Shown piece by piece: positions 1 to 36,872 of a stretch of 36,872 bases of DNA (positions are counted from its first letter, which is position 1; the number at the start of each line of letters is the position of its first letter). The notes under the pieces were generated by a model, which made no database searches, was not told where the DNA came from, and saw nothing but the letters and a program-made list of their open reading frames with translations. The DNA is from a virus. The stretch lies in IMG/VR virus record IMGVR_UViG_3300010885_081063, positions 1 to 36,872 of that record. One strand, written 5' to 3'. Made by a program: the position numbers and the translations under genes.

Positions 1-14
1 AATGGAAGTATCAT
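1..14 (-). CDS. start of a further minus-strand gene (cut by window edge)
   Basis: An ATG on the minus strand at 14-12 lies 8 bases after the stop of the upstream gene and opens a frame that runs off the window (M-I-L-P). The leader TAAATATAATA directly before it resembles the A/T leader of the preceding gene. Only four codons are visible, so product and reality of the gene cannot be judged; the support is the spacing and the leader. Confidence 0.3.
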
Positions 15-22
15 TATTATAT

Positions 23-577
23 TTACTTTTTTATAAAAAAATCTAATTCTTTTTTATCAAGGTCATCAATTGGTGTAATTTTAGTAACTGGACTTCCTAA
101 ATGGTAATTCTTAAGTGAGAAATTATTATCATGTAGGTTGTATTCTACTATATTATATCCAATTTTTGGTTTATCAACACAATTAAAGACCAATGGTGAA
201 TCTTTTCCAAATTTTGGATAAGCATCTAACATATTACCAATTACCCATTTACCATCTTTTATTATATAAATCTTAACTTTATTATTCTCAACGTGTATTC
301 CTATATTTGATAGTCTCATACCCTTATTCGTTAGGTGTAAAACCGAGTTTGCTTCATTCTCAAATTCTGGATCTATAAAAAAAGAATTTTGATGCCACTT
401 TTTTAGACCTTTATCCTCACCTCCAGTCATAGCATGATCTGACTTCCACCGTTTTGTCTCTCCTTTATCAGTCATTAAGTATTTTGAACCTTGTCCAGTC
501 TCTAAATATGTAATAACTTTATTACCTGTAGTTGAGGTAATGGATTCAAATAATTGATATTGTTGTAAGTATTTCAT
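23..577 (-). CDS. hypothetical protein with capsid-targeting-like N-terminus
   Basis: This 184-aa protein has no family I recognise. Its first dozen residues (MKYLQQYQLFES) look like the capsid-targeting peptide of T4 internal head proteins: Met-Lys, a short amphipathic stretch, then L-F-E, which fits the L/I-x-E pattern cut by the T4 prohead protease gp21. The rest is soluble and mixed alpha/beta in character (W-, K- and D-rich, no membrane segment). The ATG at 577 directly follows an A/T leader and lies 12 bases after the stop codon of the 195-aa gene, whose N-terminus is of the same kind. Inference: a protein packaged inside the head and perhaps injected with the DNA. It could equally be a cytoplasmic accessory protein with a chance N-terminus. 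No Shine-Dalgarno is visible. Confidence 0.75.
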   Translation of the reverse strand: MKYLQQYQLFESITSTTGNKVITYLETGQGSKYLMTDKGETKRWKSDHAMTGGEDKGLKKWHQNSFFIDPEFENEANSVLHLTNKGMRLSNIGIHVENNKVKIYIIKDGKWVIGNMLDAYPKFGKDSPLVFNCVDKPKIGYNIVEYNLHDNNFSLKNYHLGSPVTKITPIDDLDKKELDFFIKK

Positions 578-585
578 TATTTATA
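578..585 (-). promoter_or_regulatory. TATAAATA motif touching a start codon
   Basis: The minus strand reads TATAAATA immediately before the ATG at 577. It matches the T4 late-promoter consensus exactly, but a T4-type start site a few bases downstream would lie inside the gene. It may therefore act as an A/T translation leader, or as a promoter for genes further on, rather than for this ORF. Confidence 0.3.
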
Positions 586-589
586 TTAT

Positions 590-1177
590 TTACCAGAATC
601 CAGGATAAGTTTTTCCGCCCCAAAGATGAGCATATCGATTTATTCTACATGCCCAATAGCCAGCAGTAGTACGATCTGTTTTTTCAGCACATCTATGTCT
701 AGCAGCAAATGATTTTCGAGCTTTAGGATTACTTACCTTTGCAGTAAGACCTCCATGTACATCACCAAAGGAGATTAGTTTAACTCGGCCAGTCTTGGGA
801 TTTAACACATACACGTGATATTTCTTAGCTCCACCGCGCTGAGGCTTACCAATTTGGACCTCTTTTCCTTTGTATTCTGCTTCATTAAGATCAGTATTTT
901 CAAATACAAAATCTAATGGAACTCTAACATCATAATAGGTTCCAAATCTACCAAGATCAGTTTCCTCAAACAGTAAATTATCGTTGAATCCAAGAGATAT
1001 TTTTCCAGAGTCGTGTAATGATCGAGCTTCTTCTAGTAGCCATAAATGAGCGTCACTACCTGGTCTAAAGACAGACTCAGTAATCGACAAATCATTATCA
1101 ATGTGGTATTGTAATTTGGGCGATACTACTAAGTTTTCGCCTATAAATCGAGTAAAGCTTTTTAATCTAGTTTCCAT
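590..1177 (-). CDS. putative internal virion protein with RKSFxARHxC...YWxC domain
   Basis: A 195-aa protein in three visible parts. Residues 1-14 (METRLKSFTRFIGE) look like a T4 capsid-targeting peptide: F-I-G-E before N15 parallels F-I-A-E at the gp21 cleavage site of T4 internal protein III. Residues 15-100 are an unrecognised linker. Residues about 102-195 form a compact basic domain with GKPQRGG (110-116), KKYHVYV (118-124), ISFGD (135-139), RKSFAARHRC (154-163) and TAGYWACR (171-178), with two cysteines (163, 177) and nearby histidines. I recall this domain from many T4-like marine phages, where its function is unknown; metal binding by the Cys/His residues is a guess. A second L-x-E (L97-N-E99) sits just before it and could be another protease site. 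The leader has an AATAAATAA motif and no Shine-Dalgarno. Confidence 0.82.
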   Translation of the reverse strand: METRLKSFTRFIGENLVVSPKLQYHIDNDLSITESVFRPGSDAHLWLLEEARSLHDSGKISLGFNDNLLFEETDLGRFGTYYDVRVPLDFVFENTDLNEAEYKGKEVQIGKPQRGGAKKYHVYVLNPKTGRVKLISFGDVHGGLTAKVSNPKARKSFAARHRCAEKTDRTTAGYWACRINRYAHLWGGKTYPGFW

Positions 1178-1183
1178 ATACTA

Positions 1184-1192
1184 TTATTTATT
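1184..1192 (-). promoter_or_regulatory. AATAAATAA leader / possible late promoter
   Basis: AATAAATAA on the minus strand, 6 bases before the ATG at 1177. It matches the core found before other late genes here, but the short spacing makes a translation-leader role about as likely as a promoter role. Confidence 0.3.
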
Positions 1193-1973
1193 CACTTGGA
1201 GGAAAATCTTCGTCTATAAAAGAATCTGAAATAGGTGCATTTGACCCAGCTTGATTCTCACGTAGATTAAATTGATGGATAGTGTTTCCTTTATAGAAAG
1301 TAGAATAATCGTCAAAGCTAGGAAAATAGGTTTCCATGTCTAGATTCATAGTAATTGCGACTATCGTGTTATCAGTATAGGTAAAATTATAATTCTTTTG
1401 GATATCTGCACTCTCTGGAAAAGTAACTTGCGCAGGTATCCTAATTCCTCTGTACTGAAAATATCTTACTTGATTCTTGTAGTAAAAATCAAATATTTTT
1501 TCGACGATCTTGAAGGTTTTATTTAGATTATCGCTTTCTATTTTTACCGAATACTTTAGGGTCATAGGTAATGTAAAAAGGCGAGAAGAATAAGCCTTCA
1601 TCCTTTTCTGATCATTTAGATCCCTTTCTTCTTGGGTAAATGTTCCTCTAACAAACTTGTTAGTTACGTCCCCAGAACGAATAGAAAAGGAGCTGAGGGT
1701 AACTATACCTCTAGGCATCTTTTCATAGTTTCCTTCTGCAAAATTTGGATATTTACAGTCAGTTGGGAGCTCCATGAAAAAATCTTTCATGAATCCTTCG
1801 TCTCCGCCAAAGTTATAGAAAAACGGAATCTCATATTTCTCAATTTTATCGTTTCTCTTTAGATCAATGATCACGTTACTATTCAATAGATCTAATAGGC
1901 TTAGCGTTGCATTTCGCATAAAAATGTCTTGGACATTTTCATTTCTAATATTTTCCTGATTTACATTCTGCAT
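1188..1973 (-). CDS. tail sheath stabiliser / tail completion protein, T4 gp15-like
   Basis: This 261-aa protein resembles T4 gp15 (272 aa), which caps the tail and joins the sheath and tube to the head. Shared layout seen by eye: an N-terminal helix followed by RNATLSLLDLL and IDLKRNDK, then YEIPFFY, a middle IVTLSSFSIRS strand pair, and the segment LPMTLKYSVKIES - FKIVEKIFDFY - IRIPAQVTFP - NTIVAITMNLDMETYFP, which parallels gp15's IKMIYELSIFT - FQIVEQILPYF - FKRDIKIVL - IEWSLTFEVNGWMYPP. T4 numbering is from memory and no alignment was run. The C-terminus is acidic (FIDEDFPPSE). The gene begins 3 bases after the stop of the 715-aa gene, so the two are co-transcribed. No Shine-Dalgarno is seen. 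Confidence 0.72.
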   Translation of the reverse strand: MQNVNQENIRNENVQDIFMRNATLSLLDLLNSNVIIDLKRNDKIEKYEIPFFYNFGGDEGFMKDFFMELPTDCKYPNFAEGNYEKMPRGIVTLSSFSIRSGDVTNKFVRGTFTQEERDLNDQKRMKAYSSRLFTLPMTLKYSVKIESDNLNKTFKIVEKIFDFYYKNQVRYFQYRGIRIPAQVTFPESADIQKNYNFTYTDNTIVAITMNLDMETYFPSFDDYSTFYKGNTIHQFNLRENQAGSNAPISDSFIDEDFPPSE

Positions 1974-1976
1974 CGA

Positions 1977-4124
1977 TTATCTATTTTTAGCAATATATGG
2001 TAAGTTTATCTGAGGTCTACAATTGTCAATTAAAAGAAGCATAGATTCGTCTCGAATAAACTGCTGACTTAGTATAAACTCGTGCTGTTCTTCCTTGATC
2101 ATGGTGTTGAACAATCGCAGATTTGTGATCCATATAGTAGAAGTAGGCAGAGTATAATATTGTTCGATTAAAAACTCCTGTAACGTTAAAGAAGAAGCAT
2201 TTTCAAATACCTTCTTAAAGGCATTATGATTGATAATATCTGCTGGGTCTTCTTCGATTGAATAGACATAAACGCCGCACTGTTTAAACTCATTAGAAAT
2301 AGCAACAACACATGCATGCCATGCACCGCTAACGAAGTTTGCAACAGTATATGTTTTTACAACTGAATTTACGGTTAATGTAATAGTTAGGTCCCCTTCT
2401 GGCTGTGCAGAAAAATATCTCACAAACTGTGCAGATATTCTAATTCCACTTTGACTCTCGTTGTCATAGCCATCAATAAAAGTGATCGTGTCTGACGTCG
2501 GAGGCACATTAAACAAGCAGGTAAAAGATAGGTTCTTTGCATCAACATTATTAAATTTAGGCTGCGCTGAATACACGATTGCTGTTTGTCTAGCTTTAAA
2601 TCTTGCAAATTGTTTTGCACTAACTGCATCTATTAAGACGTCTCGCTGGTCGTTAAAGGTAAGATCACGATATGCCTCAATTCTGATGTATCTACCAGAA
2701 TCAGTTGTGCCTATGTGATTTGGTAGAGTATCAAAAGGCCCTCTAACTCTACAGAATAAAGTTGAAGTATTTTTGAAATTCTTATCGTTTGTCATTAGGG
2801 CATGTGCCTTCCATGCGCTATACGGTGCACTATCCTGATATGCAAGAACAACGTCATTTTTCTTTACTATCGTTGAGTCCAAGCTTTGTAGATTTTCAAG
2901 ATTAATGCTATTTGCCAAAGGATCGACATCATTTGTCAATTCATAATTTAATTCGATCGAAGGAATTGTACTAAGGTCATAATAGTTTTCAATTAGACTT
3001 GCAAAATTAAAAGTATATTTCAAAGGTCTCAAGGTTAAGTCTGGATGAATTGCTCGACGAGAGGAATCAAATGTTGTGCTGATCGTTTTATATTGATCTG
3101 GCATAGTTGCATCCTTAATATCTTCCTTTACTGCAGTATCAAATAGCTGTTCCGCATTGATAATTACATTATCCAAAAATGTTCGAGTGCTGTCCTGTAA
3201 TAGCATGTCGATGTTTGGAGAAAACTTCTTAAGTTGTATCTTCCAGAAAGTAGGCATCATCATGAATCCTCGATGTAAGTAGGATCCTTGAATTTCATAC
3301 ATCCTGTTTAGGAGAGGAAAATAGAGAAAGTCTCTCTTTCTGGGTTCTGAACTTGAACCAAAGATTGACTGAAAGTATCGATGATCTACTTGGATTTCAA
3401 AAGGAACCTGAAAATCCATTCCAAACTCAGAGTATTTCGGCTGGTTGCTTGGAAATGTGTTTTTTGGAACCATTACCTTTAAACATTTACGGTCCACATT
3501 TTTATATATGGTCCATTCTTTAAAAATATAGTCGCCGCTGTCTGACTCTGGTATAGTTCTAAAATAGACTACTTGATGTCCATATAGCTGATTTGTGAAG
3601 TATGACATTTCTTGATACATGCCTATTGCGCTTCCAACTTCATATGGTCGAAACGTTGGATCTCGATTAATGATGATTGACGTGCAGCTCTCATCAGAAC
3701 ATGCAATAATAGGAACAAATGTGTCTGGAATAGTCTCAACCTTTGTAAATCTAAGTTTTATCTCATTGATCTGAATGATTGCCCCTAGTTCATTTGCAGT
3801 TCCGTCATTATATTCATACTTCACCTCAAAATAAAAGGGGTCTGCTTTATCCAGAAATATTGAGGCAGCATCTCCTAGATTACCTGGAGCAACCTCGTAC
3901 CATAGGGACCAGTCTAGTCTATTTCTAGAATACCTAATATACCTTTTTAGATATGTAAGATCTACTGCATCTGGAGAAGTCGCAATAACAACGTCTTCTA
4001 CAAAGTCAGTAAATTCAGAGATTCCTTTGATTGGATCAAGCGTTGAAAAGATCCTAAAATTTCCGCTAAAAGTAAGTGAGTTTTTTGCGGGATCAATTAA
4101 AAGCTTTACGGTAGTTTTTGCCAT
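1977..4124 (-). CDS. large virion protein with LamG-like C-terminal domain
   Basis: A 715-aa protein, probably structural because it lies between the fibre and gp15-like genes and has a late-promoter motif in front. The N-terminal half is unrecognised beta-rich sequence. Residues about 520-710 look like a LamG/concanavalin-like jellyroll: LSFTCLFNVPP, then GIRISAQFVRYFSA, LTITLTVNSVVKTY, GAWHACVVAISN, and near the end STIWITNLRLFNTMIKEEQH, the usual last strand and helix of such domains. That fold often binds glycans or mediates protein contacts. The ATG at 4124 is the first of the frame and lies 22 bases after AAATAAATAAA. A tail, neck or baseplate-decoration role is inferred from position only; no T4 gene equivalent is evident. 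Confidence 0.78.
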   Translation of the reverse strand: MAKTTVKLLIDPAKNSLTFSGNFRIFSTLDPIKGISEFTDFVEDVVIATSPDAVDLTYLKRYIRYSRNRLDWSLWYEVAPGNLGDAASIFLDKADPFYFEVKYEYNDGTANELGAIIQINEIKLRFTKVETIPDTFVPIIACSDESCTSIIINRDPTFRPYEVGSAIGMYQEMSYFTNQLYGHQVVYFRTIPESDSGDYIFKEWTIYKNVDRKCLKVMVPKNTFPSNQPKYSEFGMDFQVPFEIQVDHRYFQSIFGSSSEPRKRDFLYFPLLNRMYEIQGSYLHRGFMMMPTFWKIQLKKFSPNIDMLLQDSTRTFLDNVIINAEQLFDTAVKEDIKDATMPDQYKTISTTFDSSRRAIHPDLTLRPLKYTFNFASLIENYYDLSTIPSIELNYELTNDVDPLANSINLENLQSLDSTIVKKNDVVLAYQDSAPYSAWKAHALMTNDKNFKNTSTLFCRVRGPFDTLPNHIGTTDSGRYIRIEAYRDLTFNDQRDVLIDAVSAKQFARFKARQTAIVYSAQPKFNNVDAKNLSFTCLFNVPPTSDTITFIDGYDNESQSGIRISAQFVRYFSAQPEGDLTITLTVNSVVKTYTVANFVSGAWHACVVAISNEFKQCGVYVYSIEEDPADIINHNAFKKVFENASSLTLQEFLIEQYYTLPTSTIWITNLRLFNTMIKEEQHEFILSQQFIRDESMLLLIDNCRPQINLPYIAKNR

Positions 4125-4146
4125 TTAGGATGAATTCCTTATTTAG

Positions 4147-4157
4147 TTTATTTATTT
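4147..4157 (-). promoter_or_regulatory. putative late promoter of 715-aa gene
   Basis: AAATAAATAAA on the minus strand ends 22 bases before the ATG at 4124 and is followed by CTAAATAAGG. It is close to the T4 late consensus TATAAATA and to the motifs at 21493, 24593 and 30822. Confidence 0.5.
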
Positions 4158-4194
4158 GAAAGTCACCGCTAAACTAGAATCAAGTTATTAGTAA

Positions 4195-4203
4195 AATAAA
4201 TAA
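4195..4203 (+). promoter_or_regulatory. putative late promoter of 271-aa gene
   Basis: AATAAATAA ends 19 bases before the ATG at 4223, the same spacing class as the other late motifs. With a T4-type start about six bases downstream, the 5' leader would be roughly 13 bases. Confidence 0.5.
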
Positions 4204-4222
4204 TAAAAAGTTTAGTTTTAAG

Positions 4223-5038
4223 ATGAGCAAGAGCGCGTTTATTTTGGACCCACTTTGGATCACTAAAGGTAACTATTTTGATTCGGAGTATTTTAACTAT
4301 GTTTTACTAGATGCAAGCATGAAATATAGATCCGAAATTGAAAATGATAATATTGACAGATTTTACGAGGTATTGTTTCATGCACTAAACTTAAATAACT
4401 TAGCAGTAGACGGAAACCTCTTTACTGCTAAATTTAAAGAGATTTGGAATAATCCACGAGTAAACACGATAAAAGAGGACCTAAAACAAATTTACGAAAT
4501 TCCTCAAGAAACAGCAGAGGTCTTTAAAAACGCAAATTTTATCTTTTTGAGTTTGCTGATAGACTACATGAAGATTCAAATGGATATTTTAGATAGCGTG
4601 AAACTTTTTTACATGAATCAAACAATACATCGAGAAAAGGATATTTTCATCTTAACTAACCGTGATGGAGCATCTACTTATAAAATTTGGAAACTTAGCG
4701 AGGATCCAAAACAGAATTTTGGCTATTCCTTTTCAAAGATTAGAACAATAGAATTGCCAAACATTGAAGCAAACACATTAAACGTAGAATTACAAAAAAT
4801 AGATGATCCTAAATTAGCAGGTATATCTGGTAGAAAGAATCTCTGCTTTGCAGTTATTGAAGAAAAAGAAGACGACAATAAGGTCGCAAAAGCAGTAAAA
4901 GATCTTATTCTCCTGAATAAAGGTATCTCAAAAACTACTAGCTTTGAGCCAATGATGGTGCCTGAACTCTATGAACATGTGTGGATAGAGAAGATAATGC
5001 CATTTACACTATCTCAGTGGGCAGATATCAAGGGTTAA
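4223..5038 (+). CDS. hypothetical protein, lone plus-strand gene in the late block
   Basis: A 271-aa protein I do not recognise. It is rich in aromatic and charged residues, with a helical stretch (about residues 95-130, NANFIFLSLLIDYMKIQMDI) that is amphipathic rather than membrane-spanning, then a more beta-like middle and a C-terminal EHVWIEKIMPFTLSQW. It is the only plus-strand gene within about 25 kb of minus-strand structural genes, has its own AATAAATAA motif 19 bases upstream, and its stop codon overlaps the stop of the 1412-aa fibre gene (bases 5035-5038). Context suggests a virion or assembly protein, for instance a chaperone for the fibre, but nothing in the sequence proves it. Confidence 0.78.
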   Translation: MSKSAFILDPLWITKGNYFDSEYFNYVLLDASMKYRSEIENDNIDRFYEVLFHALNLNNLAVDGNLFTAKFKEIWNNPRVNTIKEDLKQIYEIPQETAEVFKNANFIFLSLLIDYMKIQMDILDSVKLFYMNQTIHREKDIFILTNRDGASTYKIWKLSEDPKQNFGYSFSKIRTIELPNIEANTLNVELQKIDDPKLAGISGRKNLCFAVIEEKEDDNKVAKAVKDLILLNKGISKTTSFEPMMVPELYEHVWIEKIMPFTLSQWADIKG

Positions 5039-8000
5039 TTTCCAGCAAAAATAATGTAGTTCATAACAATATACGGTTGCATAATATTATGTGCAGCTCC
5101 GAATAAACCATCTGAGGTACCGTCTCCAGTATTTCCAGTATGGGTGTGAGCACCAGTACCGTTAGTTATCTGTGTAGTGGCTACACCATTATTTGTCGCA
5201 GTACTTCCACCGTTTCCAATATTTGCTTGGTTCGGCCAGTTCACATACAGGTGTGTATGATTTCCTGAAGTCAAAGATGAACTGTCTGGGCCATTACCTA
5301 TTACGTGCTGATGTGGAGGAAGCTCTGCTTTAATCAAAGTATGCTCTATTTCTCCACCTAAGAATCCTATTTGATCTGTTGCAGGTTGATCAAAATTGGA
5401 TCCAACTGGCACTCTAGATCTAAGGTTAGGCACTCTAAAATTAGAACCGATTGCTCCATATGTTTGGCCTAAAGTATCATATAACGCAGAGTATTCAGTT
5501 TGCGAATATGAATTACCGTCACAAAGCAACCAGCCTTTCGGTACTGTCCATGTGCGTCTTACTTCTTTAACGCTTATTGAATTGATAGTATACGTAGAGA
5601 AAGCATTTGCTTCAATGCTTATTGTGTCTGAATTAAAGGAATTAACCTGAATGTAAAATGTATAAACTCCAGCTGAATAAAAGGAAGGTCCATATGCAGA
5701 GCCTGAGATACCTCCACTTCCACCAAGAGAAATTTGTACTTGTCCTGAAGTACAACTTAAAATATCTAGAGTTACTTGATATGTAGTATATGAAGATATA
5801 CCCGATCCGGTTTGTATCAACTCACGGTTTGTTGCCGTACAACTTACTGAATTTGCAGAATGCAACCATCCATCATTCGGTAAAGAATTACCCAGACTAG
5901 TTAACCAGTTTGCTGCACTTCCTGTAAATCCGCCATTTTGAGTAATTTCAGGACCAAGCGCAAGTCCTGCAGAAATAGGTTCAACTGTCACGTCATCTAT
6001 TCTTCCATTAAAACTATTATTATCAGGTTCAAAGAAAATTTCATCGTCGGTATCCGTAAAATATAGGATAACACTTTTTGTTCCATTAGAAGAAAAATAT
6101 TGTGATATTGTAGATCCGCTACCTAATCCTAATCCTACTCTAACTGCTCCTAAAGTAATGCTAGATAGTGAAAATGTAATTTTATAAAAAGTGCCACTTT
6201 GTAAACCTAGTCCAGATTGATATATTGGAGTAGTCAACGCTCCTCCGTGCTGCACATACCCAGTCGCACTACTATAATTCCAACCACTAGTAGAACCATA
6301 ATCTTTTATAGTAGCTCCTCCGAAAACTAACCAGTTATTTACTACAAGACCGGTTCCGTCAGATGCGTTTGCAGTAAAATTTCCATTAGTAACAATATTT
6401 GAGCCGGTTATAATATTTCCACCGGTTGCTCCTGCCCAAGGTGTGACTGCACCTACTGGAACAGCTCCCATTCCTGTGATAAGTCCGCTTACTCCTAGAT
6501 TTTCACCAACTAGCGTATTTCCACCTACACTTAAACTTGAATTTAACGTAGTATTTCCACCAACTGAAAGGTCTTGACCTATTTTCACACTTTCTGAACG
6601 TAGCGATTCAATATGTGCAGTTCCTGTATAGATACCATCGATGTCTAGAGTAACTAGTCCGGTGTTATCTGCTTGGTCATGAGTTACGGTATAGATATGT
6701 TTTCCAATAATTTCAAATCTGCTATAAAAATAGCTTGATGTATCTGACGTTGGAAGAGGTGTACGATATATTTGAGTTAGTGCTGGCACACTTGTATTTG
6801 TTGCACTCTGTATTGAAACGTCAGCTTTAAAAATATAGGTAGTTATATCTCCAGCAGAAGGCGGAGCTGACGTATACCCTTCAGCTAGTACATATACGCT
6901 ATTACCATATTGCTTTATATCAAGCGACTGCTTTGTACTCGATAATACCCCTGCAGGATATGTTAATTGTAGAGTTTGTCTAACAACATATTGGTTTTTA
7001 CAATACGGTGGTGTATTCGTCTTTGGAGTAGCAGTATTTAAACTGATAATTTTTATTGCATCTCCATAGGCTACATAGATATACTTGTCATTTGCTGCAA
7101 TTGCACCTCTTTTTAAGATTGAGCTATATGATCCGCCGGTTGTAGCTAAAATATTTGTGCTTTCTCCTATCCATGTGATAGTCGGTGCCGATCCATTTAA
7201 TTGGCGTAAATCATATGCTTCTACGAATACTCTAACTTTTTGCGTAGCAGAGGTTAATTGCAAAGTTAATGTGTACAATGTATCACCTACTACTGTCATG
7301 TCTAAAATAGACGCGGAATTATAGACAGTTGCCGATGCACCATCTGTTAAATTGCTAGAAACGCTAGCAACAATTACCGGATCAGTAGGATCAGTAACAT
7401 CAATTGCGGTGATTCCTCCAGTGTAATTAAGTAGTCCAGAGAAAGAACTGCTTGGCGCATGCAAACAGTTTGTTGCAACAAGTGCGTAATTTCCATTTAA
7501 TTTGATTCGGTATGCAGATGTTAATTCGTCCGGATTTGTTCCAACTGACTGTGATCCAGTAGTTGCATTTAGTCCTAATCTAGATACTCTCTCTAATCCA
7601 AATGAGTTTACGTTTTTGGAGTTAATCTTTAAAATTTGAAAATATGTTCCCTCATAATACGGTAATACTGCATTTTGAGAACTAGTATCATCTAAGTTTT
7701 GAGTATGAACAGTATACATGTAATCTCCAGCAACAGCGACGTCTGACGCGCCAGTTCCAACCGGTTCTGCTTTGCCATAGTAAGAAGTTAAAGTACATGC
7801 AGGAGCAGAACCGGTTTTTTCAGTATATCCTCTAAACCTACCGTAAAAATTACTCCATTGCGCAATCGGATGATTTGGATTTTCGATAGAATATCTTTCG
7901 AAATATCCATAATTTGTAATTAAATTGCTAACGTCTGGATCTCCAGAAACAACATACACTTCATTACCACGATGAACTATTCCAGCGTGGCCTTTAAATG

Positions 8001-9273
8001 TTGCTGGCGAGCTATTTGATGTAATTGCATTAGGCTTTTGTGAAGGTTCAGACATTCCAAGTTGGATAATATTTCCTCTATTTTGTAGAGTAGTATCATT
8101 TAAGTAAATGCCATCCGTTAATCCTCCAACATCTAACATTAGGTACGAATTAGCCGCAGTATCTGAAACATATCCAGTGTATGTTGGAAATGAATAGTTA
8201 GTGTTAGACGTTCCAATTCTAAATTGCATTGCTAGGCCTGTACTAGCTGAGCTAGCGCCTTGTACATACAAGGAACCGTCTACGTTTATCGTACCGTTAT
8301 TTCCTACAATGTGATCGAGGCCATATTTAGATCCAAGGTAAACCGACACGTTTCCATTAATTGAAGTTCCTTTTTTTGGAGCACAAAATTCAAATACTGA
8401 ATTTAGATTTCGGTATACGGATGGTGAACTTCCTGGAGGATCCATCGTGAACTGAGCAGTATTATAGGAATTTACACCATTCTCAATTCTAAAAAATCTA
8501 AGTTTAAAATTCTCAAAGACAGTAGTAAGAGTTAATCCGTTGGATGGATCATTGTATAAACTACCAAGCTCAATATGGCTTCTTCCATTGATTTCAGAAA
8601 GAGGAAGCTGGTGATCTAGATAGATTGAAAGCAGGGAATTGAAAAAATATTCAGTATCGCCTGTTCCAGGAGTAGGAGTAGGTCCATTATTTGATGGAGC
8701 ATTTGGAAAACCTGACCAAATAGCTGGATCATTTAATTTATCTTCGTTAAAGTTAGTTAAAAATAGAGTATCATTATTTGCAGGATTGCCTAGGGCACCT
8801 AGTGAAATATCATCTGAGATGTCAGAAGTAGTTTCTCCTCTTCTTGCAAAAACAATAAATCTATCGTCGTTTGGTGAGCCAAGTCCAAATCCTCTAACAA
8901 ATGGAAGAGGAGAACTTGCAAGGTAATTATTGATGATTGAGGTAAGGTCAAAAACAAAAGTCCACTGTGCACCATCATATTGCCATACTGAAAAAGTTAC
9001 AGTATTTAAGTATAGATCTCCATCGAGAAGGTCAGGTATTGTTAATGTGTTTGGATCTGCAACTGTGTCTAGATACCATGTAGCTCCTCGAACACCTTCT
9101 AATCCTTGGATACCGATCGGTCCTGCTGCACCCTGAATACCGGCAAATCCCTGAATACCTTGTTCGCCTATACCTAACTCCAGAAGCTTATTGAAGTTAA
9201 AATTTACCTTGTCTACTGTTATCTCTTGTGAGTCTGCAGGAAAGACCTCCTTTAGATTTATTCTTACTGGCAT
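5035..9273 (-). CDS. tail fibre with collagen-like, propeller-like, CBM-like and tail-collar parts
   Basis: A 1412-aa probable receptor-binding fibre. Residues 1-35 are a short attachment region (KVNFNFNKLLELG, common at the head of phage fibres). Residues 36-63 are nine collagen-type Gly-X-Y triplets. A Pro/Thr linker (PTPTPG) lies near 200. About 425-880 carry repeated strand units such as GNEVYVVSG, GDYMYTVHT, GDTLYTLTL, NDKYIYVAYG, GNSVYVLAEG and GKHIYTVTHD, suggesting a beta-propeller of LVIVD type. About 885-935 is a repeating SVGGN trimer-stem sequence. The phage tail collar domain opens at PWAG (945-948), is interrupted by two CBM-like modules (953-1101 and 1107-1239), and resumes at VPKGWLLCDG (1244-1253). 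The end has three HxH motifs (1321, 1339, 1376), as in the iron-binding tip of T4 gp37, and the typical QPYIVMNYIIFAG tail. The gene follows its upstream neighbour by 2 bases. Confidence 0.9.
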   Translation of the reverse strand: MPVRINLKEVFPADSQEITVDKVNFNFNKLLELGIGEQGIQGFAGIQGAAGPIGIQGLEGVRGATWYLDTVADPNTLTIPDLLDGDLYLNTVTFSVWQYDGAQWTFVFDLTSIINNYLASSPLPFVRGFGLGSPNDDRFIVFARRGETTSDISDDISLGALGNPANNDTLFLTNFNEDKLNDPAIWSGFPNAPSNNGPTPTPGTGDTEYFFNSLLSIYLDHQLPLSEINGRSHIELGSLYNDPSNGLTLTTVFENFKLRFFRIENGVNSYNTAQFTMDPPGSSPSVYRNLNSVFEFCAPKKGTSINGNVSVYLGSKYGLDHIVGNNGTINVDGSLYVQGASSASTGLAMQFRIGTSNTNYSFPTYTGYVSDTAANSYLMLDVGGLTDGIYLNDTTLQNRGNIIQLGMSEPSQKPNAITSNSSPATFKGHAGIVHRGNEVYVVSGDPDVSNLITNYGYFERYSIENPNHPIAQWSNFYGRFRGYTEKTGSAPACTLTSYYGKAEPVGTGASDVAVAGDYMYTVHTQNLDDTSSQNAVLPYYEGTYFQILKINSKNVNSFGLERVSRLGLNATTGSQSVGTNPDELTSAYRIKLNGNYALVATNCLHAPSSSFSGLLNYTGGITAIDVTDPTDPVIVASVSSNLTDGASATVYNSASILDMTVVGDTLYTLTLQLTSATQKVRVFVEAYDLRQLNGSAPTITWIGESTNILATTGGSYSSILKRGAIAANDKYIYVAYGDAIKIISLNTATPKTNTPPYCKNQYVVRQTLQLTYPAGVLSSTKQSLDIKQYGNSVYVLAEGYTSAPPSAGDITTYIFKADVSIQSATNTSVPALTQIYRTPLPTSDTSSYFYSRFEIIGKHIYTVTHDQADNTGLVTLDIDGIYTGTAHIESLRSESVKIGQDLSVGGNTTLNSSLSVGGNTLVGENLGVSGLITGMGAVPVGAVTPWAGATGGNIITGSNIVTNGNFTANASDGTGLVVNNWLVFGGATIKDYGSTSGWNYSSATGYVQHGGALTTPIYQSGLGLQSGTFYKITFSLSSITLGAVRVGLGLGSGSTISQYFSSNGTKSVILYFTDTDDEIFFEPDNNSFNGRIDDVTVEPISAGLALGPEITQNGGFTGSAANWLTSLGNSLPNDGWLHSANSVSCTATNRELIQTGSGISSYTTYQVTLDILSCTSGQVQISLGGSGGISGSAYGPSFYSAGVYTFYIQVNSFNSDTISIEANAFSTYTINSISVKEVRRTWTVPKGWLLCDGNSYSQTEYSALYDTLGQTYGAIGSNFRVPNLRSRVPVGSNFDQPATDQIGFLGGEIEHTLIKAELPPHQHVIGNGPDSSSLTSGNHTHLYVNWPNQANIGNGGSTATNNGVATTQITNGTGAHTHTGNTGDGTSDGLFGAAHNIMQPYIVMNYIIFAGN
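5557..5955 (-). other. CBM-like module B inserted in the fibre's collar domain
   Basis: Residues about 1107-1239 start with ITQNGGFTGSAANWL and end with INSISVKEV. The N-G-x-F start, the following W and the final strand pattern resemble carbohydrate-binding jellyroll modules (CBM_4_9 type). The module parallels module A (ELIQTGSGISSYTTY against PIYQSGLGLQSGTFY), suggesting an old tandem duplication. Confidence 0.5.
5971..6417 (-). other. CBM-like module A inserted in the fibre's collar domain
   Basis: Residues about 953-1101 start with NIVTNGNFTAN and end with GRIDDVTVEPI, the opening and closing patterns of CBM_4_9-like jellyrolls. It sits exactly where the canonical collar domain has a loop of only a few residues between P-x-A-G and P-x-G-W-L-L-C. 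Confidence 0.5.
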
Positions 9274-9275
9274 CT

Positions 9276-12200
9276 TTAGATGAAGTTAATTTTTATCTTT
9301 GGACTAATACTTAAACCTGCATCAACTGGTTTTTGAATGCTAAAGCGAAGGATCAATCTGTCTGTTTTATTTATTTTAACAGATCTCAACAGGGAATATC
9401 CCTGAATAAAGCGCTGTTTGTCGTTTAGGAATACAAATTCTACTGTATTTGAATTTTTTACTTTTTCGCTAGAAACAAGTTCAGCGTTTCTTTTTGTATA
9501 AAATTCTACAGTGTCGATATTATACAATTTTAAGATATTTAATCGGATATATTCTTTTACATAACTTTGAATAGTATCGAAGTTTCCAATATATTCATTT
9601 GAATTTATAAGATACTCATTAAATTTTTGTTCAATTCCATCATTTATTAAGTACGATGAGATTACATTATTTACGTTAATATAGCCATCGACTGTTTTTT
9701 GAGTCTCCTTTATTACTATTTCTACCTGAGTTAAGTCAACGTCTTCTAATTTTTGTGTACCAGTTAGGGTAAGAGTCTTATAATTTTCAAGCTCAATGAC
9801 TGGAGGAATGATTACGATCTTTCCTAGGAAATTTTCGTCTTCTTCTACTCGTAGTGAACCTGCAACCGGTGAATAATTTGATTTGTCTGAATACTTATGG
9901 TGGAAGCCCCAATCCCAGTTGCTAGAAAGAAGAAAATAATCAGCTTTTCCGATTGCAATTTCATCAATTGTAGGATATACTGGCAAATATGCAGCATCTG
10001 ATTCTAGATCTAGAATTTTAGTGTCAGCCACCTTAATATGGCTAAAATTACGAAGAACTAGAGCTTCAAGAATATGTGAATTTAATTTTGTGTTGCTTAA
10101 TGAAAGATCGTTAATTTTATTCTTTATAAACTTGAAATTAGAACGACAGTTTAAAAGATCGTTTGCTATCGGTTCGTATTCTCCTTTATATCGATTTAAG
10201 AAGATAGAATTATTTAGAGCTGCTTGCTCATATGTATATGAAATTACTGATTTGAATGCATACTGAGTAGGTCGATCATCATCAATATTTGTAATAGTTT
10301 GAGTTAACTTTTCAACTTGTGCTTGATCTGGAACTTCTAAGTAATAGTTAGGAGTAGTAGTAGCTACCGGATTGCCCGTTGAATCGAGTGAATATGATTC
10401 ATATTCAATAAACGGATCTAGCTCATTGATATATTTCTTAAACTTAGCAAAAGATAATTTTTCTATTAGTTTTTCAAAATATTGTTCTCCACCGAACGTA
10501 AGATAGAAAGAATAATCCTTTTCAATTGCATTTATAAATACTGGAGCCAATGGAATTGTTGTAAAAACAGAAGTATATGGGAAAATTGATAAACTTACCA
10601 TTTCACTTAAATACTGTTTTGTTGAAAGTAAAATAGCTTCGGTACTTGCACCAAGTACTGGACTAACATTTAGTGGGTTAAGAGTAGATGCATCGTATTG
10701 GTCGATAATGTATTCTTTTCCATTGCTGCTATGTAATATCAAGAAAGTTTTTTCGCTTGGAAGTATAATTTCATCTGATAGAATAGATGGATATGGTTTT
10801 GTGTTCTCGAGTCTAGCAACGTTGTTGTTATTTACATTAAATCCAGAAAAAGTAAGATTAATCTTTGAAGTAACTTTTGCGTTTGAAAAATTACTAAGTA
10901 GTGAATTAAACTTTTTGTGCTTTAATGAATAGAGAAGAGTATGTGTTAGATTTGATACGCCATTATCAAATACTACTCTATAATCTCCGTCTACTGTTTG
11001 ATAAACATTTTTAGGAGGAAAAAGTGTAGGATCTGCAAAATACGCCTCATTACTTGATGGAGCTGTATTGTTTGTTATCTTTTCAATCGTATTCTTAACG
11101 TACCAATCCTGATCGATTTGAGTTAAACTTCCAAGAGCAACCTCAATTACGACAAGAATAAACTTGAAATCAGAGTGGTCGATCACTCTATATCGAATAG
11201 GTGATTGGTCACGGTCGATTAAGTTTTCTTCTACTGGTTTTAAGATACAACTAAATTTATATCCATCAAATCGTGAAGAATTTGTTTTGGCAACAGGTTT
11301 ACCGTCTGCACCAGAAACAGTAGGATCGGTTACGTCTTTAATACTAACTTTAAATCCTTTGAAGAAAGTTTCATATTGACCTGCTGCATTTTTAAATACT
11401 GTAGAGTATCTAAATTGGGTAGGCGCAATATCGATCTGTTCGCCGTAGGTATTGGTTCCATCTGCAGGAGTATACGTAAAATATTCAATGAAATAGTTAG
11501 GATCGCTGAGTAATTGAGTTATGTCTAATTGCTTATCGAAATAGTAATCATTCTGCTTTATTGTAGTTGGGTCCAATAAATAGTTGAACTTACTTTCAAT
11601 ATAGAACCACTCATGGGTAAAATTATTTGGATTTTGAGTTCTATCAGTATGGTCAGGAGAAAAATTATTTCTACCGAACACAATTTCAGTATTTAGACGA
11701 TATGGATTATCTCGTGAATCAAAACCATCTTTAATTCTCCATTTGGTGATATAAGGAATTATCTTGGACCTTACTGAAAAATCTTTACTATCGTTTTCTT
11801 TATAAAAATCATATTCAGTATTGGTCAATCCATTGATATACTTCGTCTGTAAGTTATAAAGAGTAGTGTTTTCTTGTGGAATAACTTTATTTGGATCTTT
11901 AAGTATTGAGAATCCGTTAAAGTCTTTTAGTTCTTTATTTTCATCATTGATTGGAGTGATTAAGCTACCCCCTAGTAAGTTTGAATCTGGTGCATAAATA
12001 ACGATAGGTTCTCCAGAAACAATTGAATATTTTGATGCTGAAGTAACGGTAAATGTTCCAATAACTGAGGCTAGGCAAATTCCTCCAGGTTCAGCTGGAG
12101 TAGAAACTCCCCAACCTTTATTAATGACTAGAGTAGTTTGACCTGCTCCTGGATAATTTGCAACAACATTTGTAATATTAGCACTGCCATTATATGAGTC

Positions 12201-14801
12201 ATTTGTATATCCAGCATCTTGCGAAACGTAAACTTCATCACCAACAGTCAGTGAAACGAGTAAGCTATTAACTACAAAACCTACGCTTCCTGAGTAAAAA
12301 GCATTATCTATAAATTGAGTAACGTATGGTGATAAATTGTTTTGAGTGTCTGAATATTGAGTTTGTGTAGTTCCGTCGTCGATTGACACAGTTCCATTAA
12401 TTACTTGATATACTTGTCCTGAAACAAGCAGCTCCGCGTTTTCTGGAATAAAATAGTATTGATATAGATCAATCGATGGAAAGTTTGAATATGTGCTATT
12501 GTAGAAATCAAAATCAAGATCCTTGATTGGAAATAGAGAAAGAAGTCCAAACTCAGGCCTAAATTTCTTTCTGATTGCAAACTGTGTGTATGAAATAGTT
12601 GGAGTTTCTGAATCCTCTAATGTCAAAACAATATTTTCATTATATTTGGAAATTGCAGAGACCCTAGTTGATTCTTTTACTCCATTTGTCTCGTTGATTA
12701 AGTCAATATATTTTGAAATTTTCTTAATTTTCGACCACCCTTGCGTTGTCAATATAAGCAAATTATCGAATTCTTGAGTTATCTTACTTAGATGGTTTGC
12801 ATCGATTACAAGACGATTGCCTTGAATTTTTGATCCTCCATGAAAATCAAAAAGTGTTGAAATTAAGCCGGTTCCAGCAACATCATCGATACTAATCGTA
12901 GTATAATCGTTTACTGGTGAAATAAACTCAAATTTATGTAGTGCATCAAAATCTCCAGGCGTATTACAAATAACAAATACATATTCGTCAAATGCATAGG
13001 CGGTAAATGTTTTATTTCGTACGCCATTGATTACTGCAGCTAGAGAACTTGCAATTTGATCAGTACGACCTTCTGTACTAAAATAGAACTCATCAAAGCC
13101 AGTAACATTATCCCAATCGTTATAGATATAGTATTCTCCAGGATTAGGTAAGAGTGAGTAGTCTAATACTCCTGTAAATAGATCATAGTTACCATTAGAA
13201 TCAGATTGAGTCCCGTTGGGGTGATACAATTTGACTTGATCAGCATGGTTAGGATTTGCAAGAATCTTAAATACACCATACGAATATCCTGGTAAGCCAG
13301 CAACAAACCCAGTATCTTGTAAGTAAATGTCCTCGCTCGGTCCAAAGAACTTGCCTAAATTAATTGACGTATTACTTAATCTTATTTTACCAGAACCAAT
13401 ATCCTTTGATACTGAACCTGTCGTTGAATTTGTAGTGGGTGCAACGCTTACTTTATAGGTAAATATGGTATCTGAAACTTTAGTGATAAAATATTCACCA
13501 GAATAGTCAGAATCAATTGCAGAAACTGTGATAAAATCATCAGTTTGAAAATTATGTGGAATAAAAGCGGTTACTGTAATATCTGTGCCTATTGCAGAAA
13601 AGGTAGCTCCTTTTTCTAGAGATAGCGAAATATCATACGGTGAGACAAGCTTAGGCAAATATAATTTGTCGCTCTTATCTGTAATATAATTAAAATACAG
13701 AGTTTCTGAATCAGTAAAAATATTTGTAAATTCAGAAATATTAAATTGCAGATTTTTATATGGAATAATTACTCCATTACTGTTTGATTGTAATAGAGTA
13801 GTATCGTCGCTTTCTTTGTATGTGGTACGAAATCTTGGAGTGTTTTCCCAAGTTTTGCGTTCTGCATATCCTCTTTCGAGGTCAATATCTAATTCAGAAA
13901 GTTCAATAGTATTAAGGTATACTCCTAAATACCGGTTGATCTCATAATTTTGAGATGAATCGTCATTAAAGATAAATTCAAGATTTAAGATGTTTGGAAA
14001 AATAATTCCATTTCTTTCATATCCTTTTGTAACGTTTTCTTCAAAGAATTTTAAAGGAGTGGATTGACGATATTGATCGTATAATAATTCTCCCCTGCTT
14101 CCCAATACTCCAGCATCAACGATCATTCCATTCCATGTAGTATATTCTTCCTCCTCATATGCAACAGTCAGCGGACTAATTGGAAAATTTGGAGAATTCA
14201 AATAAGATCTGATAAATTTTCCAGGCTTAGTATCTTCTCTTAGATCAAACGTTTTGATAATAGTCGCCTTTTTAAATAGGTCAACTAGATAATTTGCTCT
14301 AGGCTGGCCGTTTTCAAAATCTTGTTTTGAAATATCAATTGGCGTATTTAAAGGATCATTAATCTTAAAAATTACAAAGAACCTTGGCAACTCTTTCTTT
14401 AAGTAGAGTGGCGCAAAGTACGATAGTCTTTCTTCATATTTGTTTGATGGAAAATATTTTATTCCACTGAAATAATTTGAGAAATCATACTGATCTTTAA
14501 AATCTTTTGATGTTTTGGTTGTATCTACACCTTCCGATAATCCAAAAATGATTTCATTTGGAGTAGTTCCATTTTTGAAAAACTGATAAATGTTTCCAGG
14601 TAAAGACTGCGTTGTATCAATTGGATATCTAGAATAATCGTCTTTTGCTAATTCAAGATTTGCCTTGATTGCATCTAGCCACATATCTCCAGCCTCGTTG
14701 ATAGTTAACTTTACGTTTCCGGTCAACTTAGGATTAGTTCGAACCAATTGATAACTCGCATCTGCTACGAGTACTTTAGTATATAGAATGTCTTTTGCCA
14801 T
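9276..14801 (-). CDS. very large virion (baseplate or tail-fibre) protein
   Basis: An 1841-aa protein, the longest in the window. The N-terminus (TNPKLTGNVKLTINEAGDMWLDAI, written here in part as TNPKLTGNVKL at about 23-33) is a pattern I recall from giant structural proteins of uncultured large phages, but with no assigned function. Around 407-455 is a unit of the type PHNFQTDDFITVSA...YSGEYFITKVS...FTYKVS, a short beta domain that recurs in phage structural proteins. No transmembrane segments, collagen repeats or enzyme motifs are seen; composition is rich in N, S, T, Y and F as in baseplate and fibre proteins. It lies 2 bases after the stop of the 1186-aa gene and 2 bases before the fibre ATG, so these are translated from one message. 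Inferred role: baseplate periphery or fibre attachment. Confidence 0.82.
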   Translation of the reverse strand: MAKDILYTKVLVADASYQLVRTNPKLTGNVKLTINEAGDMWLDAIKANLELAKDDYSRYPIDTTQSLPGNIYQFFKNGTTPNEIIFGLSEGVDTTKTSKDFKDQYDFSNYFSGIKYFPSNKYEERLSYFAPLYLKKELPRFFVIFKINDPLNTPIDISKQDFENGQPRANYLVDLFKKATIIKTFDLREDTKPGKFIRSYLNSPNFPISPLTVAYEEEEYTTWNGMIVDAGVLGSRGELLYDQYRQSTPLKFFEENVTKGYERNGIIFPNILNLEFIFNDDSSQNYEINRYLGVYLNTIELSELDIDLERGYAERKTWENTPRFRTTYKESDDTTLLQSNSNGVIIPYKNLQFNISEFTNIFTDSETLYFNYITDKSDKLYLPKLVSPYDISLSLEKGATFSAIGTDITVTAFIPHNFQTDDFITVSAIDSDYSGEYFITKVSDTIFTYKVSVAPTTNSTTGSVSKDIGSGKIRLSNTSINLGKFFGPSEDIYLQDTGFVAGLPGYSYGVFKILANPNHADQVKLYHPNGTQSDSNGNYDLFTGVLDYSLLPNPGEYYIYNDWDNVTGFDEFYFSTEGRTDQIASSLAAVINGVRNKTFTAYAFDEYVFVICNTPGDFDALHKFEFISPVNDYTTISIDDVAGTGLISTLFDFHGGSKIQGNRLVIDANHLSKITQEFDNLLILTTQGWSKIKKISKYIDLINETNGVKESTRVSAISKYNENIVLTLEDSETPTISYTQFAIRKKFRPEFGLLSLFPIKDLDFDFYNSTYSNFPSIDLYQYYFIPENAELLVSGQVYQVINGTVSIDDGTTQTQYSDTQNNLSPYVTQFIDNAFYSGSVGFVVNSLLVSLTVGDEVYVSQDAGYTNDSYNGSANITNVVANYPGAGQTTLVINKGWGVSTPAEPGGICLASVIGTFTVTSASKYSIVSGEPIVIYAPDSNLLGGSLITPINDENKELKDFNGFSILKDPNKVIPQENTTLYNLQTKYINGLTNTEYDFYKENDSKDFSVRSKIIPYITKWRIKDGFDSRDNPYRLNTEIVFGRNNFSPDHTDRTQNPNNFTHEWFYIESKFNYLLDPTTIKQNDYYFDKQLDITQLLSDPNYFIEYFTYTPADGTNTYGEQIDIAPTQFRYSTVFKNAAGQYETFFKGFKVSIKDVTDPTVSGADGKPVAKTNSSRFDGYKFSCILKPVEENLIDRDQSPIRYRVIDHSDFKFILVVIEVALGSLTQIDQDWYVKNTIEKITNNTAPSSNEAYFADPTLFPPKNVYQTVDGDYRVVFDNGVSNLTHTLLYSLKHKKFNSLLSNFSNAKVTSKINLTFSGFNVNNNNVARLENTKPYPSILSDEIILPSEKTFLILHSSNGKEYIIDQYDASTLNPLNVSPVLGASTEAILLSTKQYLSEMVSLSIFPYTSVFTTIPLAPVFINAIEKDYSFYLTFGGEQYFEKLIEKLSFAKFKKYINELDPFIEYESYSLDSTGNPVATTTPNYYLEVPDQAQVEKLTQTITNIDDDRPTQYAFKSVISYTYEQAALNNSIFLNRYKGEYEPIANDLLNCRSNFKFIKNKINDLSLSNTKLNSHILEALVLRNFSHIKVADTKILDLESDAAYLPVYPTIDEIAIGKADYFLLSSNWDWGFHHKYSDKSNYSPVAGSLRVEEDENFLGKIVIIPPVIELENYKTLTLTGTQKLEDVDLTQVEIVIKETQKTVDGYINVNNVISSYLINDGIEQKFNEYLINSNEYIGNFDTIQSYVKEYIRLNILKLYNIDTVEFYTKRNAELVSSEKVKNSNTVEFVFLNDKQRFIQGYSLLRSVKINKTDRLILRFSIQKPVDAGLSISPKIKINFI

Positions 14802-14803
14802 TA

Positions 14804-17800
14804 TTAGAATGTAGTAACCGTGCCTTTACTCTGAACTATAGGAGCGTCTAACGATGTTTCTTTAGTATATTGTGCGCTTACTTCAAGGTCAAAAGAAAAA
14901 GGAACATCGTCTTTTACGATAATGTCGATTCCTATTTTCTTTTGATACTTAATGTTGTTTAATGTTTCGTTTGATCGATACCCTCCAATATAACCTAATT
15001 TATCTGAACATCTAAACTGAAATAAAACAGGTATATTAAGTGCATTATCGGCACCGAAACTAATCGCTTTAGTAGATCGTGTAGGGAAATTTCCTTCTAC
15101 TGAAATTGCATTATAATTCAGAGGAAACATGTAAAAATAAGAACCGCATGTATATTTACCAATTAGGTATTCATCGTTTGGCTTAAATCCTAACTTGATT
15201 GGATAGTTGTCTAATGTTTTGCTTAAGTTAGAGGTAGGCGATGTTAAGTTTTTACGAACTGCTTGCTTATAGTATTTTACTCCAAATTTATTTGTGTCTT
15301 CTGCAACCGACGCTTCAAAATGAAGTGCCTGAGCAAAAGGTAAAGTTACCTGTTTTGCAGTTGCATCAATTGTTGGAGGAACAGCCGAAGCAAAGTCTGG
15401 TGCAAATAATGCAGCAAGTGCAGATGCTGAATATGTAAACGATGTTATGCTCTTAAGAGTAGGGTGATCTTTACTAATACAAAACTCAGAAAGATATCCT
15501 CCACCTTGTGGAATAGAAGAAATAATCGCTCCGTTCCAAACCTTAGTATTAGAAGATCCTACTGTTGAATACGTAGGATCATATGGAAGATAATGACCCC
15601 AATCATATGGTATACGCACAGAATTATAGAGCGTTCCCTGATAATTGTATACAGGGGTTGTAACATATTGAGTAGTATCGTTAACTTCAGTATACAACTG
15701 TTCAGAAAGACCATAATTTCTTGCGCGACTATTGATATATTGACTTTTTACTTGGCCTGATTGTTGACTTGGAATCTGCTTAAAGTCTCCAAGAAATGGA
15801 GTTTGATTTTTATTTACTCCAATTGGCACAATATCGTATCGACGATTTACATGATAATCTTTATCTGGATTTGCAATAGGATCAGACTGAGTCATTATCT
15901 CATCTGAGCCTCCAAATAATAATGAAACAAGTTCGAGCTTGGTTGCTGAAGTATTTTGAATAGAAATTGAATATTGCTTTGTAATAATTCTTCCCTCATT
16001 ATACACAGTAGTTCCGCCAGTAGTGTCTTTAATTAGATCACGATAATATCCAGCAAATAGGCTTATCGTATCTCCATTAACGACATCTGTCAAATTTCCA
16101 GAAGGATCGACTATTGAAACTTTAATAACTCCTCTGTCTTGAGTGATTGCCTGTTGTAGACTTTCTATTGTATTTTTAAGAGTAGTGATCTGTTCGAATA
16201 GATCAATTACGCTGCCAGTTGCAGTATAAAATCCGCTGGCAATATCTTGCGCATTATGCGCAAAGAATCTCTCACCAGTTGTAAACTGATTTGCAAGGTG
16301 AGTATCAACTCCTCGTGCAATTAAACTTTTTTCAAAATCTAATCGAGTCTTATCTGCGAATACTTTTTGAGAAACAACTGTTGACTCTTCCTGAGAAGTA
16401 ATATTTTCAGGGAAAGATATTTGTACTAAGTTTGACCAATCTGACACTACTGGATTATCTGGCCAGCCTGCTTCAGAAATAGAGTGTATTTGAAATTCAA
16501 TAACTTCTCCTTTTCTGATTGGGATATCTAGTTGGTTTGTGTTTACTTGATCCGCATCTGAAAGGTTTTCGGTAGTCCACTTATAGAGACCAGTAGTTGT
16601 ATCTAACTCCTTAGTTTTAGGTTTAGTTAAGACTTCTGTCCACGGAGAAAAAGTTGCAGACTTTTTAGTTCCATCAGTATCAGTAAAAGTTTGTTGTTGT
16701 GCATTTGGTTGGTTTCCACTTTGACTTAAGTAGCGATAACGATATTTGAACTGTATTACCTGTTGTGAACCGTACGTTCCGGTTAAAGCAATAGGTACTT
16801 GCCAAAATCCTCGAACTGCATATTTCTTTTGATTAACAAACTGGGGTGTGTTTGAAAGTTGTAAAGTCAAATTAGTAACTAATGTAGAAAGAGTTGTAGT
16901 TTTTTCAGTACGATTCTTTTGTACTTCAGTTAATTGTTTCTGTAAACGTTTTGCTTCTTGTGTAGTTTTAGAAACAGTTGAAATATTTGACTTAATTTCG
17001 TCAATCTTCTTGTTTAACTCTTGGATCTCTTTTTCAGTTGCTGCTTTTTCTTTGATTGTACTATTAATCGTTGCAACATTCTTATCATCTTGAAGGTGTT
17101 GGTCGATTTGAACAACACTAAAATTTGCAGCATCAATTGTTGGAGCAGAAGGAGTAATTCCTAGAATTGCAGGAAGCTTCTTTTCTTTTGCAAAATTCAA
17201 TAGGATTAATCCAAAATCTGAAACAAAATTATTATAGTAACTTGCAAGAGTAGTAGTAGTATTATCTGCAAGAGAAATTGTCAAGTCATTAGTAAAGACA
17301 GCAACACCATTTGAATAATTATCAACGGTTAGATTTTTAGCTTTACTGATAGGTTTAATAAAAATTATTTCGCGCTCATTGAAACCTACATTTACTTGAA
17401 GTTCAGGTATACGGAAAGGTAATGGCATTATTCTTAGGATTGCAGCACCAATTGTAATTGGTTCAATTCCAAAAATTCTTTCTAATACAACTTCAGTATC
17501 TGTTTTATTTACTGAGCGAACAATGTATTCTGAATCATTTTCAGTAATTAAAACATCACCTTCCGCAAGAATCTTTGAATTTTTAGTTCCAGTAAATACA
17601 TCTGTGTAATTTAAAGTGCTTAGTTTATAGCGACGGCGTAAGACTGAAACGCTTTGACCAGAAGTAAGAGTTTGAGTTCCTTCTTCTTCAAGAATTCTCA
17701 ATATATCAAATGTTCCAGTATAACGATTAATTGCAGTAGCTACATCAACTGTATTATCGTCTTCGAAATAATCAATTAGATATGCATCAAGATCTGTTTT

Positions 17801-18364
17801 TAGATCTTCTAGAATAATATCGTTTTTTCCCGAATAATTAGTATCAAAATAGGTTGCAAAATCATCATTATTTACAGCATTGATGATTATTCTTTTTACT
17901 ACAAAACTGTCAATGTCGTCAGTTAGAATGCTACTAATATCTAATGAAACAAAAAGAAGAGGATTTAAAAAAGATTCAAAGAACCAATTGTTTTTTACTC
18001 CAAACGCAGTTGGAATTGTAAACGATGTGTTTTGTATGCTTTCAAGTTCGCTTAATAACTGCGAAGTCTTTTTTAATTCAAACTTACGAACTTCTCCATT
18101 TGCTGATTTAATACCAATAACGTTGCTATTCGTTGAAAGCAAGGTTTCAAATCGAGTATTAATATCTTCGATTTTTCCCTTTAGATAACCGAAAGAAGGA
18201 ACATTAATTGTCGTTGTTGCACCATCACTTCCAGTCTGAGTAACGCTTACATTGTCTGATTTAGACTCAAGAATGTTTTCTAAACTCATTAAAAATGAGT
18301 TCATATTATCGACATCCAGTACAAGTCTTTTTAAAACGTCAGATAGCGTATTTTTTGTTTCCAT
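14804..18364 (-). CDS. large virion protein with coiled coil and FnIII-like domain
   Basis: An 1186-aa protein of the same operon. Residues about 425-500 are a charged heptad-like coiled coil (KEKAATEKEIQELNKKI, then KTTQEAKRLQKQLTEVQ). About 515-655 look like a fibronectin-type-III-like beta sandwich (QFKYRYRYLS, FSPWTEVL, GEVIEFQIHSISEAGW, VSDWSNLVQISFP). A second helical stretch occurs near 720-740. The C-terminal third is beta-rich and unrecognised. No catalytic motif is seen. The ATG at 18364 is 8 bases after the upstream stop and the leader lacks a Shine-Dalgarno. Baseplate or fibre-hinge function is inferred from neighbours; I cannot name a T4 counterpart. Confidence 0.82.
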   Translation of the reverse strand: METKNTLSDVLKRLVLDVDNMNSFLMSLENILESKSDNVSVTQTGSDGATTTINVPSFGYLKGKIEDINTRFETLLSTNSNVIGIKSANGEVRKFELKKTSQLLSELESIQNTSFTIPTAFGVKNNWFFESFLNPLLFVSLDISSILTDDIDSFVVKRIIINAVNNDDFATYFDTNYSGKNDIILEDLKTDLDAYLIDYFEDDNTVDVATAINRYTGTFDILRILEEEGTQTLTSGQSVSVLRRRYKLSTLNYTDVFTGTKNSKILAEGDVLITENDSEYIVRSVNKTDTEVVLERIFGIEPITIGAAILRIMPLPFRIPELQVNVGFNEREIIFIKPISKAKNLTVDNYSNGVAVFTNDLTISLADNTTTTLASYYNNFVSDFGLILLNFAKEKKLPAILGITPSAPTIDAANFSVVQIDQHLQDDKNVATINSTIKEKAATEKEIQELNKKIDEIKSNISTVSKTTQEAKRLQKQLTEVQKNRTEKTTTLSTLVTNLTLQLSNTPQFVNQKKYAVRGFWQVPIALTGTYGSQQVIQFKYRYRYLSQSGNQPNAQQQTFTDTDGTKKSATFSPWTEVLTKPKTKELDTTTGLYKWTTENLSDADQVNTNQLDIPIRKGEVIEFQIHSISEAGWPDNPVVSDWSNLVQISFPENITSQEESTVVSQKVFADKTRLDFEKSLIARGVDTHLANQFTTGERFFAHNAQDIASGFYTATGSVIDLFEQITTLKNTIESLQQAITQDRGVIKVSIVDPSGNLTDVVNGDTISLFAGYYRDLIKDTTGGTTVYNEGRIITKQYSISIQNTSATKLELVSLLFGGSDEIMTQSDPIANPDKDYHVNRRYDIVPIGVNKNQTPFLGDFKQIPSQQSGQVKSQYINSRARNYGLSEQLYTEVNDTTQYVTTPVYNYQGTLYNSVRIPYDWGHYLPYDPTYSTVGSSNTKVWNGAIISSIPQGGGYLSEFCISKDHPTLKSITSFTYSASALAALFAPDFASAVPPTIDATAKQVTLPFAQALHFEASVAEDTNKFGVKYYKQAVRKNLTSPTSNLSKTLDNYPIKLGFKPNDEYLIGKYTCGSYFYMFPLNYNAISVEGNFPTRSTKAISFGADNALNIPVLFQFRCSDKLGYIGGYRSNETLNNIKYQKKIGIDIIVKDDVPFSFDLEVSAQYTKETSLDAPIVQSKGTVTTF

Positions 18365-18372
18365 TGATCTAG

Positions 18373-20466
18373 TTATCTTATTTTGTCTACTCTAAACTTT
18401 AGAGTTGTTTCATCTAAACAAATGATCTCAAAGATTGGAGTATTTCCAGAAGGAGTAAAGTCAAGATCACTTAATACAGTAATCAATACTCCATATTGTC
18501 CAGAATTAGTCTTATTTAAGGCATCTGTGTATATTTTTACGTTGTATACGTCTGGCACAAGTTGATCTTCAAATACTAGTCTAAAACATTGCCCTTTTTT
18601 CCAACTAACCGTCGTGTCGTTAATAAAAATTTCAAGATCTTTGATTAGAACGATTGGAACCAAGTTATTTCTGTGAACTACATAATTTGTATAAGTAGTT
18701 AAAGGAACAACATTTTTCGTAAATACGTTCGTTACTGAACTATTTGAAATATTGTATTGTTGTGCAGTATTATTGAGTCTAACTAGGTTTGGTGTTTTTC
18801 TATCGACTCCTATTCCATCGCCTGGTCTAATTCCATTTAGATCATACGAAACTGTAAGATTTGTGGTACCATTAATTAGCGAATCTACTCTTTCATTCAA
18901 AGAGGTAATCATTTTCACTAAGTTATTAGTATTGTCAAAAATTGCAGAATTTGCAGTAAGAGAAGTCTCTAAGTTAGTTACTCTAGTATTTAATTCCTGT
19001 TGATCTTGAGTATTGATTAATAGATCCTTTAGACCCTCAACATCTTGCCGTAATTGCTCAAGTGCAAGAAGTTTATCGTTATACCTTTTTTGAAGCTGCT
19101 TAAATTCAGTTAATACATCAGTAAACAATTCAAGAGAGAAAGTTGAATAATCGTTGATTGATTTTTCAACGATCACGTTTTCAACTGATGTATCTAACTT
19201 AAGGTTTGCTTTGAATGAAAATGCGTTTCCATTGATTTTGTTCAATGGATCTGGCTTGAATTTAAGAATTGTAGGAATTTGAAACTCTAAACCGCTTTGT
19301 TGAACCTTATCTAGAAAAAGAACGCCATATAAATTTGTTCTAAAATCAATAGGAACTCCATTTGAATCTAAATTATTTGGATCATATGTGTCATAATAGA
19401 TCAGGATAGCATTGAATTCAAAATCTCTGTTTGCAACATAATCATTGAATTGTGAAAATACTTTAATTTCTGGATTTTCGCTAGCTAGCTTATAATTTAC
19501 AAGATCAAAATCTAATGAAATACCGTCTAGTGTACTTCTTTGATATTCAACACTAACTAATCCATTTTGTTTATAAATGAACTGATCTGTCGCGGTACCA
19601 TATTTGGAAGTTATATCTGTATAATATGAATTCTTAACTGTTTTGGTAAACCAGTTTCCATTAGCATAAACACCGCCTACCGAATTTTTAATTTGAGTTA
19701 ATACACTCTGATCATCAAGGTCATAAAATGCTTTTATTGATAATCCAAATGGGTGAGTTTCATAGTAATGTCTACCTGCAAGATATTCGGTATCTAACGG
19801 ATCATTTGGGGTATTTGCAATGGTCATTCCAGCATAATAGTTATCGTCTGAAATTGACTTAAATAATACGTGAGGAGTAGTTCCTACATTTGTAGGAACG
19901 TGAATGTAGACTTCAGTATATGAGTTATCTGCAGATTTTATTGTGTTTACTACGTCAATATCTGCAATGTATTTTACAACTCTTTTATAAGTTGATTTTG
20001 TTTCAGGTTTTTCAACAAATCTTGCATCAGTTCCTAAAACGTTAGTATTTTTTTCAAGAGAATTTGCATTTTGAAATCGAATTGCTCCAAGTTCCTTTAA
20101 CCATTTCCAAAAAACTCGTTCGCCTACTGTTAATTTATTATCTCGCTGATAGTTAGGTTGATTTAAAAGTAAAGCTTCTAAATTAAGTGCATAGTTTTGA
20201 AAACTTTGAGCTAGGTTTACGTTATTATCTGGATTGAGTCCATCGATCATTGGCGTCTCGCCTTGTGATAAAAATTGAATTTTATTGTCTGTCAATAAAT
20301 TATTAGGCTCACCTATTTCTGGAATTCTTAAGAGCGCAAACTTAGAAAAACGAACAGCATTTTCGCTGTTTGCTAATGTGATATTAATATCTTCAAGCGA
20401 ACTCTGAAAGTTGTAGAGTATGCCCTTTTTATCCTGTACAGGTTTTATTAACGACGTAACTGCCAT
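18373..20466 (-). CDS. virion protein with C-terminal coiled coil (baseplate/fibre)
   Basis: A 697-aa protein. About 440-530 form a coiled coil (LTEFKQLQKRYNDKLLALEQL, seen in part; then TRVTNLETSLTANSA and MITSLNERVDSLI), a common trimerisation element of phage fibres, followed by a beta-rich C-terminal domain that includes GIRPGDGIGVDR, a turn typical of fibre heads. The N-terminal 430 residues are unrecognised (GERVFWKWLKELGAIRF is a distinctive segment). It starts 23 bases after the stop of the 327-aa gene without its own late motif, so it should share the 21493 promoter. Likely a trimeric baseplate or short-fibre part, by inference. Confidence 0.82.
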   Translation of the reverse strand: MAVTSLIKPVQDKKGILYNFQSSLEDINITLANSENAVRFSKFALLRIPEIGEPNNLLTDNKIQFLSQGETPMIDGLNPDNNVNLAQSFQNYALNLEALLLNQPNYQRDNKLTVGERVFWKWLKELGAIRFQNANSLEKNTNVLGTDARFVEKPETKSTYKRVVKYIADIDVVNTIKSADNSYTEVYIHVPTNVGTTPHVLFKSISDDNYYAGMTIANTPNDPLDTEYLAGRHYYETHPFGLSIKAFYDLDDQSVLTQIKNSVGGVYANGNWFTKTVKNSYYTDITSKYGTATDQFIYKQNGLVSVEYQRSTLDGISLDFDLVNYKLASENPEIKVFSQFNDYVANRDFEFNAILIYYDTYDPNNLDSNGVPIDFRTNLYGVLFLDKVQQSGLEFQIPTILKFKPDPLNKINGNAFSFKANLKLDTSVENVIVEKSINDYSTFSLELFTDVLTEFKQLQKRYNDKLLALEQLRQDVEGLKDLLINTQDQQELNTRVTNLETSLTANSAIFDNTNNLVKMITSLNERVDSLINGTTNLTVSYDLNGIRPGDGIGVDRKTPNLVRLNNTAQQYNISNSSVTNVFTKNVVPLTTYTNYVVHRNNLVPIVLIKDLEIFINDTTVSWKKGQCFRLVFEDQLVPDVYNVKIYTDALNKTNSGQYGVLITVLSDLDFTPSGNTPIFEIICLDETTLKFRVDKIR

Positions 20467-20489
20467 TGATGATTTAATTTTTTATGGAA

Positions 20490-21473
20490 TTAGAATCTTT
20501 GCATTCCATACATTCCAGTAATTACCAATAGATCATTGTTATTGGCATCTATATTGTATACAACTGAGACATTATGTGCGTTTGGTGAAATTGCTAAACT
20601 GCCTAATGCATCACTAACTTGAGTATATGCTGAATTTGGATAAACTCCAATATTGAAACCATTGGAAGTAAGAGAAATTGAAGAAGTTGGGATAACACTA
20701 TAATTTGTTCCTCCGCTAACAATAAGATTAATTAATCCGTTGTTCATGGCAGATATGATAGAAGTTCCAAGCTGATCTTCAGTTACATCAGCAATATGAA
20801 CTATAAATTCTGTTCCTTGTAGTGGAGGATTTGCAGCATCAAAATCTACAAATAAAATAACATCTACTATTGTAGGTTCAAATCCTGGCAGAGCAGGATC
20901 ATATGTATAGTTTAAGTTTGGTGCAGAACTTGCTCTTAACTTTACAAAGATATTTTTTCTTGAAGAACTGCTTAGATTAAGAAAACCTTCAGCAGATGTG
21001 CCGTTTTTACTTAAATCTACAATCACAGTTTCCTTTGAAGAAACGATGCTAGCTGAATACTTTAAGGTATTATTGAAAGTAGCGGTTCCACTAATGTCAG
21101 TTGAACTAGTTACAACTAAATCATTGATAGTCAACTGATTAAATGTTGATTCTAAGTTAGTGTTAATTTTATCAACTGTTAAAATAGATTCAGAATTTGC
21201 ATTCTTTTCTAACTTTGCAATAATTTGAGTTGGTGTACCCGTTTGAAAAATAAGTCCAGTATCCTGAATGATAAACGACTTTGCTTTAACATATGAAATA
21301 GGATTATCAGTACCTATGGATAAACCAACAGTATCTATTTCAAGATTATTTAGAGTATCTTCAAGCTTTGCTTGTAATAGAAGATCGTTTGCATTACTAA
21401 TTGTTGCTATATCCGTGACAAAGTTAGTCAATAGGATTTCTTGAATTGGTAGAGAAACAGGTGAAAACGCCAT
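20490..21473 (-). CDS. hypothetical structural protein, first gene of the large tail operon
   Basis: A 327-aa beta-rich protein with no recognised family. The first 120 residues contain fibre-shaft-like repeats (LSIGTDNPISYVKAKSF, LTINDLVVTSSTDISGTATF), similar in style to trimeric stems; the rest (IVDVILFVDFDAANPP, FIVHIADVTEDQLG) is likely a globular beta domain. It has an AATAAATAA motif 19 bases before its ATG and heads the run of five genes down to 5035. A fibre or baseplate decoration role is inferred from composition and position. Confidence 0.8.
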   Translation of the reverse strand: MAFSPVSLPIQEILLTNFVTDIATISNANDLLLQAKLEDTLNNLEIDTVGLSIGTDNPISYVKAKSFIIQDTGLIFQTGTPTQIIAKLEKNANSESILTVDKINTNLESTFNQLTINDLVVTSSTDISGTATFNNTLKYSASIVSSKETVIVDLSKNGTSAEGFLNLSSSSRKNIFVKLRASSAPNLNYTYDPALPGFEPTIVDVILFVDFDAANPPLQGTEFIVHIADVTEDQLGTSIISAMNNGLINLIVSGGTNYSVIPTSSISLTSNGFNIGVYPNSAYTQVSDALGSLAISPNAHNVSVVYNIDANNNDLLVITGMYGMQRF

Positions 21474-21492
21474 GTTTTAGAATTATTTTAGT

Positions 21493-21501
21493 TTATTTAT
21501 T
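21493..21501 (-). promoter_or_regulatory. putative late promoter of the five-gene tail operon
   Basis: AATAAATAA on the minus strand, 19 bases before the ATG at 21473, followed by ACTAAAATAA. No comparable motif precedes the next four genes, so transcription from here may run about 16 kb to 5035. Confidence 0.52.
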
Positions 21502-21505
21502 ACTT

Positions 21506-24500
21506 TTAGGCTTGACTCTTGAGTAAATCTAGCTTTCTGCGATTTAATCGTGATTCAATTCGACTAGTATATTCTTTTTTACCAACAACATGAACAAAGT
21601 TTTCCAAAGAGGAATAATAACTTGTATTTCTGTTGTCAACAGATTCAACTGAAAGGTTATATGTACCCTGATCTTTGAATTTCCACACAAAGAAAGGAAC
21701 GGATTTTACTCTAATTATTTCTTCTCCACTTAAAGTATCATTTAATTTCCATATAAAATCATTTTTTCCATCTAAGTTGTTAATAACAAAGAACATGATT
21801 CCATTTTCAGGTATAGTGAAGCCTTCTTCAAACATTTTTATGTCATTGATATTGAACACATTTTGATCGATTGTAGTTGGAAGATAGCCAATCTGCTTAT
21901 TGTTCACAAACTTCCAATATTTCTTGTCTTGCCAAAAGCCTGGATCCTGAACTGCTCCTGAAAGAACATCACTTGTTTTTGCATGTAAAAACATTGTTTC
22001 ATCATCAAAAATCGGAGAAATAGATTTTAAATAGTCTATTAGTTGTTTTGAAAATACCTTTCTTGGTAAAAAGAAAGTATATTTGTCTCCAGAGAATTTG
22101 TTGCCTGGACTAGGACTAGGAGATGGGCTAGATCCTCCAGTAGATTCATAAATAATATGATACATTTCTTTGCTTAAGTATTCAGCTTGTGCATGAATCT
22201 TGCCAGAAATCACAGCATAATTGAACAATCTTATTGCTGGATGAGTGCTTGTATTCAAAATTACTACTAATTCTTCTAGAGTTGTAAAATTAGGAATAAC
22301 GTAATCTAAGAATAACGACAATTTTATTATTTTACCTGGTTTTGGATTAACTAGATAAAAACCTGCATTAAAATCATCAAGATAGATCAAATCTGTTAAT
22401 CGCATCCAATATAGGTCGCCTAATTTAATATCTCTAAAATCTCTTACCTTTATAGGAATATCGTTTTCACCTAATCCCCAATAAATCTTTTTAGGATGAT
22501 TCCAATTAGGATCTGTGTATGGACGATATGTATTAGTAATTACATCGTATAACTCAGCATCATATAAATTTTGACCCATTCCATAACGATTTTTATAGAA
22601 AGAAATCCATTCTATTAAATTTTTATAGATGTCAATCTTTACGTTAGCATCTTCATTGTCTAGTATATTGACCTTTGGATAGTAAATGGGAGAAGAACCA
22701 AAGTCCTGTAATTGAACATTTGATAAGTTATGTATTGTGTAGTCGAATTTGTCCTCAAGTCTAGAGAAGCCAATAATTGCTGGTTTCATGTCAGCCTGGA
22801 CAGTAACAAATCGACTAAATACGCTTACATTACCATAGAAATCGTAAAGTTCTGCAGTAATTCGATATTTACCAGCATATGGAAGATAATGAGGAATCGT
22901 GTGAAGATCAGTTATTCTGCCTCGATATTCCCAAAAATATGGATTTGGCGAATCTTTTGTTATTCTCCAAACAATTTCATAAAAATTTCGATAATCGATA
23001 TTTTCAAGAGTCCAATATTGATTTAATCCAGGAGCAATCGCATCTAAATCTTCTAACTTAACACCTTTTAAATCTCCTACTCTGAATTTTCCAGTATTAA
23101 TAGTAAATACCGCTGGTGCTGCAATGACACGCTGAGGATCGTCTCCAAATTCCCAAGTAAGTCGTTGACTAAGATTAGGAATTCGTTGGTTTTTAATCTC
23201 ATTATAAAAGGTCTCAATATTTGTTACAATTTGAGGAATATCTGCTTTTACATACCTTTGGTCTGTTTCAAATGGGTTTTTAGCATTATCATTGATTCGA
23301 GCAACTCCAAAATCTATTCCAGAAGTATTTACTTGTCTGTATAATGGATCTAGAGATCGCAGTACTATATTAGTGTCGACTTCGCTAGGATAACATTCAA
23401 TTGTTGCTTGTTCATTTAGATCATAGTCAAAAATACGAGTGTCGTCTGGCCAATAACTAATAGTAATTTTTTGAAAATAGATAAATTCTCCAATAATGTC
23501 CTTAATTTTAACATTTATTGGTAGAAATTCAGCTTTTAACTTATCATTTAAGAGATTAAGCTTATAAAAAATCTCATTTACTGTAAATTCAGTTGTTTCT
23601 TCAACAATTGGGATTCCATCATCGTCGTATACATCAGTTGCTTTAGTAAATTGATAGACAATAGCAAGAAATTCAGTCTTTTTAAACTGTCGGCCTTCTC
23701 GAATGTTTCTATTTTTATCAACTAAATTCAAAGATTCAATAATTCCATCATCAAGGTAGTCTGAAATGTCTACCATTATCATTTTATCCTTATATGCTGA
23801 TGAATTATTGATATTTTGCCAATATTCCTTAATTTGAAGAACATCTTTATATCCAAGGATGTTAACAAAGTTAGAAAGACCTTTATATGTTCCAATATAA
23901 GGATATATGTGCTCTTTGCTGACTAATAATTCCTTTCTGGCTTGATTTAATTGAGCTAAATTAGGATAGGCTTCCTTAATATCATAATCCTTTAGGATAT
24001 TTGCGTCTTCCTTTAGGAATTTTATTCCAAAATTTTGTGCCCACACTCTAAATCTTTCCTCTTCCTCTATTCCTTCGCCATAAAAATAAATTTCAGCAAT
24101 TTTTGTTTTAGCTTGAACAGGATTCGTACTAACTAGGTAGATGTAAAGAGTTCTTTCGAACTTTTTTTCATCACTTGGATTAAAAGCTAAATTGATTTGT
24201 AAAGGAATCTTTAAATTAAGAGGAGAGATTCCAGTGGGATCATAATCTGAATATGCGATCGTTTTACTCTCAACCTTTGAGATAAACTGCTCATTTAAAG
24301 CAACGTCTTTGACTACATCATATAGGAAAAACTCATCAGAATTTTTATTTGAGTCCCAAGAAAATTCTAGGCTTTGCCCTGGAGAAAGTATTGGAAATTT
24401 ATAAAGGCTTGGAGCAACCTTTTCTAACATAAAAAGGTTTTCGTTATCAAAAAGATAAGTCGATATTCCTTCGAAATAAATCTTTCCTCTCCAAACATTG

Positions 24501-24571
24501 TCGGATGCCCCCAACTCAAGGTTTAAGTTGCGTCCTTGCTTATCAAAGAAATATAATTCTTGAACTACCAT
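21506..24571 (-). CDS. baseplate wedge protein, T4 gp7 / P2 gpI-like (putative)
   Basis: A 1021-aa protein, near the length of T4 gp7 (1032 aa). Residues 178-255 (NFGIKFLKEDAN, ARKELLVSKEHIYPYIGTYKG in part, NFVNILGYKDVLQIKEYW) carry the Y-x-G-T-x-x-G-L ... L-G-Y ... W pattern of the P2 tail protein I family, the wedge component that gp7 contains. Two PKD-like beta sandwiches follow: about 560-592 (YAGKYRITAELYDFYGNVS) and about 957-985 (KDQGTYNLSVESVDNRN). A short SPSPSPSPG linker lies near 815. The C-terminus is basic (SRIESRLNRRKLDLLKSQA). It has its own late motif 21 bases upstream. The gp7 equivalence is an inference from this motif, length and position; a different wedge protein with PKD additions remains possible. 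Confidence 0.68.
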   Translation of the reverse strand: MVVQELYFFDKQGRNLNLELGASDNVWRGKIYFEGISTYLFDNENLFMLEKVAPSLYKFPILSPGQSLEFSWDSNKNSDEFFLYDVVKDVALNEQFISKVESKTIAYSDYDPTGISPLNLKIPLQINLAFNPSDEKKFERTLYIYLVSTNPVQAKTKIAEIYFYGEGIEEEERFRVWAQNFGIKFLKEDANILKDYDIKEAYPNLAQLNQARKELLVSKEHIYPYIGTYKGLSNFVNILGYKDVLQIKEYWQNINNSSAYKDKMIMVDISDYLDDGIIESLNLVDKNRNIREGRQFKKTEFLAIVYQFTKATDVYDDDGIPIVEETTEFTVNEIFYKLNLLNDKLKAEFLPINVKIKDIIGEFIYFQKITISYWPDDTRIFDYDLNEQATIECYPSEVDTNIVLRSLDPLYRQVNTSGIDFGVARINDNAKNPFETDQRYVKADIPQIVTNIETFYNEIKNQRIPNLSQRLTWEFGDDPQRVIAAPAVFTINTGKFRVGDLKGVKLEDLDAIAPGLNQYWTLENIDYRNFYEIVWRITKDSPNPYFWEYRGRITDLHTIPHYLPYAGKYRITAELYDFYGNVSVFSRFVTVQADMKPAIIGFSRLEDKFDYTIHNLSNVQLQDFGSSPIYYPKVNILDNEDANVKIDIYKNLIEWISFYKNRYGMGQNLYDAELYDVITNTYRPYTDPNWNHPKKIYWGLGENDIPIKVRDFRDIKLGDLYWMRLTDLIYLDDFNAGFYLVNPKPGKIIKLSLFLDYVIPNFTTLEELVVILNTSTHPAIRLFNYAVISGKIHAQAEYLSKEMYHIIYESTGGSSPSPSPSPGNKFSGDKYTFFLPRKVFSKQLIDYLKSISPIFDDETMFLHAKTSDVLSGAVQDPGFWQDKKYWKFVNNKQIGYLPTTIDQNVFNINDIKMFEEGFTIPENGIMFFVINNLDGKNDFIWKLNDTLSGEEIIRVKSVPFFVWKFKDQGTYNLSVESVDNRNTSYYSSLENFVHVVGKKEYTSRIESRLNRRKLDLLKSQA

Positions 24572-24592
24572 TAAATGGGTTGACTATTTAAG

Positions 24593-24601
24593 TTATTTAT
24601 T
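24593..24601 (-). promoter_or_regulatory. putative late promoter of the wedge gene
   Basis: AATAAATAA on the minus strand, 21 bases before the ATG at 24571, followed by CTTAAATAG. It lies in the 40-bp gap after the sigma-factor gene. Confidence 0.52.
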
Positions 24602-24611
24602 ATTCTGGAAC

Positions 24612-25013
24612 TTAAATGCTATAAATAGAACTTTCTCCGCTCATTCCAAGAGAAATAAACTCCAAGACATCGTCTTTGTCTAACCCTGTCTTTTTATGAA
24701 TCTTTTTCCATTCCTTGGCGTATCCATTTTTGCATATTTGGGTAAAATATGCAAATGCATTTGGATTATCTGTTTTTGTTTCGTCAAAACTCTTCCAATA
24801 CTTCAAACAATCTAGGATTGCAGATTGTATACAGTCTTCCCTGTCTCTAGGATCTTTAAAATAGAGTCGATCTACTGCTCGATTTGCAAGTGAAATAAAA
24901 CAATCGGTTGCAAATCTGCTTAATTCACCAGTTCCTTTACATTTGATTATTGACTCAGTAAAATCTTTATTATTGATATAATGTTTATCGCCACGCTTTT
25001 TTCTAATAGCCAT
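24612..25013 (-). CDS. late-transcription sigma factor, T4 gp55-like
   Basis: A 133-aa protein that matches the core of T4 gp55, the small sigma that directs host RNA polymerase to late promoters. Visible correspondences: HYINNKDFTESII (11-23) with gp55 YVNNKELLQAII, then a helix, and RDREDCIQSAILDCLKYWKSF - DETKTDNPNAFAYFTQICKNG (about 57-97, given in two parts), which parallels the gp55 sigma-2-like region [22 protein letters not shown] (in part). It is shorter than gp55 (185 aa); the long acidic C-terminal tail of gp55 that binds the sliding clamp is reduced here to DKDDVLEFISLGMSGESSIYSI (about 112-133, partly acidic). It follows the resolvase gene by 11 bases. The leader lacks a Shine-Dalgarno. 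Its targets are presumably the TATAAATA-like motifs listed here. Confidence 0.85.
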   Translation of the reverse strand: MAIRKKRGDKHYINNKDFTESIIKCKGTGELSRFATDCFISLANRAVDRLYFKDPRDREDCIQSAILDCLKYWKSFDETKTDNPNAFAYFTQICKNGYAKEWKKIHKKTGLDKDDVLEFISLGMSGESSIYSI

Positions 25014-25024
25014 GTATGGGGTGA

Positions 25025-25687
25025 TTATTTTAGAAGATCATAAATTTTTACGATTCCAAGGTAGGAATCTGTCATGTCAATGATAGGTGACAGAATCTTG
25101 TCACCAGAGATTACCCAACTCTCAGTATGTAAGAGTTTAAATAAATCTGAATTTTTTACTGTTTCGATTATTGGGTCGCTTTTGAATTTAGCTAAGATGT
25201 CAGTTTTGTTGGCGTTTCCTTTACAGGCAATTGCATTTTTAAGTTCGCTAGGGCTAAAGATGAAGAATCGTTCAACGTTGTTGTCTAGAAGTTGAGTAAT
25301 TATTTGATGTTTTAATATTCCAGTAGCTTGAGAAATATCAACTAATGAGTTTCCACTAGAACCAAAAGAGATTCCTTCAAGACAGAAAATAAGATCTTTT
25401 TCATCAGCGATTTCTTCCTTTATTACAGAAATAAGTAAATTAATGATTTCTAAATAGTTAATGAGCTTTATTCTCTCAGTAACATGATATTTATCAGATT
25501 TTTTTCTTTTAGTCTGTGTGCGTAAAATTTTGATATTTGGGTAATTTTGATTGATGTAATCAAAATGATCTTCATCAATCTTACGAACTTTCTGATTAAC
25601 TACCGCTACCCACTTAAACTCTTTAAAATCTCTGCAAATGCAGACTCCAGGATAAAGTATAGAGAAATCAATGCTGACTATCGTCAC
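25025..25687 (-). CDS. RuvC-like Holliday junction resolvase (RNase H fold)
   Basis: A 220-aa protein with the acidic motifs of RuvC-type resolvases: SIDFS (D7) in the first strand, FCLEGISFGSSGNS (E104) after the third, then SQATGILKHQI, a KGNANKTDIL segment (K161, like the RuvC G-x-A-x-K helix) and the closing DMTDSYLGIVKIYDLL (D204, D207), as in RuvC D-x-x-D-A. Such enzymes cut branched DNA; in a T4-like phage this would replace endonuclease VII (gp49) in resolving recombination and packaging intermediates. The frame opens with GTG at 25687; an ATG two bases upstream is out of frame. The gene is followed after 11 bases by the sigma-factor gene, so they form one operon. Distant relatives such as Mg-dependent nucleases of the same fold cannot be excluded. 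Confidence 0.7.
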   Translation of the reverse strand: MTIVSIDFSILYPGVCICRDFKEFKWVAVVNQKVRKIDEDHFDYINQNYPNIKILRTQTKRKKSDKYHVTERIKLINYLEIINLLISVIKEEIADEKDLIFCLEGISFGSSGNSLVDISQATGILKHQIITQLLDNNVERFFIFSPSELKNAIACKGNANKTDILAKFKSDPIIETVKNSDLFKLLHTESWVISGDKILSPIIDMTDSYLGIVKIYDLLK

Positions 25688-25756
25688 ACATGGTGGATTA
25701 TTTTTAAAACCTAGTAAATTTTATACAATAAAGTAGTGGAAAGTTCTTAGCTAAAT

Positions 25757-25768
25757 CTATTTATTTTT
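25757..25768 (-). promoter_or_regulatory. weak late-promoter-like motif upstream of resolvase operon
   Basis: AAAAATAAATAG on the minus strand lies about 70 bases before the GTG at 25687. It matches only part of the AATAAATAA core, so this is a tentative call. Confidence 0.25.
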
Positions 25769-25799
25769 CTAAAACCAACTCTTTTTTCACAGTAGAAGA

Positions 25800-25814
25800 G
25801 GGTGGTTGGGTGGG
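25800..25814 (+). other. possible G-quadruplex motif
   Basis: GGGTGGTTGGGTGGG holds four G-runs (3, 2, 3, 3) with loops of 1-2 bases. This is exceptional in an AT-rich genome. It can form at least a two-tier quadruplex on the plus strand; loops this short usually give parallel, stable structures. Confidence 0.45.
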
Positions 25815-25831
25815 AGTACACTATAGTACTC
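25814..25831. repeat. inverted repeat GAGTAC-N6-GTACTC
   Basis: GAGTACACTATAGTACTC is a perfect 6-bp inverted repeat with a 6-base spacer. The two GTAC cores are 10 bases apart, one helical turn, as in operators for dimeric regulators. Confidence 0.5.
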
Positions 25832-25857
25832 TAATCTCTCTAATCTTTCTTTAATCT
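25832..25857. repeat. three helically phased TAATCT repeats
   Basis: TAATCT occurs at 25832-25837, 25841-25846 and 25852-25857, spaced 9 and 11 bases, in a pyrimidine-rich stretch between the two GTAC palindrome clusters. Confidence 0.45.
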
Positions 25858-25863
25858 TACTAT

Positions 25864-25880
25864 AAAGTACTTTAGTACTA
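25864..25880. repeat. overlapping GTAC palindromes
   Basis: AAAGTACTTT (25864-25873) and TAGTACTA (25873-25880) are perfect palindromes sharing one base; together they also form AGTAC-TTTA-GTACT. They repeat the GTAC core of the inverted repeat at 25814. Confidence 0.5.
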
Positions 25881-25912
25881 CTCGTGTGCGGGGCCCCAAA
25901 AAAGTTAAAAAA

Positions 25913-26083
25913 ATGAAAAACCTATTATTCTTCCTCTGGATGCTGTTATTTCCTCTAATTGATGTGATGGTTGGCTGGATAAGAGCACAAATACCTATCG
26001 AGACAAAAGAAACTCACTGGATATCCGTAGTAATCACACTATCTCTTTATTTTTATATCGGCTATCTTTTGTACCAGTATTAA
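25913..26083 (+). CDS. small two-helix membrane protein
   Basis: A 56-aa protein from the ATG at 25913 (65 aa if the GTG at 25886 is used). It has two hydrophobic helices, about residues 4-23 (LLFFLWMLLFPLIDVMVGWI) and 36-53 (WISVVITLSLYFYIGYLL), joined by a short polar loop. I prefer the ATG because the GTG version adds a basic stretch encoded by the GGGGCCCC palindrome. Two-helix proteins of this size in phages include holin-like and superinfection-exclusion proteins, but no lysin lies nearby and no family is recognised. It is the first gene of the plus-strand operon, 30 bases before the UV endonuclease gene. Confidence 0.55.
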   Translation: MKNLLFFLWMLLFPLIDVMVGWIRAQIPIETKETHWISVVITLSLYFYIGYLLYQY

Positions 26084-26113
26084 TTTTTTCCTAAAATATA
26101 GTCATGTTATACT

Positions 26114-27097
26114 ATGAGACTAGGATATTGTTGCATTAACTTGAGTTTGCGAGACCAAGGAATTACTACCAACCGTGGCATGATCAAAAAAACTTGGGAA
26201 CAATATGGCATCGCCAGGGCCAGCGAACTAGCCGAATCAAACCTACGCGATCTTTATACTATTTTACAGTGGAATGTTGCACATGACATACAGGTCTATC
26301 GAATGTCCAGCGATATCTTTCCATGGATGAGTGAATACCGTCTTGAATTATTACCTAACTTTTCTACTCTAGTTCAACTAATGAGTAAGATCGGAGAATA
26401 TGTGCACCAACATAACTTACGTATTAGCTTTCACCCAGGTCAGTTTGACGTGCTTCCTTCCCCCAACCCAGAAGTAGTTCGCAAAACTATTTGGGATCTC
26501 GATCAGCATGCTCGTATAATGGATTATATGGATCTGCCAAAAAGCTACGAGTCCCCTATCAATATTCATATCGGCGGCTCATATGGCGACAAGGAATCTG
26601 CATTAGACAGGTTTTGCAAAAACTTTGAGCAGCTTTCAGACTCTACTAAATCTCGCCTAGTCGTTGAAAACGACGACAAGGCGAGTCAGTTTGGTGTTGC
26701 TGATCTCTACCAAGGAGTTTATTCTAGGATTGGCATGCCAATCACCTTTGACCACCTACACCATCGCTTTTGCACAAACGATCTTACTGCTGAAGTTGCT
26801 GCTCGTCTTGCTGCAAGCACATGGAAACACCATACACCAGTTCAGCATTATTCAAGTTCAAAAGCACTATATGAAGATTCTACGGTAATCAATCGTTCTC
26901 ATGCAGATTACGTTTATGCAATCATTCTAGATTATGGTATTTCTGCAGACGTAGAAATAGAGGCAAAAGCCAAGGATCTAGCAGTTCTTCGATATCGAGA
27001 ATCTTATATAGACCTTCCACGAGAACCCTTAAAATTTAATTTTGAAGCATATTCAGGTCCATCAGTTACCGTTGAATTAGACACACAAACTAAATAA
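26114..27097 (+). CDS. uvsE: UV DNA damage endonuclease (UVDE family)
   Basis: A 327-aa protein of the UvsE/UVDE family, TIM-barrel enzymes that nick 5' to UV photoproducts and start an alternative excision repair path. Motifs in order: RLGYCCIN (2-9), VYRMSSDIFPW (61-71), ISFHPGQF (104-111, metal ligand H107), NIHIGGSYGDK (150-160, H152), LVVENDDK (182-189, E185), TFDHLHHR (211-218, D213), TWKHHTPVQHYSSSK (236-250), SHADYV (262-267, H263) and DVEIEAKAKDLAVL (279-292, the last acidic ligand and the conserved Lys/Asp helix). All parts of the family are present and the length is normal. Base composition is richer than its neighbours at the 5' part (28 G/C of 60 counted at 26161-26220). T4 itself uses DenV, an unrelated enzyme, for this job. 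The next gene follows after 6 bases. Confidence 0.93.
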   Translation: MRLGYCCINLSLRDQGITTNRGMIKKTWEQYGIARASELAESNLRDLYTILQWNVAHDIQVYRMSSDIFPWMSEYRLELLPNFSTLVQLMSKIGEYVHQHNLRISFHPGQFDVLPSPNPEVVRKTIWDLDQHARIMDYMDLPKSYESPINIHIGGSYGDKESALDRFCKNFEQLSDSTKSRLVVENDDKASQFGVADLYQGVYSRIGMPITFDHLHHRFCTNDLTAEVAARLAASTWKHHTPVQHYSSSKALYEDSTVINRSHADYVYAIILDYGISADVEIEAKAKDLAVLRYRESYIDLPREPLKFNFEAYSGPSVTVELDTQTK

Positions 27098-27103
27098 AAA
27101 ATA

Positions 27104-27568
27104 ATGAAAACCGTAAAATACACAAATCGTTATAAAGACGAATACACTTTCACTGAAATTAGTGAAAACCAGGTAGAAATGACAGGTTCGTTCGAATATA
27201 TGCGAACTGCGTATGAAAATGATTATGAACCAGCGTATGCTGCCTATAAAGCTTCATGTGATGCATTAGAAGAACCAGACTACGATCTATTAGTTGATAT
27301 GCCTGTTGAAAATTGTCTGCGACCGCTTACCTTTGCAGAATTTAGAAAAGAGGTTCATGAAGAGTATTTTTTTAAAAATGAAGTATTAAGAAAATTTAGT
27401 TTCTTAGTTAAATCAGATATGGATGACATTCACATGATCGATCCTAGCGGCGGACCATATATTTCAAAAGGCATGGATCTTTCCTCTTTTTTTGGAGATT
27501 TAACCAGCAGAATAGTAAATGAAATTATAGTAACTCCAAGTAAAATAACTTTTAAGATTATAAAATAA
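27104..27568 (+). CDS. hypothetical protein in the repair operon
   Basis: A 154-aa soluble acidic protein. The start reads MKTVKYTNRYKDEYTFTEIS, then a Tyr-rich helix (SFEYMRTAYENDYEPAYAAY), PLTFAEFRKEVHEEYFF (about 104-120) and HMIDPSGGPYISKGMDL (about 137-153 of the N-terminal count is approximate). The DPSGGPYI-x-x-G-M segment looks like a conserved surface loop; I recall similar short proteins in phage and bacterial genomes but no assigned function. It sits between the UV endonuclease (6-base gap) and the exonuclease (10-base gap), so it is expressed with them. The leader is TAAATAAAAAATA, without Shine-Dalgarno. Confidence 0.8.
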   Translation: MKTVKYTNRYKDEYTFTEISENQVEMTGSFEYMRTAYENDYEPAYAAYKASCDALEEPDYDLLVDMPVENCLRPLTFAEFRKEVHEEYFFKNEVLRKFSFLVKSDMDDIHMIDPSGGPYISKGMDLSSFFGDLTSRIVNEIIVTPSKITFKIIK

Positions 27569-27578
27569 AATCTATTAT

Positions 27579-28346
27579 ATGTTTACTCCACATGAATTAC
27601 AAAAGGTAGTTTTTTTTGACCTTGAAACTGCTTCTTCCCATGCAACGTTAGACGACTTGCACATCGATAATCCAAAAATGGCAGAGTTATGGAGCAAGCG
27701 TTGTGAATATTTACGTTCTCGGTTTGAAGAAAATAAGCACATGACAGACGAACAACTGTACATCAATAAGGCTGCTCTTACTCCAGAATTTGCACGTATT
27801 ATTTGTGCTTCATTCGGTAGATTAAGTTTTACCGCAAGCGGTGATCCAGATATTAGTCCAGGCAAATACGCTCACTCTCTTACTATCAAGAGCTACTCAA
27901 GTACTGACGAACTAATTGTTCTTGATGGTATAGAAAAAGTATTTACCTCTTTTGCGGCATATAAGTTTTCAGGCCATAATATAAAAAGATTTGACGTGCC
28001 TATGATGTGTAAGCGCTTGCTCATGAATGGTAAATCACTTCCTAAGGGATTACAAATCCAAAATCTAAAGCCTTGGGACATGCCATTTATTGATACCTCT
28101 GAACTTTGGAGCTTCGGCGCATGGCAAGAAAGTTTCGCTTCTCTTGAATTATTAGCTACTTCTCTTAGCCTTGAGACTCCAAAAAGCGATATTAAAGGAG
28201 AAGAAGTAGGTAAAATCTTCTGGCAAGATAGAGATATCGATCGTATTACTGAATACTGCCAACGCGATGTACTTGCAGTTGCTCAATCAATTTTAAAACT
28301 TTCTAACCTAGATATAGTAGAAAACTACCAGTTACAAAAAAGCTGA
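27579..28346 (+). CDS. 3'-5' exonuclease, DEDDy superfamily
   Basis: A 255-aa DnaQ-fold exonuclease. Exo I is VVFFDLET (D14, E16), Exo II is FSGHNIKRFDVPMM (H133, N134, D139), and Exo III is EYCQRDVLAV (Y226, D230), the Y-x-x-x-D form of DEDDy enzymes. The arrangement resembles the stand-alone predicted PolB-type exonucleases (the DNA_pol_B_exo2 family) more than the T4 DexA sequence. Expected role: removal of 3' ends of DNA during repair, recombination or host DNA breakdown. It is followed after 3 bases by a PD-(D/E)XK nuclease gene, suggesting joint action. The start ATG at 27579 has an A/T leader. Confidence 0.85.
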   Translation: MFTPHELQKVVFFDLETASSHATLDDLHIDNPKMAELWSKRCEYLRSRFEENKHMTDEQLYINKAALTPEFARIICASFGRLSFTASGDPDISPGKYAHSLTIKSYSSTDELIVLDGIEKVFTSFAAYKFSGHNIKRFDVPMMCKRLLMNGKSLPKGLQIQNLKPWDMPFIDTSELWSFGAWQESFASLELLATSLSLETPKSDIKGEEVGKIFWQDRDIDRITEYCQRDVLAVAQSILKLSNLDIVENYQLQKS

Positions 28347-28349
28347 TAA

Positions 28350-29096
28350 TTGGAATCCAAACTTGAGTATTTTTCTGATCCTAACTTTAGGTTTGATGAA
28401 GGCACACATACTTATACTTACTTAGACCCTTACACAGGAAAGCCAGTGCAGACCTTTTCTTCTGTTACTAGCTTTCTTTCTCAGTTTAAAGAAAAATTTG
28501 ATTCTGATTTTTGGGCAAAAAAGAAAGCTATCTCTACTGGTAAAACCAAGCAGCAGATTTTAAATGAATGGAAAGATACTTCAGATATTGCAATGGATCT
28601 AGGTACAGAAGTTCACAAATGGATAGAAGACTTTTATAAAGGAGATAATCCTCCGGCTCCTGCACACCACGAAGTTCTCTCTAGAGTCAATAAATTCAAA
28701 GAATTATACGATACTAAACTACATAAGTTAACTCCGGTTAAGCAAGAGTTTCGTATTTTTTCTAGAAAATGGGGCCTTGCTGGAACGATGGACATTCTCT
28801 TTCGATTACAGCAAGACTATTATGTGGGTGATTGGAAGACAAATAAAAAGTTTACTACGGACAAAGATCCAAAGGGGCGTTGGAAAAAAATGCTATATCC
28901 ATTCGAAGATCTTTGGGAAAATGCCCTAACTTCCTATTCAATACAAATTAGTCTATATCGTTTGATCTTACAAGAAGAAGCTGGTTTTGAGACAGCTGGC
29001 GGTTTTTTAACTTGGATTGGTCCAGATGGAAAACCGGAGTTACATAAAACAGTAGATCTTAGAGACAGACTTTACACATACCTGCAAAAAAAATAA
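28350..29096 (+). CDS. PD-(D/E)XK nuclease, RecB/Cas4-like
   Basis: A 248-aa protein with the RecB-family nuclease signature: GTEVHKWIEDF (85-95, H89), an acidic/strand region KQEFRIF (131-137, E133), GTMDIL (145-150, D148), VGDWKTNKK (159-167, D161 and K163) and the helix motif SIQISLYRLIL (197-207, Q199 and Y203, the Q-x-x-x-Y pattern). These make a metal-dependent DNA-cutting core, probably a 5' or 3' exonuclease. No helicase domain or Cys cluster for an Fe-S centre is seen. The frame seems to open with TTG at 28350, because no ATG occurs early in frame; the gap to the exonuclease stop is 3 bases. Confidence 0.8.
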   Translation: MESKLEYFSDPNFRFDEGTHTYTYLDPYTGKPVQTFSSVTSFLSQFKEKFDSDFWAKKKAISTGKTKQQILNEWKDTSDIAMDLGTEVHKWIEDFYKGDNPPAPAHHEVLSRVNKFKELYDTKLHKLTPVKQEFRIFSRKWGLAGTMDILFRLQQDYYVGDWKTNKKFTTDKDPKGRWKKMLYPFEDLWENALTSYSIQISLYRLILQEEAGFETAGGFLTWIGPDGKPELHKTVDLRDRLYTYLQKK

Positions 29097-30752
<1,656 letters not shown>

Positions 30753-30788
30753 TTTATTAGGCCATTTTATGCATTGTTGCTTTAATAT

Positions 30789-30814
30789 AAAGGCGGTCGT
30801 TGACCGCCTTTTTT
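30789..30814 (+). terminator. rho-independent terminator after groEL
   Basis: AAAGGCGGTC - GTT - GACCGCCTTT is a perfect 10-bp stem with a 3-base loop (GC core of 7), directly continued by a run of T. It ends the plus-strand repair/chaperonin operon about 37 bases after the groEL stop. Confidence 0.92.
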
Positions 30815-30821
30815 ATTTTTG

Positions 30822-30829
30822 TATAAATA
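30822..30829 (+). promoter_or_regulatory. putative late promoter of the 1501-aa gene
   Basis: A perfect TATAAATA follows the terminator by 7 bases and lies 19 bases before the TTG start of the next gene, the same spacing as the other late motifs. Terminator plus promoter mark a clean switch between operons. Confidence 0.65.
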
Positions 30830-30848
30830 AAGTAAAGATATTCATATT

Positions 30849-33800
30849 TTGACATCTGCTCTAGATTTATTAATTAATGAGGTGGCCAATGTATTGGGCA
30901 TTTCTCCAGACGAAGTTAAAGCAAAGTTTACAGAAGATCAATTGAAAGACTTGCTAAACAGCGTTTGGTGTGAGCCAATCGACGAGCTTGGAATCCCAAT
31001 AGATTCTTTAGAAGCTCCGTGTGAAGATCTTGCAATTCCAAACCTGTTACCTGCAATCGAATTGGAAGCTGAACTTGAGAATATTCTTACGAAGGCAAAA
31101 GCAAAAGAAAAGCAGGATCCAACCAAATGCGTGCAAAAAATAGATGATGTAAACTCTATTGTTTCTAAACAAATAGACGAATATCAACAGCACAAGAATC
31201 TATTAGAAAAACTAATTGAATATCGAGATAATTATTCACCAGTGGTTGAATATTTTAAAGAAAGAGCAAACGAAACTGCTAGATTATTAGGTGTTTTTGA
31301 TCCATTATTAATTGAGGAAAGGCGACTATCTGCACTGATACCTACACTAAAGGATCAGCGTAAAGCAATCGAAGAATCAGTTACAACAACATATGTTCCT
31401 CAAGCTATTTTAGATAGACTTGCACTAATCGATTCTCAAATCGATGATGTGCAAAGCAGATTACAAGACACACAAGATGCCCTAAGTACTCTTGAAAAAA
31501 ATGAATATGGTGTTGGTGCAAATAACTCATCGTTAATTGGTAATTCTTACTATAATTCAGTTCTTCAATATCAAGAAAACTCAGGAAATTCTTTTGAATT
31601 TTATATAAAACAATACTTTAATCAATACATTAGTTATTCTGAATTGCAAGAATATCAAGATCAGGTAAAAGCATATTCTGAGTGTTTGACTGTATATGAT
31701 GATGCTCGACCTATTAATAGTATTCAAGACGTGGTTGAAAATTCATATTTTACGTTTAAGCTTGCGTTTATACAATTGAATGGAATAAAACTACAAAAGG
31801 AAGTAGTTGAAAAATCTACAGGCGCACGTAAGATTGAAAAATATAATTTTCCAATTAAAGGTAACCCAATACTTCAAAAGGACTCTTTTTTTAATTCGTC
31901 TAGTATATTTTCTCTTACCGAATTTAATATTACTCCTGGACAAACCGTAACTGGCAAGATCTACACACAATACTATAATTTATTTGAAGATCCGGTCAAT
32001 AATTTCTTTTCTCCATCTGACAGAGGACTTACTAGTTCAATCAATTTAGTTGATCCTAAATTAAAAGGAACTGGCGCTGAAATGAAAAGAGAAAAAAATG
32101 CTCAATATTATATACAGAATCTTGATTTAATGCAGGATTTTTATCAAAATTTTGAAAATTCATTTGAAGTCAAAAAAGCTGAAAAACGAGCACAAGTCAT
32201 TGACACGGGTCTTGCCGCACTTAAAATTAATTTGGGAGTAGTTGCTCGCAAAGAAGCAAAATTATTGCTTGCATTAGGCAAAGTAAATTACTATCTACCT
32301 GAAGAAAATCCAAATCTTCAAACCATAGTAGATGGATTAACTCAAAAAAATAATCAGTTTTTACAAGCAGCTGCTGAGTTAGATGAAGAAATCGCTAGAA
32401 TTTCATTAAAGGTTGAAGAACTTAAACCCAGCGTTGAAAAAACTAAATCATTATTAAAGTCATATAGTCCAGAATGTTTTGATAAGATAGATCAACCTAT
32501 TACTGGGTGTAATGACGTTAAATCGCAATTAGGAGTCGATCCATTTTTTACTAAAACTTTAAATGGAATCGATCCAACTCTGCCTACCTCTAATCAAATG
32601 TGTTATTGGGTAGAGTTTGCAAAAATGGCAACTTTCATTGGACTTCTACCCATGCCAAATGGAGCAAAAGTCGGACAACTTAGGTATTGGCCAGTTGGAA
32701 TCATAATTCCATATCCAGGCGGGCTCATTAAGATTCCTTTGCCAATTATGTGGATTCCCTTGTTGACTATTTCGACACCGCTGGGAAATATTGTGTTTTT
32801 CTTGACAATAAATGGAGTCTTTATTTCTCCAGTTGTGTTTTTAGTTTCAAATAGCGGTTTCAAACAACATATTATTACGGTTAAAGGTCCTTCTGAAAAA
32901 TTTGGATATACTGGCGAAGATGAATCGATAAAACCCGAAATTCATATACCACTATCGATACTTTCAGCTAAAGATAAGGCAACTCGACTTTTAAACGAAT
33001 CCTCATTAGGTCCTAATTATAATCTTAATGATTCTGAGAAACAACAATTGTCCAGACAACAGACTATTTTAAAAGCAAGAGAGGAATCTGCTAATGCTAC
33101 TGGTAACGAAAACAAAAAATTAAAAACCGCAAGAGAAAAAAAGAATCTTGAAAACTCCACTAGTAATGTCAAGCGATATGAAAAAATGGAGAAGATTGTA
33201 AATAAAGTAGATTCAGCTAAAGATGCAATTGAAGATGCAAAAAGAGCAATTTTAAATAGATTAGATGATCTTGGAAAACCGTCTCTTAATAACTCAAACA
33301 AAACAAAAGAAAAAATAGTTTCACGTAGAGAAAAACTTCTCTCTCAGTTAAAGGAAGCACTAGTCATTGGTGACGAGCCTCAAATCATAAGCATTAGAAA
33401 GCAATTAGAGTCAGATGGAATAGAACTTTCTGAAAAGATCGATGCCATAAAGTCAGATATGATTACGTATTATGATAGAATCAAGTTTCCAAAAATCGTT
33501 ATTCCAAAGGATTCATCAACTATTGATCTAAAGCAAAACGCAATAGCTGAAATAGTCGATAAAATACGAGAATTTGCAAATATTCACAAGACTCAATTTT
33601 TCTCAAAGGAGAGCGCAAGAGTAAAAAATATTTTTCTAGTACAGTTAGCTAAAAATAAAGAAAAAATAAGAGAAAATAATTCTAATCTTACTGATTCAGA
33701 TGGTCTGATTGATGTTGATAAGAATCCAGAAAAAGTAAAAACGTTCCTATTAAAAGCAAATAAAACTATTGTTGATGCTGCAAGCGGCAAGGGTGCCACT

Positions 33801-35354
33801 GGAAATTCATCTGATAAAAGAAAAAAGATAGATGATTTACAAAAGCAATACGACAAGGAAACAGACAAAGTAAAAAAGGTAAAACTTAAAAAAAAATTAA
33901 ACAAGGAAAAGGTTTCTTTGTCTGAAATATTTGAAAATGAAAAAACTAAAACTGCACTTGCCCTAACTCCCGAAGTCATGTCAGCTCTTGCAGCAATTAG
34001 CATCGACTTTGATCCTTTTGCTCCGTGTTGTAAAAAGGAAACTTTTTCTCTTGGTCTTACTGTGAGTCCCGCATTGCCAATATTTTTAGCTGCACGCGCT
34101 ACACTTGATGCTGCAGTTAATTCACTTAGCGCGCAAGATCTTAAATCTTTATTTGGAGGTAAAACAAAAGTTTCTACTAGAGAAATTACAACAGCTTATC
34201 TTTCCCTAATTAAAAAAAATATTCCCACTAGTTTAGAGATTCCTCTTCCGGATCTTAATCTACTTTCATTTGCAAAAGCATTTTCGGGTTTACTTATTTC
34301 ATTATACGAGATAAAAGCACCAAACGCTGCAGCACAGCCTGCTTTACCAAAAAGTATTACACTTGACTTAAATCTTTTAAAGAAACCTCTTCTAATCCTA
34401 CTCTTATCTTTTCTTGAAAACTGTTTACCTGACCCTACTACTATACCGCCGACTAATATTTCTACAACATCCTCTGCAAGTTCATCAGATACATCCCCTT
34501 CTCCAAAGTCTTTAACTAATTTACCTAGTTCAAATCCAAATACCACAACTCCACTGGATCCTACTATCAATATTGTTACGTGTGATCCTTCTACAACTGA
34601 AGATACTATACTTTCAGATGGAACATACAATCCAGCCAATCTTCATTCTGGTCGACCTAATTATACTCAGTCTTCTAACTCATCAGCCTATAGTTCAGGT
34701 AATGTTATTATAAATTCAAAAAAGGATATTTTACCTAATTTTCAGACATTAGATTTAGATTTTCTAAGTGTTAATCCTGGTGACCTCTTAGTTATTCTAA
34801 AAAACTTTATTGAATTAAAATTCGATGAAGTAGAAAAACTTTTAGATCCATTTTATAGTTTACTTAATATTGTTAAGGGAGCAAAAGGGGTTAATTTGAA
34901 TCTACTTGAATTTACTCAGCACAAGATTCCACCTACTGGTCCGCCTGCTGAAGCTACCTTTTTTGCCATAACTAAAGCCAAGGCTTTTGCTCCACGTTCT
35001 GCTAATTTTAAAATGATAGATGTTGACATCGTCAAACAAAAAGTTGCTCTACTTGAGCCCGCTTTATCTGCTATTTCTGCAACCGCTCCAATCTTAGCCG
35101 CTGCTGCTGGTGCAGCAGATGCAGTTTTGCCAAACTTAAAATCTCCAAAAATTGATACTACTACCGGAGGATTTAAGACAATTGATAAAAAAGCTGCTAC
35201 TTTTGCCCTAAGACAAATAAATCCATTATTAAGTCAAGATGATGTCCCTCCTTGGGAAAGAATGAGCGTTAAAAACGTGCTATTTGTGCTATTTCTAGAT
35301 GAATTTGTTGCTACCGGAGCAGATCAAGTAGGATTTTTCAGATCTTACATATAA
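30849..35354 (+). CDS. very large putative virion protein with hydrophobic core segment
   Basis: A 1501-aa protein, apparently started by TTG at 30849 because a stop lies in frame at 30828 and no early ATG fits. Residues about 70-230 contain long coiled coils (IDEYQQHKNLLEKLIEYRD in part). About 584-667 is strikingly hydrophobic and Pro/Gly-rich (GQLRYWPVGIIIPYPGG, LPIMWIPLLTIS, NIVFFLTINGVF). About 700-1035 is very Lys/Glu-rich and helical. A Ser/Thr/Pro-rich linker runs about 1195-1258, and an Ala-rich segment (ATAPILAAAAGAADAVL) lies near 1415-1430. It has no enzyme motif. The late promoter in front points to a structural role; tape-measure-like or membrane-touching proteins have such mixes, but T4's tape measure is much shorter, and the identity is open. 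Confidence 0.8.
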   Translation: MTSALDLLINEVANVLGISPDEVKAKFTEDQLKDLLNSVWCEPIDELGIPIDSLEAPCEDLAIPNLLPAIELEAELENILTKAKAKEKQDPTKCVQKIDDVNSIVSKQIDEYQQHKNLLEKLIEYRDNYSPVVEYFKERANETARLLGVFDPLLIEERRLSALIPTLKDQRKAIEESVTTTYVPQAILDRLALIDSQIDDVQSRLQDTQDALSTLEKNEYGVGANNSSLIGNSYYNSVLQYQENSGNSFEFYIKQYFNQYISYSELQEYQDQVKAYSECLTVYDDARPINSIQDVVENSYFTFKLAFIQLNGIKLQKEVVEKSTGARKIEKYNFPIKGNPILQKDSFFNSSSIFSLTEFNITPGQTVTGKIYTQYYNLFEDPVNNFFSPSDRGLTSSINLVDPKLKGTGAEMKREKNAQYYIQNLDLMQDFYQNFENSFEVKKAEKRAQVIDTGLAALKINLGVVARKEAKLLLALGKVNYYLPEENPNLQTIVDGLTQKNNQFLQAAAELDEEIARISLKVEELKPSVEKTKSLLKSYSPECFDKIDQPITGCNDVKSQLGVDPFFTKTLNGIDPTLPTSNQMCYWVEFAKMATFIGLLPMPNGAKVGQLRYWPVGIIIPYPGGLIKIPLPIMWIPLLTISTPLGNIVFFLTINGVFISPVVFLVSNSGFKQHIITVKGPSEKFGYTGEDESIKPEIHIPLSILSAKDKATRLLNESSLGPNYNLNDSEKQQLSRQQTILKAREESANATGNENKKLKTAREKKNLENSTSNVKRYEKMEKIVNKVDSAKDAIEDAKRAILNRLDDLGKPSLNNSNKTKEKIVSRREKLLSQLKEALVIGDEPQIISIRKQLESDGIELSEKIDAIKSDMITYYDRIKFPKIVIPKDSSTIDLKQNAIAEIVDKIREFANIHKTQFFSKESARVKNIFLVQLAKNKEKIRENNSNLTDSDGLIDVDKNPEKVKTFLLKANKTIVDAASGKGATGNSSDKRKKIDDLQKQYDKETDKVKKVKLKKKLNKEKVSLSEIFENEKTKTALALTPEVMSALAAISIDFDPFAPCCKKETFSLGLTVSPALPIFLAARATLDAAVNSLSAQDLKSLFGGKTKVSTREITTAYLSLIKKNIPTSLEIPLPDLNLLSFAKAFSGLLISLYEIKAPNAAAQPALPKSITLDLNLLKKPLLILLLSFLENCLPDPTTIPPTNISTTSSASSSDTSPSPKSLTNLPSSNPNTTTPLDPTINIVTCDPSTTEDTILSDGTYNPANLHSGRPNYTQSSNSSAYSSGNVIINSKKDILPNFQTLDLDFLSVNPGDLLVILKNFIELKFDEVEKLLDPFYSLLNIVKGAKGVNLNLLEFTQHKIPPTGPPAEATFFAITKAKAFAPRSANFKMIDVDIVKQKVALLEPALSAISATAPILAAAAGAADAVLPNLKSPKIDTTTGGFKTIDKKAATFALRQINPLLSQDDVPPWERMSVKNVLFVLFLDEFVATGADQVGFFRSYI

Positions 35355-35357
35355 ATA
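35350..35357 (+). promoter_or_regulatory. TATAAATA motif upstream of the S1-domain gene
   Basis: A perfect TATAAATA overlaps the stop codon of the 1501-aa gene and lies 56 bases before the next ATG, leaving a leader of about 50 bases, longer than for the other late genes. Confidence 0.5.
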
Positions 35358-35413
35358 TCTAAAACTTGTAATCCAAGTAATTGTATAAACCTACTAGACA
35401 CACTATTTAAAAT

Positions 35414-36586
35414 ATGACAACCCTCGATCTTTCTCTGGACGTTTTTGAAAATTATGGCAAGTATAATACTTCCATAAAACTAAATGATTCAGATAGAAAA
35501 AACAAAACCAAAATTTATTGCAAAGAAAGCTATGCTCAGAGACTATACGATTCATTAAATTCTTTTGAAAAAACAGGTAATTTTTCCCTAGGAAAAAAGG
35601 ATCTGTCAGAAGGAGAAGTTTGTAAAGTACGCGCTAGAGTTATTTCATATGATGATAAAATGATTTATGCAGAAGACTTGCAGTCTGGGTGTAATATCTC
35701 AGTTCCATTTCGTGAATATTCAAGAGACCTTGAAACTCTTGCATCCGATAGTTCTTTATATGAATTCTTAGTAACTATTTATAAAACTACTCCTCACGGA
35801 GAATTTTTTGGTTCAGAAAAGAAAGCATTATCGATTTCTTATAAGCAAGAATTATTTGATCACTTAACTAACTCAACCTGGTTTGATATAAAAATCGTTC
35901 GTCTAATCAAGGGAGGATATCTTGCGCTATACAAAAAAGAAATAGAATGCTTTATTCCTGGATCCCATGCCGCAGCAAATGTTGTGCATAACTTCAGCGA
36001 TCTTTTAGGTAAAACGTTAACTGTCATGGTAGATAACTATGACAAGGCAAACAACCTTTTCATTCTTTCCTATAAGAAATATGTAGCTGCATCTATGCCA
36101 ACTATGGTAACCGAGTTACAATTTGATAAAGAATACGTTGGAACTCTTACAAATGTTCCTTATGATTTTGGAGTATTCGTTGAGTTTGAAAACTATTATA
36201 CAGGTCTTATTCATAAGTCTGAGTTTGAAGATTACGAGATAATTCGTAAGAGAATGAAGACTGGTGACACTATCAAGATCTACGTTAAAGACGTTACTTC
36301 CAAAAATGGACAGTACCGCATTGTTCTTACCCTAAATAAGGATCAAGTAAATAACGAAAAATTGCAGTGGCAATCTTTACGTAATCGCACTGAAAATCAA
36401 AGCTTTGAGTATAAAGTTGATGAGAACAAGAATGCAATATCAATTGATATTGACGGGGAGAATTTTGAAGTTTCGTTACGTCGTAAAGACCTTGACAAGA
36501 ATCTAAGTAGATTCCCATATGTTAAGGTATATAAAGTTGATGCAATAAATAAACGACTTAGATTTGAATTTGTTGAGGAGAGATAA
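35414..36586 (+). CDS. ribosomal-protein-S1-like RNA-binding protein (three S1/OB folds)
   Basis: A 390-aa protein with tandem S1 (OB-fold) domains: a diverged one about 65-145 (LSEGEVCKVRARVISYDDK), a clear one about 152-222 (FDIKIVRLIKGGYLALYKKEIECFIPGSH, in part: GGYLALYKKEIECFIPGS; closing FILSYKKY) and another about 233-310 (LQFDKEYVGTLTNVPYDFG in part, GVFVEFENYYTGLIHKSEF, closing IVLTLNKD). S1 (normally six domains, about 550 aa) brings structured or SD-less mRNAs to the 30S ribosome. A shorter viral S1 could favour phage messages, stabilise RNA, or act in replication as in Qbeta. Residues 310-390 form an unrecognised C-terminal domain. A TATAAATA motif lies 56 bases upstream and nrdB follows 154 bases downstream. 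Domain calls are by pattern only. Confidence 0.82.
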   Translation: MTTLDLSLDVFENYGKYNTSIKLNDSDRKNKTKIYCKESYAQRLYDSLNSFEKTGNFSLGKKDLSEGEVCKVRARVISYDDKMIYAEDLQSGCNISVPFREYSRDLETLASDSSLYEFLVTIYKTTPHGEFFGSEKKALSISYKQELFDHLTNSTWFDIKIVRLIKGGYLALYKKEIECFIPGSHAAANVVHNFSDLLGKTLTVMVDNYDKANNLFILSYKKYVAASMPTMVTELQFDKEYVGTLTNVPYDFGVFVEFENYYTGLIHKSEFEDYEIIRKRMKTGDTIKIYVKDVTSKNGQYRIVLTLNKDQVNNEKLQWQSLRNRTENQSFEYKVDENKNAISIDIDGENFEVSLRRKDLDKNLSRFPYVKVYKVDAINKRLRFEFVEER

Positions 36587-36628
36587 CTATAAAATTTCTC
36601 TCTGACCCTCCGATTCGGTTAATCAACA

Positions 36629-36637
36629 GATAAATAA
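36629..36637 (+). promoter_or_regulatory. late-like motif in front of nrdB
   Basis: GATAAATAA matches the core of the late motifs (ATAAATAA) but lies 103 bases before the nrdB ATG. A start site a few bases downstream would coincide with the closing stem of the structured leader at 36642-36721. Confidence 0.35.
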
Positions 36638-36641
36638 TCAA

Positions 36642-36721
36642 GACAATAAGTCGTATACCCAAGTCATCTTACTGGTTGTAAATCAGACTGTTGGCTATGC
36701 CAGTAGTGGGCTATTGTTGTC
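36642..36721 (+). ncRNA. structured leader, partly tRNA-Tyr-like, upstream of nrdB
   Basis: The 80 bases can fold with a closing stem GACAATA (36642-36648) against TGTTGTC (36715-36721), a small hairpin CTGG-TTGTAAA-TCAG (36672-36686) whose 7-base loop equals a tRNA-Tyr anticodon loop (GTA), and a strong hairpin CTGTTGGC-TAT-GCCAGTAG (36688-36706), placed like the long variable arm of tRNA-Tyr. A T-arm with TTCGA and a normal D-arm are missing, so this is not a working tRNA. It may be a decayed tRNA or an mRNA leader element. Confidence 0.3.
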
Positions 36722-36740
36722 TAAAATAAGTAGAAAAAAT

Positions 36741-36872
36741 ATGAAGCAAAGCACTCTCTTTACTGAACGGGTTGAATACAAACCATTTGAATATCCAGTG
36801 TATTACACAGAAGGCTGGCTCAAGCAAGCACAAGCATTTTGGCTGCATACTGAGATTTCTATGCAAGGCGAT
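36741..36872 (+). CDS. nrdB: class I ribonucleotide reductase small subunit (5' part)
   Basis: The first 44 residues of a reading frame that runs off the window: LFTERVEYKPFEYPVYY, then W (near residue 26), FWLHTEISMQGD. This matches the N-terminus of class I RNR beta subunits (N-x-L-F-x-x-R-x-x-Y-K-P-F-x-Y-P ... W-x-x-x-E-I-x-M-x-x-D), the chain that carries the di-metal cofactor and radical and makes deoxynucleotides with NrdA. The metal ligands lie further on and cannot be seen. The ATG at 36741 has an A-rich leader (GTAGAAAAAAT) without a Shine-Dalgarno. The length and intactness are unknown. Confidence 0.88.
   Translation, partial: MKQSTLFTERVEYKPFEYPVYYTEGWLKQAQAFWLHTEISMQGD

Follow-up and report, generated by a model that had tools for sequence, protein, structure and literature searches.

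The stretch of DNA analysed here (the window) comprises positions 1 to 36,872 of a virus record from IMG/VR (IMGVR_UViG_3300010885_081063), and a single open frame on its minus strand (5035..9273) encodes a tail fibre of 1412 amino acids, the N-terminal part of which (residues 1-950) is conserved in 24 syntenic IMG/VR loci. Most of the protein is a shaft (residues 1-934; 6472..9273, minus strand) that is common to orthologues with different tips, has weak Pfam matches in the window and contains collagen-like G-x-x repeats (residues 36-63), an LVIVD-like region and VGG-type stem repeats. The collagen-like stretch lies near the fibre N-terminus (9085-9168, minus strand) and scores below the Pfam cut-off, and the LVIVD match, weak in the window fibre, is above the cut-off in one orthologue (L483). 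After the shaft come, all on the minus strand, the first half of a tail collar domain, PVGAVTPWAG (residues 939-948; 6430..6459), a linker whose sequence is rich in Gly, Ser and Thr (residues 949-958; 6400..6429), the CBM_4_9-like module A, a predicted beta sandwich (residues 959-1099; 5977..6399), the diverged CBM_4_9-like module B (residues 1110-1237; 5563..5946), the second collar half PKGWLLCDG...FRVPNLRSRVPVG (residues 1244-1289; 5407..5544), a head loop with an HxH motif (H1321, H1323) and further HTH motifs (5089..5406), and the closing strand QPYIVMNYIIFAGN (5038..5082), a C-terminal strand conserved in collar-head proteins. A gene of 271 amino acids on the plus strand (4223-5038), for which no convincing family was found, is convergent with the fibre gene and overlaps its 3' end by four bases.

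The window is a piece of a large phage, probably one of Bacteroidota, because relatives of the large neighbouring gene at 14804-18364 sit in jumbo phages of Flavobacterium, Chryseobacterium, Tenacibaculum, Prevotella (Lak) and Sphingomonas. It also encodes a GroEL chaperonin (29112-30752, plus strand; strong PHROG match, E 9e-160) and, side by side on the minus strand, a late sigma factor-like gene and a RuvC-like resolvase (24612-25013 and 25025-25687).

An earlier note on this DNA had described both parts of the collar motif as intact and separated by about 290 residues, and this was borne out: VGAVTPWAGA (residues 940-949; 6427-6456) and VPKGWLLCDG (residues 1244-1253; 5515-5544) lie in the same open frame, exactly where the note had placed them and ~294 residues apart. 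The Pfam Collar family (PF07484) matches the fibre at residues 1243-1289 (E 4.6e-15; 55.7 bits versus a curated cut-off of 24), but only through profile positions 10-57, and the missing first nine positions are found in PVGAVTPWAG, 294 residues upstream. The window fibre is an interrupted member of PF07484, in which positions 1-57 are not one contiguous stretch. Scored with a matrix of 10 positions built from 90 collar first halves, PVGAVTPWAG reached 24.0 bits, compared to a median of 22.9 for true first halves and 2.4 for the next best site in the whole fibre. Only three sites reached such a score when 1.37 million positions from other frames were examined, and since all three are real collars the false-positive rate is effectively zero. 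The separated motif pair thus lies well outside what chance would produce. When 55 other collars were aligned with MAFFT, the program placed their first halves on residues 939-948 across the gap, unprompted. H1321-Q-H1323 in the head loop aligns with T4 gp12 (1OCY) and with the orthologues, and the loop thus carries an HxH motif of the gp12 type.

The decisive evidence for the insertion came from syntenic orthologues. With the neighbouring gene of 1841 residues (9276-14801) as query we recovered 26 IMG/VR loci. In 24 of them this gene is followed by one that is orthologous to the window fibre shaft, wholly or in its N-terminal part; six of these 24 fibre genes have collar tips, unbroken in every case. 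The earlier note had proposed collecting homologues and looking for unbroken collars, and the four that share gene, shaft and collar with the window (L479, L482, L483 and L484; 42-43% identity over residues 1 to ~950) all have one. Their alignment restarts at window residues 1243-1245 with no extra orthologue domain in between; in the BLAST alignment with L483, window residues 1-949 correspond to 1-964 and 1244-1411 to 966-1155. Three of them (L479, L483 and L484) match Collar positions 1-57 as one stretch, whereas the window matches only 10-57. Since the collar of the orthologues is unbroken at this very position, PWAG and PKGWLLCDG belong to one domain; had PWAG belonged to a separate domain, the earlier note would have been wrong, but the orthologues assign the first half to the collar. 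The points at which the orthologue alignment breaks and resumes fix the insert at residues ~950-1243 (5545-6426, minus strand), slightly offset from the edges first proposed (5557-6445). In the window lineage ~294 residues were inserted between the neighbouring collar residues 949 and 1244. Only a single contig is known to carry the insert, and downstream of it the collar and head are ~40% identical to those of L483 and L484.

The orthologues also differ in the head. The HxH motif is retained in L483 and L484, and the head is absent from L479 and L482, so that three loading states are seen: neither loop (L479, L482), head only (L483, L484), and head together with the insert in the loop between PxAG and PxGW (window). 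In the two headless genes (L479:13610-16675 and L482:13610-16684) the collar runs directly into the closing NYIIYAG strand. Across the wider set (L478-L502) the same shaft carries C1q-like heads, an S74 chaperone tip, collars with or without a head, and other tips, the switch lying near residue 934.

A survey of other collars showed how short this loop usually is. The distance between the halves is 2-18 residues, mostly 3 or 5, in ~208 collars from IMG/VR, and the same range was found in ~120 GTDB collars and at 81 places identified across 148 genomes from a single phylum; none of these roughly 400 collars (IMG/VR, GTDB and the one-phylum genomes) has a domain in the PxAG/PxGW loop. Among GTDB frames that failed the strict first-half motif, most have a diverged version of it right next to the second half, and a few do not represent collars. 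Nearly all of the 81 places match the Collar profile from position 1-3. Two bacterial collars in long frames whose match starts at position 8-9 (L475, L476) were considered as candidates and rejected, as neither contains an insert; both have a degenerate first half, which in L476 is adjacent and in L475 can hardly be made out. Microbacterium phages with long matches to the model were likewise set aside, their collars being unbroken or degenerate and adjacent, as was the long fibre of cyanophage A-1(L) (8KEC), the sequence of which has the first half adjacent. A search for WAG followed nearby by an NGxF module start returned 32 stretches, none with GWxxCDG thereafter, and many of them are part of another type of fibre module, WAG/NGGF.

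The two inserted modules each start with NGxF and end in a strand resembling IDDVTV or INSISV, and they are 30% identical to each other over 89 amino acids (E 2e-5). The earlier note had seen in them two tandem modules resembling CBM_4_9. Searched separately and directly, neither A nor B reached any Pfam family, PF02018 (CBM_4_9) included, and a direct tblastn of the modules against phages gave no match; a profile of phage modules did match both, and the resemblance was upheld to that extent. This profile, made from 46 non-redundant phage modules collected with an independent DNA pattern, detected A with an E value of 2.2e-7 and B with one of 0.038, and a single iteration with 79 modules gave 2e-5 and 0.0011 (all E values for 1000 sequences); per sequence, E is about 2e-10 to 2e-8 for module A and about 4e-5 to 1e-6 for module B. 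The profile matched neither the reversed fibre nor the fibre shaft alone. Among 29 scanned family members, the window segment included, 14 match PF02018 and one matches PF22637 (BppA domain 1, Dit-type), and a relative of module B found by tblastn (L477; E 2e-6) encodes a protein that matches PF02018 just under the cut-off. These matches place module A, and more weakly module B, in a phage CBM_4_9-like family, as judged by profile similarity; the label 'CBM_4_9-like' is appropriate because A and B have no Pfam match of their own. The fibre is collar-tipped, and the Dit core domain or family that would mark an evolved Dit was not found in it. An alignment of modules alone came out stretched across A and B, so that it served only as the sequence set for Pfam, and a mixed alignment of modules and collars was misaligned and was discarded for modelling.

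Structure prediction supported the fold of the modules. We made two AlphaFold2 models of a single chain, one with homologues lacking the first half, which avoids circularity, and one with homologues that contain it. In both, the modules are beta sandwiches, with a pLDDT of about 70-86 in the core of A and lower, more mixed values in B, and Foldseek paired the modelled modules with CBM22 tandems, with carbohydrate-binding tandems such as 4xup, with a surface glycan-binding protein and with a porphyran-binding CBM (8xmz; 2.9 A over 92 columns). As modelled, both modules have the beta-sandwich fold of CBM_4_9. The overall pTM was 0.34-0.35, with collar and head at low confidence in these single-chain models, and including homologues with the first half lifted its pLDDT only from about 30 to roughly 60, with no strand. 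T4 gp12 is an interwoven trimer (PMC3004832), and because a single chain cannot form a trimer of this type, the pairing of the collar halves is beyond the reach of monomer models.

Taken together, we favour the interpretation, with a probability of roughly 0.7, that the fibre ends in a gp12-like collar-head tip whose collar still folds while two CBM_4_9-like modules are displayed from one of its loops and bind polysaccharide. The tandem modules are inserted in frame, in a short surface loop between the conserved collar strands PxGxxxPxAG and PxGWLLCDG, and the collar would most likely still fold from both halves, in a trimer, so that three module pairs (six modules) would stand around it just above the HxH head. 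The loop is likely exposed and tolerant because its natural length varies between 2 and 18 residues. In the CBM_4_9 fold the N- and C-terminal ends are close together, which is why a module pair can hang from one loop. The modules would probably bind surface polysaccharide, which may lend added avidity or give a first foothold before the head meets its receptor, and by analogy with the Dit of phage J-1 such extra binding appears the likeliest role. Weighing against this reading are the poorly resolved collar of the monomer models, the lack of a direct Pfam match for either module and the restriction of the insert to a single contig. The comparison with the orthologues establishes the insertion and its exact site, and the profile matches establish the module family. 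The closed collar fold, the trimeric display, carbohydrate binding and the role in adsorption are what we infer from these data. More tentatively, and at somewhat less than even odds, the collar could be a scaffold on which the head loop and the PxAG/PxGW loop act as two display sockets that phages fill or empty independently; the PxAG/PxGW loop would then be a natural, and new, location where binding modules can be nested.

A reading that accepts the insertion but gives the modules no part in receptor binding, so that they serve instead as structural or spacer elements or as generic decoration, or bind matter other than the host such as mucilage or particles, strikes us as unlikely, even though phage structural proteins often carry CBM-like folds for which binding is unproven, and no host binding was seen for the distal CBM of the neck fibre of A-1(L) (PMC10966104). 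The insert sits at the receptor-binding tip, which has been swapped repeatedly among the orthologues, and a CBM inserted in the Dit of phage J-1 does bind the host surface (PMC9124777). Far less probable is that PVGAVTPWAG is an unused relic upstream of a recombined tip, made of two CBMs, a half collar and a head, in which residues about 1236-1243 supply the first strand. Tip swaps in this fibre family do break close to residue 934 and the first half is not docked in our models, but it scores above the median of functional first halves without decay, and its full motif strength argues that it is still in use; moreover, the downstream collar and head are orthologous to those of L483 and L484 (about 40%), and the collar was therefore not replaced. 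The occurrence of the insert in one contig only would also fit an assembly chimera, a collar gene with the sequence of a CBM protein joined into it. This we regard as the least probable explanation of all, given that the frame is intact through both junctions, that each junction falls exactly in the collar loop, and that the insert comprises whole modules, has a GC content like its neighbourhood and lacks long flanking repeats. No flanking repeats that might hint at the route by which the insert arrived were found.

With the collar-loop display of CBM_4_9-like modules as the preferred reading, the fibre allows a receptor-binding tip to be compared cleanly before and after it took up a domain insertion, the orthologues that naturally lack the insert serving as controls. 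It indicates that whole domains are tolerated by one loop of a fibre domain that is very widespread, and it opens to experiment the idea that filling the PxAG/PxGW loop lets phages gain or tune host binding.

The earlier note had also suggested that this architecture was undescribed. We found none of CBMs nested in a tail collar either, which is weak evidence as it covers open-access papers only, but nested CBMs in a phage Dit have been published, and the claim of novelty narrows to the collar. In the Dit of Lactobacillus phage J-1 two inserted CBMs stand out from the ring, CBM_1 resembling CBM4-2, and host-surface binding was shown for CBM_2 (PMC9124777). In the J-1 Dit as in the window fibre, a core protein of the adhesion device carries two nested CBM-type modules; the two differ in that the host domain is a hexameric Dit in the former and the collar of a (probably) trimeric fibre in the latter, where binding is presumed. 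In T4, the gp12 collar is a single domain (residues 342-397), and the flower motifs of gp10, gp11 and gp12 hold insertions, such as the finger domain of gp11 and the loop between strands 2 and 3 of gp12 (PMC3004832). The profile alignment of the T4 gp12 crystal fragment (1OCY) with the window fibre runs through both collar halves, the HxH head and the closing strand; in gp12 the PxAG/PxGW loop carries no domain, whereas in the window fibre it is loaded. Domain gain through a loop is thus known elsewhere in phage tails, and at the collar site it is apparently new.
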